64,000 nt of DNA from Pedobacter indicus (lineage in GTDB: Bacteria; Bacteroidota; Bacteroidia; Sphingobacteriales; Sphingobacteriaceae), in contig NZ_QRGB01000001.1 in assembly GCF_003449035.1 (NCBI RefSeq), positions 1,550,001 to 1,614,000 of the forward strand. Reading direction: 5' to 3'. Shown here piece by piece: positions 1 through 64,000 of the stretch. A program made the position numbers and the translations under genes. Under the pieces are notes generated by a model that saw only the letters and a list, made by a program, of their open reading frames with translations, searched no databases and was not told where the DNA came from. Position 1 is the first letter of the stretch. Every line of letters starts with the position of its first letter.

Positions 1-522
1 TTGGCAGCCATGAAGTTATATGCAGAATACGCAAAGGACGGTTACGATATTGCTAGCACCGGTGTCAATTTGATTAAAGATTTCAGGAATGGCGAGTTCC
101 ATCTTCATAACGTTTTCTTTACTTCTTTATCATTGATTAACCCTAAAATTTCAAATATGTCTGAAATCAAAAACATCGTTCATTGGGAAATTGCGATTCA
201 GGATGGCTTCAAGTCGCTGACATCCGAAATGATGAGGGAGAAAGACCGGGCTTATGTCAAAGAGGTCCGTGACCAAGTTTTGGAGAGTTGCAGGTCTGAT
301 CTAGATCAGTTGCTTCTGGTTATTTCCGAAGGGACGTTGGAGATGCGGGATGCAGAGCGTTTGGAAAGAATCCTGGAGATCCATCAGAGAATGGAAGGGA
401 GGTTTCAGTTTTCCCGATCTTTTATTCGCAAGGTCAAGACGCTGAAAATGAATGAAGATCAGGAAAAGCGGGATATCCACGTTCTGAGGAATGTTTATGA
501 AAATTTAAAGAATCGAAGATGA
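1..522 (+). CDS. TraI-region conjugation protein, 5' end outside window
   Basis: The reading frame is open from the first base, so the N-terminus is probably missing and the TTG at base 1 need not be the start. The visible 173 residues are mostly helical and charged. They resemble the next gene over the stretch from GYDIASTGVNLIKDFRNGEFHLHN onward in spacing and hydrophobic pattern (second gene: GYEVVSKGYTAIKNISEGNF), so the two look like tandem paralogs. Such proteins lie directly upstream of traJ in Bacteroidota conjugative elements, where relatives are sometimes labelled TerB-like. A role in the mating-pair apparatus is inferred from position only. Its stop overlaps the next start as ATGA, which implies translational coupling. 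Confidence 0.6.
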   Translation: MAAMKLYAEYAKDGYDIASTGVNLIKDFRNGEFHLHNVFFTSLSLINPKISNMSEIKNIVHWEIAIQDGFKSLTSEMMREKDRAYVKEVRDQVLESCRSDLDQLLLVISEGTLEMRDAERLERILEIHQRMEGRFQFSRSFIRKVKTLKMNEDQEKRDIHVLRNVYENLKNRR

Positions 523-1151
523 AAGGAATCTATATTATGTTGATACTGACCGGGCTTACTGCCACTGCGAATGCACAAACGGCAGAAGTCCAACAATTAC
601 TGCTGAATTATGAAAAACTCAGGCAGTTGAAGAACATCCTCTCTGATATGAAAAAAGGATATGAAGTTGTCAGTAAAGGCTATACGGCTATCAAAAACAT
701 ATCAGAAGGAAACTTTAATATTCACGATGCATTTATAAATGGTTTATCGTCTGTAAGCCCCGTTGTTAAAAATTACCGACGGGTAGCAGATATCATACGT
801 TATCAAAAAAGTATCGTAGAAGAATATCGAAGTGCATTTCGACGGTTCAGGTCGAGTGGATCATTTTCTGTCGAAGAGCTCGATTATATGGGGAAGGTTT
901 ATTCCGGCTTGTTCAAAAGAAGCCTGAAAAGTTTAGATGCATTGGCGACTGTTATTACTTCTTCCAAATTAAGCATGACGGATGATGAACGTTTGAAGGC
1001 GATCGACCGGATATTTGCAGAAACCCAGGATAAGCTCCAGTTTCTTCGATCCTTCAACCGCAATACCATGATTCTTGCTATGCAGCGAAGCAGAGAATCT
1101 GGTAACGTAGAATCTTCACGATGGCTGTTTGAATTGAACCCAAAACAATAA
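519..1151 (+). CDS. Secreted TraI-region conjugation protein (TerB-like annotation in relatives)
   Basis: This 210-residue protein begins with a short hydrophobic signal peptide ending TANAQ, typical of Bacteroidota exported proteins. The rest is helical, with a recognisable core around residues 45-75 (GYEVVSKGYTAIKNISEGNF, then FINGLSSVSP) and a C-terminal part with MTDDERLKAIDRIF and LQFLRSF. Proteins of this length and pattern sit just before traJ in conjugative transposons of Sphingobacteria and Flavobacteria. A periplasmic structural role in the transfer channel is likely but not shown. It overlaps the upstream gene by 4 bases and is followed 3 bases later by traJ, so it is part of the tra operon. 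Confidence 0.7.
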   Translation: MKGIYIMLILTGLTATANAQTAEVQQLLLNYEKLRQLKNILSDMKKGYEVVSKGYTAIKNISEGNFNIHDAFINGLSSVSPVVKNYRRVADIIRYQKSIVEEYRSAFRRFRSSGSFSVEELDYMGKVYSGLFKRSLKSLDALATVITSSKLSMTDDERLKAIDRIFAETQDKLQFLRSFNRNTMILAMQRSRESGNVESSRWLFELNPKQ

Positions 1152-1154
1152 ATT

Positions 1155-2372
1155 ATGAATAATTCAAAGATTATGATCATCAGTCTGATGGTCATTGGAT
1201 TGCTATTGCCTTTTAATCTGTTCGCACAAGGTTTGGCAAGTGATATATCTGGACTGCAAGGTGTTCTGAATCAGGTATACAATGACATGTTGCCACTTGC
1301 CAGTAAGTTGATTGGCGTGGCTAGAGGGATCGCAGGTTTTGCCGCGTTGTGGTACATCGCTTCGAGGGTCTGGCGACAGATAGCATCTGCTGAACCCTTA
1401 GATTTCTACCCTTTGTTACGCCCGTTTGCTTTGGGGTTGGCAATCTTGCTTTTCCCTTCGGTGATATCTGTAATGAACGGTGTGCTCCAGCCGGTCGTGG
1501 ATGCGACCTCGGGGATGGTGAGCGATTCGAATAAAGCCATATCGGTCTTGTTGGAACGGAAAGAGGAAGCTGTTAAAAACACAAGATCCTGGGATATGTA
1601 TGTCGGCGAAACGGGGTCGGGCGACCGGGAGAAGTGGTATAAATACACCCATCCGGAAGAAGCACTTGGTGAGGGAGAAAATTTCTTTGAGAGCATCAGC
1701 AATGACATGAAGTTCTGGATGGATAAGCAATCTTACAACTTTCGAAACTCGATCAAACAATGGATGAGCGAAGTGCTACAGGTTTTGTACCAAGCTGCTG
1801 CTCTCTGTATCAATACCATACGGACTTTTTGCCTGATTGTTCTGGCGATCTTGGGTCCGTTGGTTTTCGGCTTTGCAGTCTTTGACGGATTTCAACATAC
1901 ATTGACCGTGTGGTTGGCTAGGTACATCAATGTGTTTCTTTGGCTACCCATAGCCAATATTTTCAGTTCAATCTTGGGTAAGATTCAGGAGAACATGTTG
2001 AAATTGGACATCTCACAGGTAGAGGGGGCTGGTGACACATTTTTCAGCTCGACCGATACTGCCTATCTGATTTTTATGGTTATCGGTATTGCTGGATATT
2101 TCACCGTGCCGAATATTGCCAATTATGTCGTTCACGCAGGTGGTGGGAATGGACTGCTTCATAAAGTAAACTCGGTTATCATAAGTTCATCGAATACGAT
2201 CATGTCCACGGGGAGTGCAGCTGGTGGCATGATGGCCGATGCTCTCGGAAACCAAAAAGGAAGCATGCAACAGGGAATGGCGTCCTTCGGTCAGTCATCA
2301 GGCTATTTCGATAATAACGAATCTTCGCAGTCAAAATTCCAAGAGGATCGTATTTCAGGGAAAAACAATTAA
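1155..2372 (+). CDS. traJ: Conjugative transposon membrane protein TraJ
   Basis: This 405-residue polytopic membrane protein has a signal-like N-terminus ending FNLFAQ, then membrane segments around residues 50-70 and 90-110 with the family pattern ASRVWRQIASAEPLDFYPLLRPF. A further membrane cluster lies at roughly 200-290, and a Gly/Ser/Met-rich tail follows. Size, order and motifs fit TraJ of Bacteroidota conjugative transposons, the counterpart of the VirB6-like inner membrane channel protein. It is preceded by two TraI-region proteins and followed by TraK, TraL-like and TraM genes with gaps of 2-18 bases, which supports one long transfer operon. Confidence 0.88.
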   Translation: MNNSKIMIISLMVIGLLLPFNLFAQGLASDISGLQGVLNQVYNDMLPLASKLIGVARGIAGFAALWYIASRVWRQIASAEPLDFYPLLRPFALGLAILLFPSVISVMNGVLQPVVDATSGMVSDSNKAISVLLERKEEAVKNTRSWDMYVGETGSGDREKWYKYTHPEEALGEGENFFESISNDMKFWMDKQSYNFRNSIKQWMSEVLQVLYQAAALCINTIRTFCLIVLAILGPLVFGFAVFDGFQHTLTVWLARYINVFLWLPIANIFSSILGKIQENMLKLDISQVEGAGDTFFSSTDTAYLIFMVIGIAGYFTVPNIANYVVHAGGGNGLLHKVNSVIISSSNTIMSTGSAAGGMMADALGNQKGSMQQGMASFGQSSGYFDNNESSQSKFQEDRISGKNN

Positions 2373-2383
2373 ACATTAAACCT

Positions 2384-3001
2384 ATGTTTCAACAACTTAA
2401 GAATATAGACACAGCTTTCAAACATGTGAAAGCATTCACCATTGTGGTCATTATTGTCTGTCTATGTATTTCAGTTTTCGCTTTGACAAAGAGCTATGAA
2501 GCGATACAGACAGCACAGGATCGGATTTACATACTTGCAAACGGGAAGGTGATGGAAGCCTTCGCTGCGAATAGGAATGACAACATACAGGTAGAAGCCC
2601 GCGACCATGTAGAGACTTTTCACCAGTACTTCTTTTCGCTCGACCCTGATGATCAGGTCATCGAAACCAATATTCGAAATGCGCTTTATCTCGCAGATGG
2701 ATCAGCAAAATCACAATACGACAATCTAAAAGAGAAAGGATATTATGCGGATTTGATTGCGGCCAATATCAGTCAAAGTATAAAGATTGATAGTATCGTG
2801 CTTGATATCGATCAATACCCATACATGTTTCGATGCTATGCTACACAAGAATTGACGAGATCAACATCGCAAAAAAACCGGGTTCTGGTAACGGAAGGTT
2901 TCTTGAGAAGCGTGAGCAGGTCAGATAATAACCCACATGGTTTTTTAATCGAACAGTGGCGAATAATCGATAACAGTGATCACTCTCTAGAACCGAATTA
3001 A
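2384..3001 (+). CDS. traK: Conjugative transposon protein TraK
   Basis: This 205-residue protein has one membrane segment near the N-terminus (about residues 17-37) followed by a periplasmic domain. The domain has the TraK-family features VEARDHVETFHQYFFSLDP and, near the C-terminus, GFLIEQWRIID. The length matches the usual 200-210 residues. TraK is a VirB8-like bitopic component of the mating channel. It lies 11 bases after traJ and 1 base before the next gene, as expected in the tra operon. Confidence 0.9.
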   Translation: MFQQLKNIDTAFKHVKAFTIVVIIVCLCISVFALTKSYEAIQTAQDRIYILANGKVMEAFAANRNDNIQVEARDHVETFHQYFFSLDPDDQVIETNIRNALYLADGSAKSQYDNLKEKGYYADLIAANISQSIKIDSIVLDIDQYPYMFRCYATQELTRSTSQKNRVLVTEGFLRSVSRSDNNPHGFLIEQWRIIDNSDHSLEPN

Positions 3002-3002
3002 C

Positions 3003-3227
3003 ATGCTTTTCAGGAAAAAACACAGCAGTGGTGAGACAAGCGCAGAGCACGATCAGACAGCAAAACGGATAGCGACGCGAATCATAAACATACAGATACG
3101 AGTTGCTTCTTACTTGAACAAAAAGACCGCTCATTATTCGAAGTTCCAGAAGCAACTGTTGCTTCTGTTGGTGAGTCTTTTTTTTAGTGCGGTTAGCTTG
3201 ATGCTCATTTTTCAATCAATTTTTTAA
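3003..3227 (+). CDS. Small TraL-like membrane protein of the transfer operon
   Basis: This 74-residue protein has a basic N-terminal half and a single hydrophobic helix at residues 52-73. Position between traK and traM, size and single membrane span match the small protein called TraL in Bacteroidota conjugative transposons. Sequence signals are too weak to be certain of homology. It starts 1 base after the traK stop and is followed by TraM after 18 bases. A large antisense open frame overlaps this gene but has no supporting context. Confidence 0.6.
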   Translation: MLFRKKHSSGETSAEHDQTAKRIATRIINIQIRVASYLNKKTAHYSKFQKQLLLLLVSLFFSAVSLMLIFQSIF

Positions 3228-3245
3228 TCCTTTAAAATTTATTTT

Positions 3246-4397
3246 ATGAAAACACAACAATCAGAAGAAACCAAACGTAGACGCAGGTTTCTGTTAATAC
3301 TCCCTTTGCTCGTATTTCCTTTTGTCACGATGGGTTTTTGGGCAATGGGAGGAGGGACAGGTACGGGAGATTTTTCGAATCATAAAGACCGTTCATCATT
3401 GAGTACCGAATTGCCAGAAGCGAAATTCAACGAACAGGAGGACAAAGACAAGTTCAGTCTATACGAGGCATTAGAAAGGAAGAAAGAAGAACAGTTGAAA
3501 GCAAAGAAGGAGGATGTATTTAATTCTCTAGCTTTTCGAGACTCTGGACAAGAAGAAGACTCCAACGAAATACTGATCAATGAGAAGCTTCAGGCGATCA
3601 ACGAAGAATTGGATCGACAGGCTGTAGATGAAGCGGATGTTTCTTCCTTTGGTGCATCAAATACTAAAAATGCGTCGGCTGCGGATATGGGTGCTGATGT
3701 TGAACGCCTTGAGAACCTGATGATGAGCTTTCAGGATACGGAGGGCGAGGATAAAGAAATGGCACAATTGAACGTGATCTTGGACAAAATCTTGAAAATA
3801 CAAAATCCAGGCGTCTCAGCTGAGCAGACAGAGCAGCAGGCGTTTCACAATGCCGATGCTAAACAAATGCCTCAGGTTCGTGTTGCCGATTCCACGGATA
3901 TCCATGCGTATCAGTCTAACATGAATAAGCACGGAGCTGGGAATACAATTCATGCCGTAATTCATGAAACTGCTGATATTGTCTCAGGTTCTGTGATTAA
4001 GCTCAGGTTACTTGATACGATCGTTGTCAACGATGTGTTGATCCCGAAGAATGATTTCATTTACGGGGTTGCTTCAATTCGTGATGAACGGTTGAATATC
4101 GATATTCCTTCACTCCGCTATAAAAATTCAATTCTGACGGTATCCTTATCTGCCTATGATCTCGACGGTTTGGAGGGTCTGTACATTCCAGGTGCGATTA
4201 CCCGCGACGCTACGAAAACGGGAGTAAACGATGCAGTGCAAAGCGTTCAGCTTTTAACCATGGATAATTCGCTATCTGACCAAGCGGCAAATGCCGGTGT
4301 TCAGGCTGCGAAAGGGCTTTTTGGCAAAAAGGTAAAGCAGATACGGATAAAAGTAAAAGCCGGGTATGAACTCTTATTGCGGGACAATAATCTTTAA
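3246..4397 (+). CDS. traM: Conjugative transposon protein TraM
   Basis: This 383-residue protein has a basic N-terminal tail, one membrane helix at residues 15-33, then a long acidic and helical middle region. The C-terminal domain carries the family pattern GSVIKLRLLDTIVVNDVLIPKN and LYIPGAI. This architecture corresponds to VirB10-like TraM, which spans the periplasm and links inner and outer membrane parts of the channel. Residue count is close to the family norm. It is the sixth gene of the transfer operon visible here and is followed by traN after 17 bases. Confidence 0.9.
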   Translation: MKTQQSEETKRRRRFLLILPLLVFPFVTMGFWAMGGGTGTGDFSNHKDRSSLSTELPEAKFNEQEDKDKFSLYEALERKKEEQLKAKKEDVFNSLAFRDSGQEEDSNEILINEKLQAINEELDRQAVDEADVSSFGASNTKNASAADMGADVERLENLMMSFQDTEGEDKEMAQLNVILDKILKIQNPGVSAEQTEQQAFHNADAKQMPQVRVADSTDIHAYQSNMNKHGAGNTIHAVIHETADIVSGSVIKLRLLDTIVVNDVLIPKNDFIYGVASIRDERLNIDIPSLRYKNSILTVSLSAYDLDGLEGLYIPGAITRDATKTGVNDAVQSVQLLTMDNSLSDQAANAGVQAAKGLFGKKVKQIRIKVKAGYELLLRDNNL

Positions 4398-4414
4398 AAC
4401 TAATCCACCACAAT

Positions 4415-4996
4415 ATGAAAATTATAATCTATTTAATTCCAGTGTTTTTGGGATTGTTTGGTGACGTGTTTGCACGGACGCCCGCTCACTTTAACCCTTG
4501 GTCATTAGGACTCAGCCATGCTTCGGATTCAGCTTTTATCTCAAAAGGGATTACGGACAAGAGTATAGACGAGGTCACTAAGAAAGTTTTCCGTCGTCCA
4601 GTATTTCATCGAATCAGTAAAGACAAGAACGGAAAGGTCAAGGCGAAAGTCGGTGATATTGCTGTTTCCGATAATACACTTTTTTATAAAGTAAGGTTGA
4701 TGAATCAATCGAACATCAATTTTGATATTGACTTCATCCGTTTTTCTATCCGCGATCTGAACGTCGCAAAACGAACGGTGACCCAAGAAAGAAAATTAAC
4801 CACAGTGTCTTCTTACGGAGTATTCGACAGAACGATTGAGGGGAATACAAGAGGACAGATTGTCTTCGCACTGGAAAAGTTTGCCATTGCAAAAGACCAA
4901 GCGCTTTTCATTGAAATCTACGAAAAGAAAGGAGGGAGGCATCTGTATCTAAAAATCAAAAGGTCCGATATCGAAAATGCAAGATCAGTCAAATGA
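4415..4996 (+). CDS. traN: Short TraN-like protein (DUF4138)
   Basis: The 193-residue product has a signal peptide (cleavage likely after VFA, about residue 20) and a C-terminal DUF4138 core with LMNQSNINFDIDFIRFSIRD, then VFALEKFAIAKDQALFIEI and GGRHLYLKIK. TraN proteins of this group are usually around 280-300 residues. The N-terminal domain that normally follows the signal peptide is mostly absent, leaving only about 80 residues before the core. Reading frame and ribosome spacing look intact, so this is a natural short form or an old internal deletion rather than a frameshift. TraN is a VirB9-like outer membrane channel part. Confidence 0.78.
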   Translation: MKIIIYLIPVFLGLFGDVFARTPAHFNPWSLGLSHASDSAFISKGITDKSIDEVTKKVFRRPVFHRISKDKNGKVKAKVGDIAVSDNTLFYKVRLMNQSNINFDIDFIRFSIRDLNVAKRTVTQERKLTTVSSYGVFDRTIEGNTRGQIVFALEKFAIAKDQALFIEIYEKKGGRHLYLKIKRSDIENARSVK

Positions 4997-5096
4997 GCTA
5001 ATAGACAGTTTACCCAGGGATTATGGTCTGAAAGAGCGAAATATCCTGAAGATTAATGTACATGAAGTATATCAGAAACTATTAATAATCAAATAT

Positions 5097-5882
5097 ATGA
5101 ACACACAAAACCTAGAATTTTTAGAAACCAATTTAAAGTATTTCGGTTTCGGTGACAAATTAAGTGAGGAGTTGAAAAAGAATATCGCAGATCAACAAAA
5201 AGAATTTCAATTAGAAATTGAAATCCCTCATTATAATAACAAAATGGACTACCAGCTTCATTTCAAAAAATCAGATACGACCGGTATGTATTTTTTTAAC
5301 CGTTATGACGCAAAGCTACTGAACTCGGAAGCAGGATTCAGTCGCGATCATACTTTCTTCGTGAATAAGGGAAATGGTGTCACGGCCAAGGAAGCGTTCA
5401 ATTTATTGGAAGGTCGATCCGTATATAAAAATTTGGTGAACAGGGACGGCGAGAAATACAATGCATGGCTGAAACTGGATTTTGAGAATACCGATCAGTT
5501 TGGCAATTTTAAGATTAAGCAGTTCAGCGATCAATATGGGTATGACTTGAACAGAACCCTGGGGATGTATCCAATCAAAGAACTCGGCAGCGATGATCAA
5601 AAGAAAGCACTCATCAATTCACTTCAAAAAGGGAATGCGCAACAGGTCGCTATTAGTCAAAATGGTAAAGAATCCAAATATTTCATTGAGGCCGTTCCAC
5701 AGTACAAAAATCTGAATATTTATGATCAGAAACGTCGAGTAGTCAAACGTGAAAGCTTACAGAAGCAGGATAGTCATCAAGGAAAGGATGCGGGTCAAAC
5801 GACTAAAAATAAAAAGACCCAAAAAGCTGAAGCGGATGAAGGAAAAGCTAAGCCCAAGAAATCTCGCGGTAAAAAAGTATGA
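5097..5882 (+). CDS. Cytoplasmic conserved protein of Bacteroidota conjugative elements
   Basis: From the ATG at 5097 the product is 261 residues starting MNTQNLEFLETNLKYFGFG, the usual start of this family as I know it. The frame is also open from an ATG at 4977 that overlaps traN, which would add 40 residues. The sequence has no membrane helix or signal. It contains LHFKKSDTTGMYFFNRYDAKLL, NKGNGVTAKEAFNLLEGR and LNRTLGMYPIKEL, patterns shared with proteins often found beside tra genes in this phylum. A very basic Lys/Glu tail (about the last 45 residues) may bind nucleic acid. The function is unknown. An intrinsic terminator follows immediately. Confidence 0.72.
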   Translation: MNTQNLEFLETNLKYFGFGDKLSEELKKNIADQQKEFQLEIEIPHYNNKMDYQLHFKKSDTTGMYFFNRYDAKLLNSEAGFSRDHTFFVNKGNGVTAKEAFNLLEGRSVYKNLVNRDGEKYNAWLKLDFENTDQFGNFKIKQFSDQYGYDLNRTLGMYPIKELGSDDQKKALINSLQKGNAQQVAISQNGKESKYFIEAVPQYKNLNIYDQKRRVVKRESLQKQDSHQGKDAGQTTKNKKTQKAEADEGKAKPKKSRGKKV

Positions 5883-5892
5883 GTTTAATTTG

Positions 5893-5919
5893 AGGAGAGC
5901 TTTCGGGCTCTCCTTTTTT
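5893..5919 (+). terminator. Intrinsic terminator at the end of the transfer operon
   Basis: A perfect stem GGAGAGC / GCTCTCC with a 6-base loop is followed by seven T residues. It begins 11 bases after the stop of the last operon gene, so it likely ends the tra transcript. Confidence 0.9.
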
Positions 5920-5987
5920 ATGCCGTTTGTTATATCACTTTCTGGAAAAGCACGTTATGTATAAAGGAGAATCCATAAACCATAATT

Positions 5988-6503
5988 ATGAAAGTTATTT
6001 TTGCCCTTTGTCTATTATCCCTATTTTTTGTTTCTTGTGACTCTTCAGAGAAGCTTAGCAAAGAAACCGCCATGACGTTGCTTCAGGAGCAGGATTCATA
6101 CCCCAAGCCATTAGTAGAAGATATTTATATTGGCGACCCCGAGGATGCGAAAAGGATGTTGGATCTCGATTTGGAAGAGGAAGGTTTGGTGTCGATTCAA
6201 TCTTCCCAAAAGCTTTCCGAGGTGGGGGAACCATTGATAACGTTTACTGAAAAGGCACAGCCGTACCTTGTAGAGTCTGGGGGAAATGATCCGAAAATAC
6301 AACGGGTTAGGATAGCTGATGAAGAAATAGTGGAAATAGTGAACATCCAAACTGCTGACGATGGGCAAAGTGCCACCGTGGAATATCGGACATCATTCGA
6401 AAATGAAACACCATTCGCTGAACTGTCTCGTGTGGATCTGGAAGAAGAAAATGTGCGGACAGCGAATTTTGTGTCGAGTGATGAGGGGTGGGGGATGGAG
6501 TAA
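5988..6503 (+). CDS. Small lipoprotein of unknown function
   Basis: The 171-residue product has a short signal peptide with the lipobox FVSC, placing the lipidated cysteine at residue 17. The mature part is strongly acidic, with several runs of Glu/Asp (DLDLEEEG, DLEEENV), and has no motif I recognise. It starts 69 bases after the tra terminator and is probably transcribed separately. Lipoproteins at this place in conjugative elements may act in surface exclusion or entry, but nothing here shows that. Confidence 0.7.
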   Translation: MKVIFALCLLSLFFVSCDSSEKLSKETAMTLLQEQDSYPKPLVEDIYIGDPEDAKRMLDLDLEEEGLVSIQSSQKLSEVGEPLITFTEKAQPYLVESGGNDPKIQRVRIADEEIVEIVNIQTADDGQSATVEYRTSFENETPFAELSRVDLEEENVRTANFVSSDEGWGME

Positions 6504-6791
6504 AAATAATGCAAAGTTCGTTAAATATCAATTTGTCCTTTTTGATGATGAATTATTAAAAGAACAGACCCTTTTGAAGATAAATTAACACGCCAATTTT
6601 ATTCATTTTTATCAGATTTCAATTAAAAAGAGGCTGTTATAAATTTAAAAATATTTGAATCTGTTGTAAAATTTGACCAATTTTAGGATAACTATATTAT
6701 AACCCTTTATAATGTCGTTTTTTTAGTTTTATTTGAATTCTTTAATCGACAATATTATATTCTAAAATTTGACCATGAGCGTAAAGAAACC

Positions 6792-7490
6792 ATGCTTATC
6801 GTCTATTTAACTTTTAATCATGGAAAAAAACTAATAACGACTAATAATGCTCAAATAAGTCAAATAACTACTTCTTCAATTGTTGATTTCCTTGATAAAC
6901 TTGGATTACCATCTGATAATATTATTGCTGACGACGCCGAGAGGCGGATTATAAATCAAAATCTGCAAAGCTATTTAGAGACTTTGCCTGAAGAAGTTAA
7001 ACGTGACGCTAGGTAGTTATCTAAATATGCTGTAGACGCAGGGTTGGGATTATTCGATTATGCATTAAATTCGATATGGAACGAGGTTACGATAGCATTG
7101 CGTGGTAAGGCTATAACTTACGGTTTGGACATTCTTTATGACGCAGCAGTGGATGGTAAAATAAGAGATGCTTATTCAACCGAAGACGATTTAGTTGGTT
7201 TAAAGGATATCACTTTATTAGATGCTTGTAAGAAACTAGAATTAATCTCTACAGGAAAGCTCCAACCGAAAAGCGACAGAGAGTAAGCGCAGACTAAAAA
7301 AGATTCTGATGGAAGCTCTGATGGAGACCAATTGGCGAACATACTCTAAAATCAGCTACCGAATGGTTATCTACAAGGCAAATTAAAAGGCCTTGAAATA
7401 CAAGCTTATCTTCGAGAGAATGCCGAAGGTAATCCCTTTTTGGGAGAATACATGACCTTTAGATATTTTCTTAAAACCTCTTGCAGCTTA
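6792..7490 (+). pseudogene. Decayed gene with three in-frame stops, unknown family
   Basis: One reading frame stays protein-like for about 230 codons but is broken by TAG at 7014-7016, TAA at 7284-7286 and TAA at 7347-7349. Translation across the stops gives ETLPEEVKRDAR, then LSKYAVDAGLGLFDYALNS, LYDAAVDGKIRDAYSTEDD and LGEYMTF. The absence of frameshifts suggests point-mutation decay or a recently silenced gene. The upstream 290 bases (6504-6791) are very AT-rich and contain nothing else I can identify. The 5' and 3' limits are uncertain. I do not recognise the family. Confidence 0.55.
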
Positions 7491-7565
7491 AAATTATATC
7501 TTTCTCACTGGATACTAAAAATCGAGCAAAAAACTGTAAATATTTTGATGGTAGGTTTGAAATTA

Positions 7566-8102
7566 CTACCTAAAATCAACCAATCTCAAATTGATCAACC
7601 GGTAGGTCATCGCCGAAGAGCTGACTCCAAAATCCTCAGCCATCCTTTTAATGTCTGAATCCTCATAAAAGTCTATCTCGTTTTTCGCTAAATAACCTTT
7701 AATAAGATCGGCTGGCATTAAAAGATTGGCAGCAAAATGATTTGCTTCGCGTTCTAGCTTTTCATCTTTCACGGTATAACCTTCGGAGCTTTTCCGAAAC
7801 AACACCTTGTCCATAAACATATTCCCTTGATCTTTATGAAGAATATAATGCCCCAGTTCATGAGCAATAGTGAATCTTTTGCGGACTTTAGAATGAGCTT
7901 GATTCACTCCAATTGTTGGTTGAGGGTCATTTAAGACTAGGACACCTGAAATATCATCATCAAATGTGTAATTGACTAAATCAATTCCTAAACTTTTAAC
8001 AACACTTTCAATGTTTATAGGCAAGTCAAGATTGCTTTTGTTGCTAAAAACTTCGTTGATAAATGACTTAGTAATACTATCTGCCTTCTGTGAAATAGCC
8101 AT
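7566..8102 (-). CDS. ImmA/IrrE-family zinc metallopeptidase
   Basis: The 178-residue product contains the gluzincin motif HELGHYILH (HExxH) at about residues 83-91 and the downstream EREANHFAANLLMP, the third-ligand region of the ImmA/IrrE family. Such proteases cleave a partner XRE repressor to switch on mobile-element or stress genes. The partner is the gene immediately upstream on the same strand (8136-8468), 33 bases away. The family length is typical and all key residues are present. Regulation of the divergent ubiquitin-like operon by this pair is possible but inferred. Confidence 0.88.
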   Translation of the reverse strand: MAISQKADSITKSFINEVFSNKSNLDLPINIESVVKSLGIDLVNYTFDDDISGVLVLNDPQPTIGVNQAHSKVRKRFTIAHELGHYILHKDQGNMFMDKVLFRKSSEGYTVKDEKLEREANHFAANLLMPADLIKGYLAKNEIDFYEDSDIKRMAEDFGVSSSAMTYRLINLRLVDFR

Positions 8103-8135
8103 ATGTTTTTTTAAACGTTTAAAGTTTATTAGTAA

Positions 8136-8468
8136 TTATTTGTCTCTCCTTAATGCTTGTAAAAAGTTGTTTAAGGATTCTTTTTGAGCATGATCTTCTT
8201 CTTGTATATCTGCGCCTCGAAGGCGTAGGTCGCTAATGTCTATTTTGTTGATCCCCGGTATTAAATCAGATACGCCCACCTTTAAAAAATTTGCTATTAA
8301 GGCGAGTGTTATTATACCGGGTCTTTGACGTCCCTTTTCGATATTTGCAACTGACGATCTAGACAACTTTAGGAATTCAGCCAAAACCTCCTGATTGATG
8401 TTTTTATCATTCCTAATCGAGGCAATCTTAGCTCCTAATTCAATATAAAATTGTTCTTCGCTATTCAT
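8136..8468 (-). CDS. XRE-family helix-turn-helix repressor, partner of ImmA-like protease
   Basis: The start at 8468 is preferred because GGAGGGG lies at the right distance upstream; a longer frame to 8495 has no such site. The product is 110 residues. Its N-terminal half is an HTH_3 domain (IASIRNDKNINQEVLAEFLKLSRSSVANIEKG), and an acidic and polar tail of about 40 residues follows. In ImmR/ImmA-type pairs the repressor is cleaved by the protease encoded next to it. It faces away from the ubiquitin-like operon start at 9100 and could repress in both directions. Confidence 0.88.
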   Translation of the reverse strand: MNSEEQFYIELGAKIASIRNDKNINQEVLAEFLKLSRSSVANIEKGRQRPGIITLALIANFLKVGVSDLIPGINKIDISDLRLRGADIQEEDHAQKESLNNFLQALRRDK

Positions 8469-8691
8469 AAACCCCTCCTTTCTTCGGGAGTGCAAAAGTA
8501 ATAATATATTTTAAATATAAACAATGTATATATAAAAACAAACATATGTTAAAAAAGTTTTAAACACAATATCTTTTTGTAAAATAAAATATGAAATATT
8601 TTATACCCTGATAATAAGGTGTTTAAGTAGTAAATGTTTGTGTTATAAACAATTTTTACTACTTAAAGTTAGTGTGAATACAAAATGGGAA

Positions 8692-8722
8692 GTTGATTAT
8701 TTGGTTTTTTAGACTATCTTTG
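8692..8722 (+). promoter_or_regulatory. Candidate Bacteroidota promoter for the ubiquitin-like operon
   Basis: GTTG at 8692-8695, 19 bases, then TATCTTTG at 8715-8722 closely match the phylum consensus TTTG-N19-TAnnTTTG. Transcription would start near 8729, leaving a leader of about 370 bases before the first gene. A 9-codon open frame begins at 8760 just after AGG and ends at 8786; it could be a leader peptide, but this is weak. Confidence 0.5.
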
Positions 8723-8838
8723 TATGGTTTAGATAATAAACCATATTAAAAAACTTAGGATGAATATAAACAGAGAAAAAAAATAATAAAAAAAACCAGG
8801 CTTATAATAAATCAACCTGGCTTTAATCATTTAAAGGG

Positions 8839-8864
8839 CTAGGCCGTTGCAAGGCCTAGATTTT
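8839..8864 (+). terminator. Hairpin plus T-run in the leader of the ubiquitin-like operon
   Basis: A perfect 7-bp stem CTAGGCC / GGCCTAG with a 7-base loop is followed by ATTTTT. It lies between the candidate promoter and the first gene, so it could end a short RNA (about 130 nt) or act as an attenuator. The remaining leader to 9099 contains no other clear element. Confidence 0.5.
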
Positions 8865-9099
8865 TACTGTGGAAACCAAAAATACTCCCTTTAATTGAAT
8901 TTTCCAAAGCCCTTCTTGATTTATTTAGAATTGTTACAGTTAAAGTAACACTCGTGCCTGAATGTTGAACACTATAAAACATAATGGTCGCAGAGTAAGA
9001 TTCTATACAGTCAGCATAGCTGACGGCTGTTGAAATGATATACACAGCAATCGATTAATTAACAAAAACTAGTTTATGTTTTTTTAAAAAAATAAGGAA

Positions 9100-10410
9100 A
9101 TGAAAAATTTGAAATTAATTATAGAAGACCAGCAATTCGAATGGTCACAGCAATATATTACAGGCTTAGAGGTGAAAGAAAAAGTAGGGGCTCCACCCGA
9201 ATCCGACTTGTTTCTTGCCATCAAAGAACCGTGGGAAGACGAACCTATCTCAAATGAGACAGACGTAAACCTCGCACGCCCTGGAATAGAGAAATTCTTC
9301 TTCAAGAATGCATATTACTTTACCTTGAACGAAGAGAAATACCGTTCATTCAGGACGAAAGTAACAGGAACCGAACTCCTTAATATTGTAGGGATAGTCG
9401 ATACAAGGTGCTATTCCCTGTACCAAAAATTGAAGGGGTGTGACTTCGAGAAAGTTAGCCCAGATGATACCATAAACCTAAGCAATCCCGGTATCGAGCG
9501 GTTCATCACAAAAGATGCTGACACTTTTGTCTACACCGTCGACGGAGAGCATGAAATGACGGACAAAAAACAACTGTCCGCAAATGATATTCTACTAAAG
9601 GCAGATATTGACCCGAACTCACATTACCTTGTCCTTAGAACGACAAATGATGAAATCGATTATGCTTGGAATCCTGACGAATCCATCAAAATGGATTGCA
9701 AAGGAATGGAGTTCGAATCCAGAGTATGGGAAAAATTGATCAATATCGAGGAGTATGGTAAGGTGTGTAGATCCGTACCTCCTGCTCGAAGCTACCAAAT
9801 CAAAATCGACAAGCAATATCACATCATACATGGTCGGTACATCTCCCAAGAAAAACTTATCGAGTTGGGCGGTAAACCAAACGTAAAGTATGATGTGTAC
9901 AAGTTCCTAAGCAAAAATCCAAAACCAGTGAAAATAGCTATAGGGGAAAAGGTCGATTTATTAGAGCTGTGCCTAGTCAGGTTCGTGCTACAACCGAAGG
10001 AGCAAACCGAAGGCATGGGTGTGCGTAAACAGTTCCTCCTGCCGGCTGAAGATGTGGAAACATTGAAAAAAATGGGCCTTGAATGGGAGACAATCACCTT
10101 GGGAGCTCATTGGGTAATCATTTACGATTACCCAATCCCTGAGGGGTACAACATCCGTAAAGCTGATGTAGCATTGATGATCCCTCCGACCTATCCCGCT
10201 ACACAGATTGACATGGCTTATTTCTACCCTGCATTATCCAAATCGAACAACAGGCGGATAGGAGCTATAACAAATCAGGGGATAGATGGTAGGACGTTCC
10301 AAAGGTGGTCCCGGCACAGACAAGCAGGTCAATGGACTCCTGGTGTCGATTGTATTGCAACGCACCTTTGCCTAGTCGATAACTGGTTAATCAACGATTT
10401 AAAAAAGTAG
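9100..10410 (+). CDS. Four multiubiquitin domains fused to a prokaryotic E2 (family E)
   Basis: This 436-residue protein reads as four beta-grasp multiubiquitin repeats (about residues 3-68, 70-138, 141-213 and 230-300) and a C-terminal E2-like domain (about 305-436). Repeats 1 and 2 end alike with PGIEKF (61-66) and PGIERF (130-135); repeat 3 is weaker (KGMEFE). The E2 part has the landmark PPTYPATQIDMAYFYP, a WSRH block (403-406) and WTPGVDCIATHL, matching Prok-E2_E. Cys418 in that last block is the candidate acceptor residue; Cys424 is close by. These families co-occur with E1 and JAB proteins in bacterial ubiquitin-like operons, and the E1/JAB gene follows after 8 bases. There is no free diglycine C-terminus because E2 is fused behind the repeats. 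Roles in phage defence are inferred from related systems. Confidence 0.85.
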   Translation: MKNLKLIIEDQQFEWSQQYITGLEVKEKVGAPPESDLFLAIKEPWEDEPISNETDVNLARPGIEKFFFKNAYYFTLNEEKYRSFRTKVTGTELLNIVGIVDTRCYSLYQKLKGCDFEKVSPDDTINLSNPGIERFITKDADTFVYTVDGEHEMTDKKQLSANDILLKADIDPNSHYLVLRTTNDEIDYAWNPDESIKMDCKGMEFESRVWEKLINIEEYGKVCRSVPPARSYQIKIDKQYHIIHGRYISQEKLIELGGKPNVKYDVYKFLSKNPKPVKIAIGEKVDLLELCLVRFVLQPKEQTEGMGVRKQFLLPAEDVETLKKMGLEWETITLGAHWVIIYDYPIPEGYNIRKADVALMIPPTYPATQIDMAYFYPALSKSNNRRIGAITNQGIDGRTFQRWSRHRQAGQWTPGVDCIATHLCLVDNWLINDLKK

Positions 10411-10418
10411 ACTTCGTT

Positions 10419-11789
10419 ATGAATAGAATAAAAATATCCGGCAGTCACTATGAACAGCTCAAATCCCACTTGTTCCCGGGAGATGGTTTAGAAGCGGTGG
10501 CTATTGCAATCTGTGGCAGGTCTATCCACGGCAATAACCATACGCTATTGGTACAAGACATTGTTCCTGTACCGTACGATGTATGTTTCGAAAGACGTGG
10601 GGATATCGTGCATTGGCCTACAGATTTTATAAATCCGCTTATTGAAAAAGCCGCGGATCAATCTCTCGCTATCATCAAAATGCACTGCCATCCGGTGCAT
10701 TTTGAACAGTTTTCCGTACTGGATGACGAATCAGATCACACATTGTTTACGAGCATCCACGCTTGGCTTGATGACGATATGCCACATGCAAGCTGTATTA
10801 TGTTGCCCGATGGGCGACTCTTTGGAAGATTCTTCTTCAACGACATGTCCACAGACGTTGCACATGAGATAACCGTTGCCGGAAGCGATATTATCAAATG
10901 GAATTATGACATAGGTAATTCCTTTATTGAGCATGGTGCTCAAACGCGTAACTTACAGGCCTTTGGTAAAGGCACTACAGCATTACTCAACAACCTTAAA
11001 ATAGGTGTAGTAGGATGCTCTGGAACAGGGAGCCCGACCATCGAGATGCTTACTAGGCTAGGGGTCGGAACATTAGTCTTAGTAGATCCTGACCATATCG
11101 ACACCGTGAACCTCAATAGAATCACCGGCTCTACCAAACAAGACGCTGTCCAAAAAATGGCAAAAGTGCAAGTAATGCAACGTACAATTGATAGCATTGG
11201 AATAGGCACACGTACCATTGTTTTCCAAAGCAACATTGTCAATGTTGATGTAGTAAAAGAACTTGCCGATTGCGATATTCTTTTTGGATGTGTGGACAGT
11301 ATCGAAGGAAGACATTTCCTTAACTTAATCTCGTCATACTACCTTGTTCCACTATTTGATTTAGGGGTAAGGTTTGACGCTGACGGCAAGGGGGGGATCG
11401 ACTCCATCAATGGCACGGTACATTATGTGCAGCCTCATGGCTCTAGCTTATTGAGTCGAGAAGTATATGATCCGGAGCGCTTACGGGCTGAAAGTATCCT
11501 AAGGGTTGATCCTGAGGAATACGAGAGGAACGGGTATCTAGCTAAGGCCGGAGAATCCAACCCTGCTGTTATCAGTGTCAACACACAGATAGCAGCAACG
11601 GCTATTAATGAGTTGTTAGCAAGGATACATCCCTATAGAAACGACCCCAACTCAGAGTCTGAAACGGTACGAATCGGTATCTCAAATGGAGTGTCTTACA
11701 TGGAGGAAACGACTGATACATGCGGCTATTTCTGTAAACAAACAGGCAAAGGGGACACCGTGCCCTTGTTGGGATCAATATCATTGTAA
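10419..11789 (+). CDS. JAB deubiquitinase-like domain fused to E1-like activating enzyme
   Basis: The 456-residue product has an N-terminal JAB/JAMM zinc isopeptidase domain with Glu25 and the motif H89-x-H91-x7-Ser99-x2-Asp102 complete. A ThiF/E1 adenylation domain starts near residue 190 with GVVGCSGTGS (nucleotide-binding loop, 196-205), LVDPDHIDTVNLNR (221-234) and GCVDSIEGR (290-298). The domain would adenylate the ubiquitin-like C-terminus, while the JAB would remove or process it. At residues 341-349 it reads GSSLLSREV where many relatives have a CLxC pair, so the usual cysteines seem to be serines (343 and 346). A later Cys435/Cys439 pair near the C-terminus could act instead. It is sandwiched between the Ubl-E2 and DUF6527 genes. 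Confidence 0.87.
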   Translation: MNRIKISGSHYEQLKSHLFPGDGLEAVAIAICGRSIHGNNHTLLVQDIVPVPYDVCFERRGDIVHWPTDFINPLIEKAADQSLAIIKMHCHPVHFEQFSVLDDESDHTLFTSIHAWLDDDMPHASCIMLPDGRLFGRFFFNDMSTDVAHEITVAGSDIIKWNYDIGNSFIEHGAQTRNLQAFGKGTTALLNNLKIGVVGCSGTGSPTIEMLTRLGVGTLVLVDPDHIDTVNLNRITGSTKQDAVQKMAKVQVMQRTIDSIGIGTRTIVFQSNIVNVDVVKELADCDILFGCVDSIEGRHFLNLISSYYLVPLFDLGVRFDADGKGGIDSINGTVHYVQPHGSSLLSREVYDPERLRAESILRVDPEEYERNGYLAKAGESNPAVISVNTQIAATAINELLARIHPYRNDPNSESETVRIGISNGVSYMEETTDTCGYFCKQTGKGDTVPLLGSISL

Positions 11790-12115
11790 TGTTAAAGAAG
11801 CTGTTTAACTGGTTTATAAGGCTTTTCAATACCGAGAAGCCCTATAAATATAAGTTTGTCGAGGACACACCGATCACACTTGCCACAAAGGCAGTATACA
11901 TAATAGGGCAAGAAGGCTTTTATTGGCAATTGGTCATGCTGTGCCCTTGCGGATGCAAGAATATATTGCACATGAACTTGATGGAAGAAGAATCCCCCTG
12001 CTGGTCATATTCAATCAACAAAAAAAATATCATAACTATCCGCCCATCTGTAAATCGCATAGTGGGATGTAAAAGTCACTTTTTTGTTCGAGAGGGTAAG
12101 GTTGTATGGGCATAA
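11789..12115 (+). CDS. DUF6527-like zinc-binding protein of the ubiquitin-like operon
   Basis: This 108-residue protein starts inside the stop of the E1 gene (TAATG overlap), so it is translationally coupled. It carries CPCGC at residues 52-56, Cys71, and GCKSHFF at 93-99 with Cys94 and His97. Together these make a plausible zinc site, and the IRPSVNRIVGCKSHFFVREGKV pattern fits DUF6527, a family I know from bacterial operons with E1/E2/JAB genes. Its job is not established; a substrate adaptor or E3-like factor is possible but speculative. Confidence 0.78.
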   Translation: MLKKLFNWFIRLFNTEKPYKYKFVEDTPITLATKAVYIIGQEGFYWQLVMLCPCGCKNILHMNLMEEESPCWSYSINKKNIITIRPSVNRIVGCKSHFFVREGKVVWA

Positions 12116-12142
12116 ATTAAAAAAGGAAAGGAGGTATATATA

Positions 12143-12274
12143 ATGGCAAAAGATGCAGAAGGGCGTAAGTTCAACAGAATCCCGGAGCACACCAAAGTTG
12201 TGAACGGAAAGAAAATCACTGTTGCTCCTCATATTCGGAGCAATCGTTCTGATTCTAAAGGAAGCAAAAAGTAG
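12143..12274 (+). CDS. 43-residue basic protein at the end of the ubiquitin-like operon
   Basis: An ATG at 12143 follows a strong ribosome site (GGAAAGGAGG, 8 bases spacing). The product is 43 residues, very basic (about 12 Lys/Arg), with RIPEHTKVVNGKKITVAPHI followed by a Ser/Lys tail. It is separated by 27 bases from the DUF6527 gene and is directly followed by the operon terminator. Small proteins with an IPxHTxxVNGK core occur widely, but I know no function for them. A lysine-rich substrate, an inhibitor or a DNA-binding accessory are all possible. Confidence 0.7.
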   Translation: MAKDAEGRKFNRIPEHTKVVNGKKITVAPHIRSNRSDSKGSKK

Positions 12275-12303
12275 TAATAAAATTCTATTTTTTAGGCAAT
12301 GGA

Positions 12304-12336
12304 GGAGATGGCAAACAATTGTCGTCTCCTTTTTTT
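12304..12336 (+). terminator. Intrinsic terminator of the ubiquitin-like operon
   Basis: The stem GGAGATGGCAA pairs with TTGTCGTCTCC (11 bp including two G-T wobbles), followed by seven T. It lies 30 bases after the stop of the 43-residue gene. Confidence 0.85.
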
Positions 12337-12337
12337 A

Positions 12338-12709
12338 TAATAGTGAATTTTTCTATTGTCCAGCCGATTCAAATCTTTTATAAAAAAAATAAAAATATTC
12401 CTTTTTCGACTACAGGAAAGACTATCATACTCAACCATTTAAGTGCCTTATTATCAGAAAGAGCCGTAACTCCAGTTTTTTGCTTTTCCCTAAGCTAATT
12501 ATGTAACGCGAGGGAATAGATGAATTTTCGAACTCGATCGGTTAATAAGCAATAAAAAAAGAGGCACATTAGATATTGAGTTGGATTTTGCCTTTTTTTC
12601 ATTTTGATAGAACGCATTCTCAGAAAATCTAATCTTATTGATGAAGATCTTTAGCTAGTTGTTAGTATGTTAAAAACAGATTTATCCTCCCTTCGAGGAA
12701 AGCCTCAAA
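12338..12709. other. AT-rich intergenic stretch without a recognised gene
   Basis: No credible coding region or RNA gene was seen. A weak inverted pair (AAAAAAGAGGCA near 12556 and TGCCTTTTTTT near 12590) may be a poor terminator or the trace of an element end. Confidence 0.4.
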
Positions 12710-12952
12710 TTAGCATTCCGTAGAAGTTTCACCCTTATCAACACAATTATAGAATCCGGTTGTGATTTTATAATTACTACAACTACATAGTTTCTCATCA
12801 ATTATTTCCACAAAGTTAGCCTTCAATTCTGCATTCGGATTCGCTGTCGCCAATATCGTATTTGAAAAATGGGTTTCCCTTTCAGGGAGCCTCCGCATTT
12901 TTAAAATCTCCATATTGCCCTTGGTGCAGAGTTGAGGCTGTGGAAATGTCAT
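12710..12952 (-). CDS. Possible small hypothetical protein
   Basis: An 80-codon frame with protein-like composition (ILATANPNAELKANFVEIIDE and a Cys-rich CSCSNYKITTGFYNC near the end) runs opposite to the neighbouring genes. There is no clear ribosome site at its first ATG; a second ATG (12913) gives 67 residues starting MEILKM. I do not recognise a family. It could be a real short accessory gene or chance, since it fills the gap before the RadC-type gene. Confidence 0.35.
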   Translation of the reverse strand: MTFPQPQLCTKGNMEILKMRRLPERETHFSNTILATANPNAELKANFVEIIDEKLCSCSNYKITTGFYNCVDKGETSTEC

Positions 12953-12984
12953 AATTAATTTTTTAACTTTTAGATTCCAAGATT

Positions 12985-13455
12985 ATGGCTATTTCAAAAA
13001 ATCAAATTTCATTGTATCAGGTTTCAGAAATCAACCTAAGTTATCAACCAAAATTTAGAGCAAATGAAAGACCGCAGATATCAAGTTCAAAGGACGCATT
13101 TGATGTTCTTTATAACAATTGGGACTTGGGAAAAATTCAGATGCTTGAACAGTTCAAAATTATTTTACTGAATAGAGCTAATAAAGTGATCGGAATATTT
13201 CAGGTATCATCAGGTGGAATTTCAGGAACAGTAGCAGATCCCAAACTCATTTTTGCCGTTGCTTTGAAAGCATGTGCTAGCTCAATCGTGCTCAGTCACA
13301 ATCACCCCTCTGGAAATCTAAAACCCAGTCCACAGGATATTGAGCTAACGAAGAAAATAACAACAGCTGGAAATTATTTGGATATACGAGTGTTAGATCA
13401 TATTATCATTACTAATGACAGTTATTTCTCATTTGCAGATGAAGGGATGATCTAA
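12985..13455 (+). CDS. RadC-type JAB domain protein
   Basis: The 156-residue product carries the RadC/JAB motif SHNHPSGNLKPSPQD (HxHPSG-x4-SxxD) at about residues 108-122 and the preceding GGISGTVADPKLIFAVALKACASSIVLSH stretch. It lacks the N-terminal helix-hairpin-helix part found in chromosomal RadC, as is usual for copies on Bacteroidota mobile elements. The metal-binding residues are intact, so it is a probable metallohydrolase of unknown substrate. It is not in the ubiquitin-like operon (terminator and 650 bases between), although both have JAB folds. Confidence 0.88.
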   Translation: MAISKNQISLYQVSEINLSYQPKFRANERPQISSSKDAFDVLYNNWDLGKIQMLEQFKIILLNRANKVIGIFQVSSGGISGTVADPKLIFAVALKACASSIVLSHNHPSGNLKPSPQDIELTKKITTAGNYLDIRVLDHIIITNDSYFSFADEGMI

Positions 13456-13807
13456 AGCATACTTTTTGTCGTCAAGACAATAGAGTCATGAATTGTAGGC
13501 AAAACGTAAATTTTATAAACCCCGATCCTATTCTAGTTATATTTTTTTTGTATAAAAAACCAAGGTACATAATGTCTGAGATATTGACTAATTCATTAAC
13601 TAAATTTACTTTTTTCTGGCCATGACACTAGGGAACAATAAATAACCTTGTTCGACTACTGCTGGGTAATAGAAGGATTTAGTCAACACAGTATTTTGCT
13701 CAGGATGTCAAGTAATATAATTTACATGATTCTTAAATGTAAGTGCTCATAAAAAATTAAGATCTTGGCTTTTTCCTCCCGATATTCAACGTCTGATCCT
13801 TTCTTGA
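13456..13807. other. Intergenic stretch, nothing recognised
   Basis: The stretch is AT-rich with scattered stops in all frames. It may include decayed sequence of the gene relic that follows. Confidence 0.4.
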
Positions 13808-14248
13808 CGCAATCACCAAGGGAATTATGAAACCACAAGACATAAGCTAAAGCTATGTGCTCCTCAATTTCCAATTTATGAGGACGGAGATTTTATATTA
13901 CTTGGAGATAAGGATCTTCTAAATAAAGAGAGGGATAGTTATTTTAGAGATGCTACAAATAAAGGCTTTGTCCGTTCCTTTGAAGTGTATTCAAAAAGAG
14001 AATGGCTGATAAAATGGTGTGAGAGAAAGATAGAAAATGGTTTTGGCTGGTATCTTTTAGAGGATGTAGCACCATTATTATTATTAAGAGAACTTAAAAA
14101 TGGCAATAGTTATATCCATTTTTTTGATTTGGTCAAAGAATATGGGCTTCAATTGTTGAAAGAGCAAATGGATCAATATAAAACATCGATGACTGAGTAT
14201 GTGTATAATGGGAAGACTATAAAACATTTATTGATGCTGAGACTGTAA
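13808..14248 (+). pseudogene. 5'-truncated gene relic of unknown family
   Basis: After a TGA at 13805 the frame is open for 146 codons and reads like a protein (APQFPIYEDGDFILLGDK, FRDATNKGFVRSFEVYSK, GFGWYLLEDVAPLLLLRE). There is no ATG before 14000, and the only candidate start is a GTG at 13985 with no ribosome site. It is therefore probably the C-terminal part of a larger lost gene. It precedes an AbiEi-like relic, so the two may come from one defence locus. Confidence 0.45.
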
Positions 14249-14289
14249 AACTTCAAGAGTATACTGGAGGGGGAAATTTGTGTGAGAGT

Positions 14290-15046
14290 GTATTGATTAA
14301 GAATAGTATAAATTTAAGAAAAGCCATTTTTTGTCATCTATTAAGAAAAGGGGAAGTTCTTGCTGCATCATTCAAACGATCGTTTGGAACTTAGAAGAGA
14401 TTGAGTATTATGGAAGCGGCTTTCAAGACAAAAAAACTATTTCATGGAGGATACATGATATGAAAACCAAAGGGAACATTTCACATGTCTCCAGAGGATT
14501 ATATTCCTTAAAATCGAAGACAGAGTTTAAACCAGAAATATCTAATATAGTAAATCAGATAAATAATAAGCTTATTCAAGAGTTCCCTTTTATCCAGTTC
14601 TGCTTATGGGAAAGCAAATGGTTTAATGAATTTATGGTGCACCAGCTATTTAAAAATTATATTGTTGTTGAAACAGAAAAAGAGGTGATGGAATCAGTAT
14701 TCAATTCCTTCTCAGATTTGGATAGCATGACTTATTTGAATCCAGACCGTGATATTTTTGAATTATACATTTCAAGTTATGACGAAGTCATTATTGTCAA
14801 GCAGCTCGTTTCTGAAGCCCCAATTAACGTTAACGATCAAGGAATGCATATCGCTTCCCTAGAAAAATTACTGGTAGATATCCTGATTGAAAGAGATCTT
14901 TTGCTTCCCAACAGAATGAGCTGGATCATGTTTTTAAATCGGCTTTCGAAAAGTATAACATAAACCGTAGTAAATTGAAACGATATGCAAGACGAAGGAA
15001 TAGATTAGTTGAATTAGAAAATTACACTTCCAAAATTTTGGCATAA
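14290..15046 (+). pseudogene. AbiEi-like antitoxin gene (DUF6577 type), frameshifted
   Basis: The middle part reads ISWRIHDMKTKGNISHVSRGLYSL, then KPEISNIVNQINNKLI, FIQFCLWESKW and IASLEKLLVDILIERD, the pattern of AbiEi-like antitoxins with an N-terminal winged helix. Near 14900 the frame shifts: the expected C-terminus FEKYNINRSKLKRYARRRNR continues in another frame to a stop at 15044-15046. The N-terminus before about 14400 also does not read well. A one-base deletion in the T-run near 14900 explains the C-terminal break. No AbiEii-like toxin is seen downstream, so this is an orphan, broken half of a toxin-antitoxin pair. Confidence 0.65.
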
Positions 15047-15167
15047 AACATGAGATTGTGCCGATATATTGAAATATTAGTAACTTTCCAATATTTAAGT
15101 TAAGGAGGGTAACTAATGTCATTTGTACTCAATTTAATGTGTGAGAGAAGTAAAAAAGAATCTAAAT

Positions 15168-16139
15168 ATGGCAACAACAAGTCAAATAGAAATTTATGAA
15201 GCGACTGATGGTTCTACTCAAATTGAAGTACAGTTAGAGCAAGGTACTGTTTGGCTTACACAGGCACAAATGGCAGAATTGTTTCATAAAGATGTTCGTA
15301 CCATAAGTGAACACATACAAAATATCTATTCGTCAGGGGAGCTTTTGTCGGATTCAACTATCCGGAATTTCCGGATAGTTCGCCAAGAAGGTAAAAGGCT
15401 TGTTAATAGAAATATTGATCATTATAATTTAGATGTTATCATATCTGTAGGTTACCGAGTTAACTCAAAGCGAGGTACTCAATTCCGTATTTGGGCAAAT
15501 GACGTTTTAAAAGAATACTTGGTCAAAGGCTATGCCATTAACGAAAAACGTTTAGCCCAGAAAGAACAAGAAGTACAGATTTTAAAAAATGGCATTCAAA
15601 TATTAGGTAGAGCTATTGAGGAAAAAGCGGGAGAAAACTCATGGCTTAGTATTTTTGCCAAAGGATTAAGTTTACTGGATGATTACGACCATGAACAATT
15701 AGATGTGGAAGGATTAACCCAAAAAGAAGCAGTATATCCAAGTTTAGAAGAGTATCAGAACCTCATCTATGAAATGGTAGTTGAGTTTGATTCAGCAGTG
15801 TTTGGAAAAGAAAAAGATGATAGTTTTCAAGGTTCTTTAAATCAAATAAAAAAAGGCTTTGGAGAGGACGACTTTTATCCATCTTTGGAAGAAAAAGCAA
15901 CTATGCTTTTATATTTAATCGTCAAAAACCATTCTTTTGTAGATGGTAATAAACGAATAGCAGCAGCTTGTTTTCTGAAGTTTTTGCAGCAAAATAATAT
16001 GCTTTTTAATGCTCAGCAAAAACTTATAATCAATAACGACACGTTAGCTAGTTTAACGCTTTTTATCGCTTCAAGTAAACCGGAAGAGATGGAAATCGTA
16101 AAACGATTAGTGATTAGCGTGTTAAATAGAAATAAGTAG
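15168..16139 (+). CDS. RhuM-like protein with C-terminal Fic/DOC domain
   Basis: From the preferred ATG at 15168 the product is 323 residues; an upstream in-frame start at 15141 adds nine. The N-terminal half is a RhuM-type DNA-binding-like domain (VWLTQAQMAELFHKDVRTISEHI, then RTQF-like KRGTQFRIWANDVLKEYLVKGYAIN). The C-terminal half has a complete Fic motif HSFVDGNKR starting near residue 255. Fic enzymes transfer AMP or related groups to proteins. Such RhuM-Fic fusions are common in mobile islands and are suspected toxins or regulators. No separate antitoxin is seen. A 16-bp hairpin follows the stop. Confidence 0.85.
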   Translation: MATTSQIEIYEATDGSTQIEVQLEQGTVWLTQAQMAELFHKDVRTISEHIQNIYSSGELLSDSTIRNFRIVRQEGKRLVNRNIDHYNLDVIISVGYRVNSKRGTQFRIWANDVLKEYLVKGYAINEKRLAQKEQEVQILKNGIQILGRAIEEKAGENSWLSIFAKGLSLLDDYDHEQLDVEGLTQKEAVYPSLEEYQNLIYEMVVEFDSAVFGKEKDDSFQGSLNQIKKGFGEDDFYPSLEEKATMLLYLIVKNHSFVDGNKRIAAACFLKFLQQNNMLFNAQQKLIINNDTLASLTLFIASSKPEEMEIVKRLVISVLNRNK

Positions 16140-16172
16140 AAATAGTCGATAGATCATTTGTAAAGTAGGAAA

Positions 16173-16210
16173 AACCTATGCTAATATCATTAAGGATATT
16201 AGCATAGGTT
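16173..16210. repeat. Perfect 16-bp inverted repeat after the RhuM-Fic gene
   Basis: AACCTATGCTAATATC and its exact complement are separated by six bases. No long T-run follows, so it may be a bidirectional terminator or a protein-binding site. It begins 34 bases after the stop codon. Confidence 0.6.
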
Positions 16211-16360
16211 AGGATTAAAATGTCTAATTTTTGTTTTAAAAAGGTCTAGCCTTTTCGAGCTTTACGAAATTTGAAAACAGTCAACTAACGATGGGGAGAT
16301 AAGGTGGAAATGATTTTCAAGTATCAACAAGATGCGTTATCTTTAACTTTCCAAACGGTT

Positions 16361-16379
16361 GAGAACTAAAAGGTGACCT
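16361..16379 (+). repeat. Subterminal repeat at the right end of element A
   Basis: GAGAACTAAAAGGTGACCT here matches GAGAACTATTAGGTGACCT at 29521-29539 in 17 of 19 bases. It lies 60 bases inside the junction at 16439. Placement suggests an integrase arm-binding site shared by elements A and C. Confidence 0.6.
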
Positions 16380-16438
16380 TGGTTTGGATTGATCTTGTAA
16401 TTAATTGATGATAAGTGATTTAGAGTATGGCAGCGGCG

Positions 16439-16458
16439 TCCTGCCACCCCGACGGAAA
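16439..16458 (+). other. Attachment-site junction between elements A and B (tRNA-Pro 3' end)
   Basis: TCCTGCCACCCCGACGGAAA is repeated exactly at 29404-29423 in the same orientation. The first 14 bases fit a tRNA-Pro 3' end: T-stem, then CACCCCG, which would pair with a CGGGGTG 5' end, then discriminator A. No complete tRNA is present. An integrase gene lies 306 bases to the right, as at the second copy. Confidence 0.75.
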
Positions 16459-16475
16459 AGCCTCCAAAGGCAGTC

Positions 16476-16517
16476 AAAACCCCTTAAATCGTATGATTTA
16501 AGGGGTTTTTCTTTTTT
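16476..16517 (+). terminator. Strong intrinsic terminator next to the attachment site
   Basis: Fifteen-bp perfect arms (AAAACCCCTTAAATC / GATTTAAGGGGTTTT) with loop GTAT are followed by TCTTTTTT. A near copy occurs at 29441-29476, also just right of the att repeat, so it may be carried with the att site. Confidence 0.85.
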
Positions 16518-16550
16518 AGTTACCCCAATTTGTTCAAGTAAAGCCAAAGA

Positions 16551-16573
16551 AAATGGGACCTATTCGGTTACCC
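16551..16573 (+). repeat. 23-bp direct repeat, left end of element B
   Basis: The 23 bases starting AAATGGGACCTATTCGG and ending TTACCC recur exactly at 29322-29344, just inside the other end of element B. More GGGACC/GGTCCC copies lie at about 16592-16712. They look like integrase arm sites. Confidence 0.65.
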
Positions 16574-16763
16574 ATTGTCGTTACCTATCTTTGGGTCCCA
16601 GAAAGTGGGTTAAAAATCTGTAAGTCAGTTAATTGTTATCGTTTGTTTTGGTGCTCTTTGTAGCCATTTGGTACCCTGTTCTGGTTTTTTTCTGGGACCC
16701 ATTGGTCCCAAATGTTCATAAATGAACCCAAATCATGGACATGCAACCTTTAAAATAGTTGAT

Positions 16764-17999
16764 ATGAAAACACAGAATTGCACATTTGGAGTAATCTTTT
16801 ACCTCAAAAAACAAAAGACATCGGCACAGGGTAAGGCACCTATTTGCGCCAGGATAACCGTAAACGGAAAACGTACGGAGATTTCGGTGAAACGCTCCGT
16901 TTCCGCCTCCCAATGGGATGTTAAAAAAGGAATGGCAAAAGGTAGCCGGCAGGAAGCAGCGGAACTCAACAGGTTTCTCGACCGTTTCAAGGCCAAGATC
17001 ATCGACACCTATCAGCAGATGGTATTGGCCGATTCGCCGATCGATGGTCCGGGGATCCGAGATCGTGTCATGGGTACAGCCCAATCGGGACCGACGCTCG
17101 TGGGACTGATCGAATACCATAATAAGGAACAGGGGAACAGACTTGCTTTCGGCACGATGAAGAACTACTATACCACGCAAAACTATATCAAAAATTTCCT
17201 GAAAGAAAAGTGCAGCCGGACTGATATAGCCCTATCTGAACTGAATTATACATTTATTGCTGATTTCGAAAGCTACCTGCGCACCTATAAACCTAAAGAT
17301 TACCATAGACCGTTGAATAATAATGGTGTCATGAAGCATATTGAACGGTTGCGAAAGATGGTGAACATGGCTGTTATGGTGGACTGGCTGCCAAAAGACC
17401 CTTTTGCCAAGTTCCGGAAACGTTTCGACAAGGTAGAACGGGAATGCCTTACTAAAGGGGAGCTTGATTCGCTTGAAAAGAAGCAGTTCAGGATCGAGCG
17501 TCTGCAACACGTACTGGACATGTTCCTTTTCAGCTGCTATACCGGATTGGCGTATATCGATCTTTCCGAACTTACACCTGATCACATTGTTACCGGAATT
17601 GACGGAAACCTCTGGATTTCCATGAGCCGGGCAAAAACAGAAACCCGTGTGCGGGTTCCGTTATTGCCAAAAGCGAGAGCCTTGATGGAAAAATACAGCG
17701 ATGACCCGAGAGCGGTCAGCAACGGTACGGTATTTCCTGTTATTACCAATCAACGGATGAACGGTTACCTAAAAGAGATTGCAGAGATCTGCGGTATCAG
17801 CAAGGATCTGACGTTTCACATCGCCCGTCATACCTTTGCCACCACGGTTACCTTGAGTAACGGTGTGCCGATCGAAAGCGTCTCAAAAATGTTGGGACAT
17901 ACCAGCATCCGTACTACGCAGATCTATGCCAAAGTGGTGGAGACGAAATTGAGCGAGGACATGAGCAGATTGCAGGAACGATTGGCGGACACGTTGTAG
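16764..17999 (+). CDS. Tyrosine recombinase (integrase) of element B
   Basis: The start at 16764 gives MKTQNCTFGVIFYLKK, matching the second integrase's N-terminus; the frame is also open from 16722. The 411-residue protein has an arm-type N-terminal domain (ICARITVNGKRTEISVKR), a SAM-like core-binding domain (about 100-200) and a catalytic domain. HIARHTFA, LGHTSIRTTQIYAKV and a Lys in AKTETRV are present, giving His, Arg, His and Tyr. At the place of the first catalytic Arg it reads CYTGLAYIDL, so that Arg is absent, as described for IntDOT-type enzymes. It should integrate and excise the 13-kb element at the tRNA-Pro-like site. Confidence 0.93.
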   Translation: MKTQNCTFGVIFYLKKQKTSAQGKAPICARITVNGKRTEISVKRSVSASQWDVKKGMAKGSRQEAAELNRFLDRFKAKIIDTYQQMVLADSPIDGPGIRDRVMGTAQSGPTLVGLIEYHNKEQGNRLAFGTMKNYYTTQNYIKNFLKEKCSRTDIALSELNYTFIADFESYLRTYKPKDYHRPLNNNGVMKHIERLRKMVNMAVMVDWLPKDPFAKFRKRFDKVERECLTKGELDSLEKKQFRIERLQHVLDMFLFSCYTGLAYIDLSELTPDHIVTGIDGNLWISMSRAKTETRVRVPLLPKARALMEKYSDDPRAVSNGTVFPVITNQRMNGYLKEIAEICGISKDLTFHIARHTFATTVTLSNGVPIESVSKMLGHTSIRTTQIYAKVVETKLSEDMSRLQERLADTL

Positions 18000-18046
18000 A
18001 TAAGCCACTAAAAAATGTATTTTTGTTAACGATACGATAGAAAGAT

Positions 18047-19384
18047 ATGCCGGAACAACAAAATATAGAATACAAAGAGTCATGGCGTGACGAATACCTG
18101 AAATGGATATGTGGTTTTGCCAATGCGCAAGGAGGTCGTATCTACATTGGTATTGATGATAAAGGAACGGTCACTGGGGTAGGTGACTACAAAAAACTCA
18201 TGGATGACTTACCAAATAAGATCGTTCAGCAATTGGGGTTGGTGGTGGACATCAACCTTCATAGGGAGGAAGATAAGCATTATGTGGAGATCATCGTGCC
18301 GCAGAGCACGGTACCCATTTCCTATCACGGTGTACACCATTACCGTAGTGGGAGTACTAAACAGGAGCTGAAAGGAACGGCATTGCATAATTGGTTATTG
18401 AAAAAAAGTGGAAAAAGTTGGGAAGATATTCCCGTCGCTGGTGCTACAGTCGATGATCTGGATAAGGAAACCATACAGTCATTCCTAAAGAAGGCCATCA
18501 GTAAAGATCGTATCCCTCCATCAGCTGGTGAAGAAGATATTCTGTTGCTTATGAAACGTTTGAACCTGCTCACAAAGGACGGCGAGTTGACCCATGCTGC
18601 CATATTGCTTTTTGGGAAACGGCCTTATGCTCTTTCCCCGACGACCAGTTTTAAGATCGGGAGATTTGGCAAAAGTTCCAGCGACCTGCTGTTTCAGGAT
18701 GTCATCGAGACCAATCTGCTGACCATGATCGAAAAGGTTATGGAGAAATTAAAAGACCGTTACCTTATCCGACCGATTTCCTATAAAGGTTTAGAACGGA
18801 TGGAACCATTGGAATACCCCGAGTCTGCTTTGCGTGAGGCTGTATTGAACGCGATCATCCATAAAGATTATTCGAGTACATGGGTCTTTCTTCGTGTTTA
18901 CGATGACCGCCTTCATTTATGGAACCCAGGCACTTTACCGGAAGAACTGACCGTTGAAGAATTGAAACAAGAGCATTCCTCTTATCCTCGGAACAGGAAT
19001 ATTGCCGGTGTATTTTTCAAGGCTGGATATGTTGAAGCTTGGGGACGTGGAACCAATGATATCATTGAGGCCTGTAAACAAGCTGGACTACCTGAGCCTA
19101 CTATTGAGGAAAATCAAGGAGGCCTTAGCGTTGTGTTCTTAAAGGATATCTATACAGAGGAGTATTTGCGCAAACTGGATATAAAAGATAGGCAGGTTAA
19201 GGCGATCTTGTACATTAAGGAGCATGGTAGTATTACCAATCGTTTGTATCAGGAAATTACGAATATAAGCAAACCGGGAGCAACACTCGACTTGCAAGAT
19301 CTTGTAGGCAAAGGGCTAATAAATAAGACAGGCACTACAGGAAGAGGCACTCACTACACCCTTGATAGGAATATAAAGGGCTAA
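18047..19384 (+). CDS. AlbA_2 (Schlafen-like) domain and ATP-binding regulator
   Basis: This 445-residue protein has an N-terminal AlbA_2 domain (IEYKESWRDEYLKWICGFANAQGGRIYIGIDDKG, residues 6-45), a middle part, an ATPase-like region with ALREAVLNAIIHKDY (about 262-276), LWNPGTLPEE and GRGTNDI, and a C-terminal winged helix. The family (COG2865) is annotated as transcriptional regulators with putative nucleic-acid binding, and members occur widely in mobile elements. Targets are unknown. It lies 47 bases after the integrase and could belong to the same transcript. The 3' end contains short repeats (see 19311-19440). Confidence 0.88.
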   Translation: MPEQQNIEYKESWRDEYLKWICGFANAQGGRIYIGIDDKGTVTGVGDYKKLMDDLPNKIVQQLGLVVDINLHREEDKHYVEIIVPQSTVPISYHGVHHYRSGSTKQELKGTALHNWLLKKSGKSWEDIPVAGATVDDLDKETIQSFLKKAISKDRIPPSAGEEDILLLMKRLNLLTKDGELTHAAILLFGKRPYALSPTTSFKIGRFGKSSSDLLFQDVIETNLLTMIEKVMEKLKDRYLIRPISYKGLERMEPLEYPESALREAVLNAIIHKDYSSTWVFLRVYDDRLHLWNPGTLPEELTVEELKQEHSSYPRNRNIAGVFFKAGYVEAWGRGTNDIIEACKQAGLPEPTIEENQGGLSVVFLKDIYTEEYLRKLDIKDRQVKAILYIKEHGSITNRLYQEITNISKPGATLDLQDLVGKGLINKTGTTGRGTHYTLDRNIKG

Positions 19385-19440
19385 TAAAGGGCGGAAAGGG
19401 CTAATAATCGGCTAATAAAGGGCTCAATGGGCTCAAGCGA
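19311..19440 (+). repeat. Cluster of short GGGCTAATAA repeats around a stop codon
   Basis: The motif GGGCTAATAA, or a close variant, occurs about five times from 19314 to 19430, spanning the end of the AlbA_2 gene and the 50 bases after it. The first encodes part of GLINK. The copies supply in-frame TAA stops. It could be slippage-generated or a binding array. Confidence 0.6.
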
Positions 19441-19564
19441 TATCTAATTAATTATATGTTGTTACATAAGTCAGCTTAAAAGCCGCTGGATTAAGTAAGT
19501 TTGTAAGAGACAGTCGCATTTTGACTGTCTCTTTTTTATTTACATGTTCAAAAAGAGATGTACC

Positions 19565-20323
19565 ATGAGAGATACCTATTTCAAGACACGCAGACCTTTC
19601 AGACGAAGAGAACACCGATATGATATAGGCAGCCCCGTGGGTTTTTGGAACCACTATGATGATAATCATTTCCTGGCCCAATTATATGAAATCGGCAATA
19701 AGGAACAAGGGGCTTATTATGAGTACCATAAAGAACATGCAATCCGTACAGGGAAATGCACGGAGGAAGAGTTTTATGGACACGTGAGGGAGATCGTAGC
19801 AGATCACATTGAAGCCATCCGAAAAGAATCATCATTTTCAAAAAAACATGCACAGAATCGGATCAACCTAAAATGCCTGCGAATATTCCGTGACTACCTC
19901 ATTTCCATCAGCCCTTCTGGATACCGGGACCCTGTGGACATCACCATTACGAGGTATGATTCGGAGATAGCTTCTTTGAAAAAGAAACTTGCTGAAAAGG
20001 AAGAAGAGCTCGACAAGCTGAAAAAATACGAGACCGAATATAAGGTCAGAATAACAAAAGGACATTTGAATGCTTTCATCGATATTGTTCATCAATTGCC
20101 TGAACTCAGATTGCCGCAGAAGGATGGTATCCGACTTTTGAGTGCATCTACTGAAAGCGTATGGGTGAAAATTATATGCAAATATTTCCAGCACGGCGAT
20201 GAGGAAATCAACATGGAAACGATAAGAAGTAGGTTCACCTCAAACAAAGAAAGTCCCAGTTCAAAGTATCGTCCAATACGAGAAAAGGAAAAGATTTTTA
20301 AGATTTTACCCGTAGAAGATTAG
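19565..20323 (+). CDS. Hypothetical protein with coiled coil, element B
   Basis: The ATG at 19565 (MRDTYFKTRRPFRRREHRYD) gives 252 residues; an earlier in-frame ATG at 19544 adds seven. A strong heptad region IASLKKKLAEKEEELDKLKKYE lies at about 144-165. The N-terminal part is rich in Arg, His and Tyr and has no motif I recognise. The C-terminal third (KGHLNAFIDIVHQLPELRL) is helical. It stands between the AlbA_2 regulator and the excisionase-like gene, a place where mobilizable elements often carry regulators of mobilization. The function is unknown. Confidence 0.6.
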   Translation: MRDTYFKTRRPFRRREHRYDIGSPVGFWNHYDDNHFLAQLYEIGNKEQGAYYEYHKEHAIRTGKCTEEEFYGHVREIVADHIEAIRKESSFSKKHAQNRINLKCLRIFRDYLISISPSGYRDPVDITITRYDSEIASLKKKLAEKEEELDKLKKYETEYKVRITKGHLNAFIDIVHQLPELRLPQKDGIRLLSASTESVWVKIICKYFQHGDEEINMETIRSRFTSNKESPSSKYRPIREKEKIFKILPVED

Positions 20324-20534
20324 ACCTTGTTAAAAAAGGCATTAAGGATCGGTCATCCTTATTGTCATTGATTGTAAAAGCCCAAACGCATTCATTCAAA
20401 ACTGACCAAACGCCCACAATGGTCATCCTCTGAATAGCTTTAGACTGTTCCTTTGTACCTAAAGCGACCGGATATGTATGCAATGTTTCCAAGTCGTGGA
20501 TAACATATTATTTAACTAAACAAAGGAGGACAAA

Positions 20535-20813
20535 ATGAATGTTGAGCTTATTACAAGAGCAGATCTTGACCAATTCAAAAAAGATCTGTTGGAGGAAATC
20601 AGGAAACACAATCCACATCCAAGAAAGCATGGCGATGAACCAAGGACATGGCTGAAAAGTTATGAAGTGCGGAAAATGCTTGGTATCTCTGCCGGTACGT
20701 TGCAGAACCTACGGATAAATGAGACCCTGCCCTTTACCAAGATCGGCGGTCTGATGTATTACCGGTATGAGGATATCCAAAAATTGATGGAAGGGGGAAG
20801 CGATGAATCTTGA
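20535..20813 (+). CDS. Excisionase-like helix-turn-helix protein
   Basis: The 92-residue product has a MerR/Xis-type HTH (TWLKSYEVRKMLGISAGTLQNLR, then LPFTKIGGLMYYRYEDIQKLM), matching the HTH_17 excisionase family. A good ribosome site AAGGAGG precedes the ATG. In Bacteroidota mobilizable elements this protein assists the integrase in excision and may control mob genes. It is followed by the candidate oriT and mobilization genes. Confidence 0.85.
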   Translation: MNVELITRADLDQFKKDLLEEIRKHNPHPRKHGDEPRTWLKSYEVRKMLGISAGTLQNLRINETLPFTKIGGLMYYRYEDIQKLMEGGSDES

Positions 20814-20885
20814 GAACAAAGCCACCGACCGGAGACATCTTTCCCAAAGCACTTTTCCTATGCCATCTGTAAGGAGCAAGTTTAT

Positions 20886-20929
20886 TTTTTTGCGATGCAA
20901 AAAATCGTTCTTCCACGCTCTGTGGAGCG
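20886..20929. other. Candidate oriT upstream of mobC
   Basis: TTTTTTGC-GAT-GCAAAAAA (20886-20904) is a perfect 8-bp inverted repeat. CGCTC-TGTG-GAGCG (20916-20929) is a second hairpin 11 bases later. Two inverted repeats directly before MobC and relaxase genes are the usual setting of an oriT. The nick site cannot be named from sequence alone. Confidence 0.5.
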
Positions 20930-20984
20930 GGGAACGGCAGATACTCCCGTTGGTCGCAATTAGTAAACAAGCGGAGGGGGGACA

Positions 20985-21365
20985 ATGAAAGAACCGTTAA
21001 AGGAAAAAGAGATCTTTACCCAAAAGCGTAAACCTGGACGACCGAGAAAAGCCATTACCCGAAGCGGATCGCTGGTCGTTCGGATGACCCCGACCGAGCG
21101 ATTGGCAATTGTAAGCAAAGCTAATGATGCTGGAATGCCGATGAGCGAATGGTTTCGCTGTGCCGCCAAAGTTGCTGTGATAAGACAGAGGCTTTCAAAA
21201 GAGGAAACTAAACACCTACGGACTCTGTCCGGTATGGCCAATAACCTCAACCAATTGACCAAACTGGCACACACGAACGGACTTGTATCGCTGATGGCGG
21301 ATCTGCGCAGGTTATTGACGACGGTGGAAGAACTTATGGAAAGGATCGGAAGGGATGATCGCTAA
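20985..21365 (+). CDS. mobC: MobC-like relaxosome accessory protein
   Basis: The 126-residue basic protein has a Lys/Arg-rich N-terminus (KRKPGRPRKAI), then RMTPTERLAIVSKANDAGMPMSEWFRCAA, a ribbon-helix-helix-like segment, and GMANNLNQLTKLAHTNGL, the MobC-family signature. It binds oriT and helps the relaxase. A strong ribosome site (GGAGGGGGG) precedes the ATG. It overlaps the relaxase gene by 11 bases, as expected for a mob operon. Confidence 0.88.
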   Translation: MKEPLKEKEIFTQKRKPGRPRKAITRSGSLVVRMTPTERLAIVSKANDAGMPMSEWFRCAAKVAVIRQRLSKEETKHLRTLSGMANNLNQLTKLAHTNGLVSLMADLRRLLTTVEELMERIGRDDR

Positions 21366-22326
21366 GGTAATCACAGGGAAAAGCTTTGGTGGTTGTGTCC
21401 GTTACCTCTTAGAACGGGAGCAGTCCATCGTACTGGATTCATCCGGCGTAAGGGATTATGACATCAAAGCCATCATTGCTGATCTGAATGCTCAGCGAAA
21501 ACTCCGCCCACAGCTTAGCAATGCCGTCGGACATACTGCACTCAGTTGGAGTAATGAGGACCGAGATAAATTGACCGTCGAAAAGATGGTTGAGCACGCA
21601 AAGGAGTATATGAATAAAATGGGCATCAAGGATACGCAATACCTGACGGTGCTGCACACGGACAAACAACACCCCCACCTGCATATTGTATACAACCGTG
21701 TTGACAACAACGGCAAAACCCTTGACAACTTCAACCATTGGCACAAGAGCAGAAAGATATGCCGGGAAATGACCGAGCGGTACGGCTACCATTTCGGTAA
21801 AGGCAAGGCACAGGTAAACCGGCAGGCTTTACGCGGTAATGCTCGAATACGCTATGCCATACACGATGCATTGAAATCCACGTTGGCAAAGGCCAAATCC
21901 TGGAAACAGGTGGAAACTTCGCTAAGGGAAAAAGACATCAACATCCACTACAAATATCGTAGCGGAACAAAGGATGTGCAGGGTGTTTCCTTTGAAAAGG
22001 ATGGGGTGAAATTCAAAGGTTCGGCAATTGACCGCAAATTCAGCTACAACGGAATCGACCGGCAGTTAAAAGAAAACAATCGCTTGGAAATGCAGTTGGC
22101 TCCAACACCTAAAAGAGATTTTCTTGCCAAACAGATCAGGGAGGTACTGGGTGTGAACACGGGACAGCAGCACCACCACGATGCATCACATGGTTCCGGT
22201 CTCCTCGATATTCTGCTCCAACCAGAATATACCGCACCGGAACCTGATTCTTTGGATGATGCAGAAAAGCGTCGACGGAAAAGGAAAAAACGGAAAAACA
22301 CACAGTCACGGGGTATCAGTAGATAA
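21355..22326 (+). CDS. MOBP-type relaxase
   Basis: This 323-residue relaxase starts MIAKVITGKSFGGCVRYLL, with the usual N-terminus of the Relaxase/Mobilization nuclease family (PF03432). It has the metal-binding triad HPHLHIVYNRV (about residues 102-112) and a conserved RxxxRxMTERYG-like KICREMTERYGY. Catalytic Tyr is expected in the N-terminal region (Tyr17 is a candidate). The C-terminus is very basic. It nicks oriT and pilots the strand through another element's conjugation channel, since element B itself has no tra genes. The tra genes in element A next door could supply it. Confidence 0.92.
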   Translation: MIAKVITGKSFGGCVRYLLEREQSIVLDSSGVRDYDIKAIIADLNAQRKLRPQLSNAVGHTALSWSNEDRDKLTVEKMVEHAKEYMNKMGIKDTQYLTVLHTDKQHPHLHIVYNRVDNNGKTLDNFNHWHKSRKICREMTERYGYHFGKGKAQVNRQALRGNARIRYAIHDALKSTLAKAKSWKQVETSLREKDINIHYKYRSGTKDVQGVSFEKDGVKFKGSAIDRKFSYNGIDRQLKENNRLEMQLAPTPKRDFLAKQIREVLGVNTGQQHHHDASHGSGLLDILLQPEYTAPEPDSLDDAEKRRRKRKKRKNTQSRGISR

Positions 22327-22336
22327 ATAGAAAAAA

Positions 22337-23002
22337 ATGAAAGAACAGGAAATACAGACCATCTTGAAAGACCAGCAGGATATATTGGTGCATATGAACG
22401 AACAATTGCACCGGATCGAACAGCAGAAGCCGGAAACGGGTGAAGATAAAGACTACTCAGCGGAACTTGAGCATATCAGCAGACAATTGGGGCATCTTCT
22501 AAAGGATGATACCCTTATAGAATTCAAAGAGTCTATGCATAATAACATTTCCTTCAATCGCAATCTAGTTGCCACTCTGATCGAACGACAGGGGATACAG
22601 GAAACGCTCATAAAAGAGATGCCGCAGAAGATGAAAATCGATGTAGAGCATCGGATTACCGGAAATCAGCGACCCTATATTATCGCTGGTGTTACTCTGT
22701 TTCTTGTTGTGGTTTTCTCTCTTTTTGCCAGCATTCAGCTTTGGCGGAATAATTCGTCTTTGCACAACAGTGACGTTAAAATACGAGCGGTCAAATTGCT
22801 CTATCCAAACGTGTTTTTGGATGTGGATTCGGTATACCATGATAACCCCAAGAAACTGGAGGCCTGGATAGAGCAAGAGGAGGACCGGTTGATTGCTCTC
22901 ACCAAAGCCGAGGAGGCAGCAAGGCAATCCAAAGAGCAGGCAGAGGTGGCAAGCGAAAGATTGCAACGGTTGAAAGTGAAAAAGAATAGAGATTCAGAAT
23001 GA
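22337..23002 (+). CDS. Mobilization-associated membrane protein with coiled coils
   Basis: The 221-residue product has an N-terminal coiled coil (residues 1-60), a membrane helix at about 115-138 (IIAGVTLFLVVVFSLFASIQLW) and a C-terminal charged coiled coil (KAEEAARQSKEQAEVASERL). It lies 10 bases after the relaxase, so it is in the mob operon. Proteins of this type follow the relaxase in many Bacteroidota mobilizable elements. It may tether the relaxosome at the membrane, but the function is not known. Confidence 0.7.
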   Translation: MKEQEIQTILKDQQDILVHMNEQLHRIEQQKPETGEDKDYSAELEHISRQLGHLLKDDTLIEFKESMHNNISFNRNLVATLIERQGIQETLIKEMPQKMKIDVEHRITGNQRPYIIAGVTLFLVVVFSLFASIQLWRNNSSLHNSDVKIRAVKLLYPNVFLDVDSVYHDNPKKLEAWIEQEEDRLIALTKAEEAARQSKEQAEVASERLQRLKVKKNRDSE

Positions 23003-23143
23003 ACTACAAAATGGTTAGCGCTTAGTACCTTTTAGCATTGACTAGGTTTGCTTATAGTCTTCACAAGTTTTGCGGTACCGGTTTTAACTTATAACCCATA
23101 ATTTTGTTCATGATTACACTGACCGTTGCATCGCCGGAAACAT

Positions 23144-23356
23144 TCATCTCACCCTCAAGGTCACCCGAGGTCGCATTTGCCGGTGCCAAGGGCGGGCATA
23201 GGCGTCATTGAACCGCGGATCACGCCGCCCTTTCGATAGAAGCGACGGATCCATATCCAACTCATCCGCTGCAGCCCTGATGCTGCCTTTCGCATAGGAT
23301 AACGCGGTCGCCATCCGCTTAAATTGCTCATCAAATACTTTTGGTGTTTTTTCCAT
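23144..23356 (-). pseudogene. IS3-family OrfA relic
   Basis: The first 50 codons read KVFDEQFKRMATALSYAKGS and AADELDMDPSLLSKGRRDPR, the helix-turn-helix N-terminus of IS3-family OrfA in Bacteroidota. After DPRFN the sequence becomes unrelated (frameshift), and no OrfB follows to the left. The IS start probably lies near 23410 (GACTGGAGAC on the minus strand). Confidence 0.75.
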
Positions 23357-23420
23357 AATAACTACTGACTTTTAAAGTTAAAAATTCTACCCGAAAAGTC
23401 TCCAGTCAAATGTAGAAACT

Positions 23421-24122
23421 CCATTATTTTTCTGATCAGCTTTCTGCAAAGCGCATCGTATCCTATGCTGCGAGTATGGGTCCCGACAATTATGATAGGC
23501 AACATCCAAGAATTATCATGCAGTTAATGAAAAATTTTCATCGTTTAGGCGTTAGAGATATGAATACCTTTAAATTTGCTGAATCCTTGAACCACAATAC
23601 ACCAACGCTTGTTTTAGATCCAACACTTATTTACAATTTTGATACAGAAGTTAAGGAATTAGAAATTATATTCTTTTTTATTCTGACGGTCTTCTACCTG
23701 ATGATCGGACTTTGGAAAATATGAAGGTGTTGAGCAGGAATAAGGGATTGAAAACAGTATCTATTGGTAAGAAATTCGATTGGGCGGACCTAAATATTAT
23801 TTCTCCTTCACCATTCAGTTGGATGGGCTATGTGAAGAATGCTGATTTCATTTTTACCTGTATGTATCACGGTTTGCTGTTTTCAATTAAGTTCAATAAG
23901 CAATTTGCTATGTTTTTAATTCCTGAACGAGAAAACAAGTGTCTTGACTTTCTCAAACGTATTGATTTGACTTCTAGGGTAGTTCGAAAAGTTGAAGACA
24001 TGAACATAGTATTTGGTTCCCAAATAGATTATTCACCGATAAATGATTTTCTTAAAAGAGAGAGGAAGATTTCCGTCTCCTTTTTACTGAGCAGCCTTGA
24101 TTCGGGTCAGAATATCCACTAA
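23421..24122 (+). pseudogene. Polysaccharide pyruvyl transferase relic
   Basis: Translation gives SYAASMGPDNYD, then DMNTFKFAESLN and VLDPTLIYNF. After a one-base shift in the T-run near 23675 (TTCTTTTTTATTC) it continues FYSDGLLPDDRTLENMKVLS and CMYHGLLFSIKFNKQFAMF. The YAAS-G and HG-x-x-FS blocks are typical of polysaccharide pyruvyl transferases. The 5' end is lost at the junction with the IS3 relic. The frame after the shift is open to a TAA at 24120-24122. Confidence 0.7.
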
Positions 24123-24526
24123 GTGAATCTTTTGAGCGATCTTCTTTATTTGTACACAATGCTCTACGATATGCCTTCTCTATTGACCACCTATGGTTGT
24201 TCTTTATCGTGACGTTGCATTTTTTTGTTTTTGGGCAATTGTTATTTTATTAAGGATTAATAGTACTTGATTTGCAATCGATTTGAAAATCGCTGAGTTT
24301 AATTTTTAAAGTATATTTTTTCGTGTTTGTGCTTGTTTTTGCGGGTTTAGTAAATATATTATGCGTTTTCTTGTCTATTTTATTTTTTATTCCTAGTTTA
24401 ATGCCGTGATTTAATGAGCTGTTTATCAGACTTCTTTGGAATATATGTGGTTGCAATGCATTGAATAGAAGTAATTTCACCGGAATTTTGAGATAAAACG
24501 ATCAGTGATACTAATTATAATAAATT
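24123..24526. other. AT-rich intergenic region before namZ
   Basis: No supportable gene was found. A 76-codon antisense frame exists, but its Lys/Ile/Asn-rich composition looks like non-coding AT-rich DNA. It may contain the namZ promoter, but no good consensus match was found. Confidence 0.4.
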
Positions 24527-25717
24527 ATGAAAAAAAATAAATTTGCTTTCTTTCTTTTTGCGTTCCTGCTACTTTCTAATGCTGCTATTTCACAAATACG
24601 CACAGGCGCTGATCGGACCTCTGAATATTTAAGCTATCTTAAAGGTAAAAGTATTGGTATGGTGGTTAATCCTACTTCAAGGATAGGAGACAGGTCAAGT
24701 GTGGATAGTCTTGTTTCACTTGGTGTTAACATTGTGAAGGTATTTGGACCTGAGCATGGATTCCGTGGAGATGTTGGTGCCGGCGTGAAAGTTGCTGATG
24801 CTATCGACCCGTCCACTGGTGTTAAAATCGTTTCATTGTATGGAAAGACAAATAAGCCTACAAAAGAGATGTTGGCTGATGTCGATTTAATGATTTTTGA
24901 TATACAGGATATCGGAGTACGGTACTTCACTTATATCGCAACGATGCATCGGGTTATGGAAGCTTGTGCTGAGAACGATGTAGAGCTTTTAATTCTTGAC
25001 AGGCCAAACCCGAATGGTTATTTTGTGGATGGACCTATATTAGATATGGCTTTTAAATCAGGTATCGGAATGCATCCTGTTCCAATTGTGCATGGGATGA
25101 CAGTTGGGGAATATGCTCAAATGATCAATGGAGAAGGTTGGTTGGCGAATGGCATTAAGTGCAAAATAAAAATTATTCCAGTTTTGAACTACAGTCATGA
25201 TATGGAATACGTTCCACCAGTGGACATGTCCCCGAATATAAATACCTATCAGGCCGTTCTGCTGTATCCGTCAACTTGCTTATTTGAAGGAACGGTGCTT
25301 AGTGAAGGGCGCGGCACCAAATTTCCTTTTACCGTCATCGGTAGTCCGGCATTGAAGGGAATCTATGACTTTTCATTTACGCCGGTAAGTATTAAAGAAA
25401 TGAGTGCAACTCCAATTTTTATGGGACAGGAGTGCTTTGGTCTAGATCTGAGACAGGTGGATTTGAAAAAGTTAAGAGAAGCTAAGAAAATAGACCTTTC
25501 CTGGTTGATAGAAATGTATAACAATTATCCTGATAAGAAGATTTTTTTTGATTCCAAGCAGAGTAAAGAAATCGTTGTATTTGAGAAGTTGGCAGGTGGA
25601 GACGTATTGAGGGAACAGATTGTTGCTGGACTTACTGAGGATGAAATTCGTAAAAGTTGGGAACCCGGTCTGGAAGAGTATAAGAAAATGAGAAGTAAGT
25701 ATCTGATTTATCCTTAG
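24527..25717 (+). CDS. namZ: Exo-beta-N-acetylmuramidase NamZ (DUF1343)
   Basis: The 396-residue secreted protein has a signal peptide (residues 1-22, ending AISQ) and the DUF1343/NamZ signature blocks GMVVNPTSRIG, FGPEHGFRG, SLYGKTNKPT, MIFDIQDIGVRYFTYIATMH and LDRPNPNG. NamZ removes terminal MurNAc from peptidoglycan fragments and serves cell-wall recycling. The length is normal and the gene looks intact. It sits in the cargo block of element B between a broken pyruvyl transferase and a TonB-receptor-like protein, so cell-envelope sugar use may be the shared theme. Confidence 0.92.
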   Translation: MKKNKFAFFLFAFLLLSNAAISQIRTGADRTSEYLSYLKGKSIGMVVNPTSRIGDRSSVDSLVSLGVNIVKVFGPEHGFRGDVGAGVKVADAIDPSTGVKIVSLYGKTNKPTKEMLADVDLMIFDIQDIGVRYFTYIATMHRVMEACAENDVELLILDRPNPNGYFVDGPILDMAFKSGIGMHPVPIVHGMTVGEYAQMINGEGWLANGIKCKIKIIPVLNYSHDMEYVPPVDMSPNINTYQAVLLYPSTCLFEGTVLSEGRGTKFPFTVIGSPALKGIYDFSFTPVSIKEMSATPIFMGQECFGLDLRQVDLKKLREAKKIDLSWLIEMYNNYPDKKIFFDSKQSKEIVVFEKLAGGDVLREQIVAGLTEDEIRKSWEPGLEEYKKMRSKYLIYP

Positions 25718-25778
25718 GATTTTGGATGCAGTAATCAAGCCAACATGAAGTGTACTAACAACAACTATAGACTCAAAT

Positions 25779-25820
25779 CGAGTTTAAGCAATCGAATACT
25801 CTGGCTTTATCTTAAACTCG
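25779..25820. repeat. 10-bp inverted repeat after namZ
   Basis: CGAGTTTAAG and CTTAAACTCG are separated by 22 bases. It lies 62 bases after the namZ stop and may end its transcript, though no T-run follows. Confidence 0.45.
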
Positions 25821-25986
25821 TAAGTGGTATATGGTCAGTCAGTTGTTAGTTTGGAGGATTGTTTCGATAGTTCGATTTAACTGTTCAATTATCACATGTT
25901 TATTGAATTTAATGCGTTAATTCTGTCTAATACTAAAATTTTCCGGAACCTCAATTGTTTTTTATATCTTCATTATAAGCGAGCCT

Positions 25987-28419
25987 ATGGCGTCATCTAT
26001 TACGTTTCGATTTTTATTATTTGGGGCAGTTTTCTTTATGTTCTCAAGTCTTTTTGCTCAGAACATTGTCAAAAATATTTCTGGGAAAGTTGTGGATGAT
26101 GAAATGGAACCTATCCCTTTGGCGACGGTCATGCTGCATGATATTGATCAAAAGGTGGTTCTCAGCGCTGTCACAGATAGTGTCGGCAAATTCAGTTTTC
26201 GGTATGAGGCACCAGGTAGATATTCAATAAAAGTAAAATACCTAGGATACGAAGATTATCAATCTCCTTTTTTTGTATTAGATGATGTCAATTTTAACAC
26301 CATCAGTCTTTCAATTTTAGAAAATAGTCTCAAAGAGGTAGAGATCAAAGCAAAAGCAAAAATTCTAGAAATTAACGGAGGAACCATTACCTATAATGTT
26401 GCCAACACAATTGGAGGACAGGATGTGTCAGCTTTGGAGGCTTTGAAGCGAGCACCGGGGGTATACGTTGAAAATGAAAATAGCATTACCCTAAATGGCA
26501 AAAGTGGCGTACAGATTTTATTGGATGGAAGGCAAACTTTTCTCTCCGGCACAGAGCTCACCGATCTCCTGAAGTCACTTTCTTCCAACAATCTCCAGTC
26601 AATAGAGATAATTAATAGCCCAACGGCTAAATTTGATGCAACCGGTTCTGCTGGTATAATAAATATCAAAACAAAAAAGAATCAGACAAAGGGCGTCAGT
26701 GGAACCATTACCAGCGGGGTCGCTTATGGTGTCAGTCCAAAGCAGAATCAGAATTTTACTTTTGGTTACCGGATTAACAAGATAAACCTATTCGGTAACT
26801 ACAGCCATACACTTGGCAATTACAATTATCTGTATGGAACCAACCGTGAACAGAATGGAAAATCCTATGACAGCCATACTGATGATATAGACAAACGCCA
26901 AAAAATGTCTAGCCAGGTAGGAATGGATTATTTTATTAATGATAAAAACACCATCGGTCTTATGGTAAATGGCAATTTTATTTTTGGGGGCGGTATTACT
27001 GATACCAAAACCGATATTAGAACCTTGCCTTCATCTGTGATTGATGAGTCTCTGGAGGCAGTAAATGACTATTATGGACAGGGTACCAGTCGTTACAACT
27101 TTAATTTGAATTACAAATATGAAGATACTCTTGGGCATGTTTTGAATATAGATGCTGATTACGGTTTTTTTGATAAATGGAATAAGAATCTTCAATCGAA
27201 TATCTATAGAGATAATCAAGAAACACTTATTAGCCAGAGTCTGTACCGCACACTCAATGGGATAGATATCAACTTAAAAGGAGTGAAGATCGACTATTCA
27301 GCGAATCTATGGCAGGGAAAATTCGAATCGGGCATAAAGTATTCGGTCGTTAACTCTGTGAATGATTCCCGGTTTTATCATGTTGATAAGGGATTGGATA
27401 GTCTTGACAATCAGCGTTCAAATAGTTTTCAATTTAATGAACGCATATCGAGTGCCTATGTGGACTATAAACAGACAGTACAAAACTGGTCCTTTCAAGC
27501 AGGATTACGGATGGAAATATCCGATTCTAAAGGTCTTCTTTTTTATAGGGAAAATGATATGGAACTGGATAACACGATTAAACGGAATTTTACCAACCTG
27601 TTTCCTTTTTTTGCAGTCACCGTAAAGCCCAAGGAGAACCATAATGTTTCTTTTTCTTATGGTAGACGGATTGAAAGACCAGCCTATCAGGATTTGAACC
27701 CTTTTGTCTACCTCCTTGATGAATTGTCCTTTTGGCAAGGTAACCCCTTCTTAAATCCGGAGTTGACACAGCGTTTGACCTTGCTGTATTCGTTTAAAAA
27801 TTCCACGGTAGTGTCTCTGAATTTCGCTTATACAGATGAGTTCAACGCTAGGGTTACAGACACTGTAGATATAGAAAAAATTGTAATGATAAGCAGGAAT
27901 GTAGGAACTCAAAAACACTGGTCTTTGTCATTGACACAAAATCTTACGCCAAAGCCATGGTGGGATATTACTTTCAACGGCTTGCTTTATTACATTCAAA
28001 ATAATGTTTCGTTTGATCAGTACAGGAATCTCGATCTGCAACAATTGGCAGGGCGAGTAACCTTGCAGCAGTCATTTCAACTGCCATTTAAGATGAAAGC
28101 TGAGGTGTCTGCCAGTTATAATTCCAACAGGTTGAGCGGAGCAAATAATTTTAGCAGAGCAGTCAGTCAGGTGGATCTTGGTCTTCAAAAGACTTTTATT
28201 AAGGATAAGGCAACACTAAGATTTGCAGTCAATGATATCTACAAAGGCAATAAGAGCAGATATACCCAAAGCTTTCCTGGCTTTGTCTCGACAAGCTATG
28301 GGTACTATGAATCAAGACAGGTCAGGCTTAGTTTTACTTATCGATTCAGCAGTGGTGCCTCGAAAACTCAGCGCACTAGAGATTCAGCCCTCGAGAATGA
28401 AAGTGGTAGAATAAAATAA
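25987..28419 (+). CDS. TonB-receptor-like outer membrane beta-barrel protein
   Basis: The 810-residue protein has a signal peptide ending FAQ (about residue 25), a carboxypeptidase-regulatory-like domain (ISGKVVDDEMEPIPLATVML), a plug-like domain (ALEALKRAPGV, then GKSGVQILLDGRQ and AGIINIKTKK) and a long beta-barrel. The barrel contains YGRRIERPAYQDLNPF and ends in an aromatic strand VRLSFTYRFSS followed by 20 charged residues. This matches the OMP_b-brl_3 group of TonB-dependent-like receptors. The substrate is unknown. No SusD partner is next to it, so it is not a typical glycan-uptake pair. Confidence 0.85.
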   Translation: MASSITFRFLLFGAVFFMFSSLFAQNIVKNISGKVVDDEMEPIPLATVMLHDIDQKVVLSAVTDSVGKFSFRYEAPGRYSIKVKYLGYEDYQSPFFVLDDVNFNTISLSILENSLKEVEIKAKAKILEINGGTITYNVANTIGGQDVSALEALKRAPGVYVENENSITLNGKSGVQILLDGRQTFLSGTELTDLLKSLSSNNLQSIEIINSPTAKFDATGSAGIINIKTKKNQTKGVSGTITSGVAYGVSPKQNQNFTFGYRINKINLFGNYSHTLGNYNYLYGTNREQNGKSYDSHTDDIDKRQKMSSQVGMDYFINDKNTIGLMVNGNFIFGGGITDTKTDIRTLPSSVIDESLEAVNDYYGQGTSRYNFNLNYKYEDTLGHVLNIDADYGFFDKWNKNLQSNIYRDNQETLISQSLYRTLNGIDINLKGVKIDYSANLWQGKFESGIKYSVVNSVNDSRFYHVDKGLDSLDNQRSNSFQFNERISSAYVDYKQTVQNWSFQAGLRMEISDSKGLLFYRENDMELDNTIKRNFTNLFPFFAVTVKPKENHNVSFSYGRRIERPAYQDLNPFVYLLDELSFWQGNPFLNPELTQRLTLLYSFKNSTVVSLNFAYTDEFNARVTDTVDIEKIVMISRNVGTQKHWSLSLTQNLTPKPWWDITFNGLLYYIQNNVSFDQYRNLDLQQLAGRVTLQQSFQLPFKMKAEVSASYNSNRLSGANNFSRAVSQVDLGLQKTFIKDKATLRFAVNDIYKGNKSRYTQSFPGFVSTSYGYYESRQVRLSFTYRFSSGASKTQRTRDSALENESGRIK

Positions 28420-28435
28420 TGCACAAAGCTGTTTT

Positions 28436-28743
28436 TTATTGGAGGGTAACCCTGCCATATACTGATTTGTCTGTCAGTGGATTTCTGCGCGTCTGATCTG
28501 CCCATGTCAGTAGGCTCTTTTTTCGAGCCATAGCCCCAGGCATAAATGCTTCATCATCATTATCTATCACATTCAGCTCAAGCCCAAATTGGGTTCCTGC
28601 CTTGGGCGTGATCCCAAGAACTTTCCAAGGTATCTTACATTCATATATGTAGCCTTTATTAAAATCCTTAAAAGAAGACTGGATCGTAGAAAGTGGCCCA
28701 CTATTAACCAATACACTTATCGTATCTGTACCATAGGTTAATT
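28436..28743 (-). pseudogene. C-terminal fragment of a CBM9-like carbohydrate-binding protein
   Basis: The minus-strand frame reads LTYGTDTISVLVNSGPLSTI, YECKIPWKVLGITPKAG, FGLELNVIDNDD and SVYGRVTL, the C-terminal part of family 9-like carbohydrate-binding modules. It is cut at 28744 by IS3 sequence and has no start of its own. It must be the end of a larger secreted protein. Confidence 0.7.
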
Positions 28744-28926
28744 GCAGAAAGCTTCTTCAAGACGTTGAAAACGGAAATGGTATATCACAGAAAATTTAAA
28801 ACCAGGACACAGGCAAAACTTGAGATATTCGATTACATCGAGGTGTGGTACAACAGAAAAAGAAGACATTCTGCACTCGATTACCAAACCCTCCATCCAG
28901 ATGGAACAGGTGATGATGAAAAATAA
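28744..28926 (+). pseudogene. IS3-family OrfB C-terminal relic
   Basis: The frame reads SFFKTLKTEMVYHRKFKTR, then LEIFDYIEVWYNRKRRHSALDYQT, the conserved end of IS3-family transposases including the last catalytic-region signature. Its 5' part is missing. The right IS end is probably near 28975. It points away from the OrfA relic at 23144-23356. Confidence 0.85.
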
Positions 28927-29321
28927 AACAGAAGCTGCCTAAAATGTCTCTACTTTTCTATTGCAATTCCAAAAGGCTATAGGACTTGTCTTAATCCAGA
29001 ATTTTAAGAACAGCGGATACATTATATATAAAAGAACTGCCATTCCCGCCAATAAAAAAGGCATCCATTCCAAGGAAATGATAGTGTTGATAAAGTTTAT
29101 CTAGTAACTCTTCTTCAAGTTAAAATTTATTCGTGGACATTTAGAAAAGATAGTTCGCAATTGTGTCTATTTTCATTATTTACGAGAATGGTGGCAAGTA
29201 AATTCCGAAAGCAATGATTGTTGTTGTCGTGAATTTTCGTACCTTTATAACAACAAAGTACATTGACTATCGAACCGATTCTATCAAGAAATGCCAAAAA
29301 GCCTACAAAGTAGGACGAATT
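28927..29321. other. IS end plus non-coding stretch
   Basis: After the IS end the sequence shows no credible gene and many stops in all frames. Short inverted segments occur, but none with a T-run. Confidence 0.4.
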
Positions 29322-29344
29322 AAATGGGACCTATTCGGTTACCC
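29322..29344 (+). repeat. 23-bp direct repeat, right end of element B
   Basis: This is an exact second copy of the repeat at 16551-16573. It lies 59 bases left of the att copy, so the two copies mark both ends of element B as candidate integrase arm sites. Confidence 0.65.
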
Positions 29345-29403
29345 TTTTTGCAGATCACTTGATAATGAGCACATAATCAACGAATTAGGATAGTGGTAGA
29401 AAA

Positions 29404-29423
29404 TCCTGCCACCCCGACGGAAA
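29404..29423 (+). other. Attachment-site junction between elements B and C (tRNA-Pro 3' end)
   Basis: TCCTGCCACCCCGACGGAAA is identical to 16439-16458. The second integrase gene starts 293 bases to the right. Confidence 0.75.
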
Positions 29424-29440
29424 CCAGTTCATCTGGATCC

Positions 29441-29476
29441 AAAAGCCTCTAAATCATACGATTTAGGGGCTTTTTT
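29441..29476 (+). terminator. Terminator beside the second attachment site
   Basis: AAAAGCCTCTAAATC / GATTTAGGGGCTTTT form 15-bp arms with one G-T pair and loop ATAC, then TT. It is homologous in layout to 16476-16517. Confidence 0.8.
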
Positions 29477-29520
29477 GCTTTTAAACAGTTCATATTAATT
29501 CGTTTCAATCCATACCTTCT

Positions 29521-29539
29521 GAGAACTATTAGGTGACCT
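29521..29539 (+). repeat. Subterminal repeat at the left end of element C
   Basis: GAGAACTATTAGGTGACCT is a 17/19 match to the repeat at 16361-16379. Further GGTGACC/GGTCACC copies occur near 29560 and 29655, suggesting an array of integrase arm sites. Confidence 0.6.
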
Positions 29540-29716
29540 CATTTATTTTTTTAAATTTGGTCACCGGAAAGAGTTTAAGTATTTGATATACAGATTATTG
29601 TATCAATAATATTTAGACTCAAATAGATCAAGATGAATTACTTTTTTGGCTTTCTGGTGACCTGTTTGGACAGAATAGTTCATATCAGTTTATGTTAATC
29701 TTTAAAAAAGTAGTGT

Positions 29717-30973
29717 ATGAGAACAGCAAACACATTCGGTGTTCATTTCATTCTTCGAATGAACAAAGAAAAAAACGGAAGCGCTCCGATTTATGTAAGA
29801 ATTACAGTCAACGGAGCCAGAATTGAGATGTCCCTCAAGAAAAGAGTAAAACTTTCTGATTGGAATCCGTCAAGAGGCATTGCAAAAACGAAAAATACCG
29901 ATCTTAAAATCCTCAATGGATTTCTGGAGCAAGTAAGAGGCATTCTATCGGGTTATTATCAGGAGATGGTTATGGCCAAGAAGTTAATCACCCCTGAGGC
30001 AATTAAGAATATGTATTTGGGAGAAGTGGAACAGGAAAACACACTTCACTCATTGATAGAGTATCATAATTTACACATGAAAGAAGTCCTCGCCTTTGGA
30101 ACGCTTAAAAATTATTTCACAACAGCAAAGTACCTAAAGGAATTTGTGTTACAACAGTTCAAGAAGCCCGATATCTATCTCTCCGAACTGGATTATAAAT
30201 TTATCACTCAATTCGAGTATTTTTTGCGGACCTATGAACCAACCGATCACCACAAGGGAATGGCGAACAACGGCGTCATGAAACATCTGGAGCGGTTTCG
30301 TAAAATGGTGCGCCTAGGTGTAAAACTCGGCTGGATCGAAAAGAATCCCTTCGAACTTTACAAACTAAAGATGCAAAAAGTAGAGCGCGACTTTTTAACC
30401 AGCGATGAACTGTCTAAAATTGAGAAAAAAGAGTTCTCGGTACAGCGCATTCAATATGCGAAAGATCTTTTTGTTTTCAGCTGCTACACCGGGATCGCCT
30501 ACATCGACGTAATGCAGTTGACCCCAGATAATATTCTCTTGGGAACCGATGGTAATCGTTGGATCAAAACGATGCGTGAAAAAACCGACACGTCAGTTAA
30601 TGTCCCTATCCTTCCAAAGGCAGCAGCGATCATTGAAAAATACAAAGACAATCCTCGGGCAATTGCACACGGCACAATGTTTCCAGTGATTTCAAACCAA
30701 AAGCTGAACAGCTATCTAAAAGAAGTGGCCGATCTATGCGGCATCAAGAAGCATTTAACGTTTCACCTGGCGAGACACACCTTCGCCACCTCGGTTACCC
30801 TTTCCAATGGAGTTCCCATTGAGACGGTGAGTAAGATGTTAGGGCACACCACCATCAGGACAACCCAGATTTACGCAAAGGTAGTTGAGCAGAAGGTTAG
30901 TCAGGATATGGCGAATCTTAGGAATCGTTTAGAGGAGAATGAAGAGAGTAAATTAAGAGCTTTGAAAGGTTAA
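29717..30973 (+). CDS. Tyrosine recombinase (integrase) of element C
   Basis: The 418-residue protein is clearly homologous to the element B integrase along its length (same blocks ITVNGARIEMSLKKRVKLSDW, NNGVMKHLERFRKMV, FSCYTGIAYIDV, HLARHTFATSVTLSNGVPIE, LGHTTIRTTQIYAKVVE). The catalytic HxxR, H and Y are present. As in the other enzyme, the first catalytic Arg is replaced (GIAYIDV). It should act at the adjacent tRNA-Pro-like site. The next gene (ORF6N) starts 13 bases later. No AlbA_2 or mob genes follow; metal-resistance genes do. Confidence 0.93.
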   Translation: MRTANTFGVHFILRMNKEKNGSAPIYVRITVNGARIEMSLKKRVKLSDWNPSRGIAKTKNTDLKILNGFLEQVRGILSGYYQEMVMAKKLITPEAIKNMYLGEVEQENTLHSLIEYHNLHMKEVLAFGTLKNYFTTAKYLKEFVLQQFKKPDIYLSELDYKFITQFEYFLRTYEPTDHHKGMANNGVMKHLERFRKMVRLGVKLGWIEKNPFELYKLKMQKVERDFLTSDELSKIEKKEFSVQRIQYAKDLFVFSCYTGIAYIDVMQLTPDNILLGTDGNRWIKTMREKTDTSVNVPILPKAAAIIEKYKDNPRAIAHGTMFPVISNQKLNSYLKEVADLCGIKKHLTFHLARHTFATSVTLSNGVPIETVSKMLGHTTIRTTQIYAKVVEQKVSQDMANLRNRLEENEESKLRALKG

Positions 30974-30986
30974 TTATTTTTAAGTT

Positions 30987-31526
30987 ATGGAAAACAAAGA
31001 ATTAAGAATACCAGATGAAATTGTCATCAGCAAGATTTACTATATCAGGAATCAAAAAGTAATGTTTGATTCAGATTTGGCGGCACTTTATGAAGTTGAA
31101 ACCAAACAGCTCAAACGACAAGTAAGACGTAATATAGAGCGTTTTCCAGAAGATTTCATGTTCGAATTGACTCCTGAAGAATCCCGATATTCAAGGAGCC
31201 AAAATGGCACCTTGAAGCAAGGCGGAAATATAAAATATGCGCCTATGGTATTTACAGAACAGGGCGTAGCAATGTTGTCAAGCGTGCTCAATAGTTCGCG
31301 AGCAATTCAAGTCAACATTCAGATAATCCGAGTATTCACTCATATACGTCAAATGCTTGCCGATAATATTGAGATTCGGTTAGAAGTTGAAAAAATCAAG
31401 TCCAAACTGAATAACCAAGATAAAAACATGGAGATTGTGTTTAAGTACTTGGATGAGTTGCTGGAAAAACAGGACCACCCTAGTCCACCAAGAAAACGGA
31501 TTGGCTTCAAACCGGATGATTTGTAA
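30987..31526 (+). CDS. ORF6N domain protein
   Basis: The 179-residue protein has an ORF6N domain (residues 8-95: IYYIRNQKVMFDSDLAALYEV, KRQVRRNIERFPEDFMFEL, FTEQGVAMLSSVLNS) and a C-terminal coiled coil. ORF6N proteins are presumed DNA-binding and frequent in phages and ICEs, often next to integrases. Here it probably shares the integrase transcript. It may regulate integration, but no target is known. Confidence 0.9.
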   Translation: MENKELRIPDEIVISKIYYIRNQKVMFDSDLAALYEVETKQLKRQVRRNIERFPEDFMFELTPEESRYSRSQNGTLKQGGNIKYAPMVFTEQGVAMLSSVLNSSRAIQVNIQIIRVFTHIRQMLADNIEIRLEVEKIKSKLNNQDKNMEIVFKYLDELLEKQDHPSPPRKRIGFKPDDL

Positions 31527-31575
31527 TTTTGGTTCGCCTCTTTTACATTTTATGCATAATTTCTTTTATTAAGGG

Positions 31576-31610
31576 ATTGTAAACTTTATGACTTTAAGAC
31601 TGTTAAGATT
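31576..31610 (+). promoter_or_regulatory. Regulatory element upstream of the first copper-storage gene
   Basis: ATTGTAAACTTTATGACTTT and the following 15 bases match a block at 47014-47048 in 26 of the first 31 positions. It lies 51 bases before the csp-like gene. A shorter block TGGCTTTAGAACA (31613-31625) recurs at 47433-47445 before the second csp-like gene. Confidence 0.5.
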
Positions 31611-31660
31611 TATGGCTTTAGAACATCAATGAATTAAATAATAACTTAAAACTACAAATC

Positions 31661-32005
31661 ATGTCACACCAACAATACCAGAACTGCATCGACGCGTGCT
31701 ATGCATGTGCGGTTGCCTGCAGCCATTGTGCTTCAGAATGTTTAAAGGAAGAAAACGTCCGGGAATTGAGAAGATGTATCCAGTTAGACTTGGAATGTGC
31801 ATCTATTTGTAAATCCTCGGCTGATATAATGAGCTTGGGAAGCAACTTCAGCGGTAATATCTGCCGGGTTTGCGCGGATATCTGTCAGACTTGTGCAGAC
31901 GAATGCGAAAAGCATGCTGAAATGGGCATGAATCACTGCCGAGATTGTGCCCAAGCGTGTAGAAAGTGTGCGCAGGCCTGCGAAGAAATGTCAGCTGCGG
32001 CCTAG
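31661..32005 (+). CDS. Four-helix bundle copper-storage protein (Csp-like), copy 1
   Basis: The 114-residue protein has about 20 cysteines in repeated CxxxC spacing (CIDACYACAVACSHCASEC, CIQLDLECASIC, CRVCADICQTCADEC, CRDCAQACRKCAQAC). This is the pattern of the four-helix bundle copper-storage (Csp/DUF326) family, which fills the bundle core with Cu(I). It has no signal peptide, so it is cytosolic. A near-identical copy lies at 47498-47842. A 14-bp hairpin follows the stop. Confidence 0.93.
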   Translation: MSHQQYQNCIDACYACAVACSHCASECLKEENVRELRRCIQLDLECASICKSSADIMSLGSNFSGNICRVCADICQTCADECEKHAEMGMNHCRDCAQACRKCAQACEEMSAAA

Positions 32006-32075
32006 ATTTCTCAAAAGTGATTTAGTTCCTACTATTTGTTTAAATGATATAAAAATGAAGTTTCTGAACATGGAA

Positions 32076-32115
32076 AGATTCCCCTAAGTAGAATCACTTA
32101 GGGGAATCTACTTTA
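32076..32115. terminator. Hairpin after copper-storage gene copy 1
   Basis: AGATTCCCCTAAGT and ACTTAGGGGAATCT form a perfect 14-bp stem with a 6-base loop, followed by ACTTTA. It lies 71 bases after the stop. Confidence 0.7.
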
Positions 32116-32176
32116 TTGGCCATATCAAATTGACCTTCACATATTTGGATGCGCACAAAAACGTATCGGCACCTTT

Positions 32177-32523
32177 ATGGAACACATAATAGTTGTCAAA
32201 GTGGCCATACCGCTGGTTATTTTTTTTGTACTGATGTTCCTTATCAGCGTTTTTATCAACAGGTCACTTCAGGTGCCTTTAAAAATGCATCCATTGCCTT
32301 TACTGCCACGGGCAATAATTTCGAACTTACCATGGCGGTCTCGATCGCAGTATTTGGTATCCATTCACCGCAGGCCTTTGTTGGCGTTATCGGTCCTTTG
32401 GTAGAAGTACCGGTATTAATATTACTGGTCCGTGTAAGTTTATGGTTGAGAGAAAAGTATTATTTGTTCTCTATCAAGAATAAAGTAACCCAATATCGGG
32501 TATCACTATTTAATGTTAACTAA
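32177..32523 (+). pseudogene. ACR3-type arsenite pump relic
   Basis: Two frames together give [21 protein letters not shown], then, after a shift near 32265, [20 protein letters not shown] and [20 protein letters not shown], the last membrane segments of ACR3 arsenite transporters. The upstream seven-eighths of the gene is missing. It is a scar of an arsenic-resistance operon. Confidence 0.75.
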
Positions 32524-32597
32524 GATTAGTTAATAGAGAGCAGCAACAGTTTTTGCACAACCTGTGCATCGATTAATTCGTATATTTGTAAAAATTT

Positions 32598-32993
32598 ATG
32601 AAAACAATTGCTTCCATATTGATGTCGTTTCTATTCTTTTTTCAGGGAATTAGCATTGATATGGACTTTTGTGGGCCAGTTAAAGCAATTTCAAGCATTA
32701 TTTCCCATTACCAAGACCATAAAATTTACGGTGACTCTTTCCTTGAATATGTAGTTGAAGATTACATCGATAATGATGCAAAAAATGAAGGACATCATAA
32801 TAATTCGGATAAAGAGAATATACCGGTTCATTCGAATCATCAATGTTGTCATCCTTTGATGTTATTTGTTGCCAACAACAATACGGATCCGGTCAATCTA
32901 TTAAAGTTTGAAGATAAAGAGCCGTTCAATTTATATACAGTTAACTTCTATCCCAGATATCTGGAATCTCTCTTCCAACCCCCTCAAGTATAA
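32598..32993 (+). CDS. Small secreted His/Cys protein of metal-efflux operons (HYC_CC_PP-like)
   Basis: The 131-residue protein has a signal peptide (residues 1-20) and then an acidic region and a HHNNSDKENIPVHSNHQCCH stretch with clustered His and Cys. Proteins of this plan lie upstream of CzcA-type pumps in Flavobacteria and Sphingobacteria. A periplasmic role in binding or sensing metal is inferred. The pump gene follows after 115 bases. Confidence 0.7.
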   Translation: MKTIASILMSFLFFFQGISIDMDFCGPVKAISSIISHYQDHKIYGDSFLEYVVEDYIDNDAKNEGHHNNSDKENIPVHSNHQCCHPLMLFVANNNTDPVNLLKFEDKEPFNLYTVNFYPRYLESLFQPPQV

Positions 32994-33108
32994 TTCAGTT
33001 TTACGGATAGCTATATCCTAACGGGATGCTTCTCAAGATAAGCATTGCGTAATAAATGCGTTGCACCTATTTGCATCGTAAATCTTCAACTGAATTAATA
33101 TTTTTTCT

Positions 33109-36100
33109 ATGATTAATAAAATCATTTCATTTTCCATAAATAATAAATTTATTATTGGCTTGTTCATAGTGGCACTAGTGGGTACCGGTATCTGGTCTAT
33201 GTCCACTATAAATTTGGGCTCCGTACCTGATATTACGAACAACCAAGTACAAGTTATTACCGTGGCCCCAAACTTGGGGACAGAAGATATAGAACAATTT
33301 GTAACTTTTCCGGTGGAGTTGGCCATGGCGAATCTGCCTGACGTGGTCGAACTGCGTTCGGTGTCTCGTTTTGGTCTGTCTGTAGTTACTATTGTTTTTA
33401 AGGATGAGACTGGAACCTATCTACCACGACAATTAGTACAAGAAAAATTAACTGAAGTTGCTGAAGAAATTCCCGAAGGTTTCGGCACACCTTTTATGGC
33501 TCCAATTACAACAGGTTTGGGGGAAATCTATCAGTACACCCTTAAAGTAAAGGAAGGTTATGAAGAAAAATATGATGCAACGGAGCTACGCACCATCCAA
33601 GATTGGATCGTAAAACGCCAAATGGCATTAGTTCCTGGAGTTGTAGAAGTAAATGCTTTTGGGGGTTATGTAAAGCAATATGAGGTTGCCATAAATCCAG
33701 GTAAGTTAAAAAGCTTTGGCATCACGATGAATCAGGTTTTTGAAGCCCTTGAAGTGAATAATGCCAATACGGGCGGTGCCTATATTGAAAAAAACCACCA
33801 AGCCAATTTTATCCGTGGCGAAGGCTTGGCACGAAGTATTGAAGATTTGGAGAACACGGTGGTAACCACTCAAAACGGAAGCCCTGTCTTGATTCGCGAT
33901 GTTGCCGAAAAAGTGGGTTACGGAAGCCAAGTGCGCTACGGTGCATTTACCCAAGATGGTCATGAAACTGTTGGCGGACAGATTCTGATGCTAAAAGGCG
34001 AAAGCCCGGCTAAGGTAATAGAAAATGTCGAAACGCGTATAAAGGAAATACAAAAATCCTTGCCTGAAGGCGTATATATCGATACATTCTTAAGCCAAAG
34101 TGAACTGATTGAGAGAACCACAAGTACCGTTAAAACAAATCTAATTGAAGGGGCACTCATTGTAATATTCGTTTTGGTACTCCTTTTAGGTAGCTTCCGG
34201 GGCGGTTTGATAGCAGCTTCGATAATCCCCTTGTGCTTATTGTTCGCATTTATTTTGATGAAGCAATTTGGTATTTGGGCAAATTTAATGTCCTTGGGTG
34301 CAATTGATTTTGGAATTATTGTTGACGGCGCGGTAATTATAGTGGAGGGAACGGTTTTTCACATTTATCAACGGATGAAGAAATCCAATGCAATTATGGG
34401 ACAATCCGAGATGGATGAAATAGCCTATGATTCTTCAAGTAAAATGATGAATTCTGCCTTCTTCGGTCAACTAATTGTTCTTATTGTTTTTACACCTATT
34501 CTGTTTTTAACTGGTGTGGAAGGGAAAATGTTCCGACCAATGGCGTTCACCTTTGGTTTTGCGGTTTTAGGAGCAATAATCCTTTGTCTTACCTACGTGC
34601 CAGTGATGTCGTCATTATTTTTAAAACCTGCCAAAAATCAAAATAGTTGGTTTGCTAAATTTGAAAATAAGATCGACAGAATCAGTAATAAAATTATGGG
34701 GGTTTTGAATCGTGCCTATCTGCCCATATTGAATTTTGCACTTCGTTTTAAAGCAGGAGTTATTATCGGCGCGGTTGCGCTATTCTTGATTGCAGGAATT
34801 ATTTTTAGCAATATGGGAGCAGAATTTGTCCCAAAATTTGATGAAGGCGATATTGCCTTTCAAGCATTAATAAAACCGGGGAGCAGTCTTACAGAATCGA
34901 TTGAAGCTTCAGAGAAACTTCAGAATTTAATCAATGAGTTTCCGGAAGTAAAAACGGTAGTTTCAAGAATTGGGGTGGCAGAAATACCAACAGACCCTAT
35001 GCCAATGGACATTGCCGATAGTTACATTATTCTTGAAAAGGACAAGAGTAAATGGACTTCCGCCGACAGCAAAGAAGAACTCATTGAAAAAATACAAGAA
35101 AAAATCTCAGTTGTTCCGGGTGTAAATTTCGTGTTTACCCAACCCGTGGAACTTCGTTTTAATGAATTGCTTACTGGAGTTCGTGAGGACGTGGCCATCA
35201 AATTGTATGGAGAAGATTTGGGCGTGCTGGCAGACAAGGTACAGGAAATCGCAGCGGTAATACGTGAAGTGCCGGGTGCAGCAGACCTTAACGTAGAGGC
35301 TACAAGCGGTTTGCCACAAATGACAGTGGTGTATAACCGCGCAAAAATGGCACAATACGGTGTAACCGTGGATAAATTGAATGATTATGTAAGTGCCGCC
35401 TTTGCAGGCGAAAAGGCAGGTGTGATTTTTGAAGGCGAAAAGCGTTTTGATGTGGTCATCAGGTTGGCAGAGGACTTTAGACAAGACATCAATAGCTTAA
35501 AAAATCTTTATATAGACCTGCCGAACGGTGCTCAAGTGCCTCTAAAGGAAGTCGCGGATATCAGTTATAAATCCGGGCCAATGCAAATTTCAAGGGACAA
35601 CACTATGCGTCGTATATCTGTGGGTGTAAATGTTCGTGGACGCGATGTTAAATCGATGGTCGAGGAAATTCAGCAAAAACTGGAAACGGAAGTGGAACTG
35701 CCACCAGGTTATTACGTCACTTATGGAGGATCATTTGAAAACCTGCAACGTGCATCAGACCGATTGATGATAGTGGTGCCCATCGTTCTGCTAACAATAT
35801 TTATCCTGCTTTATTTCGCTTTAAATTCATTTTCACAGGCTTTGATGATTTATATGGCAGTGCCTTTGTCGGCAATAGGCGGGGTTTTCGTTTTGTTGAT
35901 CCGTGGAATGCCTTTCAGTATTTCGGCAGGGGTCGGGTTTATCGTACTCTTTGGAGTAGCGGTTTTAAACGGTCTGATACTCATAAACAAATTCAATGAA
36001 TTAAAAGAAAGTGGAATGACAGATTTAAAAAAACGTATATACGAAGCTACGCACGAACGTTTACGCCCCATTTTATTGACTGCCATTACAACAATTATGG

Positions 36101-37524
36101 GCTTTATCCCAATGGCGGTTTCCACCTCTGGTGGTGCAGAAGTACAGCGACCATTGGCAACAGTAGTTATTGGAGGAATGCTTACGGCAACATTTTTGAC
36201 TTTGGTGGTTATTCCTATTCTTTATTATTGGGTGGAATCGAGAAAGGAACGGAACAATACTGATAGAGGTGTAAGCTATGTCAACAGATCAACCAACATT
36301 ATAACGGTATTATTGATGGTTGGAGGTTTGATGGCTTCTGGAACTGTCTTTGCCCAAGATACCGATCAAGGTGGTACAATCCCAAAGACCTTAACCGTTG
36401 ATGAGGCCATTGCTATGGCAAAACAGAATTATCCGACGCTTAAGGAAAGCCAAGCTCTTATTGAACGGGAAAAGGCGATGAAAGGCACCAGTTTTGACCT
36501 TGGTAGTACGGAAGTATTCACTGGCAAGGAAGAATATGGCAATAATCTACCCGGAATACAGACAACCGTTGGTGTGCAACAGGGAAATATTGATTTTCTT
36601 TCCGGCTTTTCCAAATCGAAGTTTTACAAAGAGCGTATTGTCTTGGGAGAAAAGCTTTATGTGGCCAATGAACAACAGTTGGTGCGCAATGTAATGCAGG
36701 CGTATGACCAAATTAATTATTACAAGGCACAGTTGCATTTTGCAGATCAATTGGACAGTATTTATGCTAATTTTAAGACCGCTGCCCAACTTCGGTATGA
36801 TACCGGAGAAACCGGCAAATTGGAATTTATTTCAGCTTCTTCCGAATTTCAACAGATTCAAGTTTTAAGACAACAAGCCTATGATGATATTGAAATTGCC
36901 AAACGTTCCTTAAAACAATATTTGGGAATCGATGAAAATATCGAGACGGTAGATGGTGCTTACGAGCCATTGGACTTTATGGCAACATTGGATTCAACTT
37001 CGGTAACCAATAACCCAATGTTACAATATGCGTTGCAAAACGTAGAAGTAAGTAAAGCAAACGTGGGTGTTGAAAAATCGCAATTCCTGCCAAAATTCAA
37101 TTTCTCGTATGGAAGACAGGTGGTGGATGAAGTTTCAGGGTTTAACAGCTATCAGGCAGGAATTAGTATCCCGTTATGGTTTTTCCCGCAGAAGTCAAGA
37201 GTTAAGGCAGCCAAGGCAGACGCCATGGTAGCAGAGAATCAATATTTGGAGCAGAAAGCGGTAGTAGAAAGTCGCGTTTCGCAATTGATAAAATCACTTG
37301 AAAAAACAAAGAAGACTTTGCAATATTACCAAGAAGGCGCACTATTGTTGGCGGAGCAACAAATTACAACAGCGCAATTAGCATCTAAAGAAGGTGAAAT
37401 AGGTTATGTCAATTACATCACAATTCTCAACAGTGCTATCAGGATTAAACAAAACCATTTACAATATATCAATCAATATAACCAACAGTCTATTGAGGTG
37501 CAATATCAATTGGGTAATCTCTAA
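33109..37524 (+). CDS. czcA: Heavy-metal RND pump (CzcA-like) fused to a TolC-like outer membrane protein
   Basis: Residues 1 to about 1040 form a complete HME-RND transporter (VPDITNNQVQVITVAPNLG, MSLGAIDFGIIVDGAVIIVEG with the proton-relay Asp/Glu, GVAVLNGLILINKF, LTAITTIMGFIPMA). After a short linker a second signal-like segment (IITVLLMVGGLMASGTVFAQ, 1062-1083) leads into about 390 residues of an outer membrane efflux factor (LTVDEAIAMAKQNYPTLKES, YDTGETGKLEFISASSEFQQ). The frame is open throughout. A CzcB adaptor gene follows. The pump should export Co/Zn/Cd (or Cu), but the ion cannot be read from sequence. Fusions of this length are recurrent in Bacteroidota. Confidence 0.9.
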   Translation: MINKIISFSINNKFIIGLFIVALVGTGIWSMSTINLGSVPDITNNQVQVITVAPNLGTEDIEQFVTFPVELAMANLPDVVELRSVSRFGLSVVTIVFKDETGTYLPRQLVQEKLTEVAEEIPEGFGTPFMAPITTGLGEIYQYTLKVKEGYEEKYDATELRTIQDWIVKRQMALVPGVVEVNAFGGYVKQYEVAINPGKLKSFGITMNQVFEALEVNNANTGGAYIEKNHQANFIRGEGLARSIEDLENTVVTTQNGSPVLIRDVAEKVGYGSQVRYGAFTQDGHETVGGQILMLKGESPAKVIENVETRIKEIQKSLPEGVYIDTFLSQSELIERTTSTVKTNLIEGALIVIFVLVLLLGSFRGGLIAASIIPLCLLFAFILMKQFGIWANLMSLGAIDFGIIVDGAVIIVEGTVFHIYQRMKKSNAIMGQSEMDEIAYDSSSKMMNSAFFGQLIVLIVFTPILFLTGVEGKMFRPMAFTFGFAVLGAIILCLTYVPVMSSLFLKPAKNQNSWFAKFENKIDRISNKIMGVLNRAYLPILNFALRFKAGVIIGAVALFLIAGIIFSNMGAEFVPKFDEGDIAFQALIKPGSSLTESIEASEKLQNLINEFPEVKTVVSRIGVAEIPTDPMPMDIADSYIILEKDKSKWTSADSKEELIEKIQEKISVVPGVNFVFTQPVELRFNELLTGVREDVAIKLYGEDLGVLADKVQEIAAVIREVPGAADLNVEATSGLPQMTVVYNRAKMAQYGVTVDKLNDYVSAAFAGEKAGVIFEGEKRFDVVIRLAEDFRQDINSLKNLYIDLPNGAQVPLKEVADISYKSGPMQISRDNTMRRISVGVNVRGRDVKSMVEEIQQKLETEVELPPGYYVTYGGSFENLQRASDRLMIVVPIVLLTIFILLYFALNSFSQALMIYMAVPLSAIGGVFVLLIRGMPFSISAGVGFIVLFGVAVLNGLILINKFNELKESGMTDLKKRIYEATHERLRPILLTAITTIMGFIPMAVSTSGGAEVQRPLATVVIGGMLTATFLTLVVIPILYYWVESRKERNNTDRGVSYVNRSTNIITVLLMVGGLMASGTVFAQDTDQGGTIPKTLTVDEAIAMAKQNYPTLKESQALIEREKAMKGTSFDLGSTEVFTGKEEYGNNLPGIQTTVGVQQGNIDFLSGFSKSKFYKERIVLGEKLYVANEQQLVRNVMQAYDQINYYKAQLHFADQLDSIYANFKTAAQLRYDTGETGKLEFISASSEFQQIQVLRQQAYDDIEIAKRSLKQYLGIDENIETVDGAYEPLDFMATLDSTSVTNNPMLQYALQNVEVSKANVGVEKSQFLPKFNFSYGRQVVDEVSGFNSYQAGISIPLWFFPQKSRVKAAKADAMVAENQYLEQKAVVESRVSQLIKSLEKTKKTLQYYQEGALLLAEQQITTAQLASKEGEIGYVNYITILNSAIRIKQNHLQYINQYNQQSIEVQYQLGNL

Positions 37525-37540
37525 TCTTAATAAAAGAAAA

Positions 37541-38794
37541 ATGAAGAATATATTATTAGTAAGTACCGTACTATTTACACTTATGTTTATGAGTTGTAAC
37601 GACGCTCCAAAATCAGAAGCTGGGCATAACGAAACTGAAGGTGTTTCAAAAACCAATGAAGTTGGAGAAGATGCACACGGCGAGGAAGGCCACAATGAAG
37701 AAGAAGGAGGTCACAGCGAGGAAGAAGGCGTTGTGGAACTCACCAAGCAACAGGCCCAAACCATTGGTTTGGAAATGAAACCTCTGGAGGAACGCAATTT
37801 AGGAAACAACATTAAGGTAACAGGAACGCTGGAACTTTTCCCGCAGGACAAGGCGAACATAAGCCCTTTTGTTGGTGGAAATGTGAGTTCCATAAAAGTA
37901 ATCCCTGGAGATAACGTAAGCAAAGGTCAGGTTTTGGCATATATAGAGCACCCAGATATCATTGCGATGCAACAGGATTATCAGGAAAAAAATGACGAAC
38001 TGGTCTTTTTGAAACAGGATTTTGAACGCAAGAAGACCCTTTATAACAAAGGCGTTTCTTCTGGCAAGGAATTTCAGATGGCACAGTCAAGATTTCGTTC
38101 CACAACATCCGCCGTCAATGGTTTGCGGTCCCAATTGAGATTGTTGGGAATTAACCCGGACAAAGTGGCGGACGGCCAAATATATTCGGCCGTCCCCATT
38201 ACCACGCCAATAAGTGGTTACGTTAATGAAGTAATGATAAGTTTGGGAGATTATGTGGGTACACAATCCAAAATGTTCTCAATAAGCGATAATTCAAAAA
38301 TTTATGTCAACTTCAAAGTATATGAGAAGGATATAAATCAACTTAAGAAAGGGCAACAGATATATTTCTCCACGGCCTCGCACCCAGATGAACTGCTTAA
38401 AGCAACTGTTCGATCTATAGGCAAAACTTTCAACACCGACCCAAAAGCTTTGGAAGTTTTGGCAGATATAGAAAACAAGGATAAAAACCTATTGCCAGGT
38501 ATGTACGTGGAAGGGCGAATAGTGCAGGGCGAGAAAAATGGTCTTGCTGTACCGGAAGCTGCCATTATAAAGGAAGGCGAGCAATCTTTTATTTTTATTT
38601 TGGATGAAGATAAAGAAATGGAATCGGACAAGATGAAATTTAAAATGATACCTGTAACGGTCGGGATTGCTGATTTGGGCTTTGTTGAAGTCAACCTTCC
38701 TGCCGAAATTTCAAAGGATGCCAAAGTTGTGATAAACGGGGCTTATAACCTGTCTTCAGAAATGGTAAAAGGGGAACTGGAGCACGGACATTAA
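37541..38794 (+). CDS. czcB: CzcB-like periplasmic adaptor lipoprotein
   Basis: The start at 37541 is preferred over an upstream in-frame ATG at 37406, as it gives a proper lipoprotein signal with lipobox FMSC. The 417-residue protein then has a His/Glu-rich loop (HGEEGHNEEEGGHSEEEG), likely metal-binding. The membrane-fusion domains follow: barrel-sandwich FVGGNVSSIKVIPGDNVSKGQVLAYIEHPD, a helical hairpin, and ISGYVNEVMISLGDYV. It links the inner pump to the outer channel. It starts 16 bases after the pump stop. Confidence 0.88.
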   Translation: MKNILLVSTVLFTLMFMSCNDAPKSEAGHNETEGVSKTNEVGEDAHGEEGHNEEEGGHSEEEGVVELTKQQAQTIGLEMKPLEERNLGNNIKVTGTLELFPQDKANISPFVGGNVSSIKVIPGDNVSKGQVLAYIEHPDIIAMQQDYQEKNDELVFLKQDFERKKTLYNKGVSSGKEFQMAQSRFRSTTSAVNGLRSQLRLLGINPDKVADGQIYSAVPITTPISGYVNEVMISLGDYVGTQSKMFSISDNSKIYVNFKVYEKDINQLKKGQQIYFSTASHPDELLKATVRSIGKTFNTDPKALEVLADIENKDKNLLPGMYVEGRIVQGEKNGLAVPEAAIIKEGEQSFIFILDEDKEMESDKMKFKMIPVTVGIADLGFVEVNLPAEISKDAKVVINGAYNLSSEMVKGELEHGH

Positions 38795-38896
38795 TCTAAT
38801 AATAATCAAGGATTTGATTCACTGTATTTTAATTTTCCTAGTTTGATAGTTAAAATTAAAAGATCGGCTCGGATCAAAATATTAAAATATTAAAAC

Positions 38897-39235
38897 ATGA
38901 AAGAAATAAAAGCATTTGTAAAACCACTCAGAATACAGGAAATCATTGAAGCATTGACCGATAATGGGTTTAAAAGCATGACCCTTTCACAAGCTGAAGG
39001 AACTGGGGCATTTAAGGCAAAAGGAGCTAGACCTTCCCTTGATTTTCATGTAACGGACAGTCCTGTGGTTAAAATTGAATTAGTTTGCCAAAATGAAGAG
39101 GCTCAAACAGCCGTTGAAATCATTTTAGCTCATGGTAAAACAGAAGTGCCGGGAGATGGCATTATTTATTTGTCTAACATCGAGGACGCCTTTCAAATCA
39201 AAACGGGTGAATCCTTGAAGCGATACGATCTGTAA
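38897..39235 (+). CDS. PII-like protein linked to metal efflux (PII-NG type)
   Basis: The 112-residue protein has the PII ferredoxin-like fold pattern (MKEIKAFVKPLRIQEIIEAL at the N-terminus, GDGIIYLSNIEDAFQIKTGE near the C-terminus). The T-loop stretch lacks the Tyr of classical GlnB. A branch of PII proteins is known to be encoded next to heavy-metal RND pumps, and this one lies 100 bases after the CzcB gene and 16 before Fur. It may sense nucleotides or metal and modulate the pump. Confidence 0.78.
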   Translation: MKEIKAFVKPLRIQEIIEALTDNGFKSMTLSQAEGTGAFKAKGARPSLDFHVTDSPVVKIELVCQNEEAQTAVEIILAHGKTEVPGDGIIYLSNIEDAFQIKTGESLKRYDL

Positions 39236-39251
39236 ATTTCTTTCTTAACAA

Positions 39252-39674
39252 ATGGAGAAAATAGTTCAATTTTTTAAAAGCATAGGTATACGCCCTACGG
39301 CTATACGTCTTATGACTTATAAGCGGCTAGCAGAGATGAATGTGGCCATCAGCCTTGGCGATTTAGAAAAGGCTTTTAAGGTCAGTGAAAGAAGCACCCT
39401 ATTTAGGACTATGAAAGTGTTTGAAGAGAAAGGAGTTGTGCATCAAATCGAGGATGGGACGGGAATTATAAAATATGCCCTTTGCGAAGAGAGTTGTAAG
39501 TGTGAGGTCGATAACGACCTCCATTTGCACTTTCATTGCACAAATTGTAAGGAAACTGTGTGTTTAACCGAGTACAAAATTCCTCATATCAATTTACCTG
39601 ATGGTTATATCACGGAGGATATTAACTTGGTGGTAAAGGGCATTTGTGAGAAATGCAGGGGCAATTTGTGTTAA
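39252..39674 (+). CDS. Fur-family metal-responsive repressor
   Basis: The 140-residue protein has the Fur winged helix (IGIRPTAIRLMTYKRLAEMN, VSERSTLFRTMKVFEEKGVVHQI) and the C-terminal metal/dimer domain with LHLHFHCTNCKETVCL, plus a CxxC near the end (CEKC). Both CxxC pairs for structural zinc are present. It probably controls this metal operon. A broken relative occurs at 42383-42726, so there were two such regulators. The PII-like gene lies 16 bases upstream. Confidence 0.9.
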   Translation: MEKIVQFFKSIGIRPTAIRLMTYKRLAEMNVAISLGDLEKAFKVSERSTLFRTMKVFEEKGVVHQIEDGTGIIKYALCEESCKCEVDNDLHLHFHCTNCKETVCLTEYKIPHINLPDGYITEDINLVVKGICEKCRGNLC

Positions 39675-39841
39675 ATACTGCGAATGAAACGCATTTAAAG
39701 CGTACCGCTTTAGTGGGAAGCGGTAAACGACAAGAACAATTTACTGAGACATTGGTTTCTTTCTCTGAAGCTCATATAGAATTTTATAAGCCAGAAGAAA
39801 AAAACAATGCCAAAGAATGGATAAAAAATTGCAAAGAATGA
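39675..39841 (+). pseudogene. Short relic resembling the C-terminus of a SpoIIAA/STAS-like protein
   Basis: The frame reads HLKRTALVGSGKRQEQFTET, then AHIEFYKPEEKNNAKEWIKN, with no in-frame ATG after the Fur stop. Its spacing resembles the end of the protein at 44248-44604 (KIAMVGDKKWQNWITQF, EAKNWIESQ). It ends inside the start region of the next ATPase gene. Confidence 0.45.
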
Positions 39842-42381
39842 AAAAACTACAATTAAAAATCCCGGTTATCCTTCCGCAAGTTCCAAACGAAAAAGATACT
39901 TGTGTTGAAAGGCTCATTCAAGAACTACAGGCTAAAGAAGGCATTGAAAAAGTACACGTTGCCGATGCGCACGGAGATGGCGTGCCACTGCTCTGTTTTC
40001 ATTATGACCCTGATATCATTTCTATAGACCGCATTCAATCGTTAGCCGAACGGACTGGTGCCGAGATTACCGAAAAATACGGACATTTGCTCATTGAAGT
40101 TAAAGGAATCAGACACACAAGACAGGCTCGTTCCATCGAGAAAAACCTTTTGGCAATCAATGGGGTTTTGGAGGCTTCTGTTTCGGCCTCTGGAATGGTA
40201 CGGCTTGAGTTTGATAAAAAGCAAACAAATTTCGATGAAATAAGTAACCAAATTGAAAAAGGAGACCTTCGAATTCAGCGGAGTTCTTCAAACGAAAATA
40301 ATTACACCAATTCATCCAGAAAAAAACAGGAACGTTCACAGAAGGAAGATACAAAAGTGGAAATTTCCCCAGAGGGGCATGAGCACAAAAAGGACGAGAC
40401 TCACGAGGAAGGAGAAGAGCACGCCCACAGTGGTGTTTTCGGTAAAAATTCAGAGCTTATTTTTTCCATTATCTGCGGGGTACTTCTCGGAATAGGTTTC
40501 GGGCTTTCCTATGTGGAATCCATCCCAGATTGGGTTAGTCTTACTTTATATATTGGCGCTTACTTTTTCGGTGGTTTCTTTACGGCCAAGGAAGCAGTAC
40601 AGACCGTCGCCAAAGGCGGTTTTGAAATTGACTTCTTGATGCTGGTCGCTGCCATTGGTGCCGCCATTCTGGGAGAATGGGCAGAAGGTGCACTCTTGCT
40701 GTTCCTGTTTAGTCTTGGGCACGCCTTGGAACATTACGCAATGAACAGAGCAAGAAAAAGCATTGCGGCGCTCGCGGACCTTGCAGCAAAAACAGCCTTG
40801 CTTAAAAAAGACGGCAAGACCGTAGAGGTCGGGATTGAAGAGTTGAGAAAAGGCGATATCATTGTGGTCAAGCCGAACAGTAAAATATCTGCTGATGGAG
40901 TCGTAGTCAATGGACAAAGCAGCGTTAACCAAGCACCTATCACCGGAGAAAGTGTGCCCGTGGATAAAATTCCTGTGGAAGATACCAGTAGAGATTATTC
41001 GGCAGACGATGATATCAAGGATGAAAACCGTGTGTTCTCTGGAACTATCAACGGTAATAATACTTTGGAAATAAAGGTAATCAGAGAAGCCAAGGACTCT
41101 ACCTTGTCCCGACTTGTCAAACTGGTCAACGAGGCACAGACCCAGAAATCTCCTACCCAGCTGTTGACCGATAAGTTCGAAAAATACTTTGTCCCATCCG
41201 TACTTGTACTGGTTGGTATCCTGCTCTTTGCCTTTCTGGTCATTGATGAACCGTTTAGCGCCAGCTTTTACCGTGCAATGGCCGTATTGGTAGCAGCTAG
41301 CCCCTGTGCTCTTGCAATTTCAACACCGAGTGCTGTATTAAGCGGGGTGGCGCGAGCGGCTCGCGGTGGGGTACTTATCAAAGGTGGGCGACCGCTTGAG
41401 GATCTAGGGGTCATAACAGCTTTGGCTTTTGATAAAACAGGTACGCTTACCGAAGGAAAGCCTAAACTTACAGAAGTAGTACCATTGGGGAATATGGAAG
41501 AAAATGAGCTGTTAAAGATAGCCGTTGCCGTTGAAAATTTGAGCGATCATCCTTTGGCCAAAGCCGTCGTAAGAGATGGAAAAGAGCGTTTGGGCGGTGC
41601 CAAAATTACTGATGCGTCTGACTTGGAAGCTGTTCATGGAAAAGGCATCAAAGCTTCCTTGGGCAAGGATAAAATCTATATTGGAAATCTTGATTTGTAC
41701 GAAGATCTCGATGATTCAAAACCATCCGATGAAATATCTACCAAAGTGAAGGAGCTTGAAGGGGGAGGAAATACCACAATGCTCATAAGAAAGAACAATG
41801 AATATATTGGTATCATCGCCTTGATGGACACTCCACGGGAAACTGCCAAGGAGACATTGAAAAAGTTAAAGGAAATCGGCATCAAACGGATGATAATGCT
41901 AACTGGGGACAATCAAAAGGTTGCCGATGCCGTCGCTAAAGAAATTGGTTTGACCGATGCTTGGGGAAGCCTGTTACCGGAAGAAAAGGTAGATGCTATA
42001 AAAAAATTAAAAGAACAGGAATCCAAAGTCGCAATGGTAGGCGATGGTGTCAACGATGCACCCGCAATGGCAAACAGTACCGTAGGCATAGCGATGGGTG
42101 CTGCCGGCAGTGATGTGGCGTTGGAAACAGCTGACATTGCCCTAATGGCCGATAAACTGGAAACCCTACCCTTTGCCATAGGCTTAAGTAGGAAGGCAAA
42201 GGCCATTATCAAGCAAAACCTTTGGGTCAGTCTCGGCATTGTTGCCCTGCTTATACCATCAACCATTTTTGGGTTTGCCAATATCGGTATTGCGGTGATC
42301 ATCCACGAAGGTTCAACATTACTTGTGGTTTTCAATGCATTAAGGCTTTTAGCTTATAAAAATAAATTTAATCAATGTTAA
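39838..42381 (+). CDS. P1B-4-type heavy-metal ATPase
   Basis: The start at 39838 (MKKLQLKIPV) avoids the upstream relic; 39817 is an in-frame alternative. The 847-residue protein has two N-terminal ferredoxin-like stretches without the usual CxxC, a His/Glu-rich loop (HEHKKDETHEEGEEHAHSG), eight membrane helices, TGES, SPC in the ion-path helix (AASPCALAIST), DKTGT, TGDN, GDGVND and HEGST near the C-terminus. SPC with HEG-S/G-T is the signature of the P1B-4 subgroup, which moves Co, Zn, Cd or Fe(II) rather than Cu(I). It lies in the Fur/RND operon. Confidence 0.92.
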   Translation: MKKLQLKIPVILPQVPNEKDTCVERLIQELQAKEGIEKVHVADAHGDGVPLLCFHYDPDIISIDRIQSLAERTGAEITEKYGHLLIEVKGIRHTRQARSIEKNLLAINGVLEASVSASGMVRLEFDKKQTNFDEISNQIEKGDLRIQRSSSNENNYTNSSRKKQERSQKEDTKVEISPEGHEHKKDETHEEGEEHAHSGVFGKNSELIFSIICGVLLGIGFGLSYVESIPDWVSLTLYIGAYFFGGFFTAKEAVQTVAKGGFEIDFLMLVAAIGAAILGEWAEGALLLFLFSLGHALEHYAMNRARKSIAALADLAAKTALLKKDGKTVEVGIEELRKGDIIVVKPNSKISADGVVVNGQSSVNQAPITGESVPVDKIPVEDTSRDYSADDDIKDENRVFSGTINGNNTLEIKVIREAKDSTLSRLVKLVNEAQTQKSPTQLLTDKFEKYFVPSVLVLVGILLFAFLVIDEPFSASFYRAMAVLVAASPCALAISTPSAVLSGVARAARGGVLIKGGRPLEDLGVITALAFDKTGTLTEGKPKLTEVVPLGNMEENELLKIAVAVENLSDHPLAKAVVRDGKERLGGAKITDASDLEAVHGKGIKASLGKDKIYIGNLDLYEDLDDSKPSDEISTKVKELEGGGNTTMLIRKNNEYIGIIALMDTPRETAKETLKKLKEIGIKRMIMLTGDNQKVADAVAKEIGLTDAWGSLLPEEKVDAIKKLKEQESKVAMVGDGVNDAPAMANSTVGIAMGAAGSDVALETADIALMADKLETLPFAIGLSRKAKAIIKQNLWVSLGIVALLIPSTIFGFANIGIAVIIHEGSTLLVVFNALRLLAYKNKFNQC

Positions 42382-42382
42382 A

Positions 42383-42726
42383 ATGACAAAGATGCAAAAA
42401 ATACTTTTAAACCGAGGGGTTCGGCCTACTCAAATGAGGTCGAAGCGATACAAGTTCCCGGAATGGAAGCAAAGTGCCGTGTCTTTTTCAGATTTAAAAA
42501 AGGCGTTTATTGAAAAAAGCGAAACCAATAAACTGCAAACAGAACGACCTTTTATCGCGATCTCAAGATTTTCGAGGATAAAGGTTTGATTCATCAGATT
42601 AATAATGGGGTCGGAATGACAAAATATGCGGTTTTTGAGGAAAACACCAAAGGTAAATACCGTACAAATTTACATAAGCACTTTCATTGTACCGTTTGTA
42701 CGAAAACCATCAGTTTACTAAATAAA
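42383..42726 (+). pseudogene. Frameshifted Fur-family gene
   Basis: The start reads NRGVRPTQMRSKRYKF and FSDLKKAFIEKSE. After shifts near 42540-42575 it continues KIFEDKGLIHQINNGVGMTK and HKHFHCTVCTKTI, all typical of Fur, then stops where the permease gene begins. It is related to the intact Fur at 39252-39674. Confidence 0.75.
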
Positions 42727-42728
42727 AT

Positions 42729-44039
42729 ATGGCGGAACTAAAGAAATCATTAGGCATCCTTCGACTCACTTTTTATGGCGTAGGTACTATTGTTGGCGCA
42801 GGAATATATACTGTAATCGGCGCAGCTGCTGGACAGGCAGGTACAGACCTATGGTTGAGTTTCATTTTTGCAGCAATTGCTGCCAGCGTCTCTGCAATGT
42901 CGTATGCAGAGTTGTCCTCTACCTATCCCAATGCAGGCGCGGAATTTATTTTTGTACGCAAAGCATTTCCGAAAATTGACATTCCGTCCTTTCTTACGGG
43001 TTGGACGATTGCGTTTCACAGTTCGGCCACCATTGCAGCGGTGCTACTTGCCTTTTCGGGGTATTTCAATACGTTTTTTAACGTGCCTCCCCGACTAGTT
43101 AGTTATGGAGTGTTGTTGGTTCTTGCATTGATAAGCATTACGGGTATCAAAAAATCATCTACGGCAAATATTGTAATGGTCAGTATCCAATTGTTAGGTC
43201 TCTTCATTCTCATTGCGGTCGGACTTTCAGAAACCGGTCCTCCAAAGGCAGAATTTTTTAAAGTGGAATCCGTTTCGGGTACTTTAGCGGCAACCGCAAC
43301 TTTGTTTTTTGTTTATACTGGTTTTGAACATATGGCGGCTTTGGGTTCGGAGGTTAAAAATCCAGGAAAAACCATTCCTCGTGCTTTTTTATTAACAATG
43401 GTGTTTACAACTATTATCTATCTACTCATTTCTTTTACGGTACTAAACATTGCTGACCCTTCCGAACTGGCCAAAGTGGATTCACCACTTTCACTTGCGG
43501 CATCCAGTCTCAACGGTTGGTTGCCTGTTGCGTTGGCTATCGCAGCACTTTTTGCTACTGCAAATGCTGCCTTTAGTGGAATTATTTCAATTAGTAGGTT
43601 ACTTTTTGGAATGGCAGACCTGCGTGAACTTCCGAAATTTATGACCAAAACCAATGCACAGAAGGTTCCGTGGGTTACTACCCTTGTGGTTGTGGCCGCA
43701 GTTGCTGGATTTTTATTGTTGGGAGATATTAAAATAGTAGCAGGAATGTCCTCTTTAGGCGCGTTGCTTGTTTTTGTTGCCGTGAATATTGCCCTTATCG
43801 TATTGCGTTTCAAAGCACCCTATAAAGAAAGACCTTTTAAAGTCCCATTAGCTATTTGGAGAGTGCCGATATTGCCAATTTTGGCGATACTCATTAGCCT
43901 TTCTTTGATAATTCAATATGAATGGCAAATATATGCAGCGTTCGTGGGAGCTATTGTGGTGGGCATTATGTTGGATTATTTCTTGGACAAAAAGTCAAAG
44001 GATGAAATAGACCCTGAAAAAGAACTTTTTAACCCTTAA
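42729..44039 (+). CDS. APC-family amino acid permease
   Basis: The 436-residue membrane protein has 12 predicted helices and the APC signature LTFYGVGTIVGAGIYTVIGAAAG near the N-terminus, with FFVYTGFEHMAALGSEVKNPGKTIPRA in the middle. It probably carries amino acids or polyamines into the cell. No metal-binding motif is visible; a link to metal stress (for example thiol precursor uptake) is only a guess. It lies 2 bases after the Fur relic and 9 before a small helical protein. Confidence 0.88.
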   Translation: MAELKKSLGILRLTFYGVGTIVGAGIYTVIGAAAGQAGTDLWLSFIFAAIAASVSAMSYAELSSTYPNAGAEFIFVRKAFPKIDIPSFLTGWTIAFHSSATIAAVLLAFSGYFNTFFNVPPRLVSYGVLLVLALISITGIKKSSTANIVMVSIQLLGLFILIAVGLSETGPPKAEFFKVESVSGTLAATATLFFVYTGFEHMAALGSEVKNPGKTIPRAFLLTMVFTTIIYLLISFTVLNIADPSELAKVDSPLSLAASSLNGWLPVALAIAALFATANAAFSGIISISRLLFGMADLRELPKFMTKTNAQKVPWVTTLVVVAAVAGFLLLGDIKIVAGMSSLGALLVFVAVNIALIVLRFKAPYKERPFKVPLAIWRVPILPILAILISLSLIIQYEWQIYAAFVGAIVVGIMLDYFLDKKSKDEIDPEKELFNP

Positions 44040-44048
44040 AATGAGGCT

Positions 44049-44225
44049 ATGGACTGGATGTTTGAAGATTTTAAAACTGACTTGGACGCCTTGAATCCTA
44101 TTGTCCGTGAAAAAGCCCTGGCCATTGCTAAAGAGCTTATCGAAAAAAAGGATATTTCAGCAAAAGAAGCTTTATCAGAAGGCATCATAAAGGCAGAAGA
44201 ATGGTTTTATGATTTGGAAGGGTAA
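44049..44225 (+). CDS. 58-residue acidic helical protein
   Basis: The start is the ATG at 44049. The protein (MDWMFEDFKTDLDALNPIV, ending EEWFYDLEG) is strongly helical and acidic with no membrane part. I recall similar short proteins beside SpoIIAA-like genes in Flavobacteria but know no function. It follows the permease after 9 bases and precedes the STAS-like protein by 22 bases. Confidence 0.6.
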   Translation: MDWMFEDFKTDLDALNPIVREKALAIAKELIEKKDISAKEALSEGIIKAEEWFYDLEG

Positions 44226-44247
44226 TAATAATTTAAAACTATATAAA

Positions 44248-44604
44248 ATGTTACAAATAATCGAGTTAAAAGAAAAAAATATTGTTGCAACAAACGCTTC
44301 AGGCAAATTGAGAAAAGAAGATATAGAAAAAATCCATCCACTTATCCACACTATACTGGACAAAGGAATGAAAGTCCGTTGGTATTTTGAGATGAAAGAT
44401 TTTACAGGATGGGACCCAGGATTGTTGGAAGACTTGAAAATGGACACGGCCCACGCCAAGGACTATGAAAAGATTGCTATGGTGGGCGACAAAAAATGGC
44501 AGAATTGGATAACCCAATTTATGAAGCTTTTTACCAACGCCGAAATTAAGTATTTTAATATAGACCAAAAAGAAGAGGCTAAAAATTGGATTGAGAGTCA
44601 GTAA
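44248..44604 (+). CDS. SpoIIAA-like (STAS/SEC14-type) protein
   Basis: The start at 44248 gives MLQIIELKEKNIVATNASGK, 118 residues. The fold pattern (ATNASGKLRKEDIEKIHPLI, KVRWYFEMKDFTGWDP, EKIAMVGDKKWQNWI, AEIKYFNIDQKEEAKNWI) matches the SpoIIAA-like family, small lipid-binding-like proteins common near metal and stress genes in Bacteroidota. An upstream in-frame start at 44209 overlaps the previous gene and is less likely. A relic of a relative is at 39675-39841. Confidence 0.8.
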   Translation: MLQIIELKEKNIVATNASGKLRKEDIEKIHPLIHTILDKGMKVRWYFEMKDFTGWDPGLLEDLKMDTAHAKDYEKIAMVGDKKWQNWITQFMKLFTNAEIKYFNIDQKEEAKNWIESQ

Positions 44605-44654
44605 GCTGATGAAATAAAAAAGACTATTGTGATTTACATAAGTTAAATATTCAA

Positions 44655-44960
44655 ACAATGATGTTGAGCGGTGATAAAGGAAGCGTTGTTGATAAAGTCG
44701 CCCGTGCGTTGAATATTAATAAAGCCTTTGGTGATTTATTGCCCGAAGACAAAGTCAGAAAAGTTCAATGGCTACTGGACGAGGGAAAACGAATCGCATT
44801 TGTAAGTGATGGGAAAAATGATGCACCTGTGCTGGCATTAGCTGATGCTGGGATTGCCATGGGAGGTCTCGACAGTGGTGGTGCAATCAAAACGGCAGAC
44901 ATCGTTATTCAGATTTATCAATCCGGTAAAATTGTATCCACTATTAAACTGGTAAGATGA
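44655..44960 (+). pseudogene. P-type ATPase fragment
   Basis: The frame reads MMLSGDKGSVVDKVARAL, FGDLLPEDKVRKVQWLLDEG, AFVSDGKNDAPVLALADAGI and IKTADIVIQ, the HAD hinge of a Cd/Zn ATPase. The nucleotide-binding and membrane parts upstream are absent and the last helices are gone. Asp-Gly-x-Asn-Asp is altered to SDGKND. It is a scar, not a pump. Confidence 0.85.
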
Positions 44961-44984
44961 TCCGGAACATTGTATAACAATATA

Positions 44985-45480
44985 TAATTTTAACCCGTTG
45001 AGTGAAATTAAATGATTTGAATTTTGATGTTGTTTTTGTTCCTGTCGAAGATAACTTGTTCATAAACTGGATCAAAGTCATGGCCGTTATTTTCACCAGT
45101 ATTCTTGTTTTGAACCCGCTAAAGGTTTTGGCATAATTCTCCTGATCGTGAACTGATAGCATAGTTGAGAGAGCAATATTTTAATTCTTTTCCGTGATTT
45201 CCTGAAAATATAAGGTTGCTTTTATAGCCTTTTTGGTTCATTCTTATTGGAGTCTCCAAGACAATATTGACCGAATCAAAAAGATCCATTGCTGCTCAAC
45301 GTATAAATACCCCTTATCTAAAAAAGCGCATATTCAGATAGTTGGTGCTTGACATCTTGCAAATAGTGGAGATTATATACATTTGCTTTGGTGATATCAA
45401 CCGAATGGAACACACCGGAAAGAGTACGTTGACGATACGGATTTGTCTGTTTTCTTTTATGAGGTACGGAAAAGAGAAAC
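44985..45480 (-). pseudogene. IS982-family transposase relic
   Basis: Minus-strand frames in pieces give GVFHSVDITKANVYNLHYLQ, then DLFDSVNIVLETPIRMNQKG and DQENYAKTFSGFKTRILVKI, the IS982 catalytic and C-terminal blocks. Several stops and frameshifts lie between them. It separates the ATPase scar from the CDF gene. Confidence 0.75.
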
Positions 45481-45568
45481 AACCTTAAGTGAAAAAAATA
45501 ATTTCACTTAAGGTTGCCAAAATTGATTCTCCTGAAAAATAATTCGGATTTAATAACTTTGAAAAGAC

Positions 45569-46363
45569 TTAGTTAGCTAACTTTAAAATCCGGTACGCTC
45601 CTCTGGCAACGATGATAAACACAATCGCTCCAACGATTAAATCGGGGTAACCCGAATTGAGCCAATTAACCAAAAGGCCGGCAACAATAACACCTGAATT
45701 AATAATCACGTCGTTCGAGGTGAAAATCATAGACGCTTGCATATGAGCTTCTTTACTTTTGTTTTTTTGCAGTAAGTACAAACAAATTACGTTTGCAATC
45801 AATGCCAAAGAACTGACAATAATCATGGTCTGAAAATCAGGCATACTTTCGACGCCGATAAACCGCCTGATCACTTCAATAAAACCGACAAGCGCTAAAA
45901 CAATCTGAAAATACCCTGCAAATTTTGCTATAGAGTTCTTTCTTGCGATCGTACCGCCCACAGCAAATAAGGCCAACGCATAAACAATGCTGTCTGCCAA
46001 CATGTCCAGACTGTCCGCTACAAGTCCCATCGACTTGGAAAAGATACCAAATAGCATTTCTAATCCAAAAAACACGAAGTTAATGACTAACACTGTCCAT
46101 AGCAGCTTCCGTTGGTTGCCACCTGTTTCCTCCTCCAAAATGGTATTACTCGCTTCGGTTAAAATTAGCGTTGTATTTAAGTTCAAGGCTTCCAGAGCCG
46201 AGAGAATCGGCTCATGAGAACCGTCGTGATAGGCGTCTAGTTTTCTGTTAGGAATATCAAAATCAAGGGATTTTACCGTATCCAAATGTTGCAATTTCAT
46301 GCGGATTAATTGTTCCTCACTTGCACAATCCATTTTGGTTATTTTAAAACTCGTCTTATACAT
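45569..46363 (-). CDS. Cation-diffusion-facilitator-like transporter
   Basis: The 264-residue protein has an N-terminal heavy-metal-associated-like domain with a single Cys (ITKMDCASEE) and then about five or six membrane helices. DSLDMLADSIVYA and TSNDVIINSGVIVAG carry the two Asp/Asn-rich ion sites of CDF transporters. It is on the opposite strand to the rest of the island. The gene looks intact, and it should export divalent ions (Zn, Co or similar). Confidence 0.85.
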   Translation of the reverse strand: MYKTSFKITKMDCASEEQLIRMKLQHLDTVKSLDFDIPNRKLDAYHDGSHEPILSALEALNLNTTLILTEASNTILEEETGGNQRKLLWTVLVINFVFFGLEMLFGIFSKSMGLVADSLDMLADSIVYALALFAVGGTIARKNSIAKFAGYFQIVLALVGFIEVIRRFIGVESMPDFQTMIIVSSLALIANVICLYLLQKNKSKEAHMQASMIFTSNDVIINSGVIVAGLLVNWLNSGYPDLIVGAIVFIIVARGAYRILKLAN

Positions 46364-46541
46364 TTTTAAGTATTACTTTAATTCCACTAAAGGTATTAAA
46401 AAAAATATATTAGGTCGTTGCACTCGACAAGTAATGAATTCATTGACGTTATCTTTACTTAAACGCAAAACCTCGGATTCCTTTTGTTAAAGCTCCCCTC
46501 TCCTAAATGAATGAACCTGTCAAGAGACCATGGAATAAATC

Positions 46542-46790
46542 GGACTGACCGAACAGAAAATATTTCATGCTGAAATTGTAGTGGATAATGACAAAATAGT
46601 CAGGGAAACCAAAGCCTATCAGAATATACCGAAAATTCTATCCTTTATGGATGAGCAGGGCGAGGATAAGATGAAACATCAGATTGATAGTAATTATCGC
46701 CAGATAAAACAAGACATTGTAATGTTATCGAAATGGAATTGGAGGGTATCAAGAATGACCCCCACTTGCAGCATTTGGTGCAAGTGTAAA
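46542..46790 (+). pseudogene. Relic of an unidentified gene
   Basis: The frame after a TAA reads GLTEQKIFHAEIVVDNDKIV, PKILSFMDEQGEDKMKHQID, and after a shift near 46725 EMELEGIKNDPHLQHLV. No start or ribosome site is seen. It is protein-like but not assignable. Confidence 0.4.
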
Positions 46791-46841
46791 ACAAAAATCC
46801 CCCATTTAATAAACACTAATATATTCATCATTTTGTATTAA

Positions 46842-47194
46842 TTAAACAGTCGAAGATATATGCTCAGCCGATACTCTAAAAGTCATTCATTTTTCTAATG
46901 TCTAATGCCAAAAGTGCTGTCCAGCAAAAGTTATCTATCTCTCAATTAATGATGGATAATAGAATAGCTCTTCCTTGCCGCGCTTTATAGCTTTTTTATG
47001 GTCTAATATAGAAATTGTAAACTTTAGTAGTTTAGGATTGTTAAAGATAAAAAACATCAAGTGGATAGTCGTAGTTGTCTTTTTCGATTACACAAATCGA
47101 ATCGTGCTGATAATGAGGCTTTAAAAAAATATAGCTATGAACGTATTCTTGATTATAAAAATAGGGTATATATATTATATACATACCGGCTAAC
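46842..47194. other. Intergenic region before the copper cluster
   Basis: No gene is supported. It contains the conserved regulatory block at 47014-47048 and several overlapping short frames without ribosome sites. Confidence 0.45.
47014..47048 (+). promoter_or_regulatory. Regulatory element upstream of the DUF305/Csp genes
   Basis: This is the second copy of the block at 31576-31610 (26 of the first 31 bases identical). It lies about 450 bases before the second csp-like gene and just before the DUF305-like fragment, suggesting a shared regulator. Confidence 0.5.
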
Positions 47195-47416
47195 TTGGCA
47201 GCAAGCGCACAGCACCGACACAAAAAGAGTGATACAACTGGCCGAGCTAAGCATAATCAGATAATGCAGGATTCCCTTCAGAAGATCAATCCTAACCAAA
47301 TGGAGGACCGCTCATCTGATAAAAGTATGAAGCAAATGGCAGTGAAGATCATAGAGGCACAGGAAAAGGAAATTTCAAAATTACAAGATTGGTTATTGGC
47401 AAGAGGTCATAAGTAA
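47195..47416 (+). pseudogene. Possible DUF305-like C-terminal fragment
   Basis: The last 30 codons read KSMKQMAVKIIEAQEKEISKLQDWLLARG, matching the end of DUF305 proteins (copper-associated four-helix proteins). The preceding 40 residues are polar and do not match, and no HHxxA motif is seen. It may be truncated or a rearranged gene. It precedes the csp-like gene by 81 bases. Confidence 0.5.
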
Positions 47417-47497
47417 TGTCAAAATTCAAAATTGGCTTTAGAACAATAACAAGATAATGTCAATTAACTAAATTTTTAACTATTAAAAACAACGATT

Positions 47498-47842
47498 ATG
47501 TCACATCAACAGTATCAGAATTGCATTGACGCATGCTACGCATGTGCAATAGCTTGCAGCCATTGCGCTACAGAATGTTTAAAGGAAGAAAAGGTTCAGG
47601 ACTTGAGAAGATGTATCCAGTTGGATCTGGAATGTGCGTCTATTTGTAAATCCGCAGCAGATTTGATGAGTCTGGGAAGCAGTTTCAGTTCTCATATCTG
47701 CCGTGTTTGCGCCGATGTCTGTAATGCGTGCGCAGACGAATGTGAAAAGCACGCTCAAATGGGTATGGAACATTGCCGTGAATGTGCTGACGCTTGTAGA
47801 AAGTGTGCCCAGGCATGCGAAGAAATGGCAACCGCGGCTTAG
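47498..47842 (+). CDS. Four-helix bundle copper-storage protein (Csp-like), copy 2
   Basis: The 114-residue protein is nearly the same as copy 1 at 31661-32005 (about 80 percent identical by eye) and has the same set of cysteines, including CIDACYACAIACSHC and CRECADACRKCAQAC. It is a cytosolic Cu(I) store. It opens the copper half of the island and is followed by a hairpin (47946-47990). Both copies have related upstream blocks. Confidence 0.93.
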   Translation: MSHQQYQNCIDACYACAIACSHCATECLKEEKVQDLRRCIQLDLECASICKSAADLMSLGSSFSSHICRVCADVCNACADECEKHAQMGMEHCRECADACRKCAQACEEMATAA

Positions 47843-47945
47843 ATTCTTGATAAAGACGTAAAAATGCTATATGTCATTATGTATGTGAGGTTTATTAACT
47901 GACGTATATAGCAAAAATGAGGATCGTCTTCTTAAGTATTGGAAA

Positions 47946-47990
47946 TAAAATATCCCCCAAGCAGCCAAATTTAAGGGGATGTTTTATTTA
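47946..47990. terminator. Hairpin after copper-storage gene copy 2
   Basis: TAAAATATCCCC and GGGGATGTTTTA pair in a 12-bp stem with one mismatch, then TTTA. It lies about 100 bases after the stop. Confidence 0.55.
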
Positions 47991-48049
47991 GTCATATAAA
48001 AATTAATTCTTCTACATACTACATTTTTGTACAAAAGCTATTCAGTTCC

Positions 48050-48078
48050 TTTGTTCCTACATAATAATTGTAGTTTTG
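48050..48078 (+). promoter_or_regulatory. Bacteroidota promoter of the HMA-AraC regulator gene
   Basis: TTTG at 48050-48053, 17 bases, then TAGTTTTG at 48071-48078 match the phylum promoter consensus. Transcription would start about 15 bases before the ATG. Confidence 0.55.
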
Positions 48079-48099
48079 TGTATGTATTATAATTAACAT

Positions 48100-48666
48100 A
48101 TGACGACGTTATTTATTAAAAATATGGTTTGTAACCGTTGTATCATGGTCGTTCAGAACGAACTAGATAAGCTCGGTTTGGCTGTTAAAAATATAAAACT
48201 AGGTGAAATTACCCTTGCAAAAGAATTAACTTTCAACGAAAAAGAAGTTCTGGAGGAAGCCTTGGATCCGTTAGGTTTTCAGATAATTGATGACAAAAAA
48301 TGCCGCATTATTGAAAAGATAAAAAATATTATTATCGAGCTGGTTCATCATCAAGACAACGATGCCAAAACCAACCTTTCGGATGTATTGAGTAGTCAAC
48401 TACATCACGATTATAATTACTTGTCCAATTTGTTTTCAGATATAGAAGGCACTACCATCGAAAAATACTTTATAGCCCAAAAGATTGAAAAGGTAAAAGA
48501 ATTACTGGTGTATGATGAATTGTCTTTGAGTGAAATTGCTTTCCGCTTGAATTATTCAAGCGTAGCCTATTTAAGCAACCAGTTCAAAAAGGTAACCGGA
48601 CTGTCTCCAAGCCATTTCAAACAGATCGGAGAAGATAAAAGAAAGCCGCTGGATGAAGTTAAGTAA
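48100..48666 (+). CDS. HMA-like domain fused to AraC-type regulator
   Basis: This 188-residue protein has an N-terminal heavy-metal-associated-like domain with the motif MVCNRC at residues 9-14 and a beta-alpha-beta pattern. A C-terminal AraC helix-turn-helix follows (FIAQKIEKVKELLVYDELSLSEIAFRLNYSSVAYLSNQFKK, then GLSPSHFKQ). It lies just before copA and is a likely copper sensor-activator of that gene. The paired 36-base blocks at 48696-48731 and 51009-51044 are candidate operators. Confidence 0.87.
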   Translation: MTTLFIKNMVCNRCIMVVQNELDKLGLAVKNIKLGEITLAKELTFNEKEVLEEALDPLGFQIIDDKKCRIIEKIKNIIIELVHHQDNDAKTNLSDVLSSQLHHDYNYLSNLFSDIEGTTIEKYFIAQKIEKVKELLVYDELSLSEIAFRLNYSSVAYLSNQFKKVTGLSPSHFKQIGEDKRKPLDEVK

Positions 48667-48695
48667 ATATATTAGATTTTAGCGCCTCCTAATCC

Positions 48696-48731
48696 GTAAA
48701 TCTTACAAATCAATCCCAAAATTACACAATA
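48696..48731 (+). promoter_or_regulatory. Candidate operator upstream of copA
   Basis: The 36-base block from GTAAATCTTACAAATC to AATTACACAATA matches 51009-51044 at 30 of 36 positions. It lies 53 bases before the copA ATG. TTTTGTAGTGTAA at about 48755 may be a partial inverse. Confidence 0.5.
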
Positions 48732-48784
48732 GCCACCATGATTATAATGCCCAATTTTGTAGTGTAAAATAACACAAACGAAAT

Positions 48785-51004
48785 ATGGCTATAAATAATC
48801 AAAATACGAAAAAAGATACCTTTCCGGTATTGGGTATGACCTGTGCTTCTTGTGCAGGCAATGCAGAAAGTATTGTAAAACATGAGCCGGGAGTCGTTAA
48901 TGCCTCAGTGAACTTTGCTACGGGCAATCTTACTGTTGAATATCTACCAAATTTGACCGATGTCTTCAAACTGCAAAAAGCCGTTCAGGGTGTTGGGTAT
49001 GATTTACTGGTAGAAGACGAAAGTAAACAGCAGGAAACCCTGGAAACGATCCACGCTCAGAAATACCGAATGTTAAAAAATAAAACTATTTGGGCTCTTG
49101 TGCTGTCACTCCCAGTGGTGATAATTGGTATGTTCTTTATGAATATGCCTTATGGCAATGAAATTATGTGGTTGTTCTCTACGCCTGTTGTACTATGGTT
49201 AGGGAGAGACTTTTTCATCAATGCATGGAAACAGGCAAAACACCGTTCCGCCAATATGGATACATTAGTAGCCTTGAGTACAGGTATCGCCTATATATTT
49301 AGTGTATTCAATATGTTGTTTGCCAGTTTTTGGGAACAAAGGGGGTTAGAAGCTCACGTATACTTTGAAGCTGCAGCCGTAATTATCGCATTTATCCTGT
49401 TAGGAAAGTTGTTGGAGGAAAAAGCCAAAGGAAATACTTCATCAGCCATTAAAAAACTGATGGGCTTACAGCCGAAAACGGTTCTGGTAATAGAGGCAGA
49501 CGGTACTGAAAAACAAAAAGCCATTGAAGACGTAAACGCAGGCGATACAATCCTTGTAAAACCCGGAGAAAAAATCGCGGTTGATGGTATGGTAACTTCC
49601 GGTAGCTCCTATGTTGATGAGAGTATGTTGAGTGGCGAACCTGTTTCCATCCTGAAAAACGAAAACGAAAAGGTATTTGCGGGAACCATAAACCAGAAAG
49701 GGAGTTTCCAATTCAGGGCGGTGAAAGTAGGTAAAGAAACCATGCTTGCCCAAATCATAAAAATGGTACAGGATGCACAGGGAAGCAAAGCACCCGTTCA
49801 AAAATTGGTAGATAAAATTGCAAGTATTTTCGTTCCCATAGTAATCTGTATTGCAATCTTAACATTTGTATTGTGGTGGGTTTTGGGTGGTGATAGCGGC
49901 CTAGTACACGGATTATTGGCAGCCGTTACAGTATTGGTTATCGCTTGTCCTTGTGCTTTGGGCTTGGCTACTCCTACAGCTATTATGGTAGGCGTTGGTA
50001 AAGGTGCTGAAAACGGTATTTTGATTAAAGATGCCGAAAGTCTTGAATTGGCCAAAAAAGTAAATGCAATCGTATTGGATAAAACGGGTACTATTACAGA
50101 AGGTAGGCCGCAGGTAACAGGAATCCAATGGCTGAATAATTATGATGCAACAAAAAACATCCTTTTGAGTATCGAGAAGCAATCTGAGCATCCATTAGCT
50201 GAAGCAATTGTTAAGCAGCTTGACGACGTGGCAGCTACTTCGATATCGATGTTTGATAGTATTACAGGTAAAGGTGCAAAAGCTAACCATAATAATCAAA
50301 CGTACTATGTTGGTAATAAGAAGTTGTTAGCTGACAACAATATTACCATTGCTGACGAACTTTTAAAACAAGCAGATGAATGGGGAAAACAGTCAAAAAC
50401 GGTTATTTGGTTTTCAGACAGCAAACAGGCTCTTTCGGTATTAGCCATATCGGACAAGATTAAAGAAACTTCCGTACAAGCAATCAAAGAAATGCAGGAT
50501 ATGGGGATCGAACTCTATATGCTGACCGGAGATAATGAAGCAACCGCTAAAGCTATTGCAGGACAAACAGGTATAAGACATTACAAGGCAGAGGTATTGC
50601 CACAGCACAAAGCAGACTTTGTAAAAGAACTACAACAGCAGGGCAAAGTTGTAGCAATGGTTGGTGACGGTATCAATGATAGTACGGCCCTCGCAACCGC
50701 TGATGTAAGTATTGCGATGGGTAAAGGAAGCGATATTGCGATGGATGTAGCCAAAATGACCATCATCTCATCGGACTTGACCAAAATACCACAGGCAATA
50801 AAATTGTCAAAACAAACTGTAGCCACCATTAAGCAAAACCTGTTCTGGGCGTTTATCTATAATCTTATAGGTATCCCTATTGCCGCAGGTATTCTCTATC
50901 CGATCAACGGTTTCTTGCTAAACCCGATGATTGCAGGTGCGGCAATGGCGTTGAGTAGTGTGAGTGTAATCAGCAACAGCTTGCGGTTAAAATTGAAAGA
51001 GTAA
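48785..51004 (+). CDS. copA: Copper-exporting P1B-1 ATPase CopA
   Basis: The 739-residue protein has one N-terminal HMA domain with MTCASCAGNAES, eight membrane helices, the phosphatase TGE-type loop as SGEP, the ion-path motif CPCALGLATP, DKTGT, a conserved SEHPLA (QSEHPLAEAI), TGDN and GDGINDS. CPC with one HMA domain is the Cu(I)/Ag(I) group. It pumps Cu(I) to the periplasm, where the CusCBA pump downstream could take it. It is followed after 100 bases by a CopZ-like chaperone. Confidence 0.95.
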   Translation: MAINNQNTKKDTFPVLGMTCASCAGNAESIVKHEPGVVNASVNFATGNLTVEYLPNLTDVFKLQKAVQGVGYDLLVEDESKQQETLETIHAQKYRMLKNKTIWALVLSLPVVIIGMFFMNMPYGNEIMWLFSTPVVLWLGRDFFINAWKQAKHRSANMDTLVALSTGIAYIFSVFNMLFASFWEQRGLEAHVYFEAAAVIIAFILLGKLLEEKAKGNTSSAIKKLMGLQPKTVLVIEADGTEKQKAIEDVNAGDTILVKPGEKIAVDGMVTSGSSYVDESMLSGEPVSILKNENEKVFAGTINQKGSFQFRAVKVGKETMLAQIIKMVQDAQGSKAPVQKLVDKIASIFVPIVICIAILTFVLWWVLGGDSGLVHGLLAAVTVLVIACPCALGLATPTAIMVGVGKGAENGILIKDAESLELAKKVNAIVLDKTGTITEGRPQVTGIQWLNNYDATKNILLSIEKQSEHPLAEAIVKQLDDVAATSISMFDSITGKGAKANHNNQTYYVGNKKLLADNNITIADELLKQADEWGKQSKTVIWFSDSKQALSVLAISDKIKETSVQAIKEMQDMGIELYMLTGDNEATAKAIAGQTGIRHYKAEVLPQHKADFVKELQQQGKVVAMVGDGINDSTALATADVSIAMGKGSDIAMDVAKMTIISSDLTKIPQAIKLSKQTVATIKQNLFWAFIYNLIGIPIAAGILYPINGFLLNPMIAGAAMALSSVSVISNSLRLKLKE

Positions 51005-51008
51005 ATCA

Positions 51009-51044
51009 GTAAATCTCACAAATCAAACAAGAAATTACACAACA
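51009..51044 (+). promoter_or_regulatory. Candidate operator upstream of copZ-like gene
   Basis: This is the second copy of the block at 48696-48731 (30/36). It starts 5 bases after the copA stop and ends 59 bases before the next ATG. Confidence 0.5.
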
Positions 51045-51103
51045 ATACTGAACGAGATAATACCGAAATTTACATGATCTAATAAAACATAAAGTTTAAC
51101 AAA

Positions 51104-51325
51104 ATGGAAAATAGAGAATTAAAATTCAAGACAAACATCAATTGCGGCGGTTGTATCGCATCTGTAAAACCTCACTTGGACAAAGCTAATGAGATTTCTC
51201 ATTGGAAAGTTGATACAGGCAGCAAGGATAAGGTGCTAACCGTTACCTCCGATGGTGCAACTGAACAGCAGGTTATCGACATCGTGGAACAGGCGGGTTT
51301 TAAAATAGAACCCATCAATTCTTGA
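51104..51325 (+). CDS. CopZ-like copper chaperone (HMA domain)
   Basis: The 73-residue protein is a single HMA domain with the metal motif INCGGCIAS (GGC within a CxxC pair) and the closing VIDIVEQAGFKIEPI. It should carry Cu(I) in the cytosol to CopA. The gene has its own upstream 36-base block, so it may be transcribed from a separate regulated start. Confidence 0.9.
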   Translation: MENRELKFKTNINCGGCIASVKPHLDKANEISHWKVDTGSKDKVLTVTSDGATEQQVIDIVEQAGFKIEPINS

Positions 51326-51474
51326 TATACCGAAAGTTCGTAAGAAATCCAATCGCAAAGGGTATAATAATATAATTGTTGTACCCTTTGTAACTTTTTC
51401 CACAAAAAAACAATGCTTTTTAGAAAAAATAGTTTAAGTTTGCACCAAGATGAGGTTTACCATAACTGGGATAT

Positions 51475-51852
51475 ATGTCTAAAATGCTAAAGATATTCTT
51501 GAGTTTATGTTTACTGGGATTTTTTCTAATTCCAGCAGAAGCCTCCGCGTGCTCATCTCATACCACTGAAGTCGTCAAAAAAGAAAAATCTTGTTCCAAT
51601 GATTCTTCAGATGGCCATCATGCTGAAGGTTCTTGCGAAAAAGATTGTTGCAACGACGATGCAAGTACTGACTGTTCAGGAAATTGCGGCCAGAAATCGT
51701 GTCACAGCTCCTTTCCTACATTTTGGATGCACGATATTAAAGATTCTCAAAAGGCCTTTCTTTTTGAGAGCGAAAGATCATTCCCATTACACAATCAACC
51801 CTATTATTCTTCAGGGTTTCATTCCATCTGGCAACCGCCTAAAATAGCTTAA
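51475..51852 (+). CDS. Secreted Cys-rich metal-associated protein
   Basis: The 125-residue protein has a signal peptide (cleavage near ASA, about residue 25) and about 11 Cys in CSSHTTE, CSNDSSDGHH, CEKDCCNDD and CGQKSCHSS, with several His. The C-terminal part is aromatic (FHSIWQPPKIA), similar in plan to the small secreted protein at 32598-32993. It could buffer copper in the periplasm. It starts the second copper block with DUF3347 and Cus genes. Confidence 0.72.
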   Translation: MSKMLKIFLSLCLLGFFLIPAEASACSSHTTEVVKKEKSCSNDSSDGHHAEGSCEKDCCNDDASTDCSGNCGQKSCHSSFPTFWMHDIKDSQKAFLFESERSFPLHNQPYYSSGFHSIWQPPKIA

Positions 51853-51936
51853 TTGGCTTCCTAGCCAAAAGTGTGTCTTGTCGAAAGCTAAACCAGTTTT
51901 CGGAAATCCCCTATTTTATTATTTTTTTAACTACGA

Positions 51937-52476
51937 ATGAAATCAATATCAAGAATATTGATGGTAATCACTGTATTACTATCATATACAAGCGGTTTTG
52001 CCAAAGTCAACCTTGCAAATGAATCGGCTCAAAACGTCTCTCAACTTACAGCACTTTTCGACAACTATTTTTCAATTAAAGATGCTCTTGTAAGCAGCGA
52101 TGCCAGTATGGCGGCTTCGAAAGCGGCAAGTATGGTCGTTTCGATTAAAGCCGTGGACATGGGGAAGCTTTCCTCAGAAGAACATAACGCATGGATGAAG
52201 GTCACGAATGACCTAACTAATAGCGCAGGAACAATTACCAAATCCAAAAACGTTTCACAACAAAGACAAGCCTTTGCCTTACTTTCTAAAAGTATGTACG
52301 AACTGGCGAAGGAATCAAATCAAGCTGTACCAGTATTTTACCAACATTGTTCGATGTTCAACAATGGAAAAGGCGCAAACTGGCTAAGTAAAGAATCCGC
52401 AATCAAGAACCCTTATTACGGCAACAAGATGCTGACGTGCGGAAGTGTCACAGAAACGATTAACAACGGTAAATAA
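51937..52476 (+). CDS. DUF3347 periplasmic protein, copy 1
   Basis: The 179-residue protein has a signal peptide (residues 1-22) and a DUF3347 core: helical YFSIKDALVSSDASMAASKA, and the C-terminal block YQHCSMFNNGKGANWLSKES followed by IKNPYYGNKMLTCGSV. His/Cys/Met in that block are likely copper ligands. The domain is often fused to CusB-like adaptors; here it is free and duplicated by the next gene. Confidence 0.85.
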   Translation: MKSISRILMVITVLLSYTSGFAKVNLANESAQNVSQLTALFDNYFSIKDALVSSDASMAASKAASMVVSIKAVDMGKLSSEEHNAWMKVTNDLTNSAGTITKSKNVSQQRQAFALLSKSMYELAKESNQAVPVFYQHCSMFNNGKGANWLSKESAIKNPYYGNKMLTCGSVTETINNGK

Positions 52477-52528
52477 TAAAGCAACATATACAAATTACAT
52501 AACACAGTTTTAACAATTAACAAAAATC

Positions 52529-53119
52529 ATGACAATGAAACATTTATTTTTAGGCCTAATCGCCTCTTCAGTGCTGGCTTTAACAGCATGTAACGGAAAC
52601 GCAGAAAAGAAATCGGAAAGCACCACGCATGCAGATCATTCAACTGAAACGGCGCCTGCTGCCAATGATGCTACATCCCATGAGCAGGGCAATTTTTCTG
52701 AATTGTATGCTCACTACCAACATTTAACATTTGCTCTGTCGTCAGATAATGATAAAGAAGCTGCCAATGCCGCTAAAGGCATGTTGGAGGCCCTTCCTAA
52801 AATCAAGTCAGATGGGTTCAGTGCGGAAGACAAAACTACATACGAGGATATTGCTGCCGATATCCAGGAGCATGCTGAACATATCTCAGACAACTTAGGG
52901 AATATCGCTCATCAGCGTGAGCATTTGGTTACACTAAGCAAGGATTTTTACGATATAGCAAAGACCTTTGGCACCGAAAAGCCTTTATATAAAGTCTTTT
53001 GCCCGATGTACGATAACAACAAAGGCGCCTATTGGATAAGTGACAGTAAGGAAATCAAAAATCCGTACTACGGCGAAGGAATGCTTACCTGTGGCGAAGT
53101 TCAAGAAGAGTTAATGTAA
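52529..53119 (+). CDS. DUF3347 lipoprotein, copy 2
   Basis: The 196-residue lipoprotein has lipobox ALTAC (Cys21), a short His-rich linker (HADHSTETAPAANDATSHE) and a DUF3347 core ending in VFCPMYDNNKGAYWISDSKE and NPYYGEGMLTCGEV, parallel to copy 1. It would sit at the outer membrane or inner leaflet of the periplasm and pass copper to the Cus pump encoded next. Confidence 0.87.
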   Translation: MTMKHLFLGLIASSVLALTACNGNAEKKSESTTHADHSTETAPAANDATSHEQGNFSELYAHYQHLTFALSSDNDKEAANAAKGMLEALPKIKSDGFSAEDKTTYEDIAADIQEHAEHISDNLGNIAHQREHLVTLSKDFYDIAKTFGTEKPLYKVFCPMYDNNKGAYWISDSKEIKNPYYGEGMLTCGEVQEELM

Positions 53120-53199
53120 GGTCAACGGTTTTTAGCATACAGGTTCCACTTCATTGTTGAACCTGTATGTTAAAATAAACATGTCAAAACTGTATATGT

Positions 53200-56100
53200 A
53201 TGCTTAATAATATTATCAAATACTTTCTCAATAATAGATTGATTACCATTCTACTATTGATTGTAGTAATCACCTGGGGGCTAATTTCAGCACCCTTTAA
53301 TTGGCATCAAAACCTGTTGCCAAGTGATCCTGTTCCGGTGGACGCTATTCCCGACGTTGGTGATAACCAGCAGATTGTAGCGACAGAATGGATGGGGAGA
53401 TCTCCCAAAGATATCCAGGAACAAATCACCTATCCCCTAACTACATCCCTTTTGGGAATTCCGGGGGTAAAAACAATCCGAAGCAGTTCCATGTTCGGCA
53501 TGTCGTTTCTCTATATAATTTTCGAGGAAGATGTCGAATTTTATTGGAGCCGCTCCAGAATATTAGAAAAGCTCAATTCATTACCTGCGGGCACCCTACC
53601 GACAGGAGTTATCCCTGCATTGGGTCCAGATGCGACGGCATTAGGTCAAGTTTATTGGTATACCTTAGAAGGACGCAATCCAGAAACCGGTGAACCGACC
53701 GGTGGTTGGGATCCCGATGAATTACGTACAGTACAGGATTTTTACGCTAAGTATAACTTAGCAGCTTCAGAAGGAGTTGCGGAGGTAGCTTCCATTGGCG
53801 GGTTTGTTAAAGAATACCAGGTGGATATCAATCCCGACGCTATGCGTGCCTATAATGTGACCGTAATGGATATCATGTCGGCCATTCAAAATAGCAACCT
53901 CGATATCGGTGCTGAAACAATCGAAATAAATAAGGCAGAATACCTGGTGCGCGGACTTGGCTATATTAAGAACGTCCAAGATCTGGAAGATGCGGTGGTA
54001 ACCGTACGGAGCAATGTGCCTGTCAAAATAAAAGATGTAGGATTTGTAAACCTAGGGCCTGCCACAAGACGTGGTGGCTTGGATAAAGAAGGTGTCGAGG
54101 CGGTAGGTGGTGTTGTGGTAGCTCGGTACGGAGCAAACCCGATGGAGGTTATCAATAATGTGAAGGCTACAATCAAGCAAATGGAAGCCGGTCTTCCTCA
54201 AAAGACATTAGCGGACGGAACCATTTCCAAGGTGACAGTAGTTCCCTTCTATGACCGGTCGGGATTGATTCAGGAAACGATCGGAACGTTGGAAAATGCG
54301 CTCTCGCACGAAATCCTGATCTGTATAATTGTGGTGATCGTATTGGTAATTAATCTGCGCGCATCGATACTGATATCGAGTATCCTACCAATCGGGGTGT
54401 TAGCCACATTTATCATTATGCGGCAGATGGGTGTTGAGGCAAATATCGTTGCCCTTTCAGGTATCGCAATCGCAATCGGTGTCATGGTGGATGTCGGGAT
54501 CGTATTTATAGAAAGCATTTTGCGCTATATGGATGAAGAAAGGGCCCGGGGTGTTGAAAGCCGTGGAAAGGCCTTCGTAAACTTAATTTCTAGAGCCGTA
54601 TCGGAGGTTTCGGGCGCACTCTCTACAGCTATGCTCACCACCATCATCAGCTTTTTGCCTGTCTTTATGATGGAAGCCCAAGAAGGTAAGCTGTTCAAAC
54701 CACTGGCGTATACCAAGACTTTTGCATTAACTTCAGCTTTTCTCTTAGGAATCATCGTATTACCGACGCTCGCTTACTACGTTTATTCGATTAGATTGGA
54801 TAGTAAAAAACTGCGCAAGCTTGCCAACTATTTCTTAGTGGCAGCAGGTATTGGACTTTGGATATACTCGGGCGTTTTTATAGCCTTTGCTTTGACCCTG
54901 ATCGGAATAAATAATCTGTTTACACCGAATTGGAAAGGAGAGAAATTTGCCAACTATATCAATGTAGCAATTACGCTTTTTGTGGCCATGTATTACCTGA
55001 CGGTGGAATGGCTGCCGCTGGGTACGCAAGCCAGTACGACGCTTAACTTTGTATTTGTGTTTTTGGCAATTGGAGCCATCCTAGGGATGTTGTGGGCACT
55101 GGTGATCTATTACGAGCAGGTTTTGCGCTGGTCGCTTTCCCATCGATGGAAGTTTATGTCCATACCTATCATAACCCTGGTATTCGGATTGTTGGCTTGG
55201 ATGGGTACGGAAAGAAGCTTCGGATTTGTAGCCAAGGGCTTTGAGACTATCGGATGGAAGTCGTTCAAGGAAACAGCTTTTTGGCAGAAATCAACCGAAA
55301 CCTTCCCGGGTATCGGTGAAGAATTTATGCCCAGTTTAAATGAAGGCTCTTTTTTGCTGATGCCGACAAGTATGCCACATACCGGTATTGAACAAAACCT
55401 GCAATTTATTAGGACCTTAGATAAACGTATTCAGAACATTCCAGAAGTTGAACTTATCGTAGGTAAATGGGGGCGTGTAAATTCCGCCCTTGACCCGGCT
55501 CCTACCCAGATGTTTGAAAATACCATCAACTACATTCCAGAATATATTTTAGATGAGGATGGTCATCGGGAACGTTTTAAAACGAATAGCGACGGACATT
55601 TTGAACTTAGAAACGGCGGCACCTACCATCTTGATCAGGGATTTAGGCAAATTCCACGCGATAGTCTGATAGCAGACAAAGGCGGCAATTTCTTTCGCCA
55701 ATGGCGCCCTGAAATCAGAACGGCAGACGATATTTGGCAGGAAATTGTCAATGTTTCCCATTTGCCGGGACTAACTTCCGCACCAAAACTGCAACCCATT
55801 GAAGCAAGAATGGTGATGCTGTCAACGGGTATGCGAGCCCCGATGGGCTTAAAGGTATCGGGTCCTGATCTGGAATCGATAGAAGCTGGAGGAAAAGCAT
55901 TGGAAACTGCCCTGAAAGACATTCCCTCAATCATGCCATCTACAGTTTTCTATGACCGTGCGGTAGGTGCACCTTATATTGAATTGCATTTAAACCGGGG
56001 CAAGATGGCCAGGTACGGAATTACTGTGGCAGAATTGCAAGAAGTGATCAGTGCGGGAATTGGAGGGATGTCATTGACCAATACAGTAGAAGGCCGCGAA

Positions 56101-57054
56101 CGGTTCCCCGTACGCCTACGTTATCCGCGCGAACTAAGGGATGACCCTGACGCCTTACGAAGAATCATCATCCCTACGGCCACTGGTGTACAAATACCTT
56201 TAGGTGATGTCGTCGACATTGAATATGCCAAAGGAGCCCAAATGATTCAGAGTGAAAACACATTCTTGTTAGGCTATGTCATATTTGACAAAATAGGCGG
56301 GAAGGCAGAAGTGGAGGTTGTGCGTGAAGCGGATAATCTCTTACAGGAAAAAATTGCTTCTGGAGAATTGACTTTGCCAAAGGGAGTGACTTATGCATTC
56401 GCGGGTAATTATGAACAGCAAGAACGCGCGGCCAAACGCTTGCTGCTGATTATCCCGATGAGCTTATTGGCGATTTTGCTCATTCTATACTTCCAGTTCC
56501 GGACAATTACGGCTTCATTAATCCATTTCTCTGGCGTATTTGTGGCACTTGCTGGAGGGTTTATTTTATTATGGCTCTACGGACAGCCATGGTTCATGGA
56601 CTTCTCTGTGGGTGGGACGAATATGAGGGACTTGTTCCAGATGCACAGCATTAACCTCAGTATAGCCGTTTGGGTAGGCTTTATAGCCCTCTTTGGGTTG
56701 GCTACAAGTGACGGCGTACTAATGGGTACATATATACATGATACGTTTGTTGCCCGCAACCCAAGAACAAAAGACGAGATCAGGGAGGCTGTTATCTATG
56801 CGGGGTTAAAGCGCGTGAGGCCTGCTGCGATGACCACTGCGACTGCCTTGATAGCATTGTTGCCCGTACTCACCTCAACAGGCAAAGGAGCGGAAATTAT
56901 GGTGCCGATGGCGATCCCAACTTTTGGAGGGATGTTAATTCAATCCATGACCATGTTTGTAGTGCCGGTATTCCAATGTTGGTGGAGAGAATCGGCCCTT
57001 AGAAAGGAAAACAGGTCTAAAAATAAAAATCAAATAACTGATGAAAACGAATAA
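53200..57054 (+). CDS. cusA: CusA-like copper/silver RND pump
   Basis: The 1284-residue HME-RND protein has all the transporter blocks (VDAIPDVGDNQQIVATEWMG, IAIGVMVDVGIVFIESILR, MLTTIISFLPVFMM) and the CusA-typical LSTGMRAPMGLKVSG and FMPSLNEGSFLLMP. Met residues in those blocks fit Cu(I)/Ag(I) specificity. It is about 240 residues longer than E. coli CusA, mostly through extra membrane helices near residues 545-680. It overlaps the cusC-like gene by 14 bases. Confidence 0.93.
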   Translation: MLNNIIKYFLNNRLITILLLIVVITWGLISAPFNWHQNLLPSDPVPVDAIPDVGDNQQIVATEWMGRSPKDIQEQITYPLTTSLLGIPGVKTIRSSSMFGMSFLYIIFEEDVEFYWSRSRILEKLNSLPAGTLPTGVIPALGPDATALGQVYWYTLEGRNPETGEPTGGWDPDELRTVQDFYAKYNLAASEGVAEVASIGGFVKEYQVDINPDAMRAYNVTVMDIMSAIQNSNLDIGAETIEINKAEYLVRGLGYIKNVQDLEDAVVTVRSNVPVKIKDVGFVNLGPATRRGGLDKEGVEAVGGVVVARYGANPMEVINNVKATIKQMEAGLPQKTLADGTISKVTVVPFYDRSGLIQETIGTLENALSHEILICIIVVIVLVINLRASILISSILPIGVLATFIIMRQMGVEANIVALSGIAIAIGVMVDVGIVFIESILRYMDEERARGVESRGKAFVNLISRAVSEVSGALSTAMLTTIISFLPVFMMEAQEGKLFKPLAYTKTFALTSAFLLGIIVLPTLAYYVYSIRLDSKKLRKLANYFLVAAGIGLWIYSGVFIAFALTLIGINNLFTPNWKGEKFANYINVAITLFVAMYYLTVEWLPLGTQASTTLNFVFVFLAIGAILGMLWALVIYYEQVLRWSLSHRWKFMSIPIITLVFGLLAWMGTERSFGFVAKGFETIGWKSFKETAFWQKSTETFPGIGEEFMPSLNEGSFLLMPTSMPHTGIEQNLQFIRTLDKRIQNIPEVELIVGKWGRVNSALDPAPTQMFENTINYIPEYILDEDGHRERFKTNSDGHFELRNGGTYHLDQGFRQIPRDSLIADKGGNFFRQWRPEIRTADDIWQEIVNVSHLPGLTSAPKLQPIEARMVMLSTGMRAPMGLKVSGPDLESIEAGGKALETALKDIPSIMPSTVFYDRAVGAPYIELHLNRGKMARYGITVAELQEVISAGIGGMSLTNTVEGRERFPVRLRYPRELRDDPDALRRIIIPTATGVQIPLGDVVDIEYAKGAQMIQSENTFLLGYVIFDKIGGKAEVEVVREADNLLQEKIASGELTLPKGVTYAFAGNYEQQERAAKRLLLIIPMSLLAILLILYFQFRTITASLIHFSGVFVALAGGFILLWLYGQPWFMDFSVGGTNMRDLFQMHSINLSIAVWVGFIALFGLATSDGVLMGTYIHDTFVARNPRTKDEIREAVIYAGLKRVRPAAMTTATALIALLPVLTSTGKGAEIMVPMAIPTFGGMLIQSMTMFVVPVFQCWWRESALRKENRSKNKNQITDENE

Positions 57055-58504
57055 CAGATATATAGTAACGATCCTAGTTGTAGGGTTAGGTTTCTTTTCG
57101 AATGCTTTCGCTCAAGAGCATAGGAAGGATTCACTATCACATTACATACAGGTCGCGATAGAAAACAATCCCGGCGTAAAGTCGCAGAGCCTAGTGCATG
57201 AGGCTTTCCTTGAAAAAATTCCGCAAGCGGGAGCTTTTCAGGATCCCGAACTATCTTTGGAAGCATACACCATGCCCATGGAAATTGTTGGTGGCCGCTC
57301 CATTGGGAATGTCAGTTTGATGCAGATGTTTCCTTGGTTTGGTACAAGAAAAGCTGCTCGGACAGAAGCAACCCATATGGCTAATATGCAAGATCAGCAA
57401 TATCGGGAAGCAGTGAATAACTTGATTCTACAGGTCAGCACGCAATGGTATACGATGCAAAAACTGAACGAGCAGCTACACAATAATGAAGAAAATAAAA
57501 AAATATTAGATCAGTTGGAGCAATTGGCCTTGAGGAAATTTTCTTCCCCATCCAGTACTGCTCGACCTACCCCGGTTCCGACCGTTAGCAGCAATGCTCC
57601 TTCCGCACCTTCTGCCTCCACTGCCTCATCTGGCATGGGTGGTATGAGTATGGGAAGTGGCTCAACGACAACTCCAGCTGCTAGCTCAAGTATGTCTACC
57701 TCATCTGGAGGGAGCATGGGCGGCATGGCAGGTGGTTCACAATCGGGCATGTCAGAGGTTCTCCGAATTCAACTGGAAATTGCTGAAATTGAAAATAACA
57801 TCGCAAGCCTCCATTCGCAAATTAAAGCGGAGAAAGCAAAATTCAATGCCTTGTTAAATAGAGAAGCCAACCAAGAAGTTATGCTGGGTAACGAGATTCA
57901 AAAAGCGGACTTCAAATATAGTGAAGAAGAAGCTTTGAGAATTATTGAAAATAACAATCCCATGCTTAAAATGATTTCAGAACAAGGTTTGGCTTTTAAA
58001 GCGAAAGCAGAAATGGATAAAAAAATGAGCTATCCGATGATTGGTATCGGCGCTCAATATATGCTTGTCGGCAAAACCAACAACACGATGCTCGCCATGG
58101 AGGGTATGAATGGGAAAGATATGATTATGCCGATGGTCTCAGTGAGCCTGCCGCTGTTTCGTAAAAAATACAATGCCCAGCAAAAAGAAAGTGAATTGTG
58201 GCGGAGGTCAAGTGAGGAAAATTTTAAAAACACTTTCAATACCCTGAAAAGCGAGTATTATGGTTTCAAAAGTCAATTGGATGATGCAGAACGGGTTTTG
58301 AAACTGTATGAAAAGCAGACAACACTTGCTCAAACTACTTATAGTTTAATCGTAAAAGAGTTCATAACCGGCAAAAGCGACCTGAGCAATGTCATTCAAG
58401 TGCAGCGTCAACTATTAGACTATCAACTTAGAAAAGCAGAAGCGCTAGCCAATTACAATACCATGGCCGTGTCAATAGTGAACTTATTAGCATACAACAG
58501 ATAA
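57041..58504 (+). CDS. cusC: CusC-like outer membrane channel with Met/Ser/Gly-rich insert
   Basis: The 487-residue TolC-family protein has a signal peptide (ending AFAQ, residue 25), QVAIENNPGVKSQSLVHEAF, LMQMFPWFGTRKAART and ITGKSDLSNVIQVQRQLLDY. Between residues about 170 and 240 it has an insert of Ser/Gly/Met/Pro/Thr (GMGGMSMGSGS, SMGGMAGGSQSGM) with about ten Met, probably periplasmic. It is translationally overlapped with cusA and followed 23 bases later by cusB. Confidence 0.9.
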   Translation: MKTNNRYIVTILVVGLGFFSNAFAQEHRKDSLSHYIQVAIENNPGVKSQSLVHEAFLEKIPQAGAFQDPELSLEAYTMPMEIVGGRSIGNVSLMQMFPWFGTRKAARTEATHMANMQDQQYREAVNNLILQVSTQWYTMQKLNEQLHNNEENKKILDQLEQLALRKFSSPSSTARPTPVPTVSSNAPSAPSASTASSGMGGMSMGSGSTTTPAASSSMSTSSGGSMGGMAGGSQSGMSEVLRIQLEIAEIENNIASLHSQIKAEKAKFNALLNREANQEVMLGNEIQKADFKYSEEEALRIIENNNPMLKMISEQGLAFKAKAEMDKKMSYPMIGIGAQYMLVGKTNNTMLAMEGMNGKDMIMPMVSVSLPLFRKKYNAQQKESELWRRSSEENFKNTFNTLKSEYYGFKSQLDDAERVLKLYEKQTTLAQTTYSLIVKEFITGKSDLSNVIQVQRQLLDYQLRKAEALANYNTMAVSIVNLLAYNR

Positions 58505-58527
58505 CAAAAATATTTAAATACTTAGCA

Positions 58528-60111
58528 ATGAGCAAATTGAAGAATATATTTAAAAATAATGGGGTAAAATACGGGGCAATTATGCTGGCCGGATTACTAT
58601 TGGGTTGGGCGATATTTGGAGGAGGCACATCCCATAGTCATGACCTTGAGAGCGAGGCCGAGGAAACAGAGGAAGCCGGTACGGTGTGGACTTGCTCCAT
58701 GCATCCACAAATAAAAATGGATAAACCGGGTAAATGCCCCTTGTGCGCGATGGACTTGATACCCTTGAAATCATCCGGGGGTGGTGGTGATGATGTGATT
58801 GACGATGATGCAATCCAGATGTCAAAAGAGGCAATCGCTTTGGCAAATATCCAAACCTCAGTAGTTGGTCACCAAGATGCTATTAAAGAAGTACAGTTAT
58901 ACGGTACAATTCAAGTAGATGAACGTCTGCAGCAATCCCAAACTTCTCACGTTAACGGTCGTATAGAGAATCTATATGTAACATTTACCGGAGAGTCCGT
59001 TAAGGAAGGTCAATTGATAGCAAAAATATATTCTCCTGACCTATTGACGGCACAACAGGAACTACTGGAAGCAGCAAAACTACAAGATCTTCAACCGTTA
59101 CTACTGGATGCCGCCAAAGAAAAACTGCGTTTATGGAAGGTATCAGAAGATCAGATAAACAAAATTCTACAATCGGGCAGCGCTTCTCCGTATGTGAATA
59201 TCCACGCAAATACAAGCGGTGTAGTCATAGCAAAGAATGTAAACCAAGGCGATTACGTCAATCAGGGAAGTGTATTGTACACCATTTCGAACCTTTCAAA
59301 GTTATGGGCGATTTTTGATGCTTACGAAACAGATCTGCCGTTTTTAAAGGTTGGAGATCAACTCGAGTACACCTTGCAGAGCGTTCCGGGAAAGGTATAC
59401 AAAGGACGGATAGCTTTTATAAATCCAATGATTGATGCTAGTTCGAGAACCGCAAAAATCAGAGTTGAAGCCGACAATAGGGACCGAAATCTGAAACCGG
59501 AAATGTATGCAACAGCACAAATTACTGCTCCTTTAAAAGGATACAGTAAGGAGATGGTAATTCCAAAATCGGCAGTATTGTGGACCGGCAAGCGATCGAT
59601 TGTATACGTAAAGGAACCAAACACTTCAACGCCCGCCTTTAAACTCCGGGAGATTGTACTAGGCCCTTCCCTCGGTGATCAATACGTCATCATGTCGGGA
59701 CTGGAAAATGGTGAAGAGATTGTAACAAATGGTGCTTTTACAGTAGATGCAAGTGCTCAGCTCGAAGGGAAAGTAAGCATGATGAACAATGATCAGTCGG
59801 CTGCATCAGCTGGACATCAACATGGTAATACAGAAAGCAACGTTGATCAAACGCACGATATGCTAAAGGTAGCCGGTAACTGCGAGATGTGCAAAAGCCG
59901 CATCGAAAAAGCAGCGAAAGGTGTAAAGGGCGTTTCTTCAGCGAACTGGGACGTGGATGCCAAAGTCATCCACTTGAATTTCGATTCCAAAGTAACATCA
60001 AAGCGCAACATAAGTAAAGCTATTGCTAGTGTCGGCCATGATACAGAACTGGACAAGGCTTCTAAAGCAACTTATGATGGTTTGCCGAGCTGTTGCCTGT
60101 ATGAACGCTAA
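58528..60111 (+). CDS. cusB: CusB-like adaptor with YHS-like and HMA domains
   Basis: The 527-residue protein has an N-terminal membrane anchor (residues 12-30) and a heavy-metal-binding motif WTCSMHPQIKMDKPGKCPLC (about 51-70). Membrane-fusion domains follow (LYVTFTGESVKEGQLIAKIYSPDL, ANTSGVVIAKNVNQGDYVNQG). A C-terminal HMA-like domain with GNCEMCKSRIEKAA ends the protein. The HMA tail, instead of CusF, could deliver copper to the pump. Confidence 0.92.
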   Translation: MSKLKNIFKNNGVKYGAIMLAGLLLGWAIFGGGTSHSHDLESEAEETEEAGTVWTCSMHPQIKMDKPGKCPLCAMDLIPLKSSGGGGDDVIDDDAIQMSKEAIALANIQTSVVGHQDAIKEVQLYGTIQVDERLQQSQTSHVNGRIENLYVTFTGESVKEGQLIAKIYSPDLLTAQQELLEAAKLQDLQPLLLDAAKEKLRLWKVSEDQINKILQSGSASPYVNIHANTSGVVIAKNVNQGDYVNQGSVLYTISNLSKLWAIFDAYETDLPFLKVGDQLEYTLQSVPGKVYKGRIAFINPMIDASSRTAKIRVEADNRDRNLKPEMYATAQITAPLKGYSKEMVIPKSAVLWTGKRSIVYVKEPNTSTPAFKLREIVLGPSLGDQYVIMSGLENGEEIVTNGAFTVDASAQLEGKVSMMNNDQSAASAGHQHGNTESNVDQTHDMLKVAGNCEMCKSRIEKAAKGVKGVSSANWDVDAKVIHLNFDSKVTSKRNISKAIASVGHDTELDKASKATYDGLPSCCLYER

Positions 60112-60129
60112 TCCTTAATCTAACTAGTT

Positions 60130-60612
60130 ATGATGGAGAGCATTAGGAAAAAGGATTCAATATCTAAACCCAAACTAATCTTTATGGTTTTGCTAGCTGT
60201 TTTATTGTTAATTCAGTTAGCAAGACCTCAAAAGAATACATCAACCTCACCTGCTGGAAAGGCGTTCGTTGATACATTTAAAGTCGATAGCCGAGTCAAT
60301 GCAATTTTGGCCGCTTCTTGTTATGACTGCCACAGTAATAGCACAAATTACCCATGGTATAGCGAAATACAACCCATGGCTTGGCTAATGGAAAAGCATG
60401 TAAATGATGGAAAGGAAAAGTTGAATTTTGACGAATTACCTTCCTATGGTTCTCGCAGACTTAATTCAAAATTCACGCAAATTACTAAGCAAGTTGAGCA
60501 AGGTAAAATGCCACTGAACTCCTATTTATGGATGCATGCGGGATCTCGTTTAAGTATGGAAGATAAAGAGTTGTTGGTTAATTACTTTAATTCGTTGACG
60601 GATAATGAGTAA
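60130..60612 (+). CDS. Heme-binding domain protein
   Basis: The 160-residue protein has a membrane anchor (17-35) and the motif SCYDCHSNSTNYPWYSEIQP, a CxxCH heme-attachment site of the Haem_bd family, with Met/His further on. It would lie in the periplasm and may handle electrons or heme under copper stress. It follows cusB after 18 bases and precedes the CopB gene by 89. Confidence 0.87.
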   Translation: MMESIRKKDSISKPKLIFMVLLAVLLLIQLARPQKNTSTSPAGKAFVDTFKVDSRVNAILAASCYDCHSNSTNYPWYSEIQPMAWLMEKHVNDGKEKLNFDELPSYGSRRLNSKFTQITKQVEQGKMPLNSYLWMHAGSRLSMEDKELLVNYFNSLTDNE

Positions 60613-60701
60613 ATTTAATATGCTAAATATGGTGGCCCCTAAGCTTATGTTGAAGTCACTATCAAAACTAATAATTGTGGAAAAATCTTAAATCTTTAAT
60701 T

Positions 60702-62807
60702 ATGAAAAAATACGTTTGTCCAATGCACCCCCAGGTACTCAAAGATGAGCCGGGGAAATGCCCATTATGCGGGATGGCCTTAGTTCCGTTTGGAAAAGCT
60801 GGTAGCCACGATCACAAACACCATGAACACGGGGAGCAGCAGCATTCCGCACAGCAACATGATAAACATGAAGGACATCATACACATGATTTCTTAAAAA
60901 GGTTTTGGGTCAGTTTAATTATTACTGTTCCTATTCTCGCCCTTTCACACATGATCCAGGAGTGGTTTGGATTCAATCTGGAATTTACGGGAGACAAATA
61001 CGTACTGTTTGCCCTCGGGACTCTAATATATCTGTACGGTGGGATGCCCTTTTTGAAAGGGATGGTTGGGGAAATCAGGGCAAAAGCCATTGGGATGATG
61101 ACTTTGGTAGCCATCGCTATTTCAGTGGCCTACTTTTATTCTACAGCCGTAGTATTTGGCCTTCAAGGAATGGACTTTTATTGGGAATTAGCAACGCTGA
61201 TCGTTATTATGTTACTTGGACACTGGCTGGAAATGCGTTCACAGATGGCAGCGTCCAAAGCCCTTCAAACCTTGGTAGCGCTCTTGCCAAATGAAGTAAC
61301 GGTTGAAAGAGACGGCGATGCACATAAGATTAGGCTTGATGAATTGGTTAACAACGATATCGTCATTATCAAACCCGGGGAGAAAGTACCGGCAGATGGC
61401 GATGTGATTGAAGGGCTTTCCTATGTAAACGAAAGTATGCTGACAGGTGAAAGTGTTCCGATAAAAAAAGAAGCAAAGTCAAAAGTTATAGCCGGAGCCA
61501 TAAACGGGGATGGGGCTCTGAAAATAAGAGCAACGGGAGTAGGAAAAGACACCTATTTAAATAAGGTTATTAACCTGGTACAAGATGCCCAAACTGCCAA
61601 GTCGAATACACAAAACCTTGCCGATAAAGTTGCCAAATGGCTCACTTTCATCGCGATCGGTGTCGGTGTCGCTACATTTGGATATTGGTATAATACGAGT
61701 GGGGATTTATCCTTCGCGTTGGAAAGAATGGTAACGGTGATGGTAACCGCATGCCCGCATGCGTTGGGAGTGGCAATACCTTTAGTGGTTGCTATTTCGA
61801 CTACCCTGTCGGCAACCAACGGGCTGCTTATTCGGAACCGGACAGCCTTTGAAATTACCCGAAATTTAACGACTGTTATCTTTGATAAAACCGGGACATT
61901 AACAGAGGGTTCACATGAAGTGCAGCGGATTATCGCTTTAGACAATTTCAGCGAAGATGAAATCATCCAATATGCAGCTGCTGTTCAGCAAAATTCCGAA
62001 CATCACATTGCAAAGGGCATGATCAGGATTCTTAAAGAAAAAGGGCTCCAATTATGGAGATCTGACAGTTTTCAATACATGCAAGGCATTGGAGTAAAAG
62101 GATCGGTGAACGGAAGAGAAATTGTTGCGGCGGGACCCAATTATTTTACAGAAAACAAAATTGACAGACCTGCCGTCCCTCCAGAAATTGATCAGGATAC
62201 AGAGACCATAAATTATGTATTCATTGAAGGCAAGGTAATAGGCATTATTACCCTTGCGGATAGGGTAAGAGAAGGATCTCAGGAAGCCATTCGTCAGCTA
62301 AAAGAAATGGGAATTAAATCGTTTCTTTTAACAGGTGACAACGAGAAAATTGCAGCCTCGGTTTCTAACAAATTAGGAATGGATGGATTTTTAGCCAATG
62401 TCCTTCCACATAACAAACAAGAAAAGGTAAAAGAATTTCAGGCCAAGGGTGAAATTGTTGCCATGACGGGCGATGGCGTAAACGATGCCCCTGCCTTGGC
62501 GCAGGCCGATGTGGGGATTGCTGTTGGTTCCGGTACGGACGTGGCCGCTGAAACAGCAGATATTATTCTGGTAAACAGTGACCCGAGGGATGTTGTAAAA
62601 TTGATAGACTTTGGAAAGAGGACCTATCGGAAAATGATACAGAACTTGATCTGGGCTGTCGGTTATAATATAGTCGCCATACCATTGGCAGCTGGTATAC
62701 TGTATCCCAATTTTGTATTGAGTCCGGCTATGGGTGCAGTTTTAATGAGCGTTAGTACGATCGTCGTCGCATTTAATGCAACCTTACTAAAGCTTAATAA
62801 AAAATGA
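60702..62807 (+). CDS. copB: CopB-like CPH-type P1B-3 copper ATPase
   Basis: The start at 60702 (MKKYVCPMHPQVLKDEPGKC) gives 701 residues; 60675 is an in-frame alternative. It has a YHS-like motif, a His-rich loop (HDHKHHEHGEQQHSAQQHDK), eight helices, TGES, the ion-path CPH (VTACPHALGVAIPL), DKTGTL, SEHHIA, TGDNEK and GDGVND. CPH marks the P1B-3 group (Cu(II)/Cu(I)/Ag). The island thus has three types of metal ATPase: CPC, CPH and SPC. Confidence 0.94.
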   Translation: MKKYVCPMHPQVLKDEPGKCPLCGMALVPFGKAGSHDHKHHEHGEQQHSAQQHDKHEGHHTHDFLKRFWVSLIITVPILALSHMIQEWFGFNLEFTGDKYVLFALGTLIYLYGGMPFLKGMVGEIRAKAIGMMTLVAIAISVAYFYSTAVVFGLQGMDFYWELATLIVIMLLGHWLEMRSQMAASKALQTLVALLPNEVTVERDGDAHKIRLDELVNNDIVIIKPGEKVPADGDVIEGLSYVNESMLTGESVPIKKEAKSKVIAGAINGDGALKIRATGVGKDTYLNKVINLVQDAQTAKSNTQNLADKVAKWLTFIAIGVGVATFGYWYNTSGDLSFALERMVTVMVTACPHALGVAIPLVVAISTTLSATNGLLIRNRTAFEITRNLTTVIFDKTGTLTEGSHEVQRIIALDNFSEDEIIQYAAAVQQNSEHHIAKGMIRILKEKGLQLWRSDSFQYMQGIGVKGSVNGREIVAAGPNYFTENKIDRPAVPPEIDQDTETINYVFIEGKVIGIITLADRVREGSQEAIRQLKEMGIKSFLLTGDNEKIAASVSNKLGMDGFLANVLPHNKQEKVKEFQAKGEIVAMTGDGVNDAPALAQADVGIAVGSGTDVAAETADIILVNSDPRDVVKLIDFGKRTYRKMIQNLIWAVGYNIVAIPLAAGILYPNFVLSPAMGAVLMSVSTIVVAFNATLLKLNKK

Positions 62808-62829
62808 ATCTAAATTTATAGACATCAGA

Positions 62830-63693
62830 ATGAAAAACGCCCTGTCTCAAATAATGGTAACCAAAAGCGATGGACGGATCGTGCCTTTTGATCCCAACAA
62901 AATCATAAAGGTTCTACACAAAGTGGGAGCTGACGAGCAGGCTATCTCCTTAGTCCTACAGCAAACGTACAAAGTTCTTTATGAAGGGATTTCAACAAAG
63001 AAAATCTACGAAAGTGTATTTGAAAACCTTAAAAGGATGGATAAATCCTTGGCTGGCAGATATAATTTGAAGAAAGCAATTTTTGCACTGGGACCGTCGG
63101 GGTTTCCGTTTGAGAAATATGTTGGTTCGCTCTTTATAGCGGAGGGATACACTGTAAAAACAGGAATTACCGTATCGGGTAAATGTGTAGATCATGAAGT
63201 TGATGTGGTTGCAGAAAACACATTAGAGTTGAACATGATGGAATGTAAATTTCACTCATCTCAAAAGTCCTATTGTAGCGTACAGCACTCCTTGTATGTT
63301 CGGGCAAGATTTTGGGATATAGAGCGAAAATTCGAACAAGATGCCGCTAGTTTGCCAAGAAAGTTTTCCGGATGGCTGGTTACCAACACAAGGTTTTCTA
63401 CGGATGCAACTACTTATGGCACCTGTTCGGATTTGAAAATGATGTCCTGGGATTTTCCACTTAATAGTAGTCTGAAAGACAGGATTGACAAATTGGGATT
63501 ACACCCGGTAACATCGATTGTATCGCTTTCACAAAGAGAAACGCGAAAATTGTTGGCCATGAATATTGTGCTTTGTCAAAGTTTAAATGCGGAAATATTA
63601 GGGAATTTAGGTATTAGCGAAGGTAGAATACCTGATATAATTCGGGAGTCTGCTAGTTTATGCAGACGAATCAAAAAATCAAACATAGATTAA
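62830..63693 (+). CDS. ATP-cone domain protein with nuclease-like region
   Basis: The 287-residue protein starts with an ATP-cone (MVTKSDGRIVPFDPNKIIKVLHKVGA, residues 9-34), as in ribonucleotide reductases and regulators. A middle part follows with GFPFEKYVGSLFIAEGYTVK and HEVDVVAENTLELNMMECKF, an Asp-(x)n-Glu-x-Lys pattern of restriction-endonuclease-fold (Mrr-like) nucleases. The C-terminus is helical. It is 22 bases after copB, so it is likely co-transcribed. A role in regulation or DNA handling is unknown. Confidence 0.75.
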   Translation: MKNALSQIMVTKSDGRIVPFDPNKIIKVLHKVGADEQAISLVLQQTYKVLYEGISTKKIYESVFENLKRMDKSLAGRYNLKKAIFALGPSGFPFEKYVGSLFIAEGYTVKTGITVSGKCVDHEVDVVAENTLELNMMECKFHSSQKSYCSVQHSLYVRARFWDIERKFEQDAASLPRKFSGWLVTNTRFSTDATTYGTCSDLKMMSWDFPLNSSLKDRIDKLGLHPVTSIVSLSQRETRKLLAMNIVLCQSLNAEILGNLGISEGRIPDIIRESASLCRRIKKSNID

Positions 63694-63728
63694 GTAAAAG
63701 GTATTATTAAGTAATAAAACATATTCAA

Positions 63729-64000
63729 ATGAAAAGTAAAATATACACATTCCTATCTGCATTGATGTTGATACACCTAGGTTTGTACGCTCAAACAGGG
63801 CATTTACCCGAGGTTTCAAACCAGAAAAGCGGTGATCATTCTCATAAGGTTGAGGTAAGCAAAGATCAGCAGTCTTATACGTGCACAATGCACCCTGAAG
63901 TTATTTCGAATAAACCGGGAAATTGTCCGAAATGTGGTATGAAACTGGTGCTTAAAGATAACAATGAAATGCACGGTGCCCATGGAAAAATGGATATGAA
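63729..64000 (+). CDS. Secreted heavy-metal-binding protein, 3' end outside window
   Basis: The ATG at 63729 starts a protein with a signal peptide (ending LYAQ, residue 22). His-rich residues follow, then YTCTMHPEVISNKPGNCPKC (about 54-73), the same heavy-metal-binding motif as in the CusB and CopB proteins. The frame runs off at base 64000 after about 90 codons. It may be a CusF-like or pump-adaptor subunit. Confidence 0.8.
   Translation, partial: MKSKIYTFLSALMLIHLGLYAQTGHLPEVSNQKSGDHSHKVEVSKDQQSYTCTMHPEVISNKPGNCPKCGMKLVLKDNNEMHGAHGKMDM

Follow-up and report, generated by a model that had tools for sequence, protein, structure and literature searches.

A Bub-type ubiquitin-like conjugation operon of Pedobacter indicus and a 43-residue protein also found beside other antiviral operons

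The stretch of Pedobacter indicus DNA analysed here (64,000 nucleotides, hereafter the window) carries four open reading frames on its plus strand at positions 9100-12274, separated by 8, -1 and 27 nt, in agreement with the four coupled genes proposed in a preliminary description made from the sequence alone. They encode a BubAB-type (Ubl)4-E2 fusion (9100-10410, 436 aa), a BubCD-type JAB-E1 fusion with an N-terminal JAB/JAMM domain followed by an E1 adenylation domain (10419-11789, 456 aa), a DUF6527 protein (11789-12115, 108 aa) and a basic microprotein (12143-12274, 43 aa). The single terminator proposed earlier is credible at 12301-12332 of the same strand, where a 14-pair stem is found together with a T run. 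The candidate promoter was unsupported by a consensus scan, which returned 13 sigma-70-like sites in 8400-12700 versus 12.9 in shuffles; promoters of Bacteroidota differ from the sigma-70-like consensus. CTnDOT-type TraJ, TraM and DUF4138 genes, integrases at 16722 and 29717 and a relaxase at 21355 are also present in the window, supporting the earlier placement of the operon on an ICE.

The Pfam family Multi_ubiq matches the 436-aa protein with E=1.5e-26, and with the threshold relaxed to E<=1 it picks out four stretches. The AlphaFold2 model of this protein, a prediction that the preliminary description had proposed, shows four beta-grasp-like units and one E2-type unit (pLDDT 89), and its Ubl part matches 9cd2 in Foldseek (E=9e-14). 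From the Multi_ubiq stretches and the model, including its strands and helix for the first unit, Ubl domain 1 was placed at 9106-9306 (about residues 3-69), domain 2 at 9310-9516 (about 71-139), domain 3 at 9523-9726 (about 142-209) and domain 4 at 9784-10014 (about 229-305), all on the plus strand. Taken singly, stretches one and two score below 0.001 and the other two do not, so the case for domains 3 and 4 is made by weaker scores together with the model; the claim of four multiubiquitin repeats joined to an E2 is upheld on these terms. Domain 4 ends at Gly305, at the junction with the E2 domain, and this residue is invariant in 18 of 18 aligned fusions. The BubA chains in the deposited structures terminate at the equivalent Gly, and one chain of BubB starts at the equivalent bond; residues 302-307 of our model have a pLDDT below 50. 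Among the relatives examined, five of six split Ubls have a C-terminal Gly. Gly305 is the predicted mature C terminus of Ubl4. In L044 and L052, two other chassis operons considered below, the Ubl-sized protein has a C-terminal residue other than Gly, so that the rule is limited to BubAB-type relatives and does not extend to all the Ubl operons met.

The E2 domain (Prok-E2_E, 10033-10407, plus strand) is recognized by Pfam at 2.7e-34. The fusion protein matches BubB in sequence at 1.5e-24, and its E2 part adopts the BubB fold, with a TMt of 0.92 and an rmsd of 1.1 on 9eae_C in Foldseek. In the alignment of 18 fusions, the residues W403-S404-R405-H406 are invariant and no Cys of the E2 domain is, which describes an E2/RWD-like domain devoid of the canonical Cys, as in Bub and in Iyer type 6e. 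Cys418 (VDCIATHL) was considered as the E2 nucleophile and ruled out, its position being occupied by C, N, S or D in relatives. Bub conjugation reportedly uses oxyester chemistry, a finding ascribed to Ye et al. in 2026. Iyer et al. regarded the E2-like domain as inactive because it has no Cys. Such a judgement would fit a polyUbl-E2 protein acting as a structural scaffold, with a dead RWD-like E2 and a Ubl chain forming filaments in the absence of conjugation, and filaments do occur among solved multi-Ub relatives (9d59 and 9d5b, by title). This scaffold is nevertheless very improbable in our eyes, as S404, H406, G305, the JAMM residues and those of the E1 nucleotide site are invariant or nearly so and a scaffold would not need them.

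The 456-aa protein matches ThiF in Pfam (3.3e-27) and, over its whole length, the solved BubCD protein (6e-72). Its Prok-JAB match remains below the Pfam cut-off (15.2 of 25 bits, E 0.019), yet a complete JAMM motif is present (E25, H89, H91, S99, D102), as the preliminary description had stated for a JAB motif joined to an E1 fold. In 24 sequences, E25, H89 and H91 are invariant and S99 and D102 nearly so, and D102 aligns with the Asp that the depositors of the solved BubCD mutated (D104A). Invariance, or near invariance, also holds for the residues of the E1 nucleotide site. A Cys-to-Ser nucleophile switch in the CxxC region of the E1 was considered and rejected: the CxxC pairs of L023, L025, L026 and L044 resemble the zinc sites of ThiF/MoeB, and no claim is made.

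The 108-aa protein is Cys-rich and DUF6527-like, as announced (Pfam, 1.8e-20), and carries a zinc-type pattern, C52-x3-C56-x37-C94-x2-H97, whose four residues are invariant in 15 sequences; it is putatively zinc-binding. Its model (pLDDT 87) found no fold match in Foldseek at E<=0.001, and VIA-align Z scores did not exceed 2.9. The pattern is close to that printed for the metal-binding protein of Iyer type 6e (C-x3-C-x(35-38)-H-x2-C), but not letter-for-letter identical, since the last two residues are here C and H.

By its sequence, the operon belongs to a kind already described, the Bub-type ubiquitin-like conjugation operons (type 6e of Iyer et al.). The profiles suggested in the preliminary description matched for Multi_ubiq, Prok-E2_E, ThiF and DUF6527, with JAB under the Pfam cut-off, and sequence and predicted fold together bear out the earlier reading of a Ubl-conjugation system that is complete in itself and belongs to the Bub type already reported. 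The suggestion that the two-fusion layout could be a new variant does not stand: in the available part of Iyer et al. 2006, row 6e of Table 1 already combines a polyUbl protein (fused in some species to the E2/RWD-like domain), a JAB-E1 fusion and a metal-binding protein (Y), so that none of the four components is missing there, nor is the polyUbl-E2 fusion. One cyanobacterial and one enterobacterial plasmid also carry annotated genes in the same order of three. Differences from type 6e, as far as that part of the paper goes, are the one to three Ubl domains reported there versus four here, lineages named without Bacteroidota, and a section 14 without a small protein. The nearest solved proteins to the operon products were deposited as Citrobacter BubA, BubB and BubCD (PDB 9ea4, 9ea5, 9ea8, 9eae, 9eav), with which the window shares the full-length JAB-E1 fusion, the E2 fold with W-S-R-H, the Gly at the BubA/BubB boundary and the multi-Ub repeats, whereas the four Ubl domains, the Bacteroidota host, the switch made of HTH and M78 genes and the additional 43-aa gene set it apart. 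The operon does not have the layout of type II CBASS, with its E2-E1 fusion (Cap2) and CD-NTase: here Ubls are the fusion partner of the E2 and JAB that of the E1, the PADLOC E1-E2 models cover only part of the window E1 (best 3.3e-12), and SMODS has no match in the genome of the window. The comparison with Bil covered the Ubl part, set against the BilA-labelled structure 8u38 (0.13 by sequence, 1e-8 by Foldseek). The new part of the locus is the 43-aa protein and not the Ubl core.

Upstream and on the opposite strand, an ImmA/IrrE-type M78 metallopeptidase gene (7566-8102, minus strand; Peptidase_M78, 5.7e-23; HELGH motif) and an XRE helix-turn-helix repressor gene (8136-8495, minus strand; HTH_3, 1.3e-11) are divergent from the operon. 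Such an HTH and M78 protease pair adjoining an immune-type operon recalls the CapH+CapP regulators, and a divergent pair was also found in 5 of 12 relatives from genome contigs (L003-L007) and in L052. The best solved match of the M78 protein is 7t5t, entitled 'CapP toxin' (3.8e-7), while 7t5u, a CapH structure, is the last and weakest of 11 solved matches of the HTH protein (0.0098). The likeness to CapP and CapH is modest in sequence, and M78 is a broad family. Between the repressor gene and the operon, a conserved intergenic block (8790-9060, minus strand; 86% identity to L052) is possibly a structured RNA with a terminator-like hairpin at its end, with RNA-fold z=-3.95 on the minus strand and z=-3.30 on the plus strand. 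Covariation is weak in the three sequences available, and Rfam gave only sub-threshold matches to the block, with no family at its cut-off. The frame 8839-9045 (minus strand) was rejected as a conserved gene since it is broken in L052.

Sequence searches recovered 11 Bacteroidota copies of the microprotein, a basic protein of 41-43 aa. In 10 of them the neighbouring genes are antiviral or candidates for such a role, namely CBASS in four cases, Ubl operons in three, and Pycsar, a PifA-like gene and a PADLOC candidate in one each. In Bacteroidota CBASS and Pycsar operons with sigma-like, 114-aa and M78 genes (L034, L035, L042, L051, L030), the protein accompanies an M78 regulator as it does in the window; the core chemistry is different, and the microprotein gene comes first in all of the five but L051. 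In L051, L052 and the window it is the last gene, and for this reason its reading as a translated leader peptide was rejected. No M78-type HExGH gene was present in the fetched regions of two of the 11 copies (L044, L053).

Between the window and L052, homology is restricted to 7569-9114 and 12115-12275, and in 3 of 10 other pairs it spans regulator and microprotein and ends at most 6 bp past the microprotein stop codon. Since the DNA of regulator and microprotein is homologous while the core differs, the Bub core sits in a regulatory chassis that other antiviral cores share, and these sequences make it seem that the control genes stay while the antiviral genes are swapped. We give about even odds to the broader reading that the 41-43-residue protein works, as a regulator or co-factor, in a portable chassis and is common to the operons it drives, with CBASS, Pycsar, Bub or other Ubl, and PifA-like cores. 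This chassis would comprise a divergent repressor or sigma-like gene, the M78 protease, the promoter region and the microprotein; as the breaks in homology argue, these parts would stay constant while cores are exchanged between them or next to them, and the Bub operon of the window would be one such core.

A passive hitchhiker, or a recombination handle at the edge of a cargo site, would equally be found at either operon end and on mobile elements, as the microprotein is, and could be dispensed with: it is absent from 15 of 15 BubAB/BubCD-type relatives (L003-L017), from 46 of 48 CD-NTase regions and from two of the four CD-NTase regions with the sigma-like/114-aa/M78 triad. The first and last of these counts imply that it is essential neither to Bub nor to the triad CD-NTase regions. 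We still consider a hitchhiker unlikely, because pN (0.03-0.23) is far below pS (0.56-0.95) in 11 pairs chosen among 13 copies, the microprotein lies on the strand of the neighbouring operon in 10 of 11 copies, and AGGAGG-type ribosome-binding sites precede it in 7 of the 13 copies compared. Similarly doubtful is a partner specific to E2/Ubl enzymes, such as a dedicated conjugation acceptor. An operon with Ubl, E1 or E2 does adjoin 8 of 11 copies, including a Pycsar operon with E2, and all four CBASS neighbours have E2 or E1-E2, compared with 20 of 48 CD-NTase regions in a cruder search. Against such a partner, three copies (L043, L045, L053) have no Ubl, E1 or E2 gene among the adjacent genes scanned, none is annotated on the enterobacterial HicB-type plasmids, and DNA homology ties the microprotein to the regulator rather than to the core. 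We infer a role in control for the microprotein.

Building on the domain identities, invariant residues and homology breaks seen in sequence or predicted structure, we estimate at roughly 80% the probability that the locus is a Bub-type (Iyer 6e) conjugation operon on a CTnDOT-type ICE, set in a regulatory chassis and working as follows. By analogy with CapH+CapP, the HTH repressor and M78 protease would hold the operon off until a stress signal (ssDNA) releases it. The JAMM protease would cut BubAB after Gly305, giving a (Ubl)4 chain with a C-terminal Gly and a separate E2. The E1 domain would adenylate this Gly and transfer the Ubl to the E2, where Ser404 is the most likely acceptor given the lack of a conserved Cys. 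Targets would then receive the Ubl, the DUF6527 zinc protein serving as a putative adaptor or E3-like factor; removal of the Ubl may be a further task of the JAMM domain. The 43-aa protein would belong to the chassis and not to the Ubl chemistry: it is retained when the core becomes CBASS, Pycsar or PifA-like, so it probably serves control or is a co-factor of general use. Whether the whole serves specifically as a conjugation system against phage, in the manner of Bil or type II CBASS, is a separate matter, on which we lean slightly to the negative side: the mobile setting, the stress-type switch and the presence of the chassis microprotein at CBASS and Pycsar operons all speak for it, but, according to passages of a 2026 paper (PMC13373217), protection against phage has yet to be demonstrated for Bub operons. 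Should several unrelated antiviral cores be served by a single tiny protein and a single type of protease-based switch, the control of bacterial immunity would be modular, and the microprotein would be a marker for finding defence operons not yet described and a common point at which they are regulated or attacked by phage. As for the core, this compact Bacteroidota Bub operon would be useful for tests of oxyester-type conjugation, since it combines four Ubls with a site of predicted self-processing and a clear candidate for the E2 nucleophile.

Finally, the microprotein was searched for in family databases and other genomes. No Pfam family matched it better than E=0.05, NCBIfam and PADLOC at E<=1 gave none for the window copy, and a narrow literature search returned no published mention. 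In PHROGs (10 of 13 copies scanned), the window copy had no match; other copies weakly matched phrog_21154 (5 of 10, best 0.012) and, in one case, phrog_34767 (0.0057), five families being listed in total, all but one without description. A scan of viral contigs gave 67 pattern matches, none confirmed, and the only match among phages was weak and partial (E=0.3) and came from a single phage with two records. E. coli genomes searched with the DNA of the Enterobacter copy gave no match. A partial match in Synechocystis PCC 7339 (57.6% over 33 aa) was excluded from the counts, and G752/L054 was dropped as a copy (E=8.9e-4, partial, residues 3-26 of 42, no microprotein-like ORF seen); a helicase-like gene lies nearby. 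The preliminary description had listed the 43-aa protein without comment, and it proved to be the most informative part of the locus.

ORF calling identified four consecutive in-line ORFs at 9100-12274 (plus strand), in agreement with the four-gene layout claimed in the preliminary description. In Pfam searches, ORF 1 matched Multi_ubiq, in four stretches at E<=1 of which two also pass E<=0.001, and Prok-E2_E, ORF 2 matched ThiF with JAB below threshold, and ORF 3 matched DUF6527; no Pfam match was obtained for ORF 4, a 43-aa basic protein (12143-12274, plus strand) hereafter called the microprotein. Judged by its sequence, the JAB domain of ORF 2 is genuine despite its sub-threshold score, because the JAMM residues are kept in 24 aligned sequences (E25, H89 and H91 invariant, S99 and D102 nearly so) and the entire length of ORF 2 matches Citrobacter BubCD (6e-72). 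The AlphaFold2 model of ORF 1 (pLDDT 89, only stretch 302-307 being <50) contains an E2-type unit preceded by four beta-grasp-like units, with a pTM of 0.54 that makes the domain arrangement uncertain. By Foldseek, the E2 aligns with BubB (TMt 0.92, rmsd 1.1), and multi-ubiquitin 9cd2 is the match for the Ubl part. The core of the operon is Bub, and a Pfam profile search found one Multi_ubiq locus in the genome. The claimed ICE location also stands: the surrounding element is a CTnDOT-type ICE, with TraJ, TraM and DUF4138 on the left flank and integrases and a relaxase on the right.

A single scan of the genome_contigs collection yielded 12 loci related to the operon, and plasmid tblastn yielded 101 records, three of which were opened; DUF6527 is next in order at 12/12 and 3/3 of these loci, respectively. 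Prok-E2_E occurs in 9/395 sampled Bacteroidota genomes. In the excerpted text of Iyer et al. 2006, type 6e consists of polyUbl(-E2), JAB-E1 and a metal-binding protein, and polyUbl-E2 fusions are already noted, with one to three Ubls reported whereas the window core has four. Annotation shows an identical order of the three genes on two plasmids, one from Synechocystis and one (IncHI2) from Salmonella. Owing to these matches, the core belongs to an already described type, and the two-fusion layout first put forward as a possible variant is not one; it is the chassis (regulator genes, promoter region and microprotein) that makes the whole a variant. PMC13373217 states that no protection against phage has so far been demonstrated for Bub operons.

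The microprotein was absent at all 15 BubAB/BubCD-type loci (L003-L017), where phmmer --max gave chance-level matches only (E>=1.7). Within sampled Bacteroidota, sequence search detected it in 3/395 genomes of the phylum and 6/299 of the family of genome G088, and profile search in 5/300 of the order; once overlaps were joined and one spurious row (G752) dropped, 10 genomes and one Chryseobacterium plasmid remained, giving 11 Bacteroidota copies. Beyond the phylum, the search covered collections of plasmids, phages and viruses as well as E. coli DNA. Small enterobacterial plasmids of 3.7-4.5 kb, 14 records from Serratia and two from Enterobacter (one opened for each genus), carry the microprotein after a HicB-type gene; these 43-aa homologues, at L031:1204-1335 and L032:3707-3838, are unannotated. 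Sixteen of the 43 positions are invariant in ten aligned sequences. For 11 pairs, one of them enterobacterial, that were chosen from 13 copies, pN ranges over 0.03-0.23, far below pS at 0.56-0.95, so the microprotein is a protein under selection. With 12 Lys/Arg against 4 Asp/Glu among its 43 residues it is basic, as would suit binding to an acidic partner or to nucleic acid. The gene is preceded at 12127-12135 by an almost perfect AAAGGAGGT ribosome-binding site, which is common to four other Bacteroidota copies and is notable in a phylum that seldom depends on sites of this kind.

For ten of the 11 Bacteroidota copies, the adjoining operon is on the same strand and contains antiviral or candidate antiviral genes. 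The neighbour is the Bub operon in the window, a multi-Ub / DUF6791-ThiF / DUF6527 operon at the fetched locus L052, and at L044 a Ubl-sized gene (77 aa, first) with an E2 and JAB-E1 set, in which the E2 is just under the Pfam cut-off, the E1 is assigned by PADLOC and the JAB by alignment. CBASS genes adjoin it at L034 (Cap15, CD-NTase, E1-E2, JAB), L035 (CD-NTase, E2, patatin), L051 (patatin, CD-NTase, E2) and L042 (Sa_NUDIX effector, CD-NTase and, past further ORFs that include an inserted transposase-like gene, an E2). Pycsar with an E2 adjoins it at L030, a PifA-like KAP NTPase is the second gene past it at L045, the PADLOC candidate PDC-M36A (3.8e-19) neighbours it at L043, and at L053, the eleventh copy, a SocA/MqsA-like gene is divergent from it. 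On the Chryseobacterium plasmid of L030, the third gene of the Pycsar operon (6746-7399) encodes an E2-like SEC-C protein (PADLOC E2, 1.4e-51); here Pycsar is combined with ubiquitin-like machinery, an association new to us.

A Ubl, E1 or E2 component is present in 8/11 neighbourhoods, and a Ubl-specific role of the microprotein is possible but less likely than one in control or as a general co-factor. For comparison, a search for CD-NTase (SMODS) gave 54 rows across 395 genomes, in which two genes appear twice because they were hit as fragments. If a genome is taken to hold ~3,800 genes and each CD-NTase to offer four neighbouring positions, the chance of 4/11 copies lying beside one is roughly 1e-13, which overstates the case since the copies are not independent, the L034, L035 and L042 chassis being homologous. 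In a reverse control on 48 CD-NTase regions, some shortened by contig ends and two overlapping, the microprotein was found in 2/48, both known beforehand, a triad of sigma-like, 114-aa and M78 genes in 4/48, both microprotein regions among them, and E2 or Cap2 in at least 20/48 (simple phmmer; the two overlapping regions have one such gene in common, counted for each). From these counts, the microprotein seems tied more closely to the triad (chance ~0.005) than to E2, the test being weak because numbers are small and both copies were known beforehand, and it is not obligatory.

An HExGH gene of M78 type belongs to the divergent regulator set in 9/11 fetched regions, and a motif search found none in those of L044 and L053. 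Pfam supports the M78 identity of the window gene, and the HExGH motif that of the genes at the other microprotein loci; in general, regulators outside the window were identified largely from motif, homology and position. The nearest solved structure to the window M78 gene (7566-8102, minus strand) is CapP (7t5t, 3.8e-7), and the HTH gene (8136-8495, minus strand) has 11 generic solved matches, the weakest being 7t5u (0.0098). Such a divergent HTH and M78 pair occurs at 5/12 genome_contigs loci (L003-L007), and L008 has an M78 match without HTH partner. The excerpt of PMC13373217 describes CapH+CapP as an ssDNA-responsive switch and reports CapW or CapH+CapP in 219/544 Bub operons. A divergent trio of a sigma-like protein (~225 aa), a ~114 aa protein and an M78 protease (~262 aa) recurs at L034, L035, L042, L051, L045 and L030, adjoining CBASS, Pycsar and PifA-like operons; the first two proteins of L034 matched no Pfam family at E<=0.01.

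The opening 20 kb of the window and 13 kb of L052, a locus from the same family, share two blastn matches (E<=1e-3). One, at 7569-9114 (72.5%), takes in M78, HTH and the intergenic sequence as far as the start of bubA; the other, at 12115-12275 (84%), extends from the DUF6527 end through the whole 43-aa gene. No further match was found between or outside these blocks. Protein identity is 68% for M78, 76% for HTH and 39/43 for the microprotein, and 24-37% for the core proteins. The window and L003 are homologous in the core and in stretches of M78 and HTH, with no blastn match over the microprotein. Ten further pairs of microprotein loci were compared at the DNA level. For L034/L042, L035/L042 and L030/L045, homology spans regulator and microprotein and ends 3-6 bp past its stop codon; for L034/L045 it ends 4 bp inside the microprotein gene; for L034/L035 it extends ~220 bp further, ends ahead of the CBASS core, and ICE genes match again beyond. 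The remaining five pairs show shorter or interrupted matches, microprotein included. These homology breaks therefore point to a constant unit of regulator, promoter and microprotein and a variable antiviral core. Because it travels with the chassis, the microprotein most likely serves a control or general co-factor role. The intergenic block 8790-9060 (minus strand) is 86% identical to L052; its minus-strand RNA folds with z=-3.95 and a terminator-like hairpin at the end, 12/51 predicted pairs show double-sided change among three sequences, and it is possibly a small RNA or a decayed gene.

Regarding mechanism, Gly305 at the Ubl4/E2 junction is invariant in 18 aligned fusions. Separate-ORF Ubls end in Gly in 5/6 relatives, and in the sixth, L018, the same TEG motif occurs four residues short of the C terminus; there, Ubl and E2 overlap in two different reading frames (L018:1098-1887), the stop following TEG and four residues. 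The Ubl-type proteins of L044 and L052 have a C-terminal residue other than Gly. In the deposited Citrobacter structures, BubA chains terminate at the Gly that corresponds to Gly305, and one BubB chain begins one residue on. The JAMM domain would thus cut BubAB after Gly305. At 10012-10017 the Gly305 codon is followed by ATG, which in principle makes an internal E2 start possible; among the 17 other aligned fusions, Met occupies this position in L022 alone. In the E2, W403, S404, R405 and H406 are invariant in the 18 fusions, among which no invariant Cys was found. An oxyester on Ser, reportedly the subject of work by Ye et al. in 2026, serves here as a lead and not as a test. E2 domains of this Cys-lacking kind are regarded as inactive in the excerpted text of Iyer et al. 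2006. In DUF6527, C52, C54, C56, C94 and H97 are invariant in 15 aligned sequences, a set closely matching the metal-binding signature printed in that excerpt.
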